Positions 1-64,000 of a DNA stretch of 64,000 bases are shown piece by piece; position 1 is the first letter of the stretch, and each line of letters begins with the position of its first letter. The DNA comes from Pelobacter sp. (GTDB taxonomy: Bacteria; Desulfobacterota; Desulfuromonadia; Geobacterales; Pseudopelobacteraceae), in the NCBI GenBank assembly GCA_030824515.1, contig JAVBXN010000013.1, positions 62,001 through 126,000 on the forward strand, in the 5' to 3' direction. The notes under the pieces were generated by a model. The model did no database searches and was not told where the DNA came from. It saw only the letters and a list, made by a program, of their open reading frames with translations. The position numbers were made by a program, and so were the translations under genes.

Positions 1-1232
1 GTTTTGTCGTGGTTGTCGCAGCGGTGGCCTTCAGCCCCAAGCTGGTGGCCCGGCTCGGATATTCGCAGGAATTCAGCGGCTTTCTGGGATACGCGGTGGC
101 GCTGACGATCGGCCTGATCCTGGGATGGCTGTTTTCAAAGAGCTTTACCGCGAATATCGAACGCCTGACCGATTCCGCGGAATCCATCGGACGCGGAGAC
201 TTGACCAGGGACGTGATCATCCGGCCATCACGGATTCCGGATGAGAGCCATGAACTGGCCGGCCTGATCAACCTGATGCTGCGAAATCTCAGGGAACTGG
301 TGCGGCACATCAAAAAGACCTCCGCCCTCCTCTCTGAATCTACCCGCGAGATCAACTCGACCGCACTGGAGATAAACGCCTCGACCGAAGAGGTAGCCCA
401 GGCCATTGAACAGATATCCCGCGGAGCCGAGTCACAGGCCGAAATGGTCGAAAAAAGTTCCAAGACCATCCGGGAAATGGCAATTTCCATAGAGCTGGTC
501 GCTGCCCGTGCCCGTGAAACGGCCAAGGCTGCCCGCGAAACCAGCCTGACCGCCCAGCACGGCGGCGCACTGGCAAATGACTCGCTGGAACGGATGAAAG
601 ATTTTTTCGAGAACCAGGAAACGATCGGACGTCAATTTGACACCTTCAACGGCAAACTGCAGAAAGTGGGCAAGATTGCCGACTGCATCGGTAACATAGC
701 GCGACAGACCAACCTGCTGGCTCTGAACGCCTCGATTGAAGCGGCCAGAGCCGGTGATTCTGGCAGGGGGTTTGCCGTTGTTGCCGAGGAGGTCCGCAAA
801 CTGGCTGACGGCTCATCGCAATCGGCATCCGAGATTAATGACATGATTGAAACCCTGCGAGAGGAGAGCCATCGTGTTCATGAAGTGATTTTGGAGAGCT
901 CACGCAGCATAAAAGAGGGGAAGAAAAACATTGATATAACCGCGGGCGCTTTTCAGGAAATTCTCAAGACCGTCCTGGAAACGGAGCGCAAAGCAACCAG
1001 CATTGCGGATCTTTCCCAGATGCAGCAGGAAGGATCGGCACGGATGGTCAAGGCGGTTGATGAGATCGCCAAGGTGGCGGATGATAATGCCGCAGCAACC
1101 GAGCAGGTCTCCGCCGCCACCGAAGAGCAACTGGCCGCCATGCAGGATATGGCCCTGGCGACCAGAGAACTGACGCAGCTTGCGGAGGAGCTGTTGACCG
1201 TGATAGAGCGTTTTCAAGTTGGGCCGGAATAA
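1..1232 (+). CDS. Methyl-accepting chemotaxis protein, 5' end missing
   Basis: The frame is open from the first bases, so the true start lies left of the window; the GTG at 9 is in frame but sits inside what looks like the end of a first membrane helix and is not a credible start. Visible, numbered from base 9, are a second membrane helix (about residues 22-44), a HAMP linker (to about 95) and a long coiled-coil signalling domain whose tip carries [17 protein letters not shown], the CheA/CheW contact region of MCPs. The ligand-binding part seems very short. There is no C-terminal CheR-docking pentapeptide. It is followed after 5 bases by a CheW-like gene, so the two probably form a receptor-coupling pair. 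The family call is safe; the ligand is unknown. Confidence 0.93.
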
Positions 1233-1237
1233 CCCGA

Positions 1238-1666
1238 ATGCAAAGCAGTGCCAAAGATCGTAAATTTCTTATTTTTGAAGTGCATGGCTCACTTTACGCA
1301 TTTGATTTGACGCATGTGTCGGAAGTTGTCGATCCGCAGCCATGCTGGTCGATACCGCTTGTTCCGGACTGCTGCAGCGGGGCCGTCCAGGTACATGGCG
1401 CTATTGTAGCTGTGATGGACCTGGCCGCTTTTCTCGGTTTGCCGCAATGCCCCGAGCCACGGAAAATGATTGTGCTGGCCAAAGATATTGCGGCGCTGGC
1501 TTTTCAGGTAGCGCGGGTCATAAGAATTGCCACATTGCAGGAAATTGAAGTTCACCACTCTTTGGAAGATTGTTTCACATGTTCCCGACTGGTTATGGCG
1601 GAAGGTGAGGCCAGACTACTGGATGTGCGTAAATTGGTTCTAGCGGCTGAAGATATGATGAAATGA
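1238..1666 (+). CDS. CheW-like coupling protein
   Basis: A 142-residue single-domain protein with the CheW fold pattern: an N-terminal strand (KFLIFEVHGSLYAFDL), the V-x-E-V-V segment, then a GAVQVHGAIVAVMDLA segment matching the 'G-x-x-x-x-RG-x-x-x-P-V-x-DL' core in degenerate form. It starts 5 bases after the MCP stop, so co-transcription is likely. The usual RG of the core is replaced by HG and the sequence is rich in Cys (PQPCW, DCCSG, CFTCS), which suggests a divergent or specialised coupler rather than the main CheW. It would link the upstream MCP to a CheA that is not in this window. Confidence 0.8.
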   Translation: MQSSAKDRKFLIFEVHGSLYAFDLTHVSEVVDPQPCWSIPLVPDCCSGAVQVHGAIVAVMDLAAFLGLPQCPEPRKMIVLAKDIAALAFQVARVIRIATLQEIEVHHSLEDCFTCSRLVMAEGEARLLDVRKLVLAAEDMMK

Positions 1667-1707
1667 CGATATAAGTCTTAAAAAATATTACTGTTGGCAA
1701 ATAATAC

Positions 1708-1735
1708 TTGACAGCTGTGATAATCTGCGTATATT
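1708..1735 (+). promoter_or_regulatory. Sigma-70-type promoter for the small lipoprotein gene
   Basis: TTGACA at 1708-1713 and TATATT at 1730-1735 are separated by 16 bases, in an AT-rich gap 70 bases upstream of the lipoprotein start. This is a near-consensus housekeeping promoter, fitting a highly expressed small lipoprotein. Confidence 0.65.
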
Positions 1736-1804
1736 CCAAGGTCGATTTTAAAAACCATGCGCTCGGCGTTTAAATGGTAAATTCACAAAGAAAGAGGTAA
1801 CGCA

Positions 1805-2020
1805 ATGAAAAAACTGATCTCCCTGACCCTGGTACTCGCACTGGCTACAGTATTTGCTGCTGGCTGCAAGAAAAAAGAAGAAGCACCTGCTCCTGCTCCT
1901 GCTGTTGAAGCTCCGAAGCCAGTACAGGCTCCTATGTCCGCAGCAAAAGCAACTGACGCAGCCAAGCCTGCTGACGCTGCTGCTCCTGCCGCTGCTCCTG
2001 CTGCAGAGAAAAAGCACTAA
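1805..2020 (+). CDS. Small Ala/Pro-rich lipoprotein
   Basis: A 71-residue protein with a classic lipoprotein signal: MKK, a hydrophobic stretch, and a lipobox ending AAGC with Cys21 as the likely lipidated residue. The mature part begins KKKEE and continues as a low-complexity Ala/Pro/Lys tail ending in EKKH, with no recognisable domain. AGAGGT lies a few bases before the ATG, a strong promoter lies upstream and an intrinsic terminator immediately downstream, so this is an independent gene. Such short Ala/Pro lipoproteins are often abundant envelope proteins; its job here is unknown. Confidence 0.8.
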   Translation: MKKLISLTLVLALATVFAAGCKKKEEAPAPAPAVEAPKPVQAPMSAAKATDAAKPADAAAPAAAPAAEKKH

Positions 2021-2044
2021 TTCACTACCCCTCAAGGGAGTGTA

Positions 2045-2078
2045 AAGAGCCTGCGGGGTAACCCGCAGGCTCTTTTTA
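2045..2078 (+). terminator. Intrinsic terminator after the lipoprotein gene
   Basis: AGAGCCTGCGGG (2046-2057) pairs perfectly with CCCGCAGGCTCT (2062-2073) around a four-base loop and is followed by a T run. Confidence 0.9.
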
Positions 2079-2141
2079 TATGGGACTCCGATTTCATGGT
2101 CAAGATCACGCCTTGACCCGAAATCGGGCAAGGGGCTGTCA

Positions 2142-2477
2142 ATGCACGAAATGTCCATAACCCAGGGGATAATCGATTTATGCCTGCAACACGCGGGAGG
2201 CCGCCGAATCAAGTCACTGGAAGTGGAGATCGGCGAATTGAGCAGCGTCGTCCCTGACGCGGTAGAGTTCTGTTTCGAGGCCTGCAGCAGGGATACTCTC
2301 TTGGAAGACGCTGTGCTTGTTATTACACGCATTCCCGGCAAGGGCCTTTGCCAGGAATGCGGTGCGGAAACACATCTGACTGAGTTGTTTGCTGCCTGCG
2401 GTGTCTGCGGAAGCTGCCAGGTCAGGATAACGGCCGGTGAAGAGCTACGTGTAAAAGAGATTGAGGTCGTTGATTAA
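2142..2477 (+). CDS. hypA: Hydrogenase/urease nickel incorporation protein HypA
   Basis: A 111-residue protein starting MHEMSI, where His2 is the conserved nickel ligand of HypA. The zinc-binding loop is present as two CxxC pairs, C70/C73 and C86/C89, in the expected place. HypA delivers nickel, with HypB, to the large subunit of [NiFe] hydrogenases. No other hyp or hydrogenase gene is in the window, so this copy is isolated. AAGGGG lies upstream of the ATG and a strong terminator follows the stop. Length and motifs fit the family closely. Confidence 0.93.
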   Translation: MHEMSITQGIIDLCLQHAGGRRIKSLEVEIGELSSVVPDAVEFCFEACSRDTLLEDAVLVITRIPGKGLCQECGAETHLTELFAACGVCGSCQVRITAGEELRVKEIEVVD

Positions 2478-2510
2478 GAAAGGGCGCTGCATCCGCAGCG
2501 CCCTTTCTGT
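2478..2510. terminator. Bidirectional terminator between hypA and pckG
   Basis: GAAAGGGCGCTGC (2478-2490) pairs with GCAGCGCCCTTTC (2495-2507) around a four-base loop. The 13-bp perfect stem sits between converging genes and can serve both strands. Confidence 0.85.
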
Positions 2511-2526
2511 TCCGATTTATTGCTGA

Positions 2527-4386
2527 TCAGTCGTTGAAACCGTCCGCATCGGCGGTCGGATCAAACTGTTCCCAATGCTCAGGCGAACGCCATAACCCGG
2601 AAAGTATCAGTTCACGGATATGCATGAACTCCTTGGGCAACCGGTCGTACATCTTGACGAACAGCTCCTCGTGCGAAATTATCTCATCCTTCCAGACATC
2701 ACGGTCAACCGACATGAGGTCGTAGAACTGTTCACGGGAAACACTTCCTTCCAGACCGGTCCAGTCCAGATCTTCATAGCGCGGCATCCATCCCAGCGGA
2801 CTTTCAACCGCGGCGGCATCACCTTTGACACGCTCCACAATCCATTTCAGAATGCGCATGTTCTCGCCATAACCTGGCCAGAGGAATTTGCCATTGGCGT
2901 CCTTGCGGAACCAGTTGACACTGAAGATACGGGGCGGCTTGGGAGTCGTCCGTCCAACCTGCAGCCAGTGCGCAAAGTAATCGGCCATATGGTAGCCACA
3001 GAACGGCAGCATCGCAAACGGGTCACGACGAACATTTCCGGTTGCTCCCACGGCGGCAGCGGTAGTTTCCGAGCCCATGGTCGCGGCCAGATAAACTCCG
3101 AAACTCCAGTTGAATGACTGGTAGACCAGCGGGATGACATTGTTTCGGCGGCCACCGAAGATGAAGGCGCTGATTGGTACTCCCTTGGGATTTTCCCAGT
3201 CCGGGTCGATTGATGGACACTGGCCGGCCGGAGAGGTAAAGCGTGAGTTCGGATGGGCGGCGTTCCTGCCACAACCGGGAGTCCATTCGTTACCCTGCCA
3301 GTCGATCAGCTTCTCTGGAGGCGTGTCGGTCATCCCCTCCCACCAGACATCGCCATCGGGAGTCAGTGCCACGTTTGTGAAAATAGAATTACTGGCACAG
3401 GAGGCCATCGCATTCGGATTGGTTTTTGCCGATGTTCCCGGAGCTACACCGAAAAATCCGTATTCCGGATTTATGGCGTAGAGCTGACCATCGGAGCCTG
3501 TTTTGACCCAGGCGATATCGTCGCCGACCGTTGAAACTTTCCAGCCGTTCTTGTTGAAGATCTCGGGCGGTACCAGCATGGCCAGGTTGGTCTTGCCGCA
3601 AGCGCTGGGGAATGCTGCCCCAACATAGGTTTTCTCACCTTTGGGAGACTCGATCCCCAGAATCAGCATGTGCTCGGCCAGCCACCCCTCGTCCTTGGCT
3701 ATCTTGGAGGCGATGCGAAGCGCCAGGCATTTCTTGCCCAAAAGCGCATTGCCGCCGTAGCCGCTGCCGAAGGACCAGATTGACCGCTCTTCGGGAAAGT
3801 GTACGATGTACTTTTCCTTGTTGCAGGGCCAGGGCACATCCTTCTGCCCCGGTTCCAACGGTGCGCCGACAGAATGGAGACACGGTACATATTCACCATT
3901 ACCGAGCACATCGACCACGGCTTTGCCCATGCGGGTCATGATGCGCATGTTTACGGCCACATAGGGTGAATCGGTGATCTCCACCCCGATTTTGGCGATC
4001 GGAGAACCGAGCGGTCCCATGCTGAACGGAATCACGTACATGGTGCGACCGCGCATGCATCCCCTGAAAAGCTTTGTCAAGGTTTCCTTCATCTCCTTGG
4101 GAGCGGTCCAGTTGTTGGTCGGACCGGCATCATGCTTGGATATGCTGCAGATAAAGGTACGATCTTCAACGCGCGCAACATCGCCCGGATCAGAGCACGC
4201 CAGATAACTGTTGGGACGTTTTTCCTGGTTCAACTTTTTAAAAGTGCCGCCCTGCACCAGCAGGTTGCAGAGTTCATCGTATTCTTCCTGCGAACCGTCG
4301 CACCAGTGGATCTTGTCCGGACTACACAATGAGGCGACTTCCGATACCCACTTGACCAGTTGCTCGTTTTTTACTTCGTAACTCAT
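2527..4386 (-). CDS. pckG: Phosphoenolpyruvate carboxykinase (GTP)
   Basis: Interconverts oxaloacetate + GTP and PEP + CO2 + GDP, a gluconeogenic/anaplerotic step in the cytosol. The 619-residue product has the GTP-class signature [15 protein letters not shown] at about 256-270, with the active-site Cys263 and kinase P-loop. I place the start at 4386 (MSYEVKNEQ) because GGGAGG lies just upstream and the family length fits; the frame continues upstream to 4497, but those 37 residues are not family-like. The gene converges on hypA and is separated from the oxidoreductase gene by about 380 bases, so it is probably a single-gene unit. GTP-type PEPCK is usual in acetate-using Geobacter relatives. 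Confidence 0.96.
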
Positions 4387-4766
4387 GCTGCCTCCCGAAT
4401 TGGAGTAATAAAATTTAGTTCTGGTTAAATAACACAACGCTAAGCAAAAAAAAAGATTTATCCGGCAGCAGACAAATAAAATCGCAACCGGCCGCAAACT
4501 GCTTGTTGGTAAGACTAAACAATGGTGGAATTCACAAGGAGCGGAAATATTTACCGACGGAAGGCGTTACGGCCATTTTAGCCTGAATAAATTGGGAGTT
4601 TGAACGAGTGGCGTGCATGCGCCAGACGCAGTAGCGAGCGCAGCTCATGGCAGAATTAGTGCCATGGCACCGGAGAAGTTAGTGGGCAAAAGTTCTGCGG
4701 CTTGACAAACCGGTTCAGGGGGCATCCTCCGCAGCGGGCAACAGCGCTACGGAGGATGCGGAATCA
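4387..4766. other. 380-base intergenic region between pckG and the oxidoreductase gene
   Basis: No convincing gene. The 4390-4500 part is AT-rich with a run of nine A and must contain the pckG promoter on the minus strand, but no clear -35/-10 pair stands out. A near-palindromic stretch, TGGCG-TGCATG-CGCCA, lies at about 4609-4624, and a terminator-like hairpin lies at 4722-4759. Confidence 0.5.
4722..4759 (-). terminator. Hairpin just after the oxidoreductase stop codon
   Basis: GCATCCTCCG (4722-4731) pairs perfectly with CGGAGGATGC (4750-4759). On the minus strand it follows the stop at 4767 by a few bases. There is no T run, so it may be a 3' stabilising or weak terminating hairpin. Confidence 0.4.
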
Positions 4767-6740
4767 TCAGCGCAGGACCGCCTCGGCCATAACTTCAGCC
4801 ACATCCAGCACCTTGACGCCGTCAGCGTTGACATCCTTTAAACCATCTTCAAACATCGTCAGGCAGTAGGGACAGGCTACGCAGATCGTATCCGGTTTTT
4901 CCTCCAGCGCCTCTTTGACCCTGGTCAGATTGATGCGCTCACCGCTATGTTCCTCCATCCACATCCTGCCGCCTCCGGCGCCACAGCAGAAGGCATTGTT
5001 GCGGTTGCGGCCGATCTCCTTCGGTGCTGTCCCGGTGGCCGCCCGCAGCGCTTCACGCGGTGCGTCATAGACATCGTTGTGCCGCCCCAGATAGCAGGAA
5101 TCGTGAAAGACTACCGCCCCCATCTCGCCTGCAGTTCCGTTCAGCTTGAGGTAGCCATCCTGAACCAGATTGCGCAGCAGTTCACTGTGGTGAATCACCT
5201 CCAGTTCGAGACCGTACTGCCGATAATCGTTTTTCAAGGTCGAGAAGCAGTGCGGACACTGGGTAATAACCTTACGCACGCCACGTTCCCGGAATATTTC
5301 CACATTTTCCCGGGCCATTTTATCGAACACATATTCATTTCCCAACCGCCGGACACTATCGCCGCAGCACTTCTCATCCTTGCCGAGAATACCCCACGAG
5401 ATTCCGGCCCTGTCCAGAAGTTGAGCCATGGCAACACTGACATGCTTGTTGCGGGAATCGAAAGAACCGGCACAGCCGACATAAAACAGGTATTCAGTCG
5501 TATTTTTATCGAACGGCTTTACATCCAGCTGGCTGCACCACTTGGCACGCTCGCTGGGGGCAATGCCCCAAGGGTTGCTGCGACCTTCCATGTTCTCGAA
5601 CAGGTTGAGCAGCTCTTCGGGAAACTGGGCTTCAGTTTCTACCAGGTGCCGACGTAACTGGATGATCTTGGGCATCTGTTCGATAAAGACCGGGCAGGAC
5701 TCCATGCAGGCTCCGCAAGTGGTGCAGTTCCAGAGAGCCTCCTCCGAAACACTCCCTTCGCCTCCATTGCCTATCAGCGGCAATATTGGCGCCTCTCCTC
5801 TCTTCAGACGCGAACCGTTCACGAGCAGGTTTACACGGATATCGTTTACAAGCAGACGCGGGTTCATAGCCTTGCCTGTAAATGCTGCCGGGCAAGCGTT
5901 TTGGCAATTGCCGCACTTTGTACAGGCAAAAGAATCAAACAGATCTTTCCTGCTGAACAGGTCCACCTGTCCTGCTCCGAACACGTTTCCCTCTACGAAC
6001 GCCTCCAGCGGCAGAACATTAGGTTTCCCCTCTCTACGCATAAAGCAGTTGGCAATAGCGGTAAATACATGTAGATGTTTGCTATACGGAATCAGGAGAT
6101 TCATTAATACCATCAGTGCAATGGCATGAGTCCACCAGGAAACAACATGAAATAATCCGAGTTCCTCGGCTGTCATCCCCACCAGCAACCCAGCCAGCAC
6201 GTTCGACACCGGCATGTAGGCCGCGGCCAGTTCCCGCCCCTGGGAAATCTCAGATGCATTTATCCCGAAGTAAGCCAACATGTGGACACAAATGACGGAC
6301 AGGATGACAAAAGCCTCGAAAGTCCGCGCCTGTGCGTAAGCAGGGAAAAACATCCGCCGTATGACTGCGTTAACAACTGCCAGGATGACAAGGGCGGATA
6401 ATATATCAGAAATGAAACAGATTGGAAAATAGATGCGATCTGGAAGCTTGGCTAAACTCAGGGAAGGAAATATGCCCTCCAACATGAATTCAATATTTAC
6501 AACAACCAAAAAAACACAAGCCCAAAACATAAGCAGATGATTAAACCCGAATGGGTGCCGCAAAATTCTTTTCTGGCCAAAGGCATACACAAGCATGGAT
6601 CGTAAGCTTCTGACATAATCAGTACCGCCCGCGTCCGGCTTTCCCAATCCTACGAGGCTTAGCTGACGATACAAACTCCAGGCAAAGAACGCAACGGAAG
6701 CCACCAGTAGTGGTGTAAAGAGCACTGTTTGCTGCGGCAT
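4767..6740 (-). CDS. Membrane FeS oxidoreductase, Etf:menaquinone oxidoreductase type (copy 1)
   Basis: 657 residues. An N-terminal NarI-like set of about six membrane helices (about 8-235) is followed by a double [4Fe-4S] ferredoxin domain (C273/C276/C279/C283 and C339/C342/C345/C349) and two CCG domains (C458-C459 with C495/C498; C585-C586 with C620/C623/C626), the architecture of heterodisulfide-reductase-like membrane oxidoreductases. Proteins of this build next to etfAB pass electrons from reduced Etf to menaquinone (EMO family). The NarI-like part would carry haem b. GGGGGG precedes the ATG. It is a paralogue of the next gene, very similar from about residue 250 on, less so in the membrane part. 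A terminator and an AT-rich leader separate the two, so this copy may be transcribed on its own. Confidence 0.88.
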   Translation of the reverse strand: MPQQTVLFTPLLVASVAFFAWSLYRQLSLVGLGKPDAGGTDYVRSLRSMLVYAFGQKRILRHPFGFNHLLMFWACVFLVVVNIEFMLEGIFPSLSLAKLPDRIYFPICFISDILSALVILAVVNAVIRRMFFPAYAQARTFEAFVILSVICVHMLAYFGINASEISQGRELAAAYMPVSNVLAGLLVGMTAEELGLFHVVSWWTHAIALMVLMNLLIPYSKHLHVFTAIANCFMRREGKPNVLPLEAFVEGNVFGAGQVDLFSRKDLFDSFACTKCGNCQNACPAAFTGKAMNPRLLVNDIRVNLLVNGSRLKRGEAPILPLIGNGGEGSVSEEALWNCTTCGACMESCPVFIEQMPKIIQLRRHLVETEAQFPEELLNLFENMEGRSNPWGIAPSERAKWCSQLDVKPFDKNTTEYLFYVGCAGSFDSRNKHVSVAMAQLLDRAGISWGILGKDEKCCGDSVRRLGNEYVFDKMARENVEIFRERGVRKVITQCPHCFSTLKNDYRQYGLELEVIHHSELLRNLVQDGYLKLNGTAGEMGAVVFHDSCYLGRHNDVYDAPREALRAATGTAPKEIGRNRNNAFCCGAGGGRMWMEEHSGERINLTRVKEALEEKPDTICVACPYCLTMFEDGLKDVNADGVKVLDVAEVMAEAVLR

Positions 6741-6834
6741 GATGTAACCCCCCGTATATGGATTTTTGGAATATTACCATAAATAATTATTAATAATATA
6801 TTATTTTAATTATGTTATTTACATGTAAGCGCAT

Positions 6835-6860
6835 AAAAAAAGCGCGCCTTTCGGCACGCC
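6835..6860 (-). terminator. Intrinsic terminator between the two paralogous oxidoreductase genes
   Basis: On the minus strand GCGTGCC (6859-6853) pairs with GGCGCGC (6848-6842), one G-U pair, around GAAA, followed by seven T. It would end transcripts coming from the etf genes before copy 1. The AT-rich 6741-6834 stretch beyond it may hold a separate promoter, though no clear -35/-10 boxes are visible. Confidence 0.75.
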
Positions 6861-6915
6861 TTTCAAAATAAGCTATGAATTATTTTCATGCGGCCTCCGT
6901 CAGGAAACCCAGGGG

Positions 6916-8892
6916 TTAATCAGGCCGGAACCCCTCGGCCACCACTTCCGCGATATCCTTTACTCGAGTTGCACCTGCCTGCACATCTTTCAATCCATCT
7001 TCGAACATGGTCATGCAGTAAGGGCATGACACACAGATGGTATCCGGTTTTTCCTCAAGCGCTTCCTTGACCCTGACAAGATTGATCCGGTCGCCGGAGT
7101 GCTCTTCCATCCACATCCGCCCCCCACCCGCACCGCAACAGAATGACTTTTCGTGATGTCGCCTCATCTCATGCGGCTTTTGGCCTGTTGCCAGTGAAAT
7201 CACTTCCCGCGGGGCCTCGTAGACATCATTGTGACGCCCCAGGTAGCAAGAATCATGATAAACCATCTGCCCCATTCCTGCCGCCAAATAAGGCAGCTTG
7301 AGGAGACCATCCTGAATCAGATTACGCAATAACTCGGAATGGTGAATCACCTCCAATTCCAGTCCATACTGGCGATAGTCGTTTTTCAGAGTTGTGAAGC
7401 AGTGTGGGCACTGGGTGATGACCTTTTTTATCCCCTTCTCTTTGAAGATTTGGACGTTCTCTTTAGCCATTTTGTCAAATACAAGTTCATTGCCCAGCCG
7501 CCTTAAGCTGTCGCCGCAACACTTTTCATCCTTGCCAAGAATCCCCCAGGAAATACCGGCTTTGTCCAGGAGCTGTGTCAGCGCCAACGTCACTAACTTA
7601 TTGCGAGAATCGAAGGAACCAGCGCAGCCCACGTATAGCAAATACTCAGTCGAATTCTTGTCAAAGGTTTTGACATCAATCTGGGCACACCACTTTGTTC
7701 GTTCCGATGGAGCAATTCCCCAAGGATTACTGCGACCTTCCATGTTCTCGAAAAGACTCAACAACTCTTCCGGAAACCTAGCATCTGTCTCCACCAGGTG
7801 TCGCCGCATTTGCAGGATTTTTGGCATCTGCTCTATAAAAACCGGACAGGCTTCCATGCAAGCCCCGCAGGTTGTACAACCCCAAATTGACTCTTCGGAG
7901 ACGCTGCCCTCACCCTGCTCACCTATTAACGGGATTAACGACTTCTCGTTTTTTTTCAGCAGCGAGCCGTTCTCCAGCAGGTTAACCTTGATATCATGAA
8001 TAACCGCTCGCGGATTAAGCGGTTTGCCGGTGATGCTAGCCGGACAGACTTTCTGACAACGTCCGCATTCTGTGCACGAAAAGGAATCCAGCAAATCCTT
8101 CCAACTGTATCGATCAACCTGGCCAACGCCAAAGGTATTTCCTATTATAAAATCTTCGCGCTGCAAGGTATTCGGCTTCTCCAACCTGCGGAAAAAACAG
8201 TTGGGGATCGCGGTAAGAATATGCATATGCTTGCTGTGCGGCAGATAACACATGAATGCCAGCAACGCAAAAGCGTGGGCCCACCAGGAAATTGAGTAGA
8301 CCGTCGCACCGGCTGCCGGGGCAAACATGCCGGAGACGACGCTGGAGACCGGCATCCAGGTTTTGGCTATGGCCAACGCCCCCTCCTGCATACGGGAAAT
8401 TTTTGCGGCGTTGATACCGAAATAGGCCAGCATCAAGAGGCCGATCAACGAAAGTATGAAAAAGGCCTCGATTGTCCTAGCTTCAGGATATGGAGGCGAA
8501 ATAACCCGACGGACCGCGGCCACAACAACGGCTGCCAGCGCCAGCAGCGAAACGATATCCAGCAGCAACAGCAATGGCAGCAGAATGCCATCGGGAAGCT
8601 TTGTCAGGCTGATCCAGGGAAAAACCCCGTGCAGAATGAATTCGATATTGGCAATAAGCAGGATAATGAACGACCAGAAAATGATGAAATGGTTGATGCC
8701 GAACGGCTTGGCCAGCACACGTTTCTGACCGAAAGCGTACATCAGCATCTCTCCGACCCGTGCGCCGATATTATCAAACCGGTTCTCGGGCTTTCCGAGG
8801 GAAATCAGACTGAGCCTTTTCCAGCACCCCCAGGCGAAGACGGCCAGGGAAGCAATCAGGAGCGGGGTAAAGATGGTCGGGTTTGGTGTCAT
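6916..8892 (-). CDS. Membrane FeS oxidoreductase, Etf:menaquinone oxidoreductase type (copy 2)
   Basis: 658 residues, same architecture as copy 1: NarI-like membrane helices (about 8-240), ferredoxin motifs CTECGRCQKVCP and CTTCGACMEACP, and two CCG domains containing CCGDSLRRLG and CCGAGGGRMW with a final CVSCPYC. It lies 211 bases downstream of etfA on the same strand and is therefore the likelier direct partner of this EtfAB. Expected role: oxidation of Etf hydroquinone and reduction of menaquinone during acyl-CoA dehydrogenation. The SD (AAGG) is weak. The duplication with divergence concentrated in the membrane domain suggests different quinone-side or expression properties. Confidence 0.88.
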   Translation of the reverse strand: MTPNPTIFTPLLIASLAVFAWGCWKRLSLISLGKPENRFDNIGARVGEMLMYAFGQKRVLAKPFGINHFIIFWSFIILLIANIEFILHGVFPWISLTKLPDGILLPLLLLLDIVSLLALAAVVVAAVRRVISPPYPEARTIEAFFILSLIGLLMLAYFGINAAKISRMQEGALAIAKTWMPVSSVVSGMFAPAAGATVYSISWWAHAFALLAFMCYLPHSKHMHILTAIPNCFFRRLEKPNTLQREDFIIGNTFGVGQVDRYSWKDLLDSFSCTECGRCQKVCPASITGKPLNPRAVIHDIKVNLLENGSLLKKNEKSLIPLIGEQGEGSVSEESIWGCTTCGACMEACPVFIEQMPKILQMRRHLVETDARFPEELLSLFENMEGRSNPWGIAPSERTKWCAQIDVKTFDKNSTEYLLYVGCAGSFDSRNKLVTLALTQLLDKAGISWGILGKDEKCCGDSLRRLGNELVFDKMAKENVQIFKEKGIKKVITQCPHCFTTLKNDYRQYGLELEVIHHSELLRNLIQDGLLKLPYLAAGMGQMVYHDSCYLGRHNDVYEAPREVISLATGQKPHEMRRHHEKSFCCGAGGGRMWMEEHSGDRINLVRVKEALEEKPDTICVSCPYCMTMFEDGLKDVQAGATRVKDIAEVVAEGFRPD

Positions 8893-8943
8893 GTTTAAAA
8901 CCTTATGTGTATATGATTTTATTCTACAAAAAGCAGTTTATCG

Positions 8944-9080
8944 CGCAAAGGCGCTCCAGAAGTAGGCGCTTCTAAGCGAAGTTCGTCAAGAAAAACAAAG
9001 CGTTATAAAATGTCTGGACTTAGCCATTTGGGTGAGGCCTTTATAGATTGTAAGATATTGACTTTCTTTGCGCCTTTGCG
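8944..9080. repeat. Intergenic inverted-repeat element A (about 137 bp)
   Basis: CGCAAAGGCGC at 8944-8954 recurs inverted as GCGCCTTTGCG at 9070-9080, bracketing non-coding DNA between etfA and oxidoreductase copy 2. Similar-sized elements with inverted ends are at 44937-45072 and 54367-54495. No reading frame inside. Confidence 0.55.
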
Positions 9081-9103
9081 TGAGTGAATTGCCGATTTTA
9101 GGT

Positions 9104-10426
9104 TTATTTTCGTTGCTGCTTCAATTCACGGATCTTCCTGGTGATGGCCGGCACCACCTGGAACAGGTCGCCAACAATGCCATAAGTGGCAACCTCGAAG
9201 ATCGGAGCACTCTTGTCTCGGTTGATGGCAATAACCATGTCCGAGTCCTGCATACCGACCAGATGCTGTATTGCTCCGGAAATGCCGCAGGCAATGTATA
9301 TTTTCGGGCGAACCGTCTTGCCGGTCTGGCCGACCTGGCGGTCGCCAGGCATCCAGCCGGCATCAACCGCGCTCCTGGAAGCGCCGACCACGCCGCCCAA
9401 CTCATCGGCCAGCTCCTGCAGCATGGCAAAGTTTTCCGGGCCCATTAATCCACGGCCGCCAGACACAATGAATTCGGCCCCGGTTATGTCCACGGCACTC
9501 TTGCTGTGTGAATCGCGGATAATTTCGATAACCTTGGTCAGGATGCTCTCTTCTGCAACCGCAAACGGATCACGAATAATAATACCCTGCGCGCCCTCTT
9601 TCCGTTCCGGCATCGGCATCACATTGGGGCGTACGGTTGCCATCTGCGGTCGGAACTTGTCGCACATGATGGTAGCCATGATGTTTCCGCCGAAAGCCGG
9701 GCGGGTCTGCATCAGATTGCGCTTGTCGTCGATTGCCAATCCGGTGCAGTCGGCGGTCAATCCGGTGGCTACCCTGGTAGCGATCGCGCCTGCCAGATCG
9801 CGCCCCATACCGGTGGCGCCCATCAGTATAACTTCGGGCTTGTATTTTTCTATCAGATGGCAACAGCCTTCAACATAGGCTTCGGTGCGGTAATGCCAGT
9901 AAACCGGGGCATCCAGCAGGTAGGCCTTGGAAGCACCGTGGGCAAATGCTTCCGCGCATAGATGCTCTACCTGGTGACCGATCACCAGCGCACAGAGTTC
10001 GACTCCCAGTGTTTGGGCCAACCCGGCGCCGACTCCCAGCAGTTCCCAGGAAACTTTGGCCGGTTCACCTTCGGTCTGCTCGACAAAAACCCAGACGCCG
10101 CGGTATTCGGCCAGTTTTTTCGCCAGAGCGGCAGCTTCCGGGTCGATCTCTTCCTCGACCGGCGCAGCCGAAACGGCCAGTTCCGCCAATATTTTCAGCT
10201 CTTCCGGAGTGAAGTACATCTCCAGTGCCGCGGCCGGGCAGATCTTGATACATTTTTGGCAGCCAATGCATTTGACTTCTTCTATTATCGGTTCGCCACT
10301 ATCGGTCATCTCGACGCAATTGACCGGACAGACGCTCTGGCAACGGGCTCCGCAGGCGATACATTTGCCGTCCAGCAGACGGGCCACACCACGCGGTTTT
10401 TTCAGTTTTGGTTTGGAATCTGTCAT
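9104..10426 (-). CDS. etfA: Electron transfer flavoprotein alpha subunit with N-terminal ferredoxin domain
   Basis: 440 residues. Residues 20-70 form a two-cluster ferredoxin (C22/C25/C29/C33 and C53/C56/C59/C63); the rest is a normal EtfA with the N-terminal alpha/beta domain and the C-terminal FAD domain, including SRSAVDAGWMPGDRQVGQTG and a CGISGAIQH segment typical of the FAD site. The first ferredoxin motif has the spacing CxxCxxxCxxxC. EtfAB accepts electrons from acyl-CoA dehydrogenases and passes them to a membrane oxidoreductase, here encoded just downstream. The gene starts 20 bases after the etfB stop. The extra ferredoxin is common in EtfA of anaerobes and gives a second route for electrons. 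Confidence 0.95.
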   Translation of the reverse strand: MTDSKPKLKKPRGVARLLDGKCIACGARCQSVCPVNCVEMTDSGEPIIEEVKCIGCQKCIKICPAAALEMYFTPEELKILAELAVSAAPVEEEIDPEAAALAKKLAEYRGVWVFVEQTEGEPAKVSWELLGVGAGLAQTLGVELCALVIGHQVEHLCAEAFAHGASKAYLLDAPVYWHYRTEAYVEGCCHLIEKYKPEVILMGATGMGRDLAGAIATRVATGLTADCTGLAIDDKRNLMQTRPAFGGNIMATIMCDKFRPQMATVRPNVMPMPERKEGAQGIIIRDPFAVAEESILTKVIEIIRDSHSKSAVDITGAEFIVSGGRGLMGPENFAMLQELADELGGVVGASRSAVDAGWMPGDRQVGQTGKTVRPKIYIACGISGAIQHLVGMQDSDMVIAINRDKSAPIFEVATYGIVGDLFQVVPAITRKIRELKQQRK

Positions 10427-10446
10427 GTAAAACCCTTCGTTTGAAG

Positions 10447-11262
10447 TTATATCGGTAGCATGTCCTTCGCCAACAGCTTCTCGATCAGCATTTCAGCGGT
10501 TCCTTCTGGATCGGCAAAACCATCACCCAGAATTTCACCGACAGCACGATCCGGAGAGAATATCTTGGATACCCATGTCGGAGAGCCCTTCAACCCGATC
10601 TTCTGTTCATCCAGTTTGAGAACCTGGTTGTTCCAGACTTCGACCGTTGCCTTGGCAGCCGCCAGCCGCATCGGCACCTTAGGGTAACGCGGACGATTTA
10701 GTTCACGCACAACTGTCAACATGGCCGGCAATGGCGCCTCGACAATCTCGTGACGTCCTTCAAGCTTGCGGCTGACCCGGATAATTTTCCCGGAGAAGTT
10801 CAAATCAACAATCCTGTCAACCAGGGTCAACTGCTGATAGCCCAATCGACTGGCAATGCCGGGGCCAACCTGAGCGGTGTCGCCATCAATGGTCTGTTTG
10901 CCACACAGCACAAGACCGACTTCATCCACATCGGAATGCAACTTGCGAATGGCTGCTGAAAGAACATTACTGGTAGCCAGCGTGTCCGCCCCGCCAAAGA
11001 CTCGGTCTGAAAGCAGAATTGCGTGATCAACTCCCAGGGCCAGAGCCTTTTTAAGAGTGGCCTCGGCGTTGGGTGGACCCATCGAAATGGCGGCTACCCG
11101 ACATCCAAAGCGATCTTTCAGACGCAAGGCTTCTTCAAGGGCATGGGTATCGTATGGATTAACAATAAAGGGGATGCCGTCACGAATCAGTGTGTTTGTA
11201 ACAGGGTCGATCTGAACCTGAGTCGTATCGGGAACCTGCTTTATACAGGCAACTATCAGCAT
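10447..11262 (-). CDS. etfB: Electron transfer flavoprotein beta subunit
   Basis: 271 residues from the start MLIVACIKQVPDT at 11262, which has TGAGG upstream; the longer frame to 11334 adds 24 unsupported residues and covers an inverted repeat. Contains the EtfB core with LCGKQTIDGDTAQVGP, the AMP-binding signature region. EtfB holds AMP or a second FAD and docks to dehydrogenases. First gene of the etfB-etfA-oxidoreductase group; EtfB-first order is normal. It defines the group as the electron entry point for beta-oxidation or aromatic-acid degradation, though no dehydrogenase gene is nearby. Confidence 0.94.
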   Translation of the reverse strand: MLIVACIKQVPDTTQVQIDPVTNTLIRDGIPFIVNPYDTHALEEALRLKDRFGCRVAAISMGPPNAEATLKKALALGVDHAILLSDRVFGGADTLATSNVLSAAIRKLHSDVDEVGLVLCGKQTIDGDTAQVGPGIASRLGYQQLTLVDRIVDLNFSGKIIRVSRKLEGRHEIVEAPLPAMLTVVRELNRPRYPKVPMRLAAAKATVEVWNNQVLKLDEQKIGLKGSPTWVSKIFSPDRAVGEILGDGFADPEGTAEMLIEKLLAKDMLPI

Positions 11263-11295
11263 GGAAACCTCAAGAGAAATGATGTGTTTATTTTC

Positions 11296-11327
11296 TGGCC
11301 CAATTGCCAGGCAAATGCACTGGGCCA
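11296..11327. promoter_or_regulatory. Inverted repeat upstream of etfB, possible operator
   Basis: TGGCCCA (11296-11302) and TGGGCCA (11321-11327) form an interrupted palindrome 35-65 bases before the etfB start. Location fits a repressor site or a leader hairpin; no protein can be named. Confidence 0.3.
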
Positions 11328-11875
11328 ATAGCATATAGACAGAAGTTCAGATAATCCGTGCAACTCACTAAACAGTATTACAGGAAGAAGATATAAAATT
11401 GCCGCTGTCGAGTCTGCCCGTCACATGCGATAGAATCGACCGCCGGTTAAAAAATTTGAGCATTAAACATGCCGTTTTAGCCATAGTAAAAAACAAAAAG
11501 GGCAACTGAGCCCTATTAACGATAATTTATACACATCAAGCAACCCACTGATTTGAAATAGCCATCAGCAAGTTTATTGACACCAAAATTACTGTCAATA
11601 GCTCCAAGTGTTTAAATGTCCATCTGCATCAAAAAGCGGCACTCGGCGAGGTGCATTGTAGCGATTTTCCCCTTCCGGTCAACAGCTTTATACGTCGGAA
11701 ACTTTTAAATACCGTTATTGCGCAAGTCGCCTGAGCCTACACAACTATTTTGTCAAGCTGGCACGGCCATCGGATGGAAACAGACTCTACACTGTTGTGT
11801 GCCGGATTAACTCTGAAATCAACCACCCATTAAGGCCCGAGCGCCGCAAATCTGGCAATCGCAATCCGCAAGTGA

Positions 11876-13363
<1,488 letters not shown>

Positions 13364-13390
13364 GCAATCAACATCACATTAGCCCCATCA

Positions 13391-13416
13391 AAGCCCGGCT
13401 TAGGCCGGGCTTTTTT
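13391..13416. terminator. Terminator between gdhA and draT
   Basis: GCCCGGC (13393-13399) pairs with GCCGGGC (13404-13410), flanked by AA and TTTTTT. The T run serves gdhA; the flanking A pair makes it usable from the draT side too. Confidence 0.88.
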
Positions 13417-14222
13417 CATACCGTGCACATAACATTGCGCACACGGTACTCTCCGCCGATCACCAGATACTCCCCCTCGCCCTTCATTATGCTGCCGGGC
13501 AGCAGGTCGTTGTAAAAGAAAACCTTGCAGAGCGGCACGCTCACCTTCCAGACCGTGGAACCGAACTCCCAGGCCCGCTCTTCATCCGATGTAAATGACA
13601 CCAGGTTATTCAGCCTGACGATCTGTTCCCGCTTGCCGGTCTGTTCAATAACGTCGTGCTCGCTTGCGTCGTTGGTGCCACGATAAAGAGCGATCACTTC
13701 TGTTTCAGGATATCTTCGCGACAACTCGAACTGGCAGTATTCATAGAGAATATCCAGCTGGGACTGGATCGCGTTGGTTCGCGCGCTACCTTTCATCACA
13801 TCCACCGAATAATAGAAATACGCTTCACTCTGAATGCCGCTAATGCGGCTTTTATGGAAGTTGGGCATGATTCCGATGCGACTTTCTACCCAACGTTTCA
13901 GAACCGCCCCTTCGATCGAGTTGGAGTCCATCATCCAGCCACGCAGAAAGCGCAGATAGCTGTTTTTGAGACTCTTCCTGGCGGTGTCTGTCTGCCCCTG
14001 CCAATGATGCAGCTGGAACTTGACCGACATGAAATCGTTAAAGACCAGTGCGCGCTCTTCCTGATTACAGAGAGAGGCAAGCCTGTCAAAGAGGAAACGG
14101 TTGCCGTCCTTGACCCCCTGGATCTCTAACGGTTGCGGATTCTCGTTGAAATGGTGTGAAGCGATCACCCATGGCGGCAGGTTGCAGTTGTTGAATGAAC
14201 CGTTGTGCATGACGGGCATCAC
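13416..14222 (-). CDS. draT: NAD(+)-dinitrogenase reductase ADP-ribosyltransferase DraT
   Basis: 268 residues matching DraT in length and in the N-terminal PPWVIASHHFNENPQPLEI block. The ADP-ribosyltransferase R-S-E pattern can be read: Arg181 in LYRGTND, S209-F-T-S212, and E249-x-E251 before YLVIGGEYRV. DraT modifies an arginine of NifH with ADP-ribose from NAD when ammonium or darkness/energy stress appears, switching nitrogenase off. Last gene of the nif unit, 35 bases after the NifX-family gene. The start is uncertain (GTG 14222, ATG 14219 or ATG 14210; AGAGG overlaps the first two). The reversing hydrolase DraG is not in the window. Confidence 0.82.
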   Translation of the reverse strand: MMPVMHNGSFNNCNLPPWVIASHHFNENPQPLEIQGVKDGNRFLFDRLASLCNQEERALVFNDFMSVKFQLHHWQGQTDTARKSLKNSYLRFLRGWMMDSNSIEGAVLKRWVESRIGIMPNFHKSRISGIQSEAYFYYSVDVMKGSARTNAIQSQLDILYEYCQFELSRRYPETEVIALYRGTNDASEHDVIEQTGKREQIVRLNNLVSFTSDEERAWEFGSTVWKVSVPLCKVFFYNDLLPGSIMKGEGEYLVIGGEYRVRNVMCTV

Positions 14223-14257
14223 CTCTTTGTGATGTAGAGACGCGATATTTTGCCACT

Positions 14258-14587
14258 CTACAGAATTTTGGCCAACTCCACCAAGGTCGTCCTGATCGGT
14301 CCACTGGCTACAAATGGTTCGATTCCCATCTGTTCAAGCTCGCTCTTGGGGTGCTCACCCATCTGAGCCGTGACCACGGCCCGGCAACCCGACAGCGCAG
14401 AGGCAATGCTTTTCAACAGATGCATACGCAGCGGGTGTTCGGGATCAAAACTGCAGTAACGCTCGACTTTTCTTTCATCAACCAGTCTGGCACTGCCCTG
14501 TTCCACGTCATAAATCAAAAAACGCTCTGCATGGCCGAAGTGTTGGTTGATCTCTCTGCCGTCTTTTGATGCGACTGCTATCAGCAT
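14258..14587 (-). CDS. NifX/NifB-family dinitrogenase iron-molybdenum cofactor protein
   Basis: 109 residues, a single FeMo-cofactor-binding domain of the NifX/NafY/NifB-C-terminal type: MLIAVASKDGREINQHFGHAE, with the hallmark NQHFGHA, and a central segment with the GCRAVV-T-x-MG pattern. Such proteins hold cofactor precursors or finished cofactor during transfer to apo-dinitrogenase. GGGGG lies upstream of the ATG. It sits between fdxB and draT in the nif unit and is a distant paralogue of the gene at 15003. Which of the two is functionally NifX cannot be decided by reading. Confidence 0.88.
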   Translation of the reverse strand: MLIAVASKDGREINQHFGHAERFLIYDVEQGSARLVDERKVERYCSFDPEHPLRMHLLKSIASALSGCRAVVTAQMGEHPKSELEQMGIEPFVASGPIRTTLVELAKIL

Positions 14588-14650
14588 GATATGCCCCCTA
14601 ACCTGAACCGGGGACGCGGTAATGAACCATCAGCCCCGGCCCCCCAACCA

Positions 14651-14914
14651 TTACATCAAAACCGGCGCAAAACTGAAACATTTCTTCGAGCAGGTACGCG
14701 CGCAGGCCTGGCAACCGATGCAGTTGCCGGGAGTAGCTACCCGCATATACATCTTGGCGGAGTCATCCCCATCCAACTCTTCAAAAGCCAGGACATCATG
14801 GGCACAGACCTTGAAACAGCGGCCGCAGCCGATACAGGTCTCTTCATCAATGCTGTTTATAAACTGCGGGGTCCACTCCTGTTTGTCGCGCGTCAATCCG
14901 GTAATGTAAGCCAT
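14651..14914 (-). CDS. fdxB: Nif-associated 2[4Fe-4S] ferredoxin (ferredoxin III type)
   Basis: 87 residues with two cluster motifs, C27/C30/C33/C37 and C65/C68/C71/C75, plus an extra Cys79, and the N-terminal extension DKQEWTPQFI seen in nif-specific ferredoxin III. It probably supplies electrons for cofactor assembly or to nitrogenase. AAGGAG stands at ideal distance from the ATG. Lies between two NifX-family genes, the usual nifX-fdxB arrangement. Confidence 0.9.
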   Translation of the reverse strand: MAYITGLTRDKQEWTPQFINSIDEETCIGCGRCFKVCAHDVLAFEELDGDDSAKMYMRVATPGNCIGCQACARTCSKKCFSFAPVLM

Positions 14915-15002
14915 GGTATTATCTCCTTTAATTTATGGGTTTGCGGGGCAACACACAGCCGCCCTCGGCGTTTTATGGATAAAGCGGGCTTTCTGTCGTT
15001 GA

Positions 15003-15389
15003 TCAATCCTCGTCAAAGGCCGGTGTTTGCCCCTTATTCATCGCTTTCCTGATCCAGGGGGGAGGATTACTTCTCAGAACCTCCTGGAGTTTCTCAACCG
15101 TCTCTTTCAATCCTACTTCACAATTGGTCTTCATCGGATGGATTTTCTGGGCCACCAGCTTGGCAGCCGCCGGGCCGCCAATCTGCATCGTATAGACGAT
15201 GGCACAGTCGGAGAGCAATTGAGCCCTCGCAGCGATCCGATCCTCCTCGTCGACACCATGCTCGCCCACGCTGACCACCTCCAGGAAACCGGCCTCATTC
15301 GGTCCGATATTCCAGATGTGGAAGCTTTGACACTGGCCGAAATGCTGGTTGATGGTTTCGCCGTTTGATGTTGTAAATGCTATCTTCAT
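15003..15389 (-). CDS. nifX: NifX-family cofactor carrier, first gene of the nif unit
   Basis: 128 residues from the ATG at 15389 (MKIAFTTSNGETINQHFGQCQ), with AGGAAAGGAA upstream. The reading frame extends to 15599, but that stretch contains the sigma-54 promoter and the leader terminator, so the short start is right. The domain carries the NQHFGQ hallmark and an M-Q-IGGPAAAKL segment; a C-terminal tail of about 25 residues (PPPWIRKAMNKG) is typical of the nif-cluster version. Predicted role: binding NifB-co/FeMo-co intermediates between NifB, NifEN and NifDK. Confidence 0.87.
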   Translation of the reverse strand: MKIAFTTSNGETINQHFGQCQSFHIWNIGPNEAGFLEVVSVGEHGVDEEDRIAARAQLLSDCAIVYTMQIGGPAAAKLVAQKIHPMKTNCEVGLKETVEKLQEVLRSNPPPWIRKAMNKGQTPAFDED

Positions 15390-15412
15390 GATCCGTATTC
15401 CTTTCCTGAAAC

Positions 15413-15446
15413 AAAAAAGGCGCACCATCTTTCCGATGGTGGCGCC
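15413..15446 (-). terminator. Intrinsic terminator in the nifX leader
   Basis: Minus strand: GGCGC-C-ACCATC (15446-15435) pairs with GATGGT-GCGCC (15429-15419) around GGAAA, one bulged C, followed by six T. It lies between the sigma-54 promoter and the nifX start with no gene upstream on that strand, so it must act as an attenuator. Its 5' arm overlaps the P2 hairpin of the ANTAR-like element. Confidence 0.88.
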
Positions 15447-15470
15447 CTTGCCATGCATTAGCGGTAATGC
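15440..15470 (-). promoter_or_regulatory. ANTAR-type two-hairpin antitermination element
   Basis: Minus strand, two consecutive hairpins with six-base loops. P1 (15470-15455): GCATT / AATGC with loop ACCGCT. P2 (15453-15440): TGGC / GCCA with loop AAGGGC. Both loops have A at position 1 and G at position 4, the signature of ANTAR-protein RNA targets. P2 uses bases 15446-15440, which are also the 5' arm of the terminator, so P2 and terminator are mutually exclusive: protein-stabilised P2 would permit read-through. The P2 stem is only 4 bp. Confidence 0.7.
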
Positions 15471-15491
15471 TTTATAACCTGCTTTTCCGCT

Positions 15492-15507
15492 AGCACATCG
15501 CATGCCA
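15492..15507 (-). promoter_or_regulatory. Sigma-54 promoter of the nifX-fdxB-draT unit
   Basis: Minus strand TGGCATGCGATGTGCT: GG at 15506-15505, GC at 15494-15493, ten bases between. Predicted start near 15481, about 11 bases before the ANTAR-like P1 hairpin. Confidence 0.75.
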
Positions 15508-15759
15508 ACTATTACCACACCGTATTTACTGCATGTTACAAGCACTCCAGCCAGCAAACCATCAATTATGCCTAGTTTGTGTGCACTAAAGACAAACATC
15601 TGACAACTACCCCGGCAGTCATGCTATCAGCAAGCAGCCGGCCGTAACCTTGCAGAGCTCGATGCCAATGAAAATGCACCTGAATAGACAAACAGCAAAA
15701 TTTAGATACAATTTGATTCTGTCGCATATCGCCGGGACTACAAAAATGAAAGGGATACC

Positions 15760-16611
15760 ATGAAATCAAACTTGATCCATATAATCCTCTGCATGATCCT
15801 GATCGCCGCAGGCCCCGCAGGAGCCGAACCGGGTACGGTATCCGACGGCACACCCTACATCATGGGCGTGTTCCCCTTCGTGCCGACCGCCAACATAGAA
15901 GGGATATTTGCGCCACTGGCCGCCGAACTATCCCGATCCCTTGGCAGACCGGTCAAGCTCAGGACCGCTCCCTCCTTTGAAAAGTTCGCCGACGAGCTGA
16001 AAAACCACTCCTTTGACATCGCTTTTGTTCAACCCTTCGATTACGTGGATGTTTCCGGGCCAGGCGGATACCTGCCGCTGGCGGCCCGCAACGACATTCT
16101 CACCAGCCATATCGTGGTAAAACATGACAGCAGCTTGCGCAACCTTCAGGATCTTCGCGGAAAAAGCATCGGCATGCCCCCCAAGGTTGCCGCCGTCAGT
16201 TTCCTGAACCGTCTTTCACTGAAAAAGGCTGGGCTCACCCCCGACAAGGATGTAAAACTGGTCTACCTGGCCTCGCACCAGGCCTGCCTGCAGCAGTTGA
16301 TGATCGGAACGGTGGCTGCCTGCGGCGTTTCACCGGCCGGTGTCCGTCTGGCGGAAATGCAGCTTAAGACTACTTTCAGACTGATCCATGAATCCCCGTC
16401 AATCCCCACACCGCTGTTTGTTGTCAAAAAGAACCTGCCGAAAAAAGATCGCGATACGATGCTCAAAGTGCTGACCACCACCGACCTGGCCGGCGTCAAA
16501 CCGGACCTGCGGGCAATGTTCGTCGAGACGAAGGAAAAACCGTTTCGCAAGGCAAGCGACAGTGAGTATGAGGTTGTGCGCTCCTTGATGAAAACCTACT
16601 CGGTCAGATGA
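15760..16611 (+). CDS. PhnD-like periplasmic binding protein
   Basis: 283 residues with a Sec signal peptide (about 1-23, ending GPAGAEP) and the fold of the phosphate/phosphonate (PhnD/PtxB-like) binding family: [21 protein letters not shown] at the start of the mature protein, then VQPFDYV and [22 protein letters not shown] precedes the ATG. No permease or ATPase gene follows; instead its stop overlaps the start of a membrane hybrid kinase by four bases, so it probably presents a ligand to that kinase. Ligand unknown; members of this family bind diverse oxyanions and small organics. Confidence 0.87.
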
Positions 16612-19364
16612 CCCTGCTCCCCTCCCTCAAATACCGCATAGCGCTGATCATAGCGCTGATTGCCGGTGTGCTGCTAGCGATCGTGATCCGCCAGAATATC
16701 GCCATGTCCCACGCCATGGCAGAATACCAACTGGCTACCAAGGAAGAGGTGTTCGCATCCTTTCTGGAAGACATCAGCCGCAGCGCTCTTCTGAACGGAG
16801 AATACGAAGTCTTGCAGCTGTATCTGGACAAACTGCGCAAGGATCCTGACATCCTGCACATCAGGGCGGCGGACTACCGCGGAGTAGTGGTCTCCAGCAC
16901 CGAACCCTCGGAGTTGGGAATGCAGATCGGCGGCCTGCCGGTAACCGGTGGAAGCGAGTGGCAACACAGGGGGATCGTCAACGAAGCGGGTGAAATCGGC
17001 AGCATCGCGATACGCTTTTCCCACTCGGTCATCGACAAAGAGCACGCGCGGGTTCTGAAAACGAGCATATTGTACTCCGTGGCCGGTCTGGTGCTGCTGT
17101 TGGTGACCGGATATTTTATCGGCAGTCTGTTGACCCGACGGCTGCACAAGCTGACCCTGGCAGCCCGCTCCATCGCCGGCGGTGACCTGACGGTCCAGGT
17201 CACGGACAACAAGAACGATGAAATCGGTCTTTTGGGTGAATCGTTCAACAGCATGGCGCGACGCCTGGAAGTGATGATCGACGAGACGCACAGACTGAAC
17301 GAAGAACTTGAGCAGCGGGTGATTGAGCGCACAACCGAACTGGAAACCGCCAACATGCTGCTGGAACAGGCCCGTGATGCGGCCGATGCGGCAAATGCGG
17401 CCAAGGGGAATTTCCTGGCCAACATGAGCCACGAAATACGCACCCCGATGAATGCCATCGTGGGCATGTCGCGCCTGGCACTTCAAACCGATCTGACCCC
17501 TAAACAACGGGAATATCTGCGCAAAGTCGGATTTGCCGCCGATTCACTGCTGGGCATCATCAACGACATCCTTGACTTCTCCAAAATCGAGGCCGGACGG
17601 CTTGATATGGAAAAGGCCGATTTCCTGATCGAGGAAATGCTGGAAAAACTGGTCGCCGTCGTATCACCCCGTTTGCAGGAGAAAAAACTCGAATTCCTGA
17701 TCGAAGTATCATCCGAATTGCCCCCGTCCCTGATCGGAGACGCCACACGGTTGGGGCAGATCCTGCTCAACATGGTAAGTAATGCCGTAAAATTCACGGA
17801 ATCGGGTGAGATCCTGCTTTCGGTTCTCCAGATAAAGAGGCAGGAGCAGCGGGTGACCATTCGTTTCAGTGTGCGTGACACCGGAATCGGCATGACACGG
17901 GAAGAAATATCCAGACTGTTCCAGCCGTTCACACAGGCCGATGCCAGCATAAATCGAAAATACGGCGGAACCGGCCTGGGGCTTGCCATTTGCCGCCAGC
18001 TGGTCAGGATGATGGGAGGCAGCATCCAGGTGGTAAGCGAATCGGGTCGGGGGAGTGAGTTCAGCTTTGAGATCGATTTCATGGTAGGAAAGCTGCTGCC
18101 CCAACGGCTCGTCACTCCCGGACCTGATGTGCGCGGCATGAAGGTGCTGGTAATAGATGACAGTCTGCATTCCCGCGAAATATTTACAGAACAGCTCTCG
18201 TCACTCAGCTTCAGCGTAACCACAGCGGAAAACGCCGGACAGGGGCTTGCCGAACTGGAAAGCGCCTCTTCCGGCAAGCCCTTTGACCTGGTGATCATGG
18301 ACTGGGTCATGCCGGAGGTTGACGGGTTCGAAGCGACCCGCATGATCAGGAATGATCCGGGCATACAGCAACCCAAGATAATCCTGGCCACGGCCTACAG
18401 CAGCCAAAAAGCCGAGGAGCAGGCACGGCTAAATGGCCTGGACGGATATCTCTGCAAGCCGGTCAACCTTTCGGTGCTGTTCGACAGCATTATGAACGCG
18501 CTCGGCAAGGACTCGCAAACTTCCGCATCAAGCCCGGCCAGCGGTCAAACACTGGCAGAACTGGCCGCAATCCGGGGAGCACGGGCGCTGCTGGTGGAAG
18601 ACAATGAATTCAATCAGCAGGTTGCCACCGAACTTCTCGAATCGGCCGGACTTACGGTGAGCCTGGCGATTCATGGAAAACAGGCGCTGCAAATACTTGC
18701 CTCCGAAACATTCGATATCGTGCTCATGGATGTGCAGATGCCGGTAATGGACGGTCTGGAGGCAACTCGCCGCATACGGGAAATGTCCGGACTCGGCCAA
18801 CTGCCGGTGGTTGCCGTCACCGCCCACGCAATGCCCCAGGATCGCCAACGCTGCCTGGACGCCGGCATGAGCGACTATATTTCGAAGCCGATCGACCCTG
18901 ACGAGCTGAGACAGCTACTTGTCAGATGGGTTCCCCCACAGCGGGTCAAGCAGCAGGACAAGCAGACTCCCAGCCCGGAATCGTCCACGGGTAACGAACT
19001 GTCCCTGCCCGACAGCCTCCCGGGCATCGACATCCACTCCGGGTTGCGCATGTGTAACGACAAATGTTCCCTTTACCTGGAAATGCTGCAGAAATTCCGG
19101 AGAACCAGGCGGGATGAAGCCGGGGAGATCAACCGGCTCCTTGCGGCCGGAGAACTGGAGACTGCCGGCAGGATGGCCCACAACATGAAATCGGTGGCCG
19201 GCATTCTCGGAGCCACGGATCTTTCCGGCGCGGCCCAGCAGCTCGAGAGTGTCATATCCGGAAATCAGGCCGACCGCTTTGCAGCGACGCTTGACTGTTA
19301 TGCACAATCGCTGGAAGCGGTCATTGTCGGGCTGGACACCGCCCTGGGAGCAGCTTTGGAATAA
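16608..19364 (+). CDS. Membrane hybrid histidine kinase (HAMP-HisKA-HATPase-REC-REC-HPt)
   Basis: 918 residues. Two membrane helices (about 9-28 and 153-173) bracket a periplasmic loop of about 120 residues; then HAMP (175-225), coiled coil, HisKA with His275 in NMSHEIRTP, HATPase (to about 490), receiver 1 with Asp565, receiver 2 with Asp708, and an HPt domain with His858. This is a full internal phosphorelay of the BarA/ArcB kind. Start overlaps the stop of the PhnD-like gene (ATGA), so expression is coupled and the binding protein is the likely signal input. A final response regulator is not obvious next door. Confidence 0.94.
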
Positions 19365-19423
19365 ATGCTTCGCGGCTAACGGCCGGACTCGAATCAAGCC
19401 TTGCCAGAGAGGGGCAGACCTGC

Positions 19424-21274
19424 ATGAGGCTCGTCATCACCATAACGGCTCTGCAACTATTTACAGCAACCGCCTTTGCCGGCGATCACTCCTCTGCCAC
19501 CAGCGAACCAGGAGCCGCAATGGCGCCCCTGCCGCCGGTACTTGTCGCGGCAGGACAGGAAGGTTATCGATCCGGCGGAATCTGCCCCTATCGCAAGGAT
19601 TCCCCGGCCTTCCATTTTGAGCCGGCCGACCAGGGGATAACGCCGATCCCGCAGGGAGAGTTCGATTCATCCGCCATCGGCGGCATGGGTTTCCTGAACA
19701 AAAGCTCGCCGGCGATTCCCTCGGGCCCGCATGCGGCCATTAGCGGCGGATACGGTTCATTTGCCACCACCAGGGCATCGTTGCTGGCCTCATACGGCAC
19801 AAAAGCGGCTTCGATCCTGGCGGGCTACGGCCATCGCCGGGCAGACAGCGCGCAGGCTGGGGGCGGAGGGCAGAAGAGTGATGTCTATCCTTCCGGCTAC
19901 GACGCCCGTTACCGCGACGAAACCCGCAGTGGTACCGCCTACGAAAGCCACGCCGGCTACATGCGCCTGCAACTGTCACCTTCCGACTCCACCGACCTTT
20001 CCCTTTCATGGCTGCACATCGAAGCCGAAAACATTCGTCATCCGATGCTGAAACAGGACGGCGTCAGCGACACAAGCAACGCAATCGAGATCTCCGCACG
20101 CCTGAAGCAGCCTCTACCGGCCGTGCGTGGAGTCCGGCTCGCCGGCTATTGGCGCAGCCAGGAGCAGCTGCTGGACAATCGCCTCCGTGAGGCCGCAAGG
20201 CTTCCCAACGGATCCCTGCGATCGTACTCCACCCAGAACATGGCCGAGGTGTTTCAGTACGGAGCCCGGGTTTCGGCCACTCTGCCGACGAGATACTGCG
20301 GAGCAGTTGTGGGCGGAGACTACGGTGTTGTCAATCCCGATGCGATCAATCGCAAGAACAGCGGGACCGTACTGTCAGAATCACCGTTACTGCCGGATGT
20401 GACGATTGAAACCGGCGGAGTTTTCCTGACATGTGGATCCGCTCCGATTGAAAAGCTTTCAATCTCCGGGGGTCTGCGGGGAGACATGGTCTATGCCAGA
20501 GCAGGGAAAGCCCCAAATTCTCCGTCTGCAGAATATGTGGAGCCAAGCGGTTGGCTGAGGGGCAATTGGCGGCCGAAGGACGGCCTGGAGCTGGCGATAA
20601 CCTTCGGCTCGGCCCTGAAATATCCCACGGCCCAGGAACTTTACATCGGAGTCGTATCCCCCTCTTCCCAGCTCGGCAACCCACAACTGGCGCCAGCCCG
20701 TTCCTACCGACCGGAGTTTTCATTTGATTACCGCAGCAACTTGTTAACCGTTCACGGCTATGCATTCTGGTCAAGAATCGATAGCTATATCGCTCTCTAT
20801 CAACTGAATCCGACAACCAGGAGTTATCGCAACGTCGAAGCGGAACTGTGGGGAACCGGCGTTTCCGCGGAGCTGAAACTTGCAGCCACACTGAAACTTG
20901 ACCTGTCTCTCGAATACAGCCATGGCGACGTCCTGACCTGGTCGCGGCCGTTGCCGGAAACAGCTCCACTGACAGGCAGCACATCGATCGGGTACGACAA
21001 CGGCCGTCTTTTCACATCGCTGACGGAGCGTTTTTCGTCCCGCCAATGGCGCACCGATAGTTCCATTGGCGAGCAATCCAACGCATCGTGGGCCGTCACC
21101 GACATCAAGGCCGGCTATCGTTCCAGGAATCTGACTCTGTCCATAGGCATAGATAACCTGGCAGACACCCGTTACAGCACCCATCTGCTGCACCTGCGGG
21201 ATCCGCTGGCAACCGGCATCAGGACTCCCGAGAGTGGCCGCCTTGCCTGGGGAATGCTGGAGATTTTCATATAG
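19424..21274 (+). CDS. TonB-dependent-receptor-like outer membrane barrel
   Basis: 616 residues with a signal peptide (to about 20), GAGGGG before the ATG. From about residue 95 the sequence shows the alternating strands of a TonB-receptor barrel, starting at AAISGGYGSF and including the LEIFI C-terminal strand and a late IDNLADTRYSTH motif typical of this family; it most resembles the copper-receptor/OprC branch. The plug looks shortened: only about 70 residues lie between APLPPVLVAAG and the barrel, where about 130 are usual. It sits between two PhnD/sensor pairs, so it could admit or sense the ligand they detect. No internal frameshift is seen. Confidence 0.78.
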   Translation: MRLVITITALQLFTATAFAGDHSSATSEPGAAMAPLPPVLVAAGQEGYRSGGICPYRKDSPAFHFEPADQGITPIPQGEFDSSAIGGMGFLNKSSPAIPSGPHAAISGGYGSFATTRASLLASYGTKAASILAGYGHRRADSAQAGGGGQKSDVYPSGYDARYRDETRSGTAYESHAGYMRLQLSPSDSTDLSLSWLHIEAENIRHPMLKQDGVSDTSNAIEISARLKQPLPAVRGVRLAGYWRSQEQLLDNRLREAARLPNGSLRSYSTQNMAEVFQYGARVSATLPTRYCGAVVGGDYGVVNPDAINRKNSGTVLSESPLLPDVTIETGGVFLTCGSAPIEKLSISGGLRGDMVYARAGKAPNSPSAEYVEPSGWLRGNWRPKDGLELAITFGSALKYPTAQELYIGVVSPSSQLGNPQLAPARSYRPEFSFDYRSNLLTVHGYAFWSRIDSYIALYQLNPTTRSYRNVEAELWGTGVSAELKLAATLKLDLSLEYSHGDVLTWSRPLPETAPLTGSTSIGYDNGRLFTSLTERFSSRQWRTDSSIGEQSNASWAVTDIKAGYRSRNLTLSIGIDNLADTRYSTHLLHLRDPLATGIRTPESGRLAWGMLEIFI

Positions 21275-21389
21275 CGATTCAATCTCGTATTTTGCACTCA
21301 GCAATCATTCCGCTTGAGCAGGAACCACAAATGCCGAATGCGGAACTGGCAAACCCAAAGCTGTTTTCGTGGAAAGGGGGACTCCGGAT

Positions 21390-22238
21390 ATGCAGAATTT
21401 GAAAGTATTCCTGTTTGCCTGTCTGTTGCCGGTTACGTTTGCAATAGCTGCAAACACGCCGGTATCCGCCGCAACGGGAAAAGCCTACACCATTGCCGTT
21501 ATCCCCTCGGCCCCGCCGGTAGCACTGCACAAGCAGTGGACCCCTTTTGTGGAGCGCCTCTCCCGGGAAACCGGCCTTGAGTTCCAACTCAAGATGTACG
21601 AAAAAATGGCCGAATTCGAACGTGACATCTGGAGCGGCACACCGGATTTCATCTTCTCCTCGCCGATCCAGACCGTGGTGGCCCGCAAGACCAACGGATA
21701 CGTGCCGCTGGTACGAGGCGGCAAAGATATATCGGTAGGCCTCTTCGTACGCAAGGAAGCCCCGTTCAAGAGCATCGACGATCTGGCCGGCAAGAGCATC
21801 TCCTTTGTCGGTAACAAGAATCTCTGCAGTGTCTTCATTCAGCACATGATGGGAGAGTACAGGAATAAATTGTCCTTCAACAGGGAATATACCGGATCAA
21901 CCAAAAACGTGATCATCAATGTGCTCCTGGGCAAGAGCGCAGCCGGAGCGGTGTTCATTCCTGAACTGGCGAGAGAGTCTGAAGATACCCGCAAGCAGCT
22001 GCGCGAAATACTGGTGACGCCGGCAATCGCACCCCACCCGCTCAGCTCACACCCGCGCGTGCCCCGGGCTGCACAGGAGGCGGTAAAGAGCGCCTCACTG
22101 GCCATTGCAGCGGCCAGCGGCGGCAGCGAACTGTTCAGGTCCCTTCGCATGGATGCCCCGGTAGCGGCAAACTATGATCGCGATTACAGGAATCTGGAAG
22201 AGATCGATATCGAGGGTCTCACCAATTGGGGAAAATAG
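21390..22238 (+). CDS. PhnD-like periplasmic binding protein (second)
   Basis: 282 residues from ATG 21390, chosen over the in-frame GTG at 21369 because AAAGGGGG lies 10 bases upstream. Signal peptide to about residue 30 (ending PVSAA), then YTIAVIPSAPPVALHKQW and the family segments FSSPIQTVVARK and IDDLAGKSISFVG. Distantly related to the protein at 15760. One base separates its stop from the start of a membrane PAS sensor, so it again pairs with a sensor rather than a transporter. Confidence 0.87.
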   Translation: MQNLKVFLFACLLPVTFAIAANTPVSAATGKAYTIAVIPSAPPVALHKQWTPFVERLSRETGLEFQLKMYEKMAEFERDIWSGTPDFIFSSPIQTVVARKTNGYVPLVRGGKDISVGLFVRKEAPFKSIDDLAGKSISFVGNKNLCSVFIQHMMGEYRNKLSFNREYTGSTKNVIINVLLGKSAAGAVFIPELARESEDTRKQLREILVTPAIAPHPLSSHPRVPRAAQEAVKSASLAIAAASGGSELFRSLRMDAPVAANYDRDYRNLEEIDIEGLTNWGK

Positions 22239-22239
22239 C

Positions 22240-23904
22240 ATGTCATTCCTGCCGAAACGACTACATGCGCAGATTATCCTGATCGTCTCGTGCATCCTGA
22301 TAATCACCGGCGTAATCACCGGCTGGATCACCGCCAGGAATCAGACAGCAGGCCTTCTGGCTGCCAAGCGCGCGGATGCTTCAATCATGGCCAGGAACTT
22401 TGCCGAAAGCTGCGCCCACCAACTGTTGGTCCAGGACTACGCCGAACTGGAATCGTTTCTGGTCAAATCGGCGGAATCACCCGACATCCGTCGGATCCAA
22501 CTATGCGAACCGGACGGGGCCCTGGTCTGGGATGTCGTACACGACCCCGGTGGACAACCGTTTGCAAAAACCGGACTGGCCCGCCTCACCCCGCCCGGAT
22601 CCGGCTCGGCAGTGATCATCCAGGAAACCGGCCAGTTGGTCATCTGGCAGCCTGTCATGGCGGGAAACCTGCTCGGCTGGCTCAAAGCGGACTTCAGCCT
22701 GTCGGCCATCCGGGAAGCACATACCAGAACCTGGCGGAAGAGCCTGTTCCTGGCCATGACCTGGGTCGCCTGCAGCTCCTTTCTGATTGTTCTGCTACTG
22801 CGCCCGATAGCCAGGTCTATAGAAAAACTGACCGCATTTTCCAAACAGCTTGACGAGCATAAGGGGGCACAGATCTCCGTCACCGGCCAGTCTCTGGAAA
22901 TTTTTGAACTGGGAGAATCCCTGAACGAAGCCTCGGCAAAACTTCTGTCAACGGAACGACAGATTCTAGCTGAACGGGAACGATTGCAGAAGAGCGAAGA
23001 AAATTACCGGCGGTTGCTTGTTACGATTCAAGAGGGAATCTGGGTTATCGATACGGAGGGGGTGACCACCTTCGTCAATCCGCGCATGGCCGAGATTCTG
23101 GGGTACACGGCCGACGAAATGATCGGCAAGCATCTTTACAGCTTCATGGATGAACAGGGTCGGCAAATTGCCGAACGCAATATCGAACGGCGAAAGCAGG
23201 GCGTAAAAGAGCGGCACGATTTCGAGTTTATCAGAAAGAACGGGGAACGGATTTTCACCAGGCTCGAAACCGGGCCGATACTTGGCGAGGCCGGGGAATA
23301 CGCCGGGTCAATCGCCGCCGTTGCCGATATAACCGATACCAGAAAAGCGAACCTGCAACTCCACGCCAGCGAGCAGGCCTTTCGCGCCGTTGTGGAAAAC
23401 TCGCCCGATGTCATCGTGCGCTATGACCGGGAAGGAAGGCGCATATACGTAAATCCCGAATTTGAAAGGGCCAACCACATCACTGCAGAGCAGGTGCTGG
23501 GCAAGAAACCGGCGGAACTCTTGACAGAGCTGGCGCCCATGGCCGAGTTTTTTACGGAAAAGCTGATGCTGGCGATGGAGTTCGGTGCCATCACAAAGAT
23601 CGACCTCTCCTGGGTCAAAGACGGCAAACCGGTCTGCTGGTATGTGCGGGTAGTGCCGGAATTCGATGAGGAAGGCACGGTGGTGAGCGCGCTTACCATC
23701 TGGAGCGATATCTCGGAGCGCAAGCAGATCGAGGAGGAGATTCGCAGACTCAACGAAGAGCTCGAACAGCGGGTGCAGGAAAGAACCGCCGAACTGGAGC
23801 AGACAAATGAGGAGTTGCACAAGTTGAACCGGCTCTTCGTCGGACGTGAATTGCGCATGATCGAGCTGAAGGAGAGGATCAGGGAGCTGGAGGGTAAAGG
23901 GTAA
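22240..23904 (+). CDS. Membrane PAS-PAS sensor without kinase domain
   Basis: 554 residues from ATG 22240. Two membrane helices (about 11-31 and 168-188) enclose a periplasmic sensor region; a HAMP-like stretch, PAS 1 (about 253-370) and PAS 2 (about 380-495) follow, then a coiled coil ([17 protein letters not shown]) and the tail NRLFVGRELRMIELKERI at the very end. There is no HisKA, HATPase, GGDEF or EAL domain. The frame ends cleanly at a stop; the kinase is not a frameshifted remnant downstream. It may act by hetero-association with the kinase at 26167, which has a similar coiled coil. Confidence 0.88.
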   Translation: MSFLPKRLHAQIILIVSCILIITGVITGWITARNQTAGLLAAKRADASIMARNFAESCAHQLLVQDYAELESFLVKSAESPDIRRIQLCEPDGALVWDVVHDPGGQPFAKTGLARLTPPGSGSAVIIQETGQLVIWQPVMAGNLLGWLKADFSLSAIREAHTRTWRKSLFLAMTWVACSSFLIVLLLRPIARSIEKLTAFSKQLDEHKGAQISVTGQSLEIFELGESLNEASAKLLSTERQILAERERLQKSEENYRRLLVTIQEGIWVIDTEGVTTFVNPRMAEILGYTADEMIGKHLYSFMDEQGRQIAERNIERRKQGVKERHDFEFIRKNGERIFTRLETGPILGEAGEYAGSIAAVADITDTRKANLQLHASEQAFRAVVENSPDVIVRYDREGRRIYVNPEFERANHITAEQVLGKKPAELLTELAPMAEFFTEKLMLAMEFGAITKIDLSWVKDGKPVCWYVRVVPEFDEEGTVVSALTIWSDISERKQIEEEIRRLNEELEQRVQERTAELEQTNEELHKLNRLFVGRELRMIELKERIRELEGKG

Positions 23905-23954
23905 TGCGTGCCGAAGGCAGGTGCTTCACATGAATACTGCAAAGGGAAAAAGTT

Positions 23955-26138
23955 ATGGCACTGGGACACGATCAATCCGTAATCGCCGCCCTGAAACAAG
24001 CGCAACAGGCCTTGACAGGGGAGAAAGAATTCAGCCGCTGCCTGCTTGAGAGCATGGCGGACGGCGTGGTTGCCTGCGATTCAAACGGGATCCTGACGCT
24101 GTTCAACCGTTCGGCGCGTGAATGGCACGGACTTGACGCCCTGGGACTGCCACCCGATGAATGGGCTCAGCACTATGACCTGTTCCGGATGGACGGTATC
24201 ACCCCGCTTCCGGCGGAGGAGATACCGCTTGCCCGGGCCATCAAGGGAGAGGTCGTCAGGGATGCGGGGATGGCGATCAAGGCAAAGGGGCAGCCGATTC
24301 GATTCATCCTCGCCAACGGCAGCGTGATACTGGACGAGGCCGGCCATAAGCTCGGCGCGGTTGTTATCATGCGTGACGTTACGGAGTTCAGGCGCCTGGA
24401 ACAGGAACTCCGCAAGTCGAACGAGGAACTTGAAAAGCGGGTGGAGAAACGGACTGAGGAGTTGCGAAAAACGGCCGGAGATCTGAACGAAGCCCAGCGT
24501 ATTGCCCATATAGGGAGCTGGGAATTGGATCTCCTGACAAATCAGCTCTTCTGGTCGGATGAGATTTATCGCATATTTGAAATCGATCCGGAAGAGTTTG
24601 GCGCTTCGTATGAGGCTTTTCTGCAGACGATTCATCCAGATGACCGGGAGTACGTCAACGCCGCATATACCGATTCAGTTAGAACCCGGACCTCCTACTC
24701 CATTGACCATCGTCTGCTGCTGGCCGGAGGCCGGATAAAGTATGTCCATGAGCATTGTGAGACATTCTATGATAATGACAAGCCGATCCGGTCGGCAGGA
24801 ACCGTCCAGGACATTACCGGACAAAAGCTGGCGGAGGAAGAACGCTCGCTAAACCTCAGGTATTTCGAGAGCATGGACAAGGTCAACCGCGCCATCCAGG
24901 CAGCAACGGACCTGGAAGGGATGCTGGGCGATGTGCTCGATGCCGTGCTGCAAGTCTTTGACTGCGACCGGGCCTTCCTGCTCTATCCATGCGATCCCGG
25001 AGCGCCCTCATGGAGTGTTCCCGTGGAACGTTGCAAACCGGAATACCCGGGCGTCCTTGAACTCGGCATTGAGGTGCCGACGGGCAGCGATGTCGCGCAG
25101 ACATTCAGGATACTGCTGGAGGCAGATATTCCTGTCCAGTTCGGCCCGGGCACACAGCACCCGTTGCCGGCCGATACTTCCGAGCGTTTCGGTTTCAAGA
25201 ATTTTATGTCCATAGCTTTCCGCCCCAAGATCGGCAGCCCATGGCAATTCGGCCTCCATCAATGTTCCCGCGTGCGGAACTGGACTGCGGAAGAGGAACG
25301 GCTCTTCCGGGAAATTGCCAGGCGACTGGCAGACGGTCTCAACACCATGTTGATATATCGCGATTTGCAGAAAAGCGAGCAGCGTTACCGCCTCGTATTC
25401 AGGAACTCGCCTGTCTCGATCTGGGAAGAGGACTTCTCCGGGGTCAAGGCGCTGCTGGACAGCCTGAAGCAGGAGGGAGTGACTGATATCGAGGCCCACT
25501 TCCAACGGCATCCGGAAGTCATCCGCCAATGCGCACAGCTGGTCAAGGTCGTCGACGTGAACGAGGCAGCGCTCGTCCTGCACGGCGCCGCCAGCAGGGA
25601 AGCCCTGCTGGCGGGTCTGATCGATACCTTCACAGAAGAATCGTTCGACACGTTCCGCGCGGAACTGGCCTGCCTCTGGAACGGGACGAACGTGATGATA
25701 CGGGATGCCGCCGTCAGAACGCTGACGGGCGAACGGCGGGACGTGACCGTCTATTTAGCGGTCTGTCCGGGTTACGAGAATTCGTTAGGCAAAATCTTCG
25801 TCTCGCTCATCGACATCACCGAGCGCAAACGTGTCGAGGAGGAGCTGCGTCTCCAGACGGTCGAACTTGAAGAAGAAGTGGCGGAACGGCAGATGACGCA
25901 GGAGAATCTCCAGGAAAAAGCGCTCTTGCTGGAGGAAGAAATTGAAAAGCGCCAAAAAACGCAGGAAGAGCTGGAGCAATTAAACAAGACACTTGAGCAG
26001 CGTGTCAAGGAGCGCACAATTGAGCTTGAGGAAAAAAACATGGAGTTGCACAAGATGAACCGGATCTTTGTCGGCCGGGAGCTGCGAATGGTGGAGCTAA
26101 AGGAGCGGATCAGGGAGCTGGAAGGAAAAAAGAAATGA
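23955..26138 (+). CDS. Cytoplasmic PAS-PAS-GAF-PAS protein without kinase domain
   Basis: 727 residues, no membrane helix. PAS 1 (about 25-150), coiled coil, PAS 2 with the PAC-type IHPDDREYV motif (about 180-295), GAF (about 315-475), PAS 3 (about 480-625), a long coiled coil and the end motif NRIFVGRELRMVELKERI shared with the proteins at 22240 and 32107. No catalytic domain. It would integrate several cytoplasmic signals and pass them by protein contact. Starts 50 bases after the preceding stop, within the presumed operon. Confidence 0.88.
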   Translation: MALGHDQSVIAALKQAQQALTGEKEFSRCLLESMADGVVACDSNGILTLFNRSAREWHGLDALGLPPDEWAQHYDLFRMDGITPLPAEEIPLARAIKGEVVRDAGMAIKAKGQPIRFILANGSVILDEAGHKLGAVVIMRDVTEFRRLEQELRKSNEELEKRVEKRTEELRKTAGDLNEAQRIAHIGSWELDLLTNQLFWSDEIYRIFEIDPEEFGASYEAFLQTIHPDDREYVNAAYTDSVRTRTSYSIDHRLLLAGGRIKYVHEHCETFYDNDKPIRSAGTVQDITGQKLAEEERSLNLRYFESMDKVNRAIQAATDLEGMLGDVLDAVLQVFDCDRAFLLYPCDPGAPSWSVPVERCKPEYPGVLELGIEVPTGSDVAQTFRILLEADIPVQFGPGTQHPLPADTSERFGFKNFMSIAFRPKIGSPWQFGLHQCSRVRNWTAEEERLFREIARRLADGLNTMLIYRDLQKSEQRYRLVFRNSPVSIWEEDFSGVKALLDSLKQEGVTDIEAHFQRHPEVIRQCAQLVKVVDVNEAALVLHGAASREALLAGLIDTFTEESFDTFRAELACLWNGTNVMIRDAAVRTLTGERRDVTVYLAVCPGYENSLGKIFVSLIDITERKRVEEELRLQTVELEEEVAERQMTQENLQEKALLLEEEIEKRQKTQEELEQLNKTLEQRVKERTIELEEKNMELHKMNRIFVGRELRMVELKERIRELEGKKK

Positions 26139-26166
26139 CCGGGCAAAAAAGGAACAGGGAACCGTC

Positions 26167-27720
26167 ATGATCATTCTGATAGTTGAAGACGGCAACAGAG
26201 ACCGGAAATTGTTGCGTTACACATTTGAACACTATGGTTGTACGGTTATCGAGGCAAGAGACGGAGAAGAAGGACTCCATCTGGCCTCTCGCCATAAACC
26301 GGATATCATCATTTCGGATGCCCTCATGCCGCGCATGGACGGCTTTCAGTTGCTTCGGGCGCTTAAAACAGATCCTGAACTCGCATCGATCCCCTTCATT
26401 TTCTACTCATCCGCGTACACCGGCGAAAAGGAGACCGAATTAGCCTTTTCACTCGGAGCGGAGGCTGCCGTCGCCAAACCGATTGAACCTGCGCAACTCT
26501 GGGAAAAAACCTGTGCGGTCATGAGAGAATGGGAAGCACGCCACAAAAAACCGGCCCATCCGGCAATGGACGGTAATGACGAGCAGTATCTACGCGAATA
26601 CAGCACTATTGTAGCTACAAAGCTGGAAGAAAAGGTCAGGGAGCTGGAAGAGGCGCTGGCAGAGCGTCAAATGGCTCAGGAGAGTCTTCAGGAGCAGGCC
26701 ATTTTGTTGAAAGCAGAGGTCGAAAAACGCCAACAAGCTCAGGAAAAGCTGGAAACACTGAACGAGAACCTGGAACAGCGCGTCCAGGAAAGGACTGCCG
26801 AGCTACGAGAAAAAAATGCCGAAGTGCAGCAGGCCTATGATGACCTGAAAAGGCTTCAGGTACAACTGCTCCAGCAGGACAAGATGGCCTCCATCGGCCA
26901 ACTGGCTGCCGGAGTGGCTCATGAGATCAACAACCCGATGGGGTTCATCATCAGTAATCTTGGGAGTCTGGGCAAGTATGTGGATAAGCTGACCGCATAC
27001 CTGAATGTTGATGAAGAACTGCTGGCGGGAGGTGATCCGGCGATACGGGAAGCGGCGATGAACGAACGGCGGAAGCACAAGATCGAGCATATCTGCAAGG
27101 ACATGCCTGAGCTGATAAAAGAATCAGCGGATGGGGCGCAGCGTGTCCGCCAGATTGTTCAGGATTTAAAAAGTTTTTCCAGAATAAACGGTACGGAGTT
27201 TGCCAATGCCGACATCAACGAGGGGCTGGAGAGCACCCTCTCTATTGCCTGGAACGAACTGAAATACAAAGCAGCCGTAACCAGGGAATTCGGCCAAATC
27301 CCCTTGGTCTGGTGCAACCTGGGTCAACTCAACCAGGTCTTTCTGAACATCCTGGTGAACGCGGCCCATGCCATCAAAGAGCAGGGAGAAATCCGAATCA
27401 CAACCAAGGCTGAGGAGGGATTCGTAAAAATCGTCATCAGCGATACCGGCAGCGGCATTGCACCGGAACATTTGAAGCGGATCTTCGACCCATTCTTCAC
27501 CACCAAGGAGGTTGGGAAGGGAACCGGTCTCGGCCTGGCCATCGCCTACGATATCGTAGTCAACAAGCATGGCGGCAGCATTGATGTCAAGAGCGAACCG
27601 GGCAAGGGGAGCGCTTTTACGATTGCGCTACCGGTGGGAAACAAGAACAAGCCTGGCAAGGGAGGAGATCTCCATGAAGAAACGGATCAGGGAGCTGGCG
27701 AATGCAACGGATTAGTATGA
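26167..27720 (+). CDS. REC-coiled coil-histidine kinase
   Basis: 517 residues. An N-terminal receiver (1-120; Asp51 in [12 protein letters not shown]), a coiled coil (about 150-235) resembling the tails of the upstream PAS proteins, a HisKA-type helix pair with His252 in [11 protein letters not shown], and HATPase with DTGSGIAPE and GTGLGLAI. Soluble. As the first complete kinase after two kinase-less sensors, it is the natural catalytic partner for them. Its receiver and linker are closely related to the start of the protein at 41608. Confidence 0.92.
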
Positions 27721-28859
27721 ACGTCAGGTTTCGAGTAAAAATCATGCGATACAAAAACCCCGTTCTGGCAGCCATTATCATGCTGTTGGTTACAACCCTG
27801 CTGAGCAGCCTGGCAATTGCGCAGGATTCATTCGTTGCCGGGGCGAAGCGCTACACCGCCCTTGTTTCCAGGCCCAATCCTCCCTGGGACGGGCCAACCA
27901 CCGGGCCGTCCGCCCGACGCAACAAGTCCGTCATTTATGTATCCGCCGGCCAGGATAATGGCGGAGCCCGCGGTGTCGGCCAAGGCGCCGCGGAGGCGGC
28001 AAAAGTCATTGGATGGCACTTTCGCCTGATCGACGGCCAGGGCACCGCGTCAGGCAGAAGGAATGCGCTGCTGCAGGCGGCCGGCCTCAAACCGGATGGC
28101 ATCATACTAGGCACTATCGACGCCATGGAGCAGGCGGATGTGATCAGGAGAATAGCGGCCAGTGGGATCAAGATAGTAGGTTGGCATGCCCTGGGGAAAC
28201 CGGGCCCTGACCGTGATCTGCCGATCTTTACCAATCTCGCCACTGAACCGAAAGATGTCGGCAAGGCCGCCGCCATGTATGCCGTGGCCGACTCCAACGG
28301 CAAAGCGGGGGTGATCCTCTTCAACGATCCCATCTATGCAATCGCCAACGTAAAGACAAACGCCATGCTCGACATTTTTCGCCAGTGCGCCGGCTGCAGT
28401 GTGCTGAGTGTTGAAAATATCCATCTGAAGGATATCCCGGCAACCATGCCGCAACGTACGGCATGGTTGCTGCAGCACCTTGGCAAAAAATGGACGTATT
28501 CACTGGCCGTCAATGATCTCTGGCTTGACGCCATGCCCCCCATCTTTATTGCCGCCGCAATTCCCGGCAACGGTTATCCAAAGAGCATATCCGCCGGAGA
28601 TGGCAGCGAACCGGCGTTCGAGAGGATTCGCAAGAACCGCTACCAGATCGGGACGGTCGCCGAACCTCTGCGTCTTCATGGCTGGCAGGCCATTGACGAA
28701 CTCAACCGTGCCTTTGCCGGGCAGAAGGATAGCGGCTATTCGGCCCCGGTTCACCTGGTGACACCTGCCAATATCAGATTCGACGGCGGCCTGCACAACG
28801 AGTACGACCCTGACAACGGTTACCGGAAGAGATACAGGAAAATCTGGGGAGTGAAATAA
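27702..28859 (+). CDS. Periplasmic sugar-type binding protein (Peripla_BP_4 family)
   Basis: 385 residues. Signal peptide with the hydrophobic core around LAAIIMLLVTTLLSSLAIAQ; mature part has the type I binding fold: VIYVSAGQDNGGARGVGQGA, then GIILGTIDAMEQADVIRRI and the hinge-region repeats as in ribose/AI-2-type proteins. ATG 27702 is preceded by AGGGAG and overlaps the kinase gene by 19 bases; ATG 27717 or 27744 are alternatives. No transporter genes follow; a Cache-type hybrid kinase starts six bases later, so a signalling role is likely. Ligand unknown. Confidence 0.82.
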   Translation: MQRISMNVRFRVKIMRYKNPVLAAIIMLLVTTLLSSLAIAQDSFVAGAKRYTALVSRPNPPWDGPTTGPSARRNKSVIYVSAGQDNGGARGVGQGAAEAAKVIGWHFRLIDGQGTASGRRNALLQAAGLKPDGIILGTIDAMEQADVIRRIAASGIKIVGWHALGKPGPDRDLPIFTNLATEPKDVGKAAAMYAVADSNGKAGVILFNDPIYAIANVKTNAMLDIFRQCAGCSVLSVENIHLKDIPATMPQRTAWLLQHLGKKWTYSLAVNDLWLDAMPPIFIAAAIPGNGYPKSISAGDGSEPAFERIRKNRYQIGTVAEPLRLHGWQAIDELNRAFAGQKDSGYSAPVHLVTPANIRFDGGLHNEYDPDNGYRKRYRKIWGVK

Positions 28860-28864
28860 ACAGC

Positions 28865-31800
28865 ATGACCAGTGAGAGAGTGATCAAGAATACCGGGCGC
28901 ACAATCTTCGGCCAAGGGCTATTCAGGAGCGGCATGCTGCTGATTCTTGCCTGGCCTCTGCTCTGCCTTATACTGGCAGCGGCACTCTGGTATTGGACCA
29001 TCTCGAAGATCGATGCGGAGAAGAGGGCCTGCGAGAAAAAGGTTCTCGCGGAAGCCACGGCGCTGTGCAAGGACTACGCGCAATATCTCTCCCAGGCTAT
29101 CGAACGGGCTGACCAGATCACGCTGCAATTGCAGTACGCATGGGAACAGTCGCGCGGGGATCTGAATCTGCGTGAGCTGTCGCAGGGCGGGCTTTTTCGC
29201 AACCCCCATATCAACAATGTGATTGTCGTCAACCGGGCAGGGAAGCCGGTAACTGCCACGCTTGGCAAGCTGCAGAACATTTCCTTTGCAGACAGGGAAT
29301 TTTTTATCTACCACAAAAACGACGACTCGAAAGTGCTGCTGGTAGGGAAGCCGCTGGTGTCGCGAACAACAGGCAAGCCCGCCATCCCGTTTTCACGCAG
29401 GTTGAACACGCCCCAGGGAGCATTTGACGGGGTCGCGCTGGCAGGCTTTGACCCCCATTACCTTACTTCCTTCTATGCCGGTTCCTTCCCGGGCAACTCG
29501 GGCGTGCTGATGGTGGCTGGCCTGGACGGAATCCTGCGCTCGGCAACAATCGGGGGCGGAACTCATGATTCAACTCCAGCCGCGCTCCGTGCCGTTCCCC
29601 TGTTCAATGCACCGGAAGGAGCCACTTATCTCGGCGGAGAGCAGTGGTTTGGCGACAGCCTGTCGCGTTATGTCGCCTGGAAAACGCTGGAAGAGTATCC
29701 GCTGGTTGCCATGGTGGGACTCTCCGAGCAGGAATATTTTGCACCCTATCAGAACGCCTGGGCGACAGACAGGAAAGTGGCGATTTCGGGAAGCATTATC
29801 CTCTTCCTGTTTGCGATTGCGGCAGCGGGAATGTCCACGCGCCTGGCCAGGAAAAAGCATCAGGAGGAGGAGGTGCGCAAAGCCTATCGCATTGCCACGG
29901 AAGGCGGGAACGAAGGCTTTTATATGTATGAGGCGCTGTGTGACAAAAGCGGCGACATCGCCGACTTCGTTCTGGTCGATTGCAACGAGCGCGGCGCGGA
30001 GTTTTACGGCATCCCGCAAACGCAGCTCCTGCAGATGAAACTCTCCGGCTTGTACCCCGGAGCATATTTCGATGAAATGTTGAACATTTTCCGCTGTGCA
30101 ATGGCAACGGGCTTCCATGAAGACGAGGCAAGGACGCCGCGCATGAGCACGTTGCGGATCGAGTGGGCAAAGAGAAGGCTGGTGCGCTCCGGCAACGGAC
30201 TGGCCGTAACCGTGCAGGACATCGGAGAACGGAAAAGGGCGGAGGAAGATCTCAGGCGGATGAATGAACGCTTTGTCCTGGCCACCCATGCGGGCCAGGT
30301 CGGAGTATGGGACTGGGACATACCTAAAAACGAACTCGTGTGGGACGACTCGATGTATCGCCTCTACGGCATCCGCAAAGGAGACTTCGGCGAGGCATAC
30401 GAAGCCTGGGCGCGTACCATCCATCCTCAGGACAGGGCACATACGGAAGAGGAGATTCAGGCCGCCCTGCGCGGCGAACGGGAGTATGCGCCCGAATTCC
30501 GCATTGTCCGCCCGGATGGCACGACCCGCTACCTCAAAGCGGATTCGCAGACATTCCGTGATGAGCAAGGCAGTCCCCTGCGCATGATCGGCACCAACAT
30601 CGACATCAGCGAGCTCAAACGGGCGGAGGAGGAGTTGCGGGCTCTCAACGCCGGACTGGAAGAAAGGGTTCTCGAACGCACCCGGGAACTGCTGCAGGCC
30701 AAGGAAGCGGCAGAAGCAGCCAACCGTGCCAAAAGCGTCTTTCTGGCCAACATGTCCCACGAGCTGCGTACGCCGCTCAACGCCATCATCGGCTTTTCGG
30801 ATATCCTGCAGCACGACCCTGCTATCACCGGGAGTCGGCAGGAGACCCTGGGCATCATCAAGAAGAGCGGTGATCACCTGCTCGGCCTGATCAATGACGT
30901 GCTCGACATCGCCAAGATCGAGTCCGGCTGCATCGAGCTGGAACCGAAGCCGTTCGACCTGGGCGCAATGGTGCTCGATGTCACCGACCTGCTCAGTATA
31001 CGCGCCGCGAATAAGGGCTTACGCCTGCAGCTCGACCAGTCTTCGGAATTTCCGCGCTATATCGTTGGCGACGAGACCAAGCTGCGGCAGATTCTGATCA
31101 ACCTGATCTCCAACGCCATCAAGGCCACCGGGCAGGGAAGTGTTACCGTGCGGTTGGGTGTGGAACAAAACCACGTAGCGCACCTGATCATGGAAGTGGA
31201 GGATACCGGCTGCGGAATCGCTCCGGAGGATCAGGTCAAACTGTTCCAGCCATTTGTGCAGGTGGGCCCACTGGAGAGACAGCAAGGTACCGGTCTGGGG
31301 CTTGCCATCACCCGTCAGTTTGCCGAACTGATGGGGGGCGGCATCTCCGTCACCAGCAGCGCAGGAAAGGGAAGCGTTTTTCGAGTGGACGTGGTCATAC
31401 AGTTGGCGAACCCGGAAGAGATTCCGCAAATTTCTGCGGACCAGGGGGATATCACCGGCCTCGAACCGGGACAACCTGCCTGGCGGGTGCTGGTGGTGGA
31501 AGACCAAAAGGACAACCGGATACTCCTCATGGGGCTGCTGCAAAAGGCCGGTTTCCAGACCCGTCTGGCCGAAAACGGCGCCGGCGCGGTGGAACAGTTT
31601 ACCATATGGCAGCCGCACTTCATCTGGATGGACCGGCGCATGCCGGTGATGGACGGGGTTGAAGCCACCAGCCTCATCCGCGCCCTGCCCGGCGGGGAAA
31701 CGGTGAAAATTGCCGCCGTTACCGCCTCCACCTTCAGGGAGGAAGATGCAGATCTGACCACGGCCGGTTTCGATGCCGTCGTGCATAAGCCCTACCGCCC

Positions 31801-32110
31801 GGCTCAAATATTCGACTGCATGGAACGCCTGCTGGGTGCACGTTTCATGCGGGCCGAAGCGGAAAGCCCGCCAGCCCCCCATCCGGAGTTCTCCGGAGCT
31901 GCGATGGATACCGCGCTGGATGCTGTACCGGACGCCCTGCGCCTGGAGCTGGCCGAGGCGCTGCTGTTCCTGGACAGCGAACGTATCCTGCGGGTGATCG
32001 ACGAAATCGGCCAGGCCGCCCCCGAATTAGCCGCAGTACTCGCTGAACTGGCGCACAATTACGACTACACCGGTATCAGGGAGGCACTGCAGGGAAGGAG
32101 CTCCTCATGA
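28865..32110 (+). CDS. Membrane hybrid histidine kinase with large periplasmic domain
   Basis: 1081 residues. Two membrane helices (about 22-45 and 310-330) flank a periplasmic double-Cache-like domain; two PAS domains follow (about 345-455 and 465-580, the second with HPQDRAH), then HisKA with NMSHELRTPLNAII, HATPase, a receiver (Asp in IWMDRRMPVMDG) and a C-terminal helical stretch typical of hybrid kinases that may be a degenerate HPt. The binding protein just upstream is the probable ligand partner. Its stop overlaps the next start by four bases. Confidence 0.92.
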   Translation: MTSERVIKNTGRTIFGQGLFRSGMLLILAWPLLCLILAAALWYWTISKIDAEKRACEKKVLAEATALCKDYAQYLSQAIERADQITLQLQYAWEQSRGDLNLRELSQGGLFRNPHINNVIVVNRAGKPVTATLGKLQNISFADREFFIYHKNDDSKVLLVGKPLVSRTTGKPAIPFSRRLNTPQGAFDGVALAGFDPHYLTSFYAGSFPGNSGVLMVAGLDGILRSATIGGGTHDSTPAALRAVPLFNAPEGATYLGGEQWFGDSLSRYVAWKTLEEYPLVAMVGLSEQEYFAPYQNAWATDRKVAISGSIILFLFAIAAAGMSTRLARKKHQEEEVRKAYRIATEGGNEGFYMYEALCDKSGDIADFVLVDCNERGAEFYGIPQTQLLQMKLSGLYPGAYFDEMLNIFRCAMATGFHEDEARTPRMSTLRIEWAKRRLVRSGNGLAVTVQDIGERKRAEEDLRRMNERFVLATHAGQVGVWDWDIPKNELVWDDSMYRLYGIRKGDFGEAYEAWARTIHPQDRAHTEEEIQAALRGEREYAPEFRIVRPDGTTRYLKADSQTFRDEQGSPLRMIGTNIDISELKRAEEELRALNAGLEERVLERTRELLQAKEAAEAANRAKSVFLANMSHELRTPLNAIIGFSDILQHDPAITGSRQETLGIIKKSGDHLLGLINDVLDIAKIESGCIELEPKPFDLGAMVLDVTDLLSIRAANKGLRLQLDQSSEFPRYIVGDETKLRQILINLISNAIKATGQGSVTVRLGVEQNHVAHLIMEVEDTGCGIAPEDQVKLFQPFVQVGPLERQQGTGLGLAITRQFAELMGGGISVTSSAGKGSVFRVDVVIQLANPEEIPQISADQGDITGLEPGQPAWRVLVVEDQKDNRILLMGLLQKAGFQTRLAENGAGAVEQFTIWQPHFIWMDRRMPVMDGVEATSLIRALPGGETVKIAAVTASTFREEDADLTTAGFDAVVHKPYRPAQIFDCMERLLGARFMRAEAESPPAPHPEFSGAAMDTALDAVPDALRLELAEALLFLDSERILRVIDEIGQAAPELAAVLAELAHNYDYTGIREALQGRSSS

Positions 32111-33639
32111 ATGTCCGCGGCACTATACTTGTTGTGGATGATACGCCCGAATCACTGCGGATTCTGGACGGGATTCTCCAGCCGGAAGGTTACTGTGTCA
32201 GACCCGCCAACAGCGGAGAGCTGGCACTGGCCTCCATTGCCGCTCAGCACCCCGATCTGGTTCTTCTGGATATCCGCATGCCCGGCATGGACGGCTTCGA
32301 GGTATGCCGCCGCCTTAAGGCTGATGAGGCCACCAGGAACATACCGGTCATCTTCCAGAGCGCTGCCACCGACCTGGCCGACCGCCTGGAGGGCTTACGC
32401 CTGGGCGCCGTTGATTACATCTCCAAGCCCTTCCAGAGGGAGGAACTTCTGGCGCGGGTGAGGACCCACCTGGAACTCGCCCTGTTGCGCGGAGATCTGG
32501 AGGAACTCATCAAGGACCGGACCACGCAGCTGGAATCGGAAATAGCCGAGCGCAGAAGGGCTGAAGAAGAGCTCCGGCTGAATCTGGCCAGGCAAAGGGC
32601 TCTTCTGGAAGTCTACCAGGAAATGCCGACGGCATCGGTCCCGGGAATCATCTCGCTCGTCGTCGATAAATGCGTGAACCTGACCGGTAGCGCACTCGGC
32701 TTTGTAGGGCTTATCAGTGGCGATGATCAGCAGATGGAAGCGCAGATCTGGTCTGAAAAAGTCATGGAGAACTGCCCTCTGGACGAGCCGGTGGTGTTTC
32801 CGCTATGCAATGCCGGACTCTGGGCGGAACCGGTAAGGCAGCGCAGGGAGATAGTCGTCAACGACTATCAAACGATTAATCCGCTCAAGAAAGGGTATCC
32901 GGAAGGGCATCTCGATCTGGTGCGCTTCATGGGCGTCCCGGTGGTTGACAATGGCCGGGTTGTAGCTGTGGCTGGCATTGCCAACAAGCGGGAGAATTAT
33001 GATGAAGCGGATCAATACACAATGTCCCTGTTCCTGGAGGGGATGTGGGAGATCATCAAAAGGAAACGTGCCGAGGAGAGTCTCAAAGACAACGAAGCAC
33101 GCTACCGGGCACTGTTCGAGGGGGTTCCGGATGCGCTCCTGATCGCGGACATTGCCACCGGCGTCATCCGGGACGTCAACCCCGGTGCGTGCCGCCTGTT
33201 CGCCAAGACCCGCGACGAACTGGTCGGCGTGCATCAGGCCACCCTGCATCCTCCGCGGCTGGCCCGTGAGACGGAACAATCGTTCCGGGTACATACGCAC
33301 CTTGCGGAAGAGGGAAGATCCGGTGTCCCCTTTGAACATGCCATTCTGCGCGCCGACGGTTCTGAAATCCCAATCGAGATCAGAACACAGCCGGTCATGC
33401 TGGACGAAGCGAAGATGATAATGGGGGTATTCCGCGATATTTCGGAGCGCAAGCGGGCCGAAGAGGCCTTACGCATGCTCAACAGTGAACTGGAACAGCG
33501 GGTGCAGCAGCGGACCGCCGAACTGGCAGCCAAGAACGCCGAACTGGAGCGTGCCAACAGGCTCTTTGTCGGCCGAGAGCTCAGAATGGTGGAACTTAAG
33601 AAGCGGATTAAAGAACTGGAGGAAAAATCCGGCACTTGA
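32107..33639 (+). CDS. REC-GAF-PAS response protein without output enzyme
   Basis: 510 residues: receiver (1-125, Asp in VLLDIRMPGMDGF), GAF (about 165-320), PAS (about 325-450), coiled coil and the end tail NRLFVGRELRMVELKKRI. AAGGAG precedes the ATG, which overlaps the hybrid kinase stop (ATGA). It probably receives phosphate from that kinase, but it has no DNA-binding, cyclase, phosphodiesterase or kinase domain, so output must be by protein contact. Last gene of the ten-gene run from 15760. Confidence 0.9.
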   Translation: MNVRGTILVVDDTPESLRILDGILQPEGYCVRPANSGELALASIAAQHPDLVLLDIRMPGMDGFEVCRRLKADEATRNIPVIFQSAATDLADRLEGLRLGAVDYISKPFQREELLARVRTHLELALLRGDLEELIKDRTTQLESEIAERRRAEEELRLNLARQRALLEVYQEMPTASVPGIISLVVDKCVNLTGSALGFVGLISGDDQQMEAQIWSEKVMENCPLDEPVVFPLCNAGLWAEPVRQRREIVVNDYQTINPLKKGYPEGHLDLVRFMGVPVVDNGRVVAVAGIANKRENYDEADQYTMSLFLEGMWEIIKRKRAEESLKDNEARYRALFEGVPDALLIADIATGVIRDVNPGACRLFAKTRDELVGVHQATLHPPRLARETEQSFRVHTHLAEEGRSGVPFEHAILRADGSEIPIEIRTQPVMLDEAKMIMGVFRDISERKRAEEALRMLNSELEQRVQQRTAELAAKNAELERANRLFVGRELRMVELKKRIKELEEKSGT

Positions 33640-33779
33640 AGCCGAGGCAACAGTCCGTTCAGCACAACAGATAGATTATGACTGCGCCCCTCCGGCACGA
33701 TTTACCTGAATGGCCTGTAACTAACTATTCTATGGAATCTCCGTCAGCTTTCTTCTTCCTTATAATTCAGGCACATTCA

Positions 33780-33807
33780 TTGACAGCACTAAATACAGCG
33801 ATAAACT
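33780..33807 (+). promoter_or_regulatory. Possible sigma-70 promoter upstream of the MCP gene
   Basis: TTGACA (33780-33785) and TAAACT (33802-33807) with a 16-base spacer. The -10 is weak. It would drive the small reading frame and the MCP/CheW/corrinoid genes. Confidence 0.4.
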
Positions 33808-33878
33808 CATTTTTACTTGTATCAGTTTCCCTACATGAAACAGTGACAGCGGCCAGAATCAAACGGGAGGATGTACCC

Positions 33879-34007
33879 ATGCCTGAAAAATGGGGTCGGG
33901 CAGGCTGCAGCTGGCGTAAAATCTGTTCGTGGTTCCTGAAACAATCTTTGCGCGGGTTTCAAACATTCACGCATATCGGCTTCAGAAGAGCCTTTAACAA
34001 ACCATGA
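33879..34007 (+). CDS. Candidate small cationic protein, 42 residues
   Basis: ATG 33879 has GGGAGG exactly eight bases upstream, a better ribosome site than many genes here. The product is basic and aromatic-rich (starts MPEKWGRAG, ends FNKP), with no known domain. It ends 15 bases before the MCP start and could be a leader peptide or a small membrane-active protein. Support is only the ribosome site and position; it may be chance. Confidence 0.35.
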   Translation: MPEKWGRAGCSWRKICSWFLKQSLRGFQTFTHIGFRRAFNKP

Positions 34008-34022
34008 AAAGGAGGATCTGTC

Positions 34023-35720
34023 ATGCAATGGTTCAATAACATGAAGATAGGTACCAGATTGGCGTTGGTGTTCGGCATTATGCTGTTTCTGCTGCTCGCT
34101 GTTGCGGCTTCTGGATACTGGGGCATGAAGATGATTAACGAGGAGATTGTCAAGGCTCTGGACGGCGACGGCGTCATCGCCCAGCACGCCGGCAGGGCCC
34201 GGGCTAATGTCCTGGGTCTGCGGCGTTTCGAAAAGGATGTGTTCATGAATATCGGTTCAGCCGACAAGGTGGAAAACTACTACAAAAAGTGGGATGAGGA
34301 AAAAACTAGCGTCGAAGAGCGGGTCAAAACACTGGAGAAGGTTGCCGTCGATCCGAAAGACAAGGATCAGATCAAGCTGATCAAGGAAAATCTTTTAGTG
34401 TATGCCGGCGGTTTCAACAAGGTCTACGGCATGATCCGCGACGGCCGGGTGAAAACGACTGCCGAGGGCAACGCAGCTATTGCCGAATTCAAGGACGAGA
34501 CCCACAAAATGGAGAGTGTAGCTGCCGAATTCGCCAAGGAAGGGTACAAACGGCTGGATCATATCAAGGAGCTGATCGGGATCGAAATCAAGGAAGCCTT
34601 GAAGGTAATAATTCCGATTGTCGTGGTTGCCTTCATCATCGGTGTTATCTCTGCCCTGCTGATCACGCGCAGCATTAAAAAACCGGTCAGCGAAGGGGTG
34701 GCAGTTGCCAATGCGCTGGCAGAGGGTGACCTGACGGTGTCGATTGAAGCTACCAGCACGGATGAGATAGGGCAGCTGATGGGATCGCTCAAGAATATGG
34801 TCGAAAAACTAAAGCAGGTGGTCGGAGAAGTCATGTCTGCCTCCGACAACGTGGCAGCCGGTTCGCAGGAGCTTTCCGCCACGGCCCAGCAGATGTCCCA
34901 GGGGGCCACCGAGCAGGCAGCATCCGCCGAGGAAGTCTCCTCCAGCATGGAGGAAATGGCTTCCAGCATCCGCCAGAACACCGATAACGCCATGCAGACC
35001 GAGAAAATATCCATCAAGAGTTCCGTTGACGCCAAAGAGGGTGGCAAGGCTGTTGTTGAAACGGTAGCAGCCATGAAGGAGATCGCCACCAAGATCAGCA
35101 TCATCGAAGAAATCGCCCGCCAGACCAACCTGCTGGCATTGAACGCCGCTATTGAAGCAGCCCGCGCCGGTGAGCACGGCAAGGGTTTTGCCGTGGTTGC
35201 CTCCGAGGTCCGCAAACTGGCGGAACGGAGCCAGTCGGCCGCCGGCGAGATTTCCAACCTGTCCACCCGAAGTGTGGCGATTGCCGAACAGGCCGGCGAA
35301 ATGCTGACCAGAATGGTGCCGGACATCCAGAAGACCGCCGAACTGGTCCAGGAGATCAGCGCCGCCAGCAAGGAGCAGGATACCGGAGCCGAACAGATCA
35401 ACAAGGCCATCCAGCAGCTGGACCAGGTCATCCAGCAGAATGCTTCCGCTTCGGAAGAGATGGCTTCCACCTCCGAAGAGCTCTCCAGCCAGGCCGAGCA
35501 GCTTCAGCACAGCATCAGCTTCTTCAATATCGGCAATGCCGGACGGCGGTCAGCGTCGTCTGCCACAGCAGCCCGCAAACCGGCCCGCAAGGTACAGATA
35601 GCCCACGCCAGAAGCGGAGCTGCCCAACCGGCGGCAAAGCGCGCCCCCGTCGGGGGCATAAACCTGCAACTAGGCCAGGCCGGCCCGGACCAACTGGACG
35701 ATGAGTTTGAGAAGTTCTGA
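34023..35720 (+). CDS. Methyl-accepting chemotaxis protein with four-helix-bundle sensor
   Basis: 565 residues. Membrane helices at about 11-30 and 192-214 enclose an all-helical periplasmic domain of the 4HB_MCP type; HAMP (about 215-267) and a methyl-accepting domain with tip [17 protein letters not shown] follow. The C-terminus is a basic Ala/Arg-rich linker ending DQLDDEFEKF, without a CheR pentapeptide. AGGAGG precedes the ATG. A CheW gene follows after a repeat-containing gap, suggesting joint function. Confidence 0.95.
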   Translation: MQWFNNMKIGTRLALVFGIMLFLLLAVAASGYWGMKMINEEIVKALDGDGVIAQHAGRARANVLGLRRFEKDVFMNIGSADKVENYYKKWDEEKTSVEERVKTLEKVAVDPKDKDQIKLIKENLLVYAGGFNKVYGMIRDGRVKTTAEGNAAIAEFKDETHKMESVAAEFAKEGYKRLDHIKELIGIEIKEALKVIIPIVVVAFIIGVISALLITRSIKKPVSEGVAVANALAEGDLTVSIEATSTDEIGQLMGSLKNMVEKLKQVVGEVMSASDNVAAGSQELSATAQQMSQGATEQAASAEEVSSSMEEMASSIRQNTDNAMQTEKISIKSSVDAKEGGKAVVETVAAMKEIATKISIIEEIARQTNLLALNAAIEAARAGEHGKGFAVVASEVRKLAERSQSAAGEISNLSTRSVAIAEQAGEMLTRMVPDIQKTAELVQEISAASKEQDTGAEQINKAIQQLDQVIQQNASASEEMASTSEELSSQAEQLQHSISFFNIGNAGRRSASSATAARKPARKVQIAHARSGAAQPAAKRAPVGGINLQLGQAGPDQLDDEFEKF

Positions 35721-35733
35721 GAAGCAAAAGCTA

Positions 35734-35836
35734 ACCCCTCCTGTCCTCCCCTTAACTAAGGGGAGGGACGTGCTAATTGAGCTGGCTGGCTTTTGCTCCC
35801 CCTCTTAAGATAAGAGGGGGTTGGGGGGAGTTATGA
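35734..35836. repeat. Paired-palindrome intergenic repeat (BIME-like)
   Basis: Two hairpins: CCTCCCCTT/AAGGGGAGG (35745-35766) and CCCCCTCTTA/TAAGAGGGGG (35798-35820), in roughly mirror orientation around a short spacer, with outer C-rich and G-rich ends (about 35732-35740 and 35819-35830) also complementary. Lies between MCP and cheW. It could stabilise or reduce read-through. Confidence 0.65.
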
Positions 35837-35863
35837 TTCCGGCTATCTGAAACGGAGGAATAT

Positions 35864-36355
35864 ATGTCCATATCAACCATAACCGAAACCACCCAATACC
35901 TGACCTTCAAGCTCGACGAAGAGGTCTTTGCCCTTGACGTGGCCAAGGTCAGGGAAATCCTGGAATACACAAACATCACCAAGGTACCGCAGACTCCGGA
36001 CTTCATGCGGGGCATCATCAACCTGCGCGGCAGCGTGGTGCCGGTTATCGATCTGCGCCTGAAATTCGGCATGACCTCAACCGAACAGACCGTCAACACC
36101 TGCATCATTGTGACCGAGGTGGAGATGGACGGTGAAACCATACTGCTCGGCGCATTGGCGGATTCGGTGCAGGAGGTGAATGAGATGGAACCGGCCCAGA
36201 TCGAGGCCGCGCCCCACATAGGGACAAAACTCAATACCGATTTCATTAAGGGGATGGGGAAACAGGACAACCGCTTCGTGATGATTCTGGATATCGACAA
36301 GGTGTTCAGTTCCGACGATCTGGCAAGCATAAGCGAGAGCGGACCGGGCTCCTGA
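35864..36355 (+). CDS. cheW: Chemotaxis coupling protein CheW
   Basis: 163 residues covering one full CheW domain: TQYLTFKLDEEVFALDVAK, VREILEY, then PDFMRGIINLRGSVVPVIDLR with the conserved RG and PVIDLR core. GGAGGA precedes the ATG. Links MCPs to CheA; no CheA is in the window. In contrast to the divergent copy at 1238 this one has all core residues. It precedes the corrinoid protein gene by 36 bases on the same strand. Confidence 0.95.
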   Translation: MSISTITETTQYLTFKLDEEVFALDVAKVREILEYTNITKVPQTPDFMRGIINLRGSVVPVIDLRLKFGMTSTEQTVNTCIIVTEVEMDGETILLGALADSVQEVNEMEPAQIEAAPHIGTKLNTDFIKGMGKQDNRFVMILDIDKVFSSDDLASISESGPGS

Positions 36356-36391
36356 AATGATGCCGCCGGACCCTGGCTGACGGAGGGACAC

Positions 36392-37057
36392 ATGCTGGAT
36401 CAGGTCATGAATCAGTATAATGAAGCCATCATGGACACCGACAGGGACAGGGCGCTGACGGTAGTGCGCGACGCCCTGGACCAGGGGATTTCACCGGAAG
36501 AGGTGGTCTTCAGGATCGTTGTACCGGCCATCGAGCTGATGATGAGATCGATCGGCGAAAATCAGGGGGTCAGCCTGGCCCAGCACTTCATGGCAGCCCA
36601 GATAGCCTCGGAAGTGGTCGATGAGATGGTCCCCCGATTCCGGAAAGCGCCGGAAATTATCGGCAGGGTCGTAATCGGCACCTCTCATGGTGATTTCCAC
36701 GGACTCGGCAAAAGGATCGTCAGCGGTTGTCTGAAAGCGATGATGATCGAGGTAAGCGATCTCGGCCTGAATGTGGCGCCGGAGCGGTTCGTGGATGAAG
36801 CGCTGGCGCATGATGCCAGGGTCATCGCCATTTCGTCCATGATGGTTCACACGGCAAGGGGGGAGAACGGCTGTAGCCGGGTGCGACAGATCCTGAAAGA
36901 GCGCGGGCTGGAGAAGCTGATCAGGATCGCCGTGGGGGGGGCGCCCTATCGCTTCGACCCGGAACTTTACCGGACCGTAGGCGCCGATGCCTGGGCAGAA
37001 AACGGCATTGAGGCCGGCAAGGTGATATCAAACCTGATCCGGGAGGTGCGCAAATGA
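36392..37057 (+). CDS. Corrinoid (B12-binding) methyltransferase protein
   Basis: 221 residues: an N-terminal helical cap domain (about 1-90) and a B12-binding Rossmann domain with the base-off signature D101-x-H103-x-x-G106 (GTSHGDFHGLGK), His103 being the expected lower cobalt ligand; GGAPYRFD is the later Gly-rich cobalamin loop. Same family as MtbC/MtaC-type corrinoid proteins, which shuttle methyl groups between substrate- and acceptor-specific methyltransferases. GGAGG precedes the ATG; its stop overlaps the next start. The partner is the URO-D family protein encoded next. Confidence 0.92.
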   Translation: MLDQVMNQYNEAIMDTDRDRALTVVRDALDQGISPEEVVFRIVVPAIELMMRSIGENQGVSLAQHFMAAQIASEVVDEMVPRFRKAPEIIGRVVIGTSHGDFHGLGKRIVSGCLKAMMIEVSDLGLNVAPERFVDEALAHDARVIAISSMMVHTARGENGCSRVRQILKERGLEKLIRIAVGGAPYRFDPELYRTVGADAWAENGIEAGKVISNLIREVRK

Positions 37058-38091
37058 TGACAGGCATGGAACGGCTGAGCGCCGCCATCAATGGCACCCT
37101 TGCCGACCGGATTCCGGTTTTTTGCAATCTGCTGGACCAGGGGGCAAAAGAGCTGGGGCTCTCCCTTGAAGAATACTACTCCAGCGGCGAGCACGTGGCC
37201 GAGGCGCAATTGAAGATGCGGGCAAAATACGGCTACGACTGTCTCTGGAGCCTTTTCTACGTCGGCAAGGAGGCCGAACTGCTGGGGTGCGGCAAGATGA
37301 TCTATGCCAAGGACGGCCCCCCCAACGTAGGCGAAATGATCATCAGAAAATATGATGACATCGCCAGGCTGAAGGTTCCTGACGATATCAGCTCTCACCC
37401 CGCCTTTGCCGAAGAGCTGAAATGCCTGCGGATTCTCAAGGCCGAAGCAGGGGGCAAGTACCCGGTCTGTGCCTATCTGACCGCCTCCATGACCATGCCG
37501 GCATTGTTGATGGGCATGGAAAAATGGATGCAGATGCTCATGATGGGCCCCCACGACCTGCGCGACGAGCTGTTGGCCAAATGCTCGGACTTTTTCAGGA
37601 AACAGATTGCCGCCTACCGCGCTGCCGGGGCCGATGTGCTGGTTTATTCCAACCCGTTCGGTTCGACCGACTTCATCCCGCGAAAATTTTTCAACGATCT
37701 TTCACTGCTCTGGATGGAGCGGGATCTCGGGCCGGGGGGAACGGCGGGGGTGGTCTATTACTGCGGCAGCGCCCGTTTCAACAACGTCATCGACACGGTC
37801 ATACGACGGTTGGGAATCGGAGTGTTCTACCTGAGTCCGATGGACGATGTCGCCGAGGGGAAGCGGCTGGTTGCCGGGCGGGGCCTGACCTGCGGGGTGA
37901 TCAACGACATCATGCTGCTGGAGTGGTCACGGGAAGAGATCAGGACCGAGGTCAAAAGGATCATCGAAGCCGGCAAGCCGGGTGGCAAGTTCCTGTTCGG
38001 CACGCTGGTCATGCCCTATAACATCCCGGAGGAAAACATCCGGACCATGCTGGAAGCGGCCTACGAGTACGGGCGATTTGATACGCCATGA
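37054..38091 (+). CDS. URO-D family methyltransferase (MtaA/CmuA-like)
   Basis: 345 residues of the uroporphyrinogen decarboxylase fold family. The neighbouring corrinoid protein and DUF1638 gene argue for a methylcobamide-dependent methyltransferase rather than haem synthesis. In MtaA/MtbA the zinc site is H-x-C...C; here the corresponding segment reads VVYYCGSARFNN, so the His appears replaced by Tyr, while CG and a later LTCGVINDIMLL cysteine remain. This may mean altered metal binding. Overlaps both neighbours by four bases (ATGA), so the three genes are translationally coupled. Confidence 0.85.
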   Translation: MMTGMERLSAAINGTLADRIPVFCNLLDQGAKELGLSLEEYYSSGEHVAEAQLKMRAKYGYDCLWSLFYVGKEAELLGCGKMIYAKDGPPNVGEMIIRKYDDIARLKVPDDISSHPAFAEELKCLRILKAEAGGKYPVCAYLTASMTMPALLMGMEKWMQMLMMGPHDLRDELLAKCSDFFRKQIAAYRAAGADVLVYSNPFGSTDFIPRKFFNDLSLLWMERDLGPGGTAGVVYYCGSARFNNVIDTVIRRLGIGVFYLSPMDDVAEGKRLVAGRGLTCGVINDIMLLEWSREEIRTEVKRIIEAGKPGGKFLFGTLVMPYNIPEENIRTMLEAAYEYGRFDTP

Positions 38092-38681
38092 CGCCCCCCC
38101 CTGCCCCACTGCTGCTTGGCTGCGGCATCCTGCACAAGGAAATCCGGTTCCTGATCATGAAAAACGGCTGGCCGATCGAGACACACTTCCTCGATTCGGC
38201 CTTGCACATCGATTTCGACCAGCTCGCCCGGGCACTGGCGACTGCACTCGAAAAACATGCGGAGCGGGAGATAATCGTCTTCTATGGAGCCTGTCACCCG
38301 CTGATGGAGACGATCCTCGATGCTGCCGGAACATTCCGGACCGACGGCCAGAACTGCGTTGAGATGCTGTTGGGACCGGAACGCTTTTCCGCGGAACTGG
38401 AGCAGGGGGCTTTTTTTCTTCTGGAGGAGTGGGCGCGGCGCTGGGAACAGGTGGTGACCGCCACCTTCGGCACAAACCGGGAGGTCATACGGGAGATGTA
38501 CCGGGGAGACCACAACTACCTGCTCTGCATTTCGACACCCTGTTCCGCTGACTTCAGAACCAGGGCCGAAGAGGCAGGGCGGCTGGTGGGGTTGCCGCTC
38601 CGTTGGCTGGACGTATCTCTCGACCATCTGGAGACGGTGCTGCAACGGGCCATCAACAGGAAACCGCCGGCAAAGCCATGA
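38088..38681 (+). CDS. DUF1638 family protein
   Basis: 197 residues with the DUF1638 pattern: LLGCGILHKEIRFLI near the start, THFLDSALHIDFDQLARAL, VFYGACHPLM, and YNYL-like DHNYLLCISTPC. The family is typically encoded beside corrinoid proteins and URO-D-type methyltransferases, as here. Several Cys/His residues (Cys12, the GACH motif, STPC) could bind metal. Biochemical role is not established. Coupled to the preceding gene by an ATGA overlap. Confidence 0.82.
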   Translation: MTPPPAPLLLGCGILHKEIRFLIMKNGWPIETHFLDSALHIDFDQLARALATALEKHAEREIIVFYGACHPLMETILDAAGTFRTDGQNCVEMLLGPERFSAELEQGAFFLLEEWARRWEQVVTATFGTNREVIREMYRGDHNYLLCISTPCSADFRTRAEEAGRLVGLPLRWLDVSLDHLETVLQRAINRKPPAKP

Positions 38682-38745
38682 CCGGAACAGGGGCCACAAC
38701 TGCGACGATTTGAGCCACCTGAAAGAGCGCAACCGCAGAATGTAA

Positions 38746-38779
38746 TGCCCCGCCCCCGAAAGCCGGGTATTCCGGGGCA
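38746..38779 (+). terminator. GC-rich hairpin after the corrinoid cassette
   Basis: TGCCCCG (38746-38752) pairs with CGGGGCA (38773-38779), with an inner CCCG/CGGG pair. There is no proper T run, so termination is only possible. Confidence 0.35.
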
Positions 38780-38844
38780 CCAAGGGTTTTCAAAACCACT
38801 CCTTCCTGCAGTTATTAATCGCGGACAGAATACCTGAAGAGGGC

Positions 38845-41253
38845 ATGATGGAAGAAACCGTAACCATACCCGCGGGAAAACTGGTTTATCTGGAGGAGCG
38901 CGCCAGAAAGCTGGCCCGTGAGAAATCGTACCTCCAGCTGGTAATGCGGCTGATCAACCGGGTCAGTGCCGTCTCGGGGCTGGATGATACCATCAATTGC
39001 ATGATGCGTAATATCCTCGATGTCGTGGGCGGAGGGAATATCATCCTGTACTACCGGATCGACAGCGAAATTTTTTCTGCCGACGTCTACGGCAATAAAA
39101 CGCAGCTCTCCGCAATAGAAGACGAACTTGTGCTAAAGGTGCAAACAACCCGGGAACCGGTTGAGGTTGAACACGATTTCAGCGAAACGCGGATGATCAC
39201 CCCTGAGTTCGGCAAGGCTTACACCTGGGTCTACCCGCTCCTGGTCGGACATGATCTCATCGGCGTCCTCAAAATGGAGTGCCTGCATATCGGCATGCGC
39301 GAGCTTTATCAATTCCTGCCGTCATTTTTCAATTACACCGCACTGACCCTGAAAAACGAAATCCTCAGCGGCACCCGGCTCAAACAGGCCTATGATCAGC
39401 TGATCGAGATGAATGAGGAGCTGCAGCTGGAGATTGCGGAGCGGGAGCAGACCGAGGAGGAGCTTGGCAAGGCCCGGGACGAACTGGAGCGGCGTGTACA
39501 GGAACGGACTGCCGATCTCAATCGTGCCAACGAGCGTCTGCAGCAGGAACTGGCCGAGCGGGAACGGGAACAGGAGAAGTTACGCAAATATTCCGAAGAG
39601 ATTCACGACCTCTACAACAGTGCCCCCTGCGGGTATCATTCCCTGGATGGCGACGGCGTATTCATCCGCATCAACGACACCGAACTGCAATGGCTGGGTT
39701 ATCGGCGGGATGAGCTGGTCGGCCGCAAGCGCTTTACCGATATTGTCAGCGATCGCAGCCTGAAAATCTTCCAGGACAACTTCCCCCGTTTCAAGGAGCG
39801 GGGCTGGGTGAAGAACCTGGAATTCGAAATGCTGCGCAAGGACGGAACGATTCTGCCGGTGCTTCTCAATGCCAGCGCCGTTACCGACAGCAGCGGAAAT
39901 TTCCTGATGAGCCGCTCGACCATCCATGACATCACCGAGCGCAGGAAAGCGGAAGAGAAGGAACACCTCCTCAGCGCCATAGTCCACTCCTCCGACGATG
40001 CCATCATCGCCAAGGATTTGAAAGGCGTGATTCTCTCGTGGAACAGGGGAGCTGAACGAATCTACGGCTACTCGGCGGATGAGGCCGTCGGGCGATCGAT
40101 CTCGATGCTGATTCCCCCCGGCCAGGAGGATGAGTTTGCCGGCATCCTGGAAGCAATCAACAGGGGCGAGCACATCGAGCATTACATAACCGTTCGGCAG
40201 CGCAAGGACGGTCAACTGATATCCGTATCACTCACCGTGTCGCCGATCAGGGACATGGGGGGGAACATCTTGGGAGCATCTTCCATCGCCCGGGACATCA
40301 CCGAGCAGATTCATTCCGGCGAAGAGATCAACCGCCTCAACAGGGAACTGGAAAAACGGGTGGAAGCACGAACCAACGACCTGAAGTCGAAACGGGTCGA
40401 ACTGGAGGAGAGCCAGCTGGCTCTGATGAACATCGTCGAGGACCTGAACCTGAAAACCGAAGAGCTGGAAAAGGCAAACTCCAAATTGCAGGAACTGGAC
40501 CGGCTGAAGTCCATGTTCATCGCTTCCATGAGCCACGAGTTGAGGACTCCGCTCAACTCGATCATCGGCTTTTCCAGCATTCTCCGCGATGAATGGCTCG
40601 GCCCGGTCAATGCGGAACAGAAGGAAAACCTGGAGACTATCCAGCGTTCGGGCAAGCACCTGCTCAGCCTGATCAACGACGTGATCGACGTGTCCAAGAT
40701 CGAGGCCGGACGGATCGAGTCGCGCGTCGAAGAATTTGACCTGTATGACCTGCTGAAGGAAGCGGTTCAGTATCTGGACAGGGACCTCCACGACAAGGGG
40801 CTGGAATTGCATCTGGATATACATCATCACCAGCTCTTTAGCGACAGGCGCAGGCTTTTGCAGTGCGTCATAAACCTGCTGAGCAATGCGGTGAAGTTTA
40901 CCGAACATGGCATGGTGACCATCTCGGCAGCCGGTGCGGATAACCGGACGGACGAAAGCGGACGGTCACCATCTGCCACCGGGGCCAGGCCGGTTACCAT
41001 CTCAGTCCGCGATACCGGGGTCGGCATCGTCGAGCAGGATATTCCCCGGCTCTTCCAGCCTTTCGTACGCCTGGAATCCCCCCTGAAAACCATTGCGCCC
41101 GGAACCGGGCTCGGCCTCTATCTGACCAGAAAGCTGGTTGTGGAAGTCCTGGGGGGTGATATAGTCTGTACAAGCAATCTCGGCACGGGAAGCACATTTA
41201 CCTTGAGGATTCCGGAGCGAATAAATGAAAAAGGTGCTGGTGGTAGAGGATAA
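38845..41253 (+). CDS. GAF-PAS-PAS histidine kinase
   Basis: 802 residues, soluble. A GAF-like domain (about 25-175), coiled coil, PAS 1 (about 255-370), PAS 2 (about 375-495), coiled coil, HisKA with SMSHELRTPLNSIIGF and HATPase with DTGVGIVEQ and GTGLGLYL. No receiver is fused; a CheY-like receiver follows, overlapping by 29 bases, and is its probable target. ATG 38848 may be the real start, being better spaced from AGAGGG than ATG 38845. Confidence 0.92.
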   Translation: MMEETVTIPAGKLVYLEERARKLAREKSYLQLVMRLINRVSAVSGLDDTINCMMRNILDVVGGGNIILYYRIDSEIFSADVYGNKTQLSAIEDELVLKVQTTREPVEVEHDFSETRMITPEFGKAYTWVYPLLVGHDLIGVLKMECLHIGMRELYQFLPSFFNYTALTLKNEILSGTRLKQAYDQLIEMNEELQLEIAEREQTEEELGKARDELERRVQERTADLNRANERLQQELAEREREQEKLRKYSEEIHDLYNSAPCGYHSLDGDGVFIRINDTELQWLGYRRDELVGRKRFTDIVSDRSLKIFQDNFPRFKERGWVKNLEFEMLRKDGTILPVLLNASAVTDSSGNFLMSRSTIHDITERRKAEEKEHLLSAIVHSSDDAIIAKDLKGVILSWNRGAERIYGYSADEAVGRSISMLIPPGQEDEFAGILEAINRGEHIEHYITVRQRKDGQLISVSLTVSPIRDMGGNILGASSIARDITEQIHSGEEINRLNRELEKRVEARTNDLKSKRVELEESQLALMNIVEDLNLKTEELEKANSKLQELDRLKSMFIASMSHELRTPLNSIIGFSSILRDEWLGPVNAEQKENLETIQRSGKHLLSLINDVIDVSKIEAGRIESRVEEFDLYDLLKEAVQYLDRDLHDKGLELHLDIHHHQLFSDRRRLLQCVINLLSNAVKFTEHGMVTISAAGADNRTDESGRSPSATGARPVTISVRDTGVGIVEQDIPRLFQPFVRLESPLKTIAPGTGLGLYLTRKLVVEVLGGDIVCTSNLGTGSTFTLRIPERINEKGAGGRG

Positions 41254-41611
41254 CAGGGACAATTTGCGTCTCATCTCCTATGCGCTGCGGCGCCACGGTT
41301 ACGAGGTTATTTCCGCAGACACCGGCATCAGGGGGGTCGAGATGGCTTTGACCGAACATCCGGACTTCATCATCATGGACATCAATCTGCCCGGTATCGA
41401 CGGCCTTGAAGCCACCAGGCGCATTCGCAAGAGCGGAGCGAACGGAGCCATCCCGATCATCGCGATCACCTCCTATGCCATGGCCGGGGATATGGACCTG
41501 GTTCTGGCCGCCGGCTGTAACGGTTATTTCGAAAAGCCGATCGACCCGTTGACCATCATGGACAAGATCCACGCACTGCTTGGCTGGGATGTGAACGAGG
41601 TGCAACCATGA
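41225..41611 (+). CDS. Single-domain response regulator (CheY/DivK type)
   Basis: 128 residues, receiver only: acidic pocket VEDN, phospho-acceptor Asp52 in IIMDINLPGIDG, Thr/Ser in ITSYAM and Lys in YFEKPIDP. Starts inside the preceding kinase gene and its stop overlaps the next start, so the three genes are tightly coupled. It probably relays phosphate between the kinase at 38845 and the hybrid at 41608. Confidence 0.94.
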   Translation: MKKVLVVEDNRDNLRLISYALRRHGYEVISADTGIRGVEMALTEHPDFIIMDINLPGIDGLEATRRIRKSGANGAIPIIAITSYAMAGDMDLVLAAGCNGYFEKPIDPLTIMDKIHALLGWDVNEVQP

Positions 41612-43755
41612 ATGTATTGATCGTTGAGGACCATTCCGATGACCGCAAGCTGCTGCTCTACACGCTGGGACACCATGGCTGTACGGTGATAGAGGCGCAG
41701 GACGGCCAGCAGGGGCTCGAACTGGCCACCCGCCTCAAGCCGGACATAATCATTTCCGATGCGCTCATGCCACGCATGGACGGCTTTCAGTTTCTCAGGG
41801 CACTCAAGGCTGATCCGGAGTTGTCATCAATTCCGTTTATCTTCTATTCGGCCGTCTATACCGGAGAGTCCGAAGAGAAACTGGCCATCTCGCTCGGAGC
41901 AGCGGCCTTTGTCATCAAGCCGATGGAACCGGAAGAGCTTTGGGGCAGGATCAGCACGATCATGGAATCGTTGCATGCAAGGGACGGTACAGCCATGCAT
42001 GCGTCAATGGACGAGAGGGAAGAGCATTTCCTCAGGGAATACGGCCGGATCGTGGCAACCAAGCTGGAAGAAAAGGTACAGGAACTGGAGCAGTCCCTGG
42101 CCCTGCGCAAGCAGGCTGAAGATGATCTGCGCAGACTCAATGCGGAACTGCACGTGGAGATTGCCGAACGAAAGCGGGCTGAAACCTCACTCCGGGAGCA
42201 TGAGCAGGAGCTGGCCACAATCTTTGAAAACGCCCCCTTCATGATGATGCTGCTCGATTCGGAGCGAAAGGTGCACAGGGTGAATTGCCTGACATGTTCA
42301 CTCACCGGCACGTCAAGCGACGAAATGATTGACCGTCGAGTCGGCGAAGCGCTGCGCTGCGCGCATGCCGTCGATTGTGACGAGGGGTGCGGCTTCAGTC
42401 CGTACTGCGAGGAGTGTGTCGTCAGACGCACCGTCATGGACACCTCATATACCGGCCGGAGCAATCACCAGGTGGAAGCGCGCCTTCCGATCTCCCGTGA
42501 CGGGAAAGAGCCATCCGTAGTGCTTCTGCTTTCGACCACAAAAGTGCTTGTAGCGAATCAGGACATGGTACTGCTCAGCCTGCAGGACATCACCGAATAC
42601 AAGAAGCTCGAAGCACAACTGCATCATGCGCAGAAGATGGAATCGATCGGCACCCTGGCCGGCGGCATTGCCCATGATTTCAACAATATCCTGACGGTGA
42701 TCCTAGGTTATGGAGATATCTCCCTGATGGGTGTCGGCGACGACGATCCCATGCGCCAGCACATCGGACACATCATGGGAGCCGCTCGCCGGGCGGCATG
42801 CCTGGCTCAGGATCTCCTGCTTTTCAGCAGAAAGCAGATCAGTGACAGGAGAAAAACCGACCTGAACGAAATTGTCCGGTCAGTGGACAAGTTTCTTCGG
42901 CGGGTCATAGGCGAGGACATAACCTGTACCATCACAACGGCTGACGGAAAAATTTCGGTCTTGGCCGATATTCACCAGATAGAGCAGGTTCTGATGAACC
43001 TTGCGATTAATGCGAGAGACGCTCTGCCGAAGGGCGGGTTGTTATCGATTGCCACCGAACGCATCCTGCTCGACGAGGAGTTCATCACAACACATGGCGG
43101 CAACGGCGGTAGCGGCATGTATGCCCTATTGACTGTTACGGACACCGGCACAGGCATGGACACGGAGACCTGCCGGAAAATCTTCGACCCGTTTTTTACT
43201 ACAAAAGAGATCGGCAAAGGCACTGGACTGGGACTGGCGGTCGTCTACGGCATTGTCAAGCAGCATGACGGATATATCACGGTATACAGCGAACCAGGCC
43301 TTGGGACGACATTCAGGGTATACCTGCCCTTGTGCGAATCGGCCGGGATCAGCATGGAAATTGAACCGGACAATGTGATACCGGCTCGTGGAACAGAGAC
43401 CGTACTTCTGGCTGAAGATGACGAATCGGTACGAAACATGGTGCTGGCGCTGCTTCAGAATTTCGGATATAAGGTGATCGTTGCGGTTGACGGAGAAGAT
43501 GCGGTGCAGAAATACCGGGAGCGCATGGAACCGGTCCAGCTGCTTCTGTTCGATGTGATCATGCCGAAGAAAAGCGGCAAAGAGGCCTATGACGAAATCA
43601 GTGAGATCGAACCGGACATAAAGGTTATCTTTGCAAGCGGCTATGCATCGGACACCGTCCGTCAGAAAGCGCTGGTCAGCGACAATGTGATGTTGATTTC
43701 CAAACCGTACATCCCGCTCGAACTGCTTGCAATGATGAGAAAAGTTCTGGACTGA
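41608..43755 (+). CDS. REC-PAS-histidine kinase-REC protein with Cys-rich PAS
   Basis: 715 residues: receiver 1 (Asp51 in [12 protein letters not shown]), coiled coil, a PAS domain (about 195-330) with a five-Cys cluster (C251, C257, C261, C267, C270), HisKA with His356 in [10 protein letters not shown], HATPase ([18 protein letters not shown]) and receiver 2 (Asp in [11 protein letters not shown]). Its first 160 residues are a close relative of those of the protein at 26167. The Cys spacing CxxxxxCxxxCxxxxxCxxC could hold a metal or FeS cluster and make it a redox sensor; this is inference. Confidence 0.92.
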
Positions 43756-43773
43756 GGCTCATGGAGAATTATC

Positions 43774-44880
43774 GTGTTTGATGAAGTTACCATACTGGCG
43801 GTTGATGACGACGACATGAACCTGGAGATGCTTGAGCTAATGTTGTCCGAGCTGGACTGCCGACTCCTCAGGGCTGGCAATGGACAACAGGCGATTGAAA
43901 CCCTGGAGGCGGACTGTCAGATTGATGTCGTGCTTCTGGACCTGGAAATGCCGGTCATGGATGGCTACGAAACTATCAAGCGCATCAAGCAGAGTGCCGA
44001 TTGGCGTGAAATTCCCGTAATCGTGGTCACCGCCGGCAGCAGCGAAGTGACCAGGACCCTGGCGCTGGGGGCCAACGACTTCCTGGCCAAGCCCTACAAC
44101 CCGGAAGAACTGCGGCTGCGGGTGATGAACCATGTCCGCAGCAAGAAACTTGCGGATCTGGCAAAAGACATGAACCAGGTCCTGGAGAAAGAAGTCATCA
44201 AGAAAACCGCGGCGCTGCAGATCGCCCTCAAGCAGTCCCAGGAAGCGGAATACGAGATTTCACTGCGCCTCGGCAAAGCGGCCGAATTCCGAGACCAGGA
44301 AACCGGCATGCATACGCGCAGGATCAGCGAGCTGTCCAAGCACATGGGAATGCTGGCCGGGTTTGATGAAGAGCGCTGCGAAGTGCTCCGCAAAGCCTCG
44401 CCGCTGCACGACGTGGGAAAGATCGGCATCCCCGACCGAATTCTGCTGAAGCCGGGAAAACTGGACGTTGACGAATTCGAAATCATGAAGCAGCACACCA
44501 CCATCGGCGGCACGATCCTGTCAGATACGGATCAATATCCGTTACTGGACGCCGGCTCCGTGATCGCCCTGCAGCACCATGAAAAATGGGATGGCAGCGG
44601 TTATCCCCAGGGACTCAAGGGGGCCGATATCCACGAGTTCGCCAGAATCGTTTCCATAGTCGATGTCTTTGACGCGCTGACCTCGGAACGCCCTTACAAA
44701 AAAGCCTTCTCACTGGAAAAATCGGTCAGCATCATGGAGGAGGGGCGCGGCGTTTTTTTCGATCCGGATTTTCTCGACCTGTTTCTGAACAATGTCCGGA
44801 GTTTCGTGGCGATCAAGGATAAGCTGAAGGATGTGGATGAAGAGCAGCTTGACATCTGCGACATCAGCAAATTGACCTGA
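43774..44880 (+). CDS. REC-HD-GYP cyclic-di-GMP phosphodiesterase
   Basis: 368 residues: receiver (1-125, Asp56) and HD-GYP domain (about 160-360) with H212-D213 in HDVGKIGIPD, HH at 268-269 and G276-Y277-P278. All catalytic positions seem intact, so it should hydrolyse c-di-GMP when phosphorylated. GTG start at 43774 with GGAGAA upstream. It ends the plus-strand block and is the only protein in 15.8-44.9 kb with a recognised output activity outside kinases and chemotaxis. Confidence 0.94.
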   Translation: MFDEVTILAVDDDDMNLEMLELMLSELDCRLLRAGNGQQAIETLEADCQIDVVLLDLEMPVMDGYETIKRIKQSADWREIPVIVVTAGSSEVTRTLALGANDFLAKPYNPEELRLRVMNHVRSKKLADLAKDMNQVLEKEVIKKTAALQIALKQSQEAEYEISLRLGKAAEFRDQETGMHTRRISELSKHMGMLAGFDEERCEVLRKASPLHDVGKIGIPDRILLKPGKLDVDEFEIMKQHTTIGGTILSDTDQYPLLDAGSVIALQHHEKWDGSGYPQGLKGADIHEFARIVSIVDVFDALTSERPYKKAFSLEKSVSIMEEGRGVFFDPDFLDLFLNNVRSFVAIKDKLKDVDEEQLDICDISKLT

Positions 44881-44936
44881 TCCGCCTTCCAGCCGCTTGG
44901 CTGATCGTCGATACAAACGAATCAACCCAACGGCAA

Positions 44937-45072
44937 TTAACCGCCGAGAAAAACGGATTCACGCCGATAAAACCCGAACTTACATCAAAAATTAAATCAC
45001 CTTATTGGTTAAAACAGTATTTAGTTCAAGCTTTTGATTTCTCGGCGTGTATCTGCGTTCATCGGCGGTTAA
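44937..45072. repeat. Intergenic inverted-repeat element B (136 bp)
   Basis: Ends 44937-44967 and 45042-45072 are inverted copies of 31 bases: the outer 11 (TTAACCGCCGA) and inner 8 bases match exactly, the middle partly. The interior is AT-rich and non-coding. Same size class as elements A and C. Confidence 0.75.
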
Positions 45073-45095
45073 CTGCTTTTTTTGTGGAATCAGCT

Positions 45096-45126
45096 GGACC
45101 GGCTATCAACAGCCGGTCCTTTTTTG
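45096..45126 (+). terminator. Terminator between the HD-GYP gene and nifEN
   Basis: GGACCGGCT (45096-45104) pairs perfectly with AGCCGGTCC (45111-45119), six-base loop, then TTTTTT on the plus strand. It ends the plus-strand block; it also lies just beyond the nifEN stop on the other strand. Confidence 0.85.
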
Positions 45127-45129
45127 TCG

Positions 45130-47880
45130 TCAGTTATGGGCCAGTTTCTGCGCCTCCTTGGCGTTGGCCTGGAACAGGTTGGCGGTTTCGAACACCAGGT
45201 TGAGCGTGCCGCGATACCCGACCCACATCTTCTGGTGGGCTCCCAGGCGATCGAACACCGGCAGTCCGGCCCGCAGGTGCGCTCCGATCTTGAGCTTGTT
45301 CGCCGCCTGACGGCCGTTCGAGTTGGCCACCAGCAGATCGGCCCCCTTGGCCGCCTCTTCCAGATCCTCCAGGTCGCCGACAAAAACGTTCCCGCAAGGC
45401 AGGGAATCCAGTCCGCGGGTGCGGGTTGCGGAGAGCGCCGCCTGGATCTCGCACCCCATGCCGGCCAGGAAACGGGTCAGGGTCTTGAGGTTGTCCGACT
45501 CCAGCGCCAGCGCCACCTTTTTGTTGCCGAACTGGTAGTGGCTGTCCACCATGGCGTCCATCAACCGGCTGCGCCAGCGGCGGTGCTTGTCAGGAACCGG
45601 TCTCCCGCTGATCGCGGAAAGCGACTCCATCAGCAGGTCGGTCTCGGCCAGACCGGTCAGCGATGTAAAGCCATGGGCCGGAATGTCGAACTTCTCTTTA
45701 AGCTTCAATGCCGCCTTGGCCAGCGAATCACCGACATATAACGTCGCAACGCTGCGCCCCGCCTTCCTGATATCTTCAACCGTTATCCCACCGGTCGATA
45801 GCGGCGACACCACCTCGTCGATATGCCCGTCCATCGCGTTAGAGATGTCCGGGATCGTCAGTACCGTCAGCCCGAATGACTCGACCAGCTCTTTCAGCTC
45901 CTCCACATCGGCCGGTGTCAGGTGCGCTCCGGGCAGCAGGTTGACCTGGTCCGGCACGGTCGCGCCCCCTTCCGGGAGGCTGGAGACGATCGCCTCGACC
46001 GCCGCGGCATAACCTTCCTGCAGCGAACCGCAGTAATCGGGAGTCGCGGCATGGATGATCGGGATGTGCGCCGTTTCGGGGTGCTCCTGGCGGAAATGCA
46101 CGATGGCGCTGTGCACGTCGTCGCCCATGGTCTCGGTCAGTCCCGAGGTCATCACCCCCACCACCTGGGGCTGGAACTTCTCGATCACCCGACCGATGCC
46201 CTTCTTCAGGTTCTCCCAGCCGCCGAAAATGGCGCTGTCCTCGCTCATCGCGGTTGCGTTCAGTGCGATCGATTCCTTGTAGTGCCTTGACAGCTGCAGC
46301 CGGATGAAAGTCGAGCAGCCCTGGGCGCCGTGCAGCAGGCCGAGCATGTTGTCAATCCCCAGGTAAGCCATGGTGGCGCCCAGCGCGGGCGAATTCTTCT
46401 GCGGATTGACCGTGGCGGCCTTGGTTGAGACCTTGACCCGCGAGGCCGATATGTCCTCGGCCAGGAAATCCTCCGCATGCCGCAGAGGAGGCAGTTCACC
46501 TGTTCCCTCCGCTTTCTCCCAGGGCGCCGGAGCGTTCAGGACAGGCCAGATCGGGTTGTTGACGGTCATGTCCAGCTGCTGGGCGAAGGTCACCATCCCC
46601 TCGTAGCCGGCATAGGGATGGGAACGGCCGTGGTTGATATCCAGGAAAGGGGTCTTGGTCTTGAGCGCCAGGAACTTGGTCTTGCCGCCGGCCACGATCA
46701 GGTCCGGCATCTTCTCGCGCATGACCGCCAGCAGTCCGGCGGTGGAGGTATCTTCGATAATTTTGGCATCCTGGTGCATCAGCCCTTTCATGCGGTAGAA
46801 ATCCTCCAGCGTCGAGTTCTGGGTTCCGGCCGCCAGGATCTCAACTCCCAGCTCACGCAGCGAGTTGACCATCGACCAGGTCTTGACGCCACCGGTGAAG
46901 AGCACCGCCCGTTTCCCTTCCAGTCTCTCGCGATAGGGCGCGATCCGCTGACGGCATTTGGCCTCTTCCTCTTCCAGCAGCTTTTCGACCCGATCCTGCA
47001 TGACCCGCTTCTCCAGGCCGTTAACGATATTGTCCAGCTCGCGGGCGATGTCGCGCAGTGCCTTGGCGGTGTCGGTCATGCCGTAGAAAGACTCCTCCAG
47101 GTAGGGCATGCCGTAGGTTTTCTGCATCTTCTTGGCCAGGTTGGTCAGGGACTTGGAACAGATGATGATATTGAGCTTGGCCCGATGGGCGTAGCGCAAC
47201 TCCTCGAATTTTGCGTCGCCGCTGAAGCAGGAGAGGATCTGGATTCCCAGCCTGTCGAAGAGCGGCAGCATGCCCCACAGGTCGCCGGCAATGTTGTACT
47301 CGCCGATCAGGTTGATCGGGTATTCCCCCAATAACGGCGGTTCGGTGGTGCCTATCACATACTTGAAGAGGATCTCTCCGGCCAGCCGGTTGCCGATATT
47401 CTTGTCACCGATGAAGCCGGGGGTGTTGACCGGGATCACCGGGATTGCGACTTTTCCTGACGCAGCCGCGCAAACCGCCTCCACATCGTCGCCGGTCATG
47501 GCGGTCACGCAGGTGGCATAGACGAAGATGGCCCGAGCCTGGTCCTTGTAACGCTCCGCAAGATCCAGGATGGCCTTGTACAGTTTCTTCTCGCCGCCGA
47601 AGATCACATCGTTCTCCAGCATCTCGGTGGTGAAACCGCGCCGGTAGAGTTGCGAATCGCTGGAGCGGGCCCCGCGATTGTCCCATGAGTTTCCGGCGCA
47701 GGCGATCGGGCCATGCACCAGGTGGATCACGTCGGTGATCGGCATCAGGACCACGCGGGCACCATCGTAGGCGCAGGAGCGTTCGGTTCCCTCGCCCGGT
47801 TCGGATTTCTTGCAGAACTTGGGAGCACCCTTGTCGTGGGTTTCGCAATTGTCGGTATCGTACCAGTCCGGTTTGGCCAT
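45130..47880 (-). CDS. nifEN: Fused nitrogenase FeMo-cofactor scaffold protein NifE-NifN
   Basis: 916 residues from ATG 47880 (MAKPDWYDTD), with AAGAGGAT upstream; the longer frame to 47997 crosses the promoter and terminator and is not used. The NifE half has the three cluster cysteines C36, C61 (GPIACAGNSWDNRG) and C124. The NifN half begins after a linker near residue 470 and contains LGIDNMLGLLHGAQGCSTF and TSGLTETMGDD. The complex receives the NifB cofactor precursor and matures it to FeMo-co for NifDK. Fusion of nifE and nifN into one gene is known in Geobacter relatives. No frameshift is seen at the junction. Confidence 0.95.
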   Translation of the reverse strand: MAKPDWYDTDNCETHDKGAPKFCKKSEPGEGTERSCAYDGARVVLMPITDVIHLVHGPIACAGNSWDNRGARSSDSQLYRRGFTTEMLENDVIFGGEKKLYKAILDLAERYKDQARAIFVYATCVTAMTGDDVEAVCAAASGKVAIPVIPVNTPGFIGDKNIGNRLAGEILFKYVIGTTEPPLLGEYPINLIGEYNIAGDLWGMLPLFDRLGIQILSCFSGDAKFEELRYAHRAKLNIIICSKSLTNLAKKMQKTYGMPYLEESFYGMTDTAKALRDIARELDNIVNGLEKRVMQDRVEKLLEEEEAKCRQRIAPYRERLEGKRAVLFTGGVKTWSMVNSLRELGVEILAAGTQNSTLEDFYRMKGLMHQDAKIIEDTSTAGLLAVMREKMPDLIVAGGKTKFLALKTKTPFLDINHGRSHPYAGYEGMVTFAQQLDMTVNNPIWPVLNAPAPWEKAEGTGELPPLRHAEDFLAEDISASRVKVSTKAATVNPQKNSPALGATMAYLGIDNMLGLLHGAQGCSTFIRLQLSRHYKESIALNATAMSEDSAIFGGWENLKKGIGRVIEKFQPQVVGVMTSGLTETMGDDVHSAIVHFRQEHPETAHIPIIHAATPDYCGSLQEGYAAAVEAIVSSLPEGGATVPDQVNLLPGAHLTPADVEELKELVESFGLTVLTIPDISNAMDGHIDEVVSPLSTGGITVEDIRKAGRSVATLYVGDSLAKAALKLKEKFDIPAHGFTSLTGLAETDLLMESLSAISGRPVPDKHRRWRSRLMDAMVDSHYQFGNKKVALALESDNLKTLTRFLAGMGCEIQAALSATRTRGLDSLPCGNVFVGDLEDLEEAAKGADLLVANSNGRQAANKLKIGAHLRAGLPVFDRLGAHQKMWVGYRGTLNLVFETANLFQANAKEAQKLAHN

Positions 47881-47926
47881 GACAGTATCCTCTTGATAAG
47901 CTAGACTCTTGGTTTGTTCCGACTGC

Positions 47927-47979
47927 AAAAAAACGGCGCTCCACATCTTATTAAAGATGAAATGTGGGGAGGCGCCGTT
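47927..47979 (-). terminator. Intrinsic terminator in the nifEN leader
   Basis: Minus strand: the arm at 47979-47962 pairs with the arm at 47946-47932 (AACGGCGC with GCGCCGTT, then TCC with GGA and ACAT with ATGT), followed by seven T. It lies downstream of the sigma-54 promoter and before nifEN, so nif transcripts must pass it. It could also end read-through from the kinase gene at 48096. Confidence 0.8.
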
Positions 47980-48000
47980 GCCGGAGTTTGAGTCCATAGG

Positions 48001-48016
48001 AGCATTTGACGTGCCA
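48001..48016 (-). promoter_or_regulatory. Sigma-54 promoter of nifEN
   Basis: Minus strand TGGCACGTCAAATGCT: GG at 48015-48014, GC at 48003-48002, ten bases between, perfect TGGCACG box. Predicted start near 47990, about 110 bases before the nifEN ATG. Confidence 0.85.
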
Positions 48017-48095
48017 AACCGGAGAGTGATCCTATCATGCCGATTTTACATTAGTTTACCGTATAGCCCCCAACCTGCTGCGGCCAACATGCCTA

Positions 48096-50795
48096 TTAAT
48101 TAGGCAACTGCGGCTGTGAAACCTCCTTTTCCAGGCCGCCACGGACCGCCGAAAGCAGATCCAGCGGGTTGACCGGTTTCTGCAGAAACGTTGCATTGAG
48201 ATTATCTATCGCGGCCCGATCGACAATATCATCCGTATAGCCGCTGATCATGATGATCGGCAGTTCCGGCTGCCGTTTCCTGATCTCTTCCACCAGTTCC
48301 CGCCCGTTCATGCGCGGCATGATCACGTCCACGATTGCAATCCGAATCCGTTCGCGGTTGGCTTCGAACATCTCCAACGCCTGAATGCCGTCACCGGCTT
48401 CAAGAATCGAGTAGCCGTACAGTTCCAGCAACTGCCGGAACATCCTCATGATCGCGGCATCATCCTCGGCAATCAGTATCGTCTCGCTACCGTGATGGTT
48501 GACAACCGCAGTCGCCTTTACCGGTTTTACGGGCTGTTCTCCTTCGTGGTTCCGCAGATAGATGCAGAATTCGGTGCCGGTCCCCGGTATGCTGGTGACA
48601 GTGACATAACCTCCATGCTTGGTAATAATCCCATGCACGATCGAGAGTCCCAGACCGGTTCCCTTACCCTTCTCCTTGGTGGTGAAAAATGGTTCGAAAA
48701 TACGGTCAATCATCCCGGCGGCGATTCCGGCGCCGCTGTCACTGACGCAGAGACGGGCATATTGGCCGGCCAGAATCACAGTCCCTCCGATGATCGCCGC
48801 TTCTTCAAACTGAACCGAACTTGTGGATAACGTGATAATGCCGCCGCTGCCGATCGCATCACGGGCGTTGACGACAAGATTTATCAGAACCTGCTCGATC
48901 TGTACCCGATCCACGTACACCGGCAGTCGTGCCCCGCACGGCTGGATCGAGAGGGTGATGTCCTCCCGGATCAGTCGGCCAAGACTCTTGCGAATTGTGG
49001 CCAGGATCTGGTTCAGGTCGTCATGCTGCAGCATCATGTCGTGTTTGCCGCTGAAAGACAGCAGGCTGCGGGTCATCTCCGCGGCCCGCTCAACCGAAGC
49101 GGAAATTTCACCGGCAATGTGCAGATTCTCGTCATCCGTGGAGGTCAGCTTCAACAGGTCGGCATAACCGCTGATCACGGTCAGCACGTTGTTGAAGTCG
49201 TGGGCAATGCCACCGGCCAGAGCACCGACCGACTCCATCTTCTGGGAGTGCAGCAACTGGGCTTCCAGTGACAAGCGCTCGGTGATGTCTTCAATCGTTT
49301 CGATCGCGGCGATGATTCTCCCTTCATGATCACGGATTGGAGCCGACGATATCAACAGACGCCGTTTGCGTCCGCCCAGTATATAATCATCTTCGGCATT
49401 CAAACGGTCCGGAATCTGCCGCGGCATCGAAAAATGGAGGTACAGCGCTGCAGCCTCACCACCGGTTTCATCGACAACGATATCCGCCAGACAGGGCCGG
49501 GGCGACGGATAGAACGCCCGCCACTGTGCGTCGGAGCCGATCATATCCGCAGCCTTGACTCCGGTAAGATCCTCCATGGCCCGGTTCCAGATCAGCACCT
49601 TGTGGTCGGCATTGATGACAAAGGTCGGAGCGGTTGAGTTGTAGATCAGGTTTTCAGCGAAATCCATCTTGTCATGCAACTGCCGTTCGGCAGCCAGACG
49701 ATCGGTAATGTCGAAGATGATCGAATGCAGATGCAGGCGCCCCTGGCTGAAGAACGGGCTGCTGAACACCTCCACATCCCGGATGCTGCCGTCGGACAAC
49801 TGGTGCCGGCATTGGAAATGCCTGACGGCGCCATCCCTGACCTCGATCAGTCGCTGTTCCACCATTTCCGCTTCAGAACAGTTGATGTCGTAGATTTTCT
49901 TTTCCAGTATTTTTACGAGATCATAGCCGTAATATTCGCAGGCGGCCGGGTTGGCGTCTTCGATAGCCCCGTTTTCCGGGTTGACTATCAACATCACCGC
50001 GCGGCTCTGCTGGAACTGGCTGCGATAGCGTTCCTCGCTCTCCCGCAGCGCCCTGGAAGAGACGCTGACCCGGCAGAAGCTGATCCAGAGCCCGGCCAGC
50101 CCGAACAGCCACACCGTTGAAATGATCAGGGTGTGGGCGTAGCTGCTTGTAGTAACCGACCGATCCAGCAGGGCCATCGGAACCGTAACGCTGATACCGC
50201 CGCGGACATCGTCTTCGCGGTAGCCCTGGGCGGCATGGCACTTCAGACATGGCTTCTCTGCCTTGAGAACATGGAGGTAGCGGAAATGCGGTTCCCCGTT
50301 GATGGTCTGAAACTCGCTGAACTCAAGCCCCCCCTTTTCAAGGCGTTCAAGGGCCTTCCTTTCCCAGGGATCAGGCGCGTTTTCCGGACGGATCGGTTTC
50401 AGGCTGGTGATGTGCCCATCTGGAGCATCAGTTGAAAAGTGGCCGGCCTCATAGACCTGGCGGATCATATAGGCCGGGTTAATGCGCGTAAGCGCTTGGC
50501 CGGAGGGGGTGCTGATATCGCGCTCGGGCACCTTGAGATAGGGGTTGGGAGGGGTCTTTTCAGTTACCGGCACATAAACTCCGCCATGCATGGCGCCCCA
50601 GCGCCGGAAAGCGATATCCTTCTCGAAACTGGCCCGGGCTATGCTCAGGGCGTTGGCAGCCAAAAAGCTCCTCTGGTCTTTCAGTTCCAGAACGAGAATT
50701 GCCACCGCGACGACACTCCAGACAACTGCGGCGGCACTGAACAGATGCCGGAACGGCGCCTTTTTGTGATCGACTGTGTTTGTTTCCTGCGTCAT
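48096..50795 (-). CDS. Membrane PAS hybrid kinase with periplasmic c-haem motif domain
   Basis: 899 residues. Membrane helices at about 18-37 and 220-240 enclose a Tll0287/DUF3365-like periplasmic domain containing CLKCH (C183, C186, H187), a c-type haem attachment motif. PAS 1 (about 255-380), PAS 2 (about 385-520), HisKA with [10 protein letters not shown], HATPase ([18 protein letters not shown]) and a receiver (Asp in [12 protein letters not shown]) follow. Covalent haem on the periplasmic side would make it a redox or gas sensor, as for haem-bearing sensors in Geobacter; attachment is inferred. Start overlaps the upstream kinase stop by four bases. Confidence 0.9.
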
Positions 50796-53167
50796 AAATT
50801 ACTGATCCTCATGATTGCTTCCTTCAATTCCAAAAGCTTGTAAGGCTTCTGGATAAATCCGGCCAGGCCCTTGCCGACAAACTTCCGGGTAACATCCTGT
50901 TCGTTGTAACCACTGCTCATGATCACCTTGACATCCCGTTTGAGCTGGCGCAGTTCACGGAAGCACTGCTCGCCATCCATGCGCGGCATGGTCAGGTCCA
51001 GAACCACAAAATCCGGGGCGGGATTGCACTCGAACTTTTCAAGCGCATCCCTGCCGTCAACGGCTGTAATCACCTGAAATCCCAGAGTATTCAGCATCTC
51101 GCTGCCGATTTCACGAACGGTCTCCTCGTCATCCACAAGCAGCACGGTGCCGCTGCCCTGCCACTCCTCACCCTGGACATGCCGCTTTGCCGTCACCACC
51201 GGCCTGTTTGAAGCGGGCAGGAATATCTTGAAGGCGCTCCCCATTCCGGGCTCACTGTAGACCTTGATACCCCCCTTGTGACCGCGCACGATTCCCAGTA
51301 CCGCGGCCATTCCCAGGCCACGGCCGGTAAACTTGGTCGTGAAGAAAGGATCGTAGATCTTGGCCACGGTGTCGCGGTCCATGCCACATCCGGTGTCGCT
51401 AATCTCCAGGCAGACGTACGCCCCCTCGTCCAGGTCCTCATTATTTAAAATATTCTTCAGATAGTTTTTATCGCAATTCACTAAATCGGTGCTGATGGTG
51501 ATCACTCCGCTATTGTCCCCGATCGCTTCGGATGCGTTGATGACCAGGTTCATTATGATCTGGCGCAACTGAGTCGCATCGGCTTCCAGCGTCGGCAGCG
51601 CAGACGCCGGCTTTAAACGCAACACTGTCTTCTTGGATATGGAGATCTCCAGCATGTGCAGCATCTCTTCCAGAAGCCTGTTCAGATCGATATGCTCGAC
51701 CATGAACTTACCCTTGCCCGAATAGGCCAGCATCTGCTTTGCCAGGTCGGCGGCCCGTGCCGCCGCCTGTTCGATCCTGCGCAGGTTTTCCGCCACCGGG
51801 GATTCATTCCCGATCCGCATCAGGGCCAGGTCGGCGTTACCGATAATCGCGGTCAGGATATTGTTGAAATCATGGGCGATGCCACCCGCCATCACCCCCA
51901 GGCTTTCCAGTTTCTGGGCATGAAGCAGTTGCCGTTCCATGATCAGGTGTTCCTCGTCGGCGCGCAACTGGTCGGTAACATCGCGCCCGATACCCAGGTA
52001 CAAAGGCTCCCCGGAAGCGCCCTGATACCTGGAACCGTTGGCGACAAAACTGCGCCAACTGCCATCAGCGTGATGGACACGATAGATCGGGCTTGTCGCG
52101 GCTTCGCCAGTCCCCATCACCTTAACCAGGTATTCGAAACATGCTCCCACGTCATCCGCATGGACGAACGGCGCAAAATCATGGTTCAGCACCTCGCTGG
52201 CCGGGTAACCAAAATGTTTTTCCCAAGAGGGGGAGACAAAACGGAAGACCCCCTTGGCGTCCAGCACAAAGATCACGTCGATGGAGTTCTCAACCAGCGA
52301 ACGGAACTTTTCCTCGCTCTCTTTCAGCATCTCTTCCCTGAGCCGGCGCTCGGTGATATCACGCCAGGTGACTACCGCTCCCACGACGATCCCATCCTTG
52401 CGAATCGGATAGGATGAATATTCCACCGGCAAAGAGTCGCCATCTCGCCTGAGAAAAAACTCATCGGTGACAGTGACTCCGACCCCTTCCCTGAAAGCCT
52501 TGAAGATCCGGCATTGATCCTGCGGGATCGGCAACCCGTCCGGTGTCCGGCAGTGGATCAGCTCATGCATGTTGCGCCCCAGCACCTCGCCGATATGTCC
52601 GTAGCCAAGCATCTTGAGACAGGATTCGTTGGCAAATGTGCAAAAGCCTTCGGTATTTATCCCATAGATGGCTTCCACCGTCGAGGACATGATCAGTCGC
52701 AGCAGCTCCTCGCTCTCCACCAGTTGCCGCTCGGCCGCCCGCCTTTCTTCGATTTCGTGCAGCAGGCTGCTCCGGAAGCGACTGAACTCCTCCGAGGCCC
52801 GCTGGTTGTTGAGTTCCAGTCGTTCGTTCTCAAGAGCCAGGAACGAGCGGCGCTCTTCGCTGCCGATGCGCCGGTCAAGCTGTACCAGCTGGTGAATTGC
52901 GAAATCGGCCAGATATGGCAGCATTACCGGGGAGATGACGATCTGTGACACCAGCGGCGCCACCTCTTCGGAAGAAAGATGTTCACCCGGAATCAGGATT
53001 ACGCCTGCCAGGCGTTGCAGATGATGCCCCAGAAAATCCCGGGCCGCCTCGGATGATGGGGCATAGAGCGCAAAGGGGGCCCTGCGGAAATCAATTATCC
53101 GGAATTCCCGGCAGAACGTGAATCCGTCCGGACAGGGTGTGCATAACGAAAACAGACGATTTTTCAT
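50792..53167 (-). CDS. PAS-PAS hybrid histidine kinase
   Basis: 791 residues from ATG 53167 (GGGGTGAG upstream; the frame extends to 53194 without support). The first 130 residues are an unrecognised domain starting with CTPC and FCREF; then a coiled coil, PAS 1 (about 160-280), PAS 2 (about 285-410), HisKA with [10 protein letters not shown], HATPase with FTGRGLGMAAVLGI and a receiver (Asp in VVLDLTMPRMDG). The kinase and receiver parts closely match those at 57376 and 60377, so they share a recent ancestor. Immediately follows the FIST gene (four bases), hence likely reads a FIST-derived signal. Confidence 0.9.
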   Translation of the reverse strand: MKNRLFSLCTPCPDGFTFCREFRIIDFRRAPFALYAPSSEAARDFLGHHLQRLAGVILIPGEHLSSEEVAPLVSQIVISPVMLPYLADFAIHQLVQLDRRIGSEERRSFLALENERLELNNQRASEEFSRFRSSLLHEIEERRAAERQLVESEELLRLIMSSTVEAIYGINTEGFCTFANESCLKMLGYGHIGEVLGRNMHELIHCRTPDGLPIPQDQCRIFKAFREGVGVTVTDEFFLRRDGDSLPVEYSSYPIRKDGIVVGAVVTWRDITERRLREEMLKESEEKFRSLVENSIDVIFVLDAKGVFRFVSPSWEKHFGYPASEVLNHDFAPFVHADDVGACFEYLVKVMGTGEAATSPIYRVHHADGSWRSFVANGSRYQGASGEPLYLGIGRDVTDQLRADEEHLIMERQLLHAQKLESLGVMAGGIAHDFNNILTAIIGNADLALMRIGNESPVAENLRRIEQAAARAADLAKQMLAYSGKGKFMVEHIDLNRLLEEMLHMLEISISKKTVLRLKPASALPTLEADATQLRQIIMNLVINASEAIGDNSGVITISTDLVNCDKNYLKNILNNEDLDEGAYVCLEISDTGCGMDRDTVAKIYDPFFTTKFTGRGLGMAAVLGIVRGHKGGIKVYSEPGMGSAFKIFLPASNRPVVTAKRHVQGEEWQGSGTVLLVDDEETVREIGSEMLNTLGFQVITAVDGRDALEKFECNPAPDFVVLDLTMPRMDGEQCFRELRQLKRDVKVIMSSGYNEQDVTRKFVGKGLAGFIQKPYKLLELKEAIMRISNL

Positions 53168-53171
53168 GGTC

Positions 53172-54332
53172 TCACCCCAAAAGACAGACAACAAAGGTCA
53201 CGTTATGGAAGCTGACGGAGGTAAAAGCGCCATCCGCACCGCGAAATGGACTGATCTCACCAAAAGATGGAAAACCGATCAGCGGAATCCGGAATCCCAG
53301 ATTACCGAAAAATGCGGCCAGTTCCATTTCTCCACGGTCGGCAAGTAGCCACTTCCTGCCGGCACAGCTGATGATGATTGCCGCGGAGGGGGTGAAACCG
53401 AGCGAATCGGAAGCCAGGTTCTGCACGGCGTCTGAAACCCCGCGCATCACATCTTCACGTGATGCGCTACAGACCCGCACAACGGTTCCCTTTTCGATAC
53501 TACCGAACATGGTTACCGCGCCGCTGTCCGGATGCAGATGCATGGGAGCCCGCAGGGAAAAATGCCCGCCGGAACCGGCCTGATAGGCGGCCAGCGGAAC
53601 AACCCCGAGATCAGACTCACCCAGCGGTTTGCCCAGCTGACCGGCCATGAAATCCTGAGCCGATTGCCCGCTGATGGTGCGGATTTCACACCCCTGGTTT
53701 TCCTCCACGATTCCAGCATCCCCCAGCGGTGTCCAACCGCTGGCCGCGTTGATGGAGAAGCCGATGTCGCCGCAACCGGTGAGCATTGCCACAGCATCCT
53801 CATATTCGACGCCGTTCAGGAAAACCCTGCTGCTGGTGAACTTGCGGTCGTCACCGGTCAGACCGCCAAAAAACGGCCCGGGTATCTCGGCGGCGATGCC
53901 GCGCACGATGGCGTGACCGTCGGCCTTGGCCCCGTCCGCCAGCACCATGCGAAAAACGGATGCGGCCGGACAGTCAGCCAGCGCTTTGCGGGCACACGCC
54001 CCGGCGGCCGCGAACGAGTCGGCCTGAACGCCCTGTTCAAGTGCGACCGACCATGACACCCGGCCGTCGCTGGAAATCCCCAGGGCGCTGACGCCATAGT
54101 TTTCGGCTCCAGTGGTCTCGTAGATACCATCGCCGGTCCCTCCGAAAACTATCACCGACCTGGTTCCAAGCGCGTCGTACAACGCTTCGAAAAAATCGGA
54201 AAAATCAGGGTCATAATTCATCGAAGCAAACAGCAGTATTACTTCCGGTGAAATAGGGGCAAGCGCCGCGCCGATTTCAAGTCCGGCCCGGTACGGATCG
54301 GTGAGGATGCTTTTGGATGAGACATATCGCAT
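53172..54332 (-). CDS. FIST domain sensory protein
   Basis: 386 residues covering FIST_N and FIST_C: VILLFASMNYDP, then GGTGDGIYE and the GLTGDDRKF block near the middle, and the C-terminal ADGAFTSVSFHNVTFVV end. FIST proteins are thought to bind small ligands such as amino acids and feed kinases or MCPs. No membrane helix. AAAGGAG precedes the ATG. First gene of a three-gene unit with two hybrid kinases. Confidence 0.88.
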   Translation of the reverse strand: MRYVSSKSILTDPYRAGLEIGAALAPISPEVILLFASMNYDPDFSDFFEALYDALGTRSVIVFGGTGDGIYETTGAENYGVSALGISSDGRVSWSVALEQGVQADSFAAAGACARKALADCPAASVFRMVLADGAKADGHAIVRGIAAEIPGPFFGGLTGDDRKFTSSRVFLNGVEYEDAVAMLTGCGDIGFSINAASGWTPLGDAGIVEENQGCEIRTISGQSAQDFMAGQLGKPLGESDLGVVPLAAYQAGSGGHFSLRAPMHLHPDSGAVTMFGSIEKGTVVRVCSASREDVMRGVSDAVQNLASDSLGFTPSAAIIISCAGRKWLLADRGEMELAAFFGNLGFRIPLIGFPSFGEISPFRGADGAFTSVSFHNVTFVVCLLG

Positions 54333-54366
54333 ACGCTGTACTCCTTTAATCCTGGAAAAAGCAGTT

Positions 54367-54495
54367 GTCCACGAAAAGAACGAAAAACACGAACAAAAAC
54401 GACAGAATATACAACACCATGGTGTACCTGTTTGGTGAATTACTGTTTTGATGTATCGCTTTAAATTTTCGTGTCTTTTCGTGTCTTTCGTGGAC
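54367..54495. repeat. Intergenic inverted-repeat element C (129 bp)
   Basis: Ends 54367-54393 and 54468-54495 are inverted copies of 27-28 bases with about 24 matches (outer GTCCACGAAA exact). Lies between the FIST gene and the next kinase gene. Interior is non-coding. Ends resemble the A-rich ACACGAA vernacular repeats of many genomes. Confidence 0.75.
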
Positions 54496-54531
54496 CCAAA
54501 AACCGTTTTCAGGTTAATTCAAATCCCGGTT

Positions 54532-57375
54532 TCACAACGTGACTACGGTTCCGGCCGACGACAAGTGAGTATGACGCACAGATTCCATCACCCGGCCGAG
54601 TTCCTCGCTCAGGGTCTCCAGCGAATAGGGTTTCATCACCGCGCCGCTAAAACCATGGCTGCGGTAGTCCGACGCCACGGAGTCACGGGAATAGCCGCTG
54701 GAAACGATCAGGACGGCGCGCGGGTCGATCTCCCTGATCCGCCTGGCAGCCTCCAAGCCACCCATGCCTCCCGGCACAGTCAGGTCGAGGATAACGACAT
54801 CGTACGGCGCTCCCCGCTCCAGTGCCGACCGGTAATGATCTACCGCTGCAGAGCCGTCACCGCAGGTCTCCACGGCACACCCCAGCTCCTCCAGCATCAT
54901 CGAGACCACGTCGATCACCAACTCTTCGTCGTCCATCACCAGCACCCGACCGCTGCAGGACGCCTCCGGCAGCGGCAAAGAGACCGAGGCTGGCTCGCAG
55001 GCCTCAATACCGCCGGCAGCCGGCAGACAGATCATGAATTCAGTGCCGCGGCCGTTTTCCGAAGATACGCCCAATTCACCCCCGTGCCGCTTCACAATCG
55101 AGTAGACCGAAGCCAGCCCCAACCCGGTTCCGCCCGGCTTGGTGGTAAAATAGGGGTCGAACACCCTCGCCAGCAGATCGGCCGGTATGCCGACGCCGGT
55201 GTCGCGGATAGTCAGCCTCACGTAACGCCCCGCCACGCCGGACGAATCATCCATGACAGAATTCTCGCCCCTGACCGTGACCACCCCCCCCTCGGGCATG
55301 GCCTGGACCGCGTTTATCAACAGGTTGTTGAGGGCCTGGTTGATCTGCCCCTCATCAGCATCCAGAGTCCACAGGTCGTCAGCCAGCTCCAGTACCCCCC
55401 TGACATTTGAGCCGCGCAGCGCGAACGTAACCGCCTCGTTGACCAGCCTGGAGATATCCACGATTTTCTTCACCGGTTCTCCGCCACGGGCAAAGGTCAA
55501 CAGCTGCCGGGTCAGTTCGCCGGCGCGCCCGGCCGCCTTTTCGCATTCATCCAGCCGCGCTGCCGCGCGGTGACCGCTGTCGATCATCGTCCTGGCCAGC
55601 GACAGATTGCCGACGATGCCGGTCAGGATGTTGTTGAAGTCGTGGGCGATGCCGCCCGCCAACAGGCCCAGTGATTCCAGGCGCTGGTTCTTCTCCTGTT
55701 CCTGCTGCAACAATAGCCGGTCGGTTATATCCGTATCGACCCCCTGCATGCCGATAAAACGCCCCTTGTCGTCAAAGATCGCCCTGCCGCTCGACTCGAT
55801 CGAACGCCATGAGCCGTCCCGCGCCAACCAGCGCAGCACGATCCCATCCCAGCCGCCACGGCCCGAGATGGCGTCTTCGGCAATTTTCCTGAGAATTTCA
55901 TGGTCGCCGTGGTGGACAAGCTTTAGAATCTCCATTGAGCAGAGTTCTTCTGCTGTATATCCAAGTATTTTTAACACGTTATCGTTCGAATAGGTATGAA
56001 TCAGATCGGCATCGGTCTTCCAGATCCAGGCCGATGACTGCTCCACCAGCTGCCGGTAGCGCTCTTCGCTCTCCTTGAGCGCCTCCAGATCCTTCCTGCG
56101 CTGTGATATGTCCCTGAAAACCCCTTCCACCCCGGCAAATGAGCCGTCCGAGTCGAACATAATATGCGTCGAGGTTTCCACCGGCACCGGATTTCCGTCC
56201 TGGCGCTTCAGCGTGAGTTCATAACCGTAAAGGTGGTTTTTAATTTTCAGATTGTGGAGGAAAGCGTCCCGTTCTTCCGGATCAAGGTAGAAGGTGTCAC
56301 GGATGACGCAGCCCAGCACCTTTTCGACACCATCATAACCCAGCAGTTCCGCTCCGGAGGGGCTGATCATCGTCAGGCGCCCCTCCGCGTCGCTTCGGTA
56401 GTAGACATCCTGCATGTTCTGAATGATCGAGCGGTAGTGCTCCTCACTTTGCTCCAGCTCGGAGGTTTTCCTGCCGACCGCGCTCCTGAGCATCGCCACC
56501 CATGCAATCGCCACCACACCCAGCAGTGCCGCGCTGCCTGCGGCATACCGCAGATACCTGAGCTGCGTTGGGCTGACCATCGATGCCCCCATCCAGCGTT
56601 TGTCGATCTCCTGGTATTCACCCGCTGAAATGGAGGCGAAACCTCTCTCCAATACTGTCAGCAGTTCCCTGTTTCCCTTCTTCACGGCCCGGTGGAATTT
56701 CCCCGAATACATCGGTACGGTTTCGCGAAACCGGTCCTGTATGTTCAAGCGGTTCAGATAATACAGGGCGGCTGGACGGTCCACCGTGAACACCTTTACC
56801 TGGCCGTCGCGGGCCGCTTCGATGATTTTCTCGTAGCTGGGATATTCGACAACATTGGTGACTCCGCTTTTTTTCAGAACTTCGATGACATTGCCGCCGG
56901 CCTTGGCCGCCACCATGAAGCCTTTGGCATCCTCCGGCCCGCGGATACCGGATATATCGGAGTGGAAAAACAGCGGCACCGGAATATCCGCGTAAGGGGC
57001 GGTGAAATCGTATATTTTCCCGCGCTGCTCATTATGGAAGATGGTATCGATCACGTCGAACTCGCCAGCCCGCATGCGGCGCTGGGCTTCGGCCCAGTCC
57101 ATGCCCGTCAGCTCGGCCCGGATGCCGGTTTTCTTTTCCCATAACCGCCACTGGTCGATGATGACACCCTGCAGTTGGCCGTTATCACCCTTGAATACAT
57201 AGGGCGGATAGTTGTCGTCCATTACCACTCGAACAGATTTCAAGGCGCCGGCGGACCCTTCCTGCGCGGCGAGACATGACGGCGACGATTGCAGCGCCAG
57301 AGCGACCAGAACCATGAACGTCGGGATGCCTCGCCAACCGCGGAAGCTTGATATCCATCTCACAACCACATTCAT
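54532..57375 (-). CDS. SBP_bac_3-PAS-PAS hybrid histidine kinase
   Basis: 947 residues. Signal/first helix (about 15-38), one periplasmic SBP_bac_3 domain (about 45-285, with MDDNYPPYVFKG and the D-V-I-D-T-I segment), a membrane helix (about 293-315), PAS 1 and PAS 2 (about 325-575), HisKA with [10 protein letters not shown], HATPase ([17 protein letters not shown]) and a receiver (Asp in VILDLTVPGGMG). Build of BvgS/EvgS-type sensors for small amines or acids. Its receiver is clearly different from the other kinases of the row. The ATG follows directly on the upstream stop codon. Confidence 0.93.
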   Translation of the reverse strand: MNVVVRWISSFRGWRGIPTFMVLVALALQSSPSCLAAQEGSAGALKSVRVVMDDNYPPYVFKGDNGQLQGVIIDQWRLWEKKTGIRAELTGMDWAEAQRRMRAGEFDVIDTIFHNEQRGKIYDFTAPYADIPVPLFFHSDISGIRGPEDAKGFMVAAKAGGNVIEVLKKSGVTNVVEYPSYEKIIEAARDGQVKVFTVDRPAALYYLNRLNIQDRFRETVPMYSGKFHRAVKKGNRELLTVLERGFASISAGEYQEIDKRWMGASMVSPTQLRYLRYAAGSAALLGVVAIAWVAMLRSAVGRKTSELEQSEEHYRSIIQNMQDVYYRSDAEGRLTMISPSGAELLGYDGVEKVLGCVIRDTFYLDPEERDAFLHNLKIKNHLYGYELTLKRQDGNPVPVETSTHIMFDSDGSFAGVEGVFRDISQRRKDLEALKESEERYRQLVEQSSAWIWKTDADLIHTYSNDNVLKILGYTAEELCSMEILKLVHHGDHEILRKIAEDAISGRGGWDGIVLRWLARDGSWRSIESSGRAIFDDKGRFIGMQGVDTDITDRLLLQQEQEKNQRLESLGLLAGGIAHDFNNILTGIVGNLSLARTMIDSGHRAAARLDECEKAAGRAGELTRQLLTFARGGEPVKKIVDISRLVNEAVTFALRGSNVRGVLELADDLWTLDADEGQINQALNNLLINAVQAMPEGGVVTVRGENSVMDDSSGVAGRYVRLTIRDTGVGIPADLLARVFDPYFTTKPGGTGLGLASVYSIVKRHGGELGVSSENGRGTEFMICLPAAGGIEACEPASVSLPLPEASCSGRVLVMDDEELVIDVVSMMLEELGCAVETCGDGSAAVDHYRSALERGAPYDVVILDLTVPGGMGGLEAARRIREIDPRAVLIVSSGYSRDSVASDYRSHGFSGAVMKPYSLETLSEELGRVMESVRHTHLSSAGTVVTL

Positions 57376-60375
57376 TTACGTCGCCCTTTCCAGATTTCCC
57401 AGCACATCGCGCAGCACCGCCAATCTGTACGGTTTCTGGATGAAACCGGCCAGCCCCTTGCCGACGAATTTCTGTGTGACTTCATATTCGTTGTAGCCGC
57501 TGGTCATGATCACCTTCACTTCCGGTTTCAGCCGCCTAAGTTCACGGAAGCACTGTTCGCCATCCATGTGCGGCATGGTCAGGTCCAGGATTACAAAACT
57601 GATGTCGTCTCTTCCCCTGAATATTTCCAACGCATCACGGCCGTCGCTGGCGGTCAGTACCTGGAATCCCAGTTCCCGCAGCATCTCGCCGCCGATGCCG
57701 CGCACCGTCTCCTCGTCGTCCACCAGCAGCACCGTGCCGCTACCGCGCCAGTCGGCGCTGTCCGATTCGGAACAGGAGACTTCCGGCGGTCTGTCTGCGG
57801 CCGGAAGCAGAATCTTGAAGCTGCTCCCTTTGCCCGGCTCGCTGTAGACCTTGATCGCGCCATGATGGCCGCGCACGATCCCCAGCACCGCCGCCATGCC
57901 CAGGCCGCGGCCGGTGAACTTGGTGGTGAAGAACGGATCAAAAAGTTTGGCCATGGTTTCCCTGTCCATGCCGCAACCGCTGTCGGTTATCTCCAGATAA
58001 ACGTACAGGCCGTCCGAAAGGCTCTCATCCAGCCAGACATCCTTAAGGTAGTTGCGGTCGCATTCCATGCAACCGGTGGAAACCGAGATCACTCCGCTCC
58101 TGTCACCGATCGCCTCGGAGGCGTTGATCACCAGGTTCATGATGATCTGGCGCATCTGGGTGGCATCGGCCTCCACGGTCGGCAGCGGCGTATGCAGGGT
58201 AAAGCGCAGCACCGCCTTTTTGGAGATCGACACCTCCAGCATGTGCAGCATCTCTTCCAGCAGACGGTTCATGTCCAGGCACTCGATCACGAACTTGCCC
58301 TTGCCGGAATAGGCCAGCATCTGTTTGGCCAGCTCGGCCGCGCGCTCCGCCGCCTTTTCAATACGGTGGAGATTTTCCACCGCCGGGGACTCCCGGTTGA
58401 TTCGCATCAGCGCCAGATCGGCGTTGCCGATGACCGCCATCAGGATGTTGTTGAAATCGTGGGCGATTCCGCCGGCCAGCACCCCCAGGCTCTCCAGCTT
58501 CTGCGTGTGAAGCAGCTGTTTCTCCAGTTGCAGGCGCTCCTCCTCGGCCCGTTTGCGCTCGGTTATATCGAGCGTGAATCCAGCCAGGAGACTGTTCCTG
58601 CCCTCCCTGAAGATCGGAAACTTGATGGTTGTATAGCTTCGTTCACCCAGTTGTTCATCCAGCTGTATGACTTTTCCGTCATTTACAACCTGCAGATCGT
58701 CGTTGGTTATCTTGCGGGCAAAATCCTCGGGAAACATTTCGTACATCGTGCAACCGAGCATTTCCCTGGCAGGTTTGCCGAGCATCTCTATGAAATTGTC
58801 GCTGATCTGCATGACCCGGCTCTGATCGCCCTCGATCCGCTTGATGAAGGTGTACACCGGCGAATACTTCATGAACAGCGTGAACAGCTCCTTGGTTTCC
58901 AGCAGTTCGTCCTCGGCGTGGCGACGAGCGGTAACATCCCTGGAGGAACCATACAGTATCAATCCGCCTTTTTCCGGACCGGCCGCGCAACGTGATGTTT
59001 CACAGATCCAGATGATTTCGCCCTGTTTGGTGATCAGCCTGAATTCCGTCTGCTTCATATCTCCCGGAACCATGCCGATCAGGTGAGTTGATACCGCTTG
59101 CCTGTCATCGAAATGAACCAGCGGCAGCCAGCAGCCTAACTGATGGATTTCATCCGTAGCGTAGCCGGTGATGCTTTCCACGGCTCCCCCGACCCACTCG
59201 ACCCGGAAAGGGGCCGTGCCCGAGCGGAAGCATTTATAGACGTAATCCGAAGTAAGTTCGGTAAAACAGCGATAGTTCTCTTCGCTGGCTTTTAACTGCT
59301 CTTCCGATCTGATGCGCTCGACAATCTGGTTGTTCAGCTGCGCGGTTCGTTCGCTGACCCGCTGCTCCAGTTGCCCGGCCAGATCCTTCAGGGCCGCTTC
59401 CGCTTTTTGTCGTTCCTCCAGTTCCCGCTGCAACGACGAGGTTCTGTTGCGAACCAAAGTCCGCAACGAATGATTCCAGTTGATAGCCAGGAGCAGCAAG
59501 CCGGCCAGGGAAGACGCTATCGCTCCGGTAATGAATGTTTTGGTAGGGCGCCAACGCTGCCCTTCGATATATATCCAGTGCTGGATGGCTCTGGCCCGCT
59601 CTTCCTCGCTGATCGCCGCCAGCCCCTTGTTCAGGATCCCCTGCAGTTCAGGCCAGTCCTTGCGGATGCCGATTCCCCAGCGGTAGTCGAATTCGGTTCT
59701 TCCGACCATCTGCAGGTTGGTGATACCTGCCTCCTGGGAATAGAAGGTGGCATTGGCCATGTTTTCCACATAGGCGTCAACCATCCCCAGCGAGGCTTTG
59801 GCCAGGCCTGTGGAAACGTCAGGAACCACATGCAGCTCTATGTCGGGATACTGGCTCCTGATGATGTCATGGGCCGCGTAATTGGAGACAACGGCTACTT
59901 TCTTCCCCTTGAGGTCATTCAGGGTCAGGTCGGTCGGCGAGCCGGCCCGAGCGAAGATCCCTCCAGGCACCGCCACCAGTGTATCGGTAAAAAGGGCAAA
60001 TTTCTCCCGATTGGCTGTCCGGACCATCGCCCCCAGCAGATCAACCTCGCGGTTCCTGAACCTGGCCATCGCCTCGTCCCAGTTTTTCAGCCGGACAATC
60101 GTGATGGTGATGCCGAGCTTTTTCTCAAGCAGGCGGAAGATATCCGCCGCCGCACCCCGGTAGTTACCGTTTTTGTCGAAGTACTCGATCGGCTTGAAGT
60201 CCGGGTCCGGAGCCAGGGTGATGACCGGGTGATCCTTCAGCCATTGGCGCTCGGCAGCGGTAAGCGATACCGCCACGGGCCGGTTGTCGGCGGCGAAGAG
60301 CTGATTGCCGGAAAACAGTGCCGACAAGAGCAGCAACAGGCTGAAAATCCGGCGGAGGCCATTGCTATAAAGCAT
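57376..60375 (-). CDS. SBP_bac_3-PAS-PAS hybrid histidine kinase (paralogue)
   Basis: 999 residues from ATG 60375 (GGAAGG eight bases upstream); the in-frame GTG at 60384 overlaps that ribosome site. Signal peptide ending NQLFAAD, SBP_bac_3 domain (about 50-270, HPVITLAPDPDFKPIEYF), membrane helix (about 285-305), coiled coil, PAS 1 and PAS 2, HisKA with [10 protein letters not shown], HATPase with FTGRGLGMAAVLGI and receiver (Asp in VILDLTMPHMDG). From the HisKA on it is nearly the same as the protein at 60377, while the sensor domain is quite different. Confidence 0.93.
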   Translation of the reverse strand: MLYSNGLRRIFSLLLLLSALFSGNQLFAADNRPVAVSLTAAERQWLKDHPVITLAPDPDFKPIEYFDKNGNYRGAAADIFRLLEKKLGITITIVRLKNWDEAMARFRNREVDLLGAMVRTANREKFALFTDTLVAVPGGIFARAGSPTDLTLNDLKGKKVAVVSNYAAHDIIRSQYPDIELHVVPDVSTGLAKASLGMVDAYVENMANATFYSQEAGITNLQMVGRTEFDYRWGIGIRKDWPELQGILNKGLAAISEEERARAIQHWIYIEGQRWRPTKTFITGAIASSLAGLLLLAINWNHSLRTLVRNRTSSLQRELEERQKAEAALKDLAGQLEQRVSERTAQLNNQIVERIRSEEQLKASEENYRCFTELTSDYVYKCFRSGTAPFRVEWVGGAVESITGYATDEIHQLGCWLPLVHFDDRQAVSTHLIGMVPGDMKQTEFRLITKQGEIIWICETSRCAAGPEKGGLILYGSSRDVTARRHAEDELLETKELFTLFMKYSPVYTFIKRIEGDQSRVMQISDNFIEMLGKPAREMLGCTMYEMFPEDFARKITNDDLQVVNDGKVIQLDEQLGERSYTTIKFPIFREGRNSLLAGFTLDITERKRAEEERLQLEKQLLHTQKLESLGVLAGGIAHDFNNILMAVIGNADLALMRINRESPAVENLHRIEKAAERAAELAKQMLAYSGKGKFVIECLDMNRLLEEMLHMLEVSISKKAVLRFTLHTPLPTVEADATQMRQIIMNLVINASEAIGDRSGVISVSTGCMECDRNYLKDVWLDESLSDGLYVYLEITDSGCGMDRETMAKLFDPFFTTKFTGRGLGMAAVLGIVRGHHGAIKVYSEPGKGSSFKILLPAADRPPEVSCSESDSADWRGSGTVLLVDDEETVRGIGGEMLRELGFQVLTASDGRDALEIFRGRDDISFVILDLTMPHMDGEQCFRELRRLKPEVKVIMTSGYNEYEVTQKFVGKGLAGFIQKPYRLAVLRDVLGNLERAT

Positions 60376-60376
60376 A

Positions 60377-63300
60377 TTATTCACCTTCCATCCCCCTGAT
60401 GACCGTTCTTAGCGTCGAGAGTTTGTACGGTTTCTGGATGAATCCGGCCAGCCTCTTGCCGGCGAACTTCTGCGATACTTCATACTCGTTGTAGCCGCTG
60501 CTCATGATCACCCTGACATCCGCATCCAGCCGCCGCAGTTCGCGGAAGCACTGTTCCCCGTCCATGTGCGGCATGGTCAGATCCATGATTACGAAGGAGA
60601 TGTCGGGAGTGGATTTGAAGGCTTCCAGCGCCTGGCGGCCATCGTTGGCGGTGATCGTGTTGAAGCCCAGCTCTCTCAACATTTCAACTCCGATGCCGCG
60701 CACCGTTTCCTCGTCATCCACCAGCAGCACCGTGCCGCTGCCGCGCCACTCATCCAGCTCCGGCTCGCCGTTGAAAATCTCCGATGGCCTGCCGGAGGAG
60801 GGCAAAAGAATCTTGAAGGTGGCGCCCCTGCCCGGTTCGCTGTAGACCTTGATCGCTCCACGGTGGCCGCGCACGATCCCCAGCACCGCCGCCATCCCCA
60901 GGCCACGGCCGGTGAACTTGGTGGTGAAGAACGGGTCGAACAGTTTGCCCAAGGTTTCCCTGTCCATGCCGCAGCCGCTGTCAGAGATTTCAAGGTAGAC
61001 GTACAGCCCCTGGTCAAGGTTCTCGTCCAGCCAGACATCTTTCAGGTAACTTTCGTCACAGTCCATGCAGCCGGTGGAGACGGCGATCACGCCGCTCTTG
61101 TCGCCGATCGCCTCGGAGGCGTTGATCACCAGGTTCATGACGATCTGGCGAATCTGGGTTGCGTCAGCCTCCACGGTCGGCAGCGGCCTGGTCAGGTTGA
61201 AACGCAGCACCGCTTTCTTGGAGATCGATACCTCCAGCATGTGCAGCATCTCTTCCAGCAGCAGGTTGAGATCCAGGTGTTCAACCACGAATTTGCCCTT
61301 GCCGGAGTAGGCCAGCATCTGCTTGGCCAGGTCGGCGGCCTGGGAGGCTGCCTTCTCGATGCGGCGCAGGTTTTCGACCGCCGGGGATTCAAGGTTGATC
61401 CGCATCAACGCCAGGTCGGCGTTGCCGATGATTGCGGTCAGGATGTTGTTGAAGTCATGGGCAATGCCCCCCGCCAGCACCCCCATGCTCTCCAGCTTCT
61501 GGGTGTGCAGCAGCTGCTGCTCCAGCTTGAGCCGTTCCTGTTCGGCCAGCTTGCGGTCGGAGATGTCATGCACGGAACCGAAGAAACATTCCAGCTCATC
61601 CTGATCGTTGAACACGGCGGTGTTGGTGTCATGGAACCAGCAGTAGCTGCCGTCCGCTTTCCTGAAGCGGTACTCCATGTCGAAGTTGAGGCTGCGGACT
61701 GTTCGCGAAGCAAACTGCTCGTCAATGTAATTAAAAATACGCTGTCGGTCGTCGGGGTGGAAATACTCCGGCAGTTTTTCCAGGGTGGTCTTTGAAAATT
61801 CGGCCACCGGGTAACCGGTAAGCCTTTCGAAAGCCGGACTGAGATAGTCGTAGCAACCCTTTTTGACATTGAGGCGGTAGAGAATTTGCTGCCCCCCGCT
61901 CAGGGCCTGGGTGAAACACTGGTTGGTATAGTCCAGGGCCTCGTGCATCTTCTTCATCTGGGAGATGTCGGCGATCACACCCACCAGTGAAATAAGGTTC
62001 CCCTGACCATCCTCAAGCCGCCGTCCGCTGAGATGCCCCCAGAAGCTGCTGCCGTCCTTGCGGATATAATGCCGTTCATGATGCACATGGTCGATCTCGC
62101 CGGCAATAAGACTGCGCATGCGCTCATCCCCCACACCGCGCTGATCGGGATGGACGTGTTCCGGGTAGCTGGAACCGATCAGTTCATCCATTTTGCATCC
62201 GAACATGGATGCCATGCGCTGGTTGGCAAAGGTAATCACCCCCTGCGGATTGACCAGTATGATACCGGCCTGCATCGTGTCGAAGATCACCTCCAGCTGC
62301 TGCCTGGCATCCGCCGCAATCCGCTCCGCCTGTCTGCGCATGGAAATGTTGCGGGCGACCCCCATTACCGAGGGCTGTCCGTCAAAATCGATCAGGCGGA
62401 CATTGATCTCGACCGGAAACTGAGACCCGTCTTTGCGCCGATGGATGGTTTCGAACGTCATCGCTTTTGCTTCGGACAGCGCCTTGAAGTGTTCGGCAAC
62501 CGATTCGGGAGTGGTAAAAACGGCATCCAGGTCGATGATGTTCAAACCCAGCAGTTCCTGGTTGGAGCAGCCGAGTTCGCTGGAAGCCTGGGCATTGGCG
62601 GCAACGATGTTGCCGTCCAGATCGGTTATGTAAACCGAGTCGCCCAGATTATTGAACAGTGCTCTGAAACGCTGTTCAGTGGCGATAGCGGTCCGTTCCG
62701 ACATGATCCGTTCATCGATCTCCTTTTCCAGTTCGGCGGTGCGCTCCCTCACCCGCTCCTCAAGTCGGCCGGTCAAAGTCTTGAGCTCGTTTCCAACCTT
62801 CATCCGCTCCTCGAGCTGGAGCGAACGTTCCTTTACCAACGCTTCGAGCTGGTCCCGGTTTCTGGTAAGCTCTTCCTCGGTCTGTTGCTTGACAAGGATT
62901 TCCTTAACCAGACGCCGGTTGCGGTAGACAAACAGCAGGATCACCACCAGCGATGCGACAACCACTTTCCAAAGCAGGGAGTAATCGATTCCGGTCTCGT
63001 ATTTCACGCCGACCCAGCGGTTGTAGATGGCGGTATGTTCTCTCTCGGGTATCGACTGCAACGCTTTGTCCAGGATCGAAGCCAGCAGCGGCTTATCCTT
63101 GGCCACTCCAATCTGGAGGATCGAGCGGCTATTTTCCAACCGCCCCATCAGCCGCAGATTATTGAGAAGATCCTCCTCGATAACATGTATCACCACCGCG
63201 CGGTTACCGGCATAGGCATCGGCTTCACCCCGGGAGACGGCATCCAGCGCCTCGGATGTGGAGTTATATTCGCGGATGGCGACAGCCGGAAAGTTCTTGC

Positions 63301-63787
63301 TGAAATAGGTGACGTTGTAAAAACCACGCTCCAGCGCAACTGTTTTACCGGCAAGGTCGGCTTCCGAGGCAAAATAGGGACCCGATTTGCGCCCCACCAG
63401 AACATGCGGAATGCTGATATACGGTCTGGTGAAGATGAACAGCGCTTCTCGCTCGGGCCGGTTGGTAATATCCATCATCGCATCCAGACGGCCGTCCAGC
63501 ACCATGTCATAATTGTCCTTGAAGCGCCCCGGCCGGACCAGAAGCGCGCCATCGAGCTGCCTGTTGATCGCTTCGACGTAATCGATCGCAAGCCCCTGCG
63601 CTTCCCCACCCTTGGTAGTAAAACTGAACGGGGACCAGTTGTCCATCACACCGACCCGGATTTTGGGGTGACTTGCCAGCCATTGCTGCTCCTGATCGGT
63701 AAGAACTAGCTTTTGGCCGAGCGCCGGGGCAGAAGCAAGCAGGCTGACCATGATCGCCAGCAGTAACGGAAATATGCGCCATTTCAT
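60377..63787 (-). CDS. SBP_bac_3 hybrid histidine kinase with multiple PAS domains
   Basis: 1136 residues. Signal peptide ending APALGQ, SBP_bac_3 domain (about 35-265, HPKIRVGVMDNWSPFSF), membrane helix (about 275-295), coiled coil, three PAS domains (about 370-490, 495-620, 630-755), HisKA with [10 protein letters not shown], HATPase and receiver (Asp in VIMDLTMPHMDG). GGGGGAA precedes the ATG. One base separates its stop from the next gene start. Highly similar at DNA level to the 57376 gene across the kinase and receiver part. Confidence 0.94.
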   Translation of the reverse strand: MKWRIFPLLLAIMVSLLASAPALGQKLVLTDQEQQWLASHPKIRVGVMDNWSPFSFTTKGGEAQGLAIDYVEAINRQLDGALLVRPGRFKDNYDMVLDGRLDAMMDITNRPEREALFIFTRPYISIPHVLVGRKSGPYFASEADLAGKTVALERGFYNVTYFSKNFPAVAIREYNSTSEALDAVSRGEADAYAGNRAVVIHVIEEDLLNNLRLMGRLENSRSILQIGVAKDKPLLASILDKALQSIPEREHTAIYNRWVGVKYETGIDYSLLWKVVVASLVVILLFVYRNRRLVKEILVKQQTEEELTRNRDQLEALVKERSLQLEERMKVGNELKTLTGRLEERVRERTAELEKEIDERIMSERTAIATEQRFRALFNNLGDSVYITDLDGNIVAANAQASSELGCSNQELLGLNIIDLDAVFTTPESVAEHFKALSEAKAMTFETIHRRKDGSQFPVEINVRLIDFDGQPSVMGVARNISMRRQAERIAADARQQLEVIFDTMQAGIILVNPQGVITFANQRMASMFGCKMDELIGSSYPEHVHPDQRGVGDERMRSLIAGEIDHVHHERHYIRKDGSSFWGHLSGRRLEDGQGNLISLVGVIADISQMKKMHEALDYTNQCFTQALSGGQQILYRLNVKKGCYDYLSPAFERLTGYPVAEFSKTTLEKLPEYFHPDDRQRIFNYIDEQFASRTVRSLNFDMEYRFRKADGSYCWFHDTNTAVFNDQDELECFFGSVHDISDRKLAEQERLKLEQQLLHTQKLESMGVLAGGIAHDFNNILTAIIGNADLALMRINLESPAVENLRRIEKAASQAADLAKQMLAYSGKGKFVVEHLDLNLLLEEMLHMLEVSISKKAVLRFNLTRPLPTVEADATQIRQIVMNLVINASEAIGDKSGVIAVSTGCMDCDESYLKDVWLDENLDQGLYVYLEISDSGCGMDRETLGKLFDPFFTTKFTGRGLGMAAVLGIVRGHRGAIKVYSEPGRGATFKILLPSSGRPSEIFNGEPELDEWRGSGTVLLVDDEETVRGIGVEMLRELGFNTITANDGRQALEAFKSTPDISFVIMDLTMPHMDGEQCFRELRRLDADVRVIMSSGYNEYEVSQKFAGKRLAGFIQKPYKLSTLRTVIRGMEGE

Positions 63788-63788
63788 G

Positions 63789-64000
63789 TTATCGGGTTCC
63801 CCCGGTCTGCGACTGCATATCGACCTTGATAATCGCCTCTTTCAACACCGACAGCTTGTACGGTTTCTGAATGAACCCGGCCAGCCCCTTGCCGACAAAC
63901 TTCGCGGTTACTTCCTGCTCGTTGTAGCCGCTGCTCATGATCACCTTCACCTCCGGTTTCAGTCGCCGCAATTCACGGAAGCATTGTTCGCCATCCATGT
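63789..64000 (-). CDS. C-terminal receiver end of another hybrid kinase, cut by the window edge
   Basis: Only the last 70 or so codons are present. They match the receiver ends of the 57376, 60377 and 50792 products (MDGEQCFRELRRLKPEV, SSGYNEQEV, GFIQKPYKLS). The rest lies to the right of the window. It is almost certainly another member of the same tandem kinase family. Confidence 0.85.
   Translation of the reverse strand, partial: MDGEQCFRELRRLKPEVKVIMSSGYNEQEVTAKFVGKGLAGFIQKPYKLSVLKEAIIKVDMQSQTGGTR

Follow-up and report, generated by a model that had tools for sequence, protein, structure and literature searches.

The stretch of DNA analysed here (the window, 64,000 nucleotides of a Pelobacter sp. 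contig) carries on its minus strand nifX, a nif-specific ferredoxin gene, a gene for a NifX/NifB C-terminal-like protein and draT, a gene order that had been read from the sequence and is borne out by profile matches. Upstream of nifX lies a leader (15413-15507) with a sigma-54 promoter, two hairpins with six-base loops (P1 and P2) and an intrinsic terminator. The features, all on the minus strand, are as follows.

13416-14222, minus strand: draT (PF07357, E 7e-114)
14258-14587, minus strand: NifX/NifB C-terminal-like protein (PF02579)
14651-14914, minus strand: nif-specific ferredoxin III (TIGR02936, above cut-off)
15003-15389, minus strand: nifX, with its ATG at 15389 (TIGR02663, above cut-off)
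15413-15418, minus strand: U-tract of the terminator, a run of six T (sequence)
15419-15447, minus strand: intrinsic terminator, its 5' arm taking in the P2 loop's 3' half together with the 3' arm of P2 (predicted fold)
15440-15453, minus strand: P2, TGGC-AAGGGC-GCCA, ANTAR-type hexaloop, proposed site of the ANTAR regulator, found order-wide (pattern, covariation)
15455-15470, minus strand: P1, GCATT-ACCGCT-AATGC, hexaloop with A at position 1 and G at position 4 (A1/G4), the same in the ortholog of genome G036, function doubtful (sequence, shuffles, relatives)
15493-15507, minus strand: sigma-54 (-24/-12) promoter TGGCATGCGATGTGC (pattern match in the window; its association with P2 recurs in relatives)

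A gene for an NADP-specific glutamate dehydrogenase (12017-13363, plus strand) is convergent with draT. In Geobacter sulfurreducens, draT (GSU2802), nifX, a ferredoxin gene and the gene of a cofactor-family protein are listed together in an RpoN-linked group whose first member is nifEN (PMC2725144). The sharing of a unit between draT and nif genes is therefore not new in kind.

Anatomy of the nifX leader

The promoter, the two hexaloop hairpins and the terminator described in the original prediction all lie on the minus strand where it had placed them. Judging from the -24/-12 spacing, transcription would start near 15481. Taken by itself, the sigma-54 motif does not reach significance, with four matches in the window against 1.93 expected. 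The P2 core, GGCAAGGGCGCC, occupies 15452-15441. In the predicted fold the terminator (-20.2 kcal/mol) has its arms at about 15447-15435 and 15429-15419, and bases 15447-15440 or thereabouts are common to it and P2, in agreement with the claim that the second hairpin and the terminator share an arm.

The predicted fold of the 86-nt leader is more stable than those of shuffled versions (z -2.65, a stability matched by 2 of 200 shuffles). Rfam gave no match at gathering score in the whole window, and at E ≤ 5 only two non-credible matches (E 1.5 and 4.5) in a stretch of 301 bases. Taken with the recurrence across the order described below, the fold score places the promoter, P2 and the terminator beyond chance; the same does not clearly hold for P1.

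P2-bearing leaders and the ANTAR protein

A strict pattern, consisting of a sigma-54 promoter and GGC-AANGRN-GCC at a spacing of 15-45 nt, was found in 126 of the 141 genomes of the order and in 26 of its 29 genera, against four matches of the reversed control in the same 141 genomes. Within the family of the window's genome, a strict short-spaced pattern was present in 52 of 76 genomes, with no match of its reversed control. A looser family pattern (TGGC-N8-TGC, 25-55 nt, GGCAANGRNGCC), the promoter part of which admits some chance matches, occurred in 69 of the 76. In genomes G009, G019 and G061 the only matches to this loose pattern are probably chance ones, as the promoter element is not a proper one, and G035, G042 and G075 gave no match to either the loose or the strict short-spaced pattern, nor any NifX match. 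These two patterns thus leave six of the 76 genomes with no good leader; five of the six gave no NifX match at E ≤ 1e-15, and G019 gave one.

In the genome under study the sigma-54/P2/terminator unit lies 5' of five genes: nifX and nifEN within the window, and nifH, nifV and nifB on contig C46. With NCBIfam, nifEN, nifH and nifV scored above cut-off and nifB slightly below (E 1.5e-99; 333.7 vs 343.65 bits). A second copy of nifH had no such unit in the stretch examined. The nifEN unit of the window comprises the following.

45130-47880, minus strand: nifEN, fused (NF011047, above cut-off)
47928-47982, minus strand: nifEN leader, with P2 GGCAACGGCGCC (47982-47971), terminator and T-run (pattern, fold)
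48002-48016, minus strand: sigma-54 promoter, with predicted +1 at about 47990 (pattern match)

Across the collection of 201 leaders, the first downstream gene was nifB in 52, nifH in 50, nifE(N) in 45, nifX in 31, nifV in 12 and another gene in 11, as assigned by clustering and product reading. Twenty of an initial 221 leaders had been dropped for want of a T-run; these included nine nifV leaders from Geomonas, Citrifermentans and their kin, a tenth nifV leader with a strong hairpin, several leaders with near T-runs and one chance match.

The loci of Geomonas, Citrifermentans and kin whose product was read as NifV (L266, L283, L291, L292, L296, L297, L298, L304, L308 and L350) have a sigma-54 promoter and a P2 lying 50-58 nt from the start codon. 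Nine of these ten leaders have no T-run, and the predicted fold pairs up the Shine-Dalgarno region in several of the ten. Possibly, the ANTAR switch acts on translation rather than termination in the nifV leaders that lack a T-run.

A fourth pair of P2, formed by the base 5' of GGC and the base 3' of GCC, lies outside the selection pattern. Among 198 distinct contexts drawn from the 201 leaders, these two bases could pair in 112, compared with 61 ± 5 after permutation and 80 ± 4 after permutation within gene, and none of 2000 permutations reached the observed count in either case. T-A, C-G and A-T are all frequent there, and slid pairs had no comparable excess. Compensatory change, which had been proposed as a check of both hairpins, is thus seen in P2. 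The pair belongs to P2 and not to the terminator. In nifB leaders, however, it is formed in just 5 of 52, the rest keeping a weak 3-bp stem, and this counts against a reading based on P2 alone.

A relaxed scan that allowed any 3-bp stem returned GGC/GCC in 181 of 186 sites, whereas two control loops gave 17 and 2 sites; the pattern itself had served to collect the majority of these loci, and the invariance of the P2 core is partly by construction. The AANGRN loop of the collected leaders is likewise a product of selection. The P2 loop of the window, AAGGGC, has A1 and G4, and its hairpin overlaps the terminator.

These data bear on the explanation that the terminator is of the ordinary, leaky sort and regulates nothing, P1 and P2 being incidental. 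The predicted strength of the terminator on its own is in keeping with it. A terminator alone does not account, however, for the conserved GGCAANGRNGCC and its covarying flank, which lie between sigma-54 promoters and nif start codons, and the base at -1 pairs in P2 rather than in the terminator. We judge this explanation highly improbable.

A search of the genome for an ANTAR regulator, suggested as a further check, found a single gene (Pfam PF03861, E 5.8e-20, one copy). Its product is a receiver-ANTAR response regulator of 192 aa with structure matches to EutV (6wsh, E 1.7e-33) and to 1s8n, a "putative antiterminator" (E 5.3e-40). Of nine EutV residues involved in RNA contact or dimerization, taken from PMC8934654 with a 2-residue numbering offset inferred from the alignment, eight are kept (R142, K143, E146, K147, K149, E160, Y164 and M172) and one is changed (E161 to G). 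An ANTAR match was obtained in 70 of the 76 family genomes, as a single match in 66 of these 70. The six genomes with none are all at most 90% complete, and G003, G005 and G036 have strict-pattern leaders yet no ANTAR match.

A sigma-54 element, TGGCACGGCAAGTGC, lies directly 5' of the ANTAR gene (L068, 3910-3924), and no P2 unit was seen between this element and the ANTAR start codon. Divergent to the ANTAR gene are genes for a PhnD-like protein and a histidine kinase (L068, 1401-3822), and PhnD-like periplasmic binding proteins and sensor proteins also adjoin the nifX operon (window 15760-16611, 16608-19364 and 21369-23904). It is possible that a PhnD-like/sensor pair serves as the sensor for the ANTAR regulator. 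G035 (L183) and G075 (L210) carry an ANTAR gene but gave neither a NifX match nor, with the patterns used, a P2 leader; the regulator may serve other genes there.

The terminator could also be operated by a different RNA-binding factor, CsrA for example, or by the RNA alone, with the ANTAR protein merely correlated. The CsrA core is GGA, and GGA is found in the P2 loop (as AANGGA) in just 7 of 198 leaders. For this rarity CsrA was set aside as the P2 factor. In favor of this alternative, the gnfR transcript of G. sulfurreducens is reduced in a csrA mutant (PMC11934962). The loops nevertheless obey the A1/G4 rule of ANTAR targets, and Rfam offered no credible match; we consider this alternative very unlikely. 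ANTAR-type control of the leader, as originally proposed, instead draws on the A1/G4 loop of P2 overlapping the terminator, on the one ANTAR regulator and on the order-wide nif regulon.

P1 within and outside the family

In print, P1 is defined by a stem of at least 3 bp and a hexaloop with A1 and G4 (PMC3369931). Leaders of the window's family rarely have such a hairpin. An ANNGNN loop on a stem of at least 3 bp was found in 7 of 146 (5.9 expected from shuffles) and on a stem of at least 4 bp in 4 of 146 (2.2 ± 1.5 expected; reached by 23 of 100 shuffles). At a stem of at least 5 bp there were 2 of 146 against 0.5 expected (reached by 8 of 100), and these two are the nifX leader of the window and the almost identical one of its ortholog in G036. 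When the loop rule was changed to require A1 alone, G4 alone or neither, the counts in the first 110 leaders were at the level of shuffles. That first set had lost one of 111 leaders, which looked coding, and had its P2 start re-set where an earlier partial match existed.

The division by family placed records from outside the family genomes with the other families, and one of them, locus L260 from a metagenome-assembled genome with a NifX 82% identical, may belong to the window's family. With L260 included, the counts become 8 of 147 at a stem of at least 3 bp (5.4 expected), 5 of 147 at 4 bp or more (1.8 expected; 3 of 200 shuffles reach this) and 3 of 147 at 5 bp or more (0.5 expected; 3 of 200). 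A few P1 hairpins of the family may therefore be real, with a stem of at least 4 bp in at most about 3% of its leaders.

The other families differ. Hairpins with stems of at least 3, 4 and 5 bp occurred in 26, 23 and 23 of their 55 leaders (2.6, 0.8 and 0.2 expected), or in 25, 22 and 22 of 54 when L260 is removed, and P1 was present in 21 of 29 nifH and nifB leaders, mainly from Geomonas. The scan therefore detects P1 where it is present. Stems differ between species of these families (GATAC/GTATC, GAACAC/GTGTTC and, in L342, GGGTAC/GTACCC). The fold of the segment between the predicted +1 and P2 tells the same two groups apart, with a mean z of 0.11, no better than shuffles, in the window's family (108 leaders) and of -1.20 in the others (46 leaders).

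There is no room for P1 in 33 of the 146 leaders of the family (30 of 37 nifB, 2 of 34 nifE and 1 of 28 nifX leaders), where the distance from the predicted +1 to P2 is below 12 nt, and none of these 33 has a P1-like hairpin within the 70 nt upstream of P2. The nifEN leader of the window belongs to this kind; it cannot hold a P1, since only about 8 nt lie between its predicted +1 and P2. Of the five leaders in this genome, the nifX leader alone has a P1-like hairpin.

The word ANCAGNA was found between promoter and P2 in 24 of 88 non-redundant leaders (7.2 expected), a weak signal, as many words were scanned. Among the first 110 leaders, ANCAGNA/CAGTA-like words upstream of P2 showed weak enrichment with no assignable structure.

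The original prediction saw in the leader the two-hairpin geometry of ANTAR antitermination, and by eye that description fits this leader. In such a canonical dual-hexaloop switch P1 would serve for recruitment and P2 for antitermination. Several features of the window P1 speak for it: it is a clean 5-bp hairpin with an A1/G4 hexaloop, it is identical in the near relative G036, and its loop ACCGCT is also the P1 loop of Geomonas sp. Red32 nifH (L306). The nifX leaders of the family are weakly above shuffles (stem of at least 4 bp in 3 of 28 vs 0.7 expected, 2 of 100 reaching; at least 5 bp in 2 of 28 vs 0.2, 4 of 100 reaching), as is the family as a whole if L260 is counted, and dual ANTAR substrates have been published for nitrogenase units of Pelobacter carbinolicus (PMC3369931). 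Against this, the four remaining leaders of the genome have no P1-like hairpin and the family total is 4-5 of about 146. In G010 the loop has lost G4 (ACCGCT to ACGATT) although the stem is kept, and no compensatory change was seen in P1 among close relatives; L043 is the only other nifX leader of the family with a 4-bp P1. The P1-P2 linker of the window, 1-2 nt, also falls outside the range of the Enterococcus faecalis eut leaders and is shorter than a 3-nt EutV linker that strongly cut induction (PMC3369931), while linkers in the other families measure 6-16 nt.

Judged by the refuting conditions that came with the original prediction, the outcome is mixed, with compensatory change in P2 and an ANTAR gene on one side and the behavior of P1 on the other. 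The dual-hairpin geometry as a general working part of these leaders is consequently not upheld by the family counts, with or without L260, and we lean toward regarding the window P1 as a chance hairpin or a local addition. Inclusion of L260 slightly raised our estimate for the two-hexaloop switch, which we still hold to be unlikely, and slightly lowered those for a switch based on P2 and for one run by another factor.

A proposed P2-based switch and its known relatives

Judging from the sequence comparisons, the nifX leader probably acts as a GnfR/ANTAR-type antitermination switch, mainly or only through P2. Leader RNA would start at the sigma-54 promoter. By default, the hairpin at 15447-15419 and its six U would stop the polymerase 5' of nifX. 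An active ANTAR response regulator, presumably a phosphorylated dimer, would grip the P2 hexaloop at A1 and G4; with P2 held, the GCC needed by the terminator would be withheld, and the polymerase would read through into nifX, the ferredoxin gene, the second NifX-like gene and draT. With the same P2-terminator unit at nifEN, nifH, nifV and nifB, one protein could gate the whole regulon.

Nearly all leaders of the family have no P1, and therefore the regulator probably loads directly on P2. In the nifEN leader of this genome and in most of the collected nifB leaders P2 starts at about +5 to +9, so loading there would proceed with no recruitment hairpin. We are inclined to think, with somewhat less assurance than for the switch itself, that one ANTAR hexaloop suffices for antitermination across the nif regulon of this family.

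That nitrogenase genes can be under ANTAR control has been published before. What is new here is the form with one hexaloop, together with the presence beside it of a two-hexaloop form on orthologous genes of a neighboring family. No report of nif leaders lacking P1 was found among the matches listed in a search of the literature on ANTAR antitermination, nitrogenase and gnfR, most subscription papers being outside its reach. If the reading is correct, orthologous genes would offer a series, made by nature, of leaders with one hairpin and leaders with two, from which the role of P1 could be read, and the need for P1 becomes testable where leaders with no room for it stand beside P1-bearing leaders of orthologous genes. 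More broadly, the leaders suggest that, throughout an order of nitrogen fixers from the environment, several nif operons are under ANTAR control.

The closest known system is GnfK/GnfR of G. sulfurreducens, in which, as Ueki and Lovley reportedly described in 2010, an ANTAR response regulator acts by antitermination at nif promoters that bear terminators. The genes are GSU2822 (gnfR) and GSU0941 (gnfK) (PMC7962754), the former tag also being given in PMC11934962. The window's genome resembles it in having a receiver-ANTAR protein with EutV contact residues (8 of 9) and several nif units in which a terminator follows a sigma-54 promoter. The arrangement of genes is different: nifEN, nifX, the ferredoxin gene, the NifX-like gene and draT form one sigma-54-linked group in G. 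sulfurreducens (PMC2725144), whereas here nifX and nifEN belong to two different units, and each of the two has a leader.

For ANTAR RNAs with two hexaloops the reference is EutV, where deletion of P1 lowered induction and shortening the linker to 3 nt strongly reduced it, E. faecalis eut linkers being about 5-12 nt (PMC3369931). Three nitrogenase-related units of P. carbinolicus with ANTAR substrates were found with a dual-hairpin model (Ramesh et al., 2012; PMC3369931). Later work on EutV showed that the dimer never holds more than one hexaloop at once, and the minimal motif was there redefined as a single hexaloop (Walshe et al., 2022; PMC8934654). In the same paper both hexaloops are held to be obligatory in vivo, P1 is called a recruitment hairpin, and how far single hexaloops serve is left open by its authors.

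The nifX leader and its relatives share with the EutV/eutP, NasR and AmiR systems (PMC3369931, PMC8934654) an A1/G4 P2 that overlaps an intrinsic terminator and a regulon of several operons. They depart from them in the scarcity of P1, which is present in 4 of 146 (or 5 of 147) leaders of the family and impossible in the short ones, and in the 1-2 nt linker of the window. The nifH and nifB leaders of Geomonas, Citrifermentans and kin (L266, L283, L296, L306, L347 and others) have the same arrangement of promoter, P2 and terminator as the window's family, but in many of them, unlike in that family, there is a real P1 whose stem measures 6-7 bp, with linkers of 6-16 nt.
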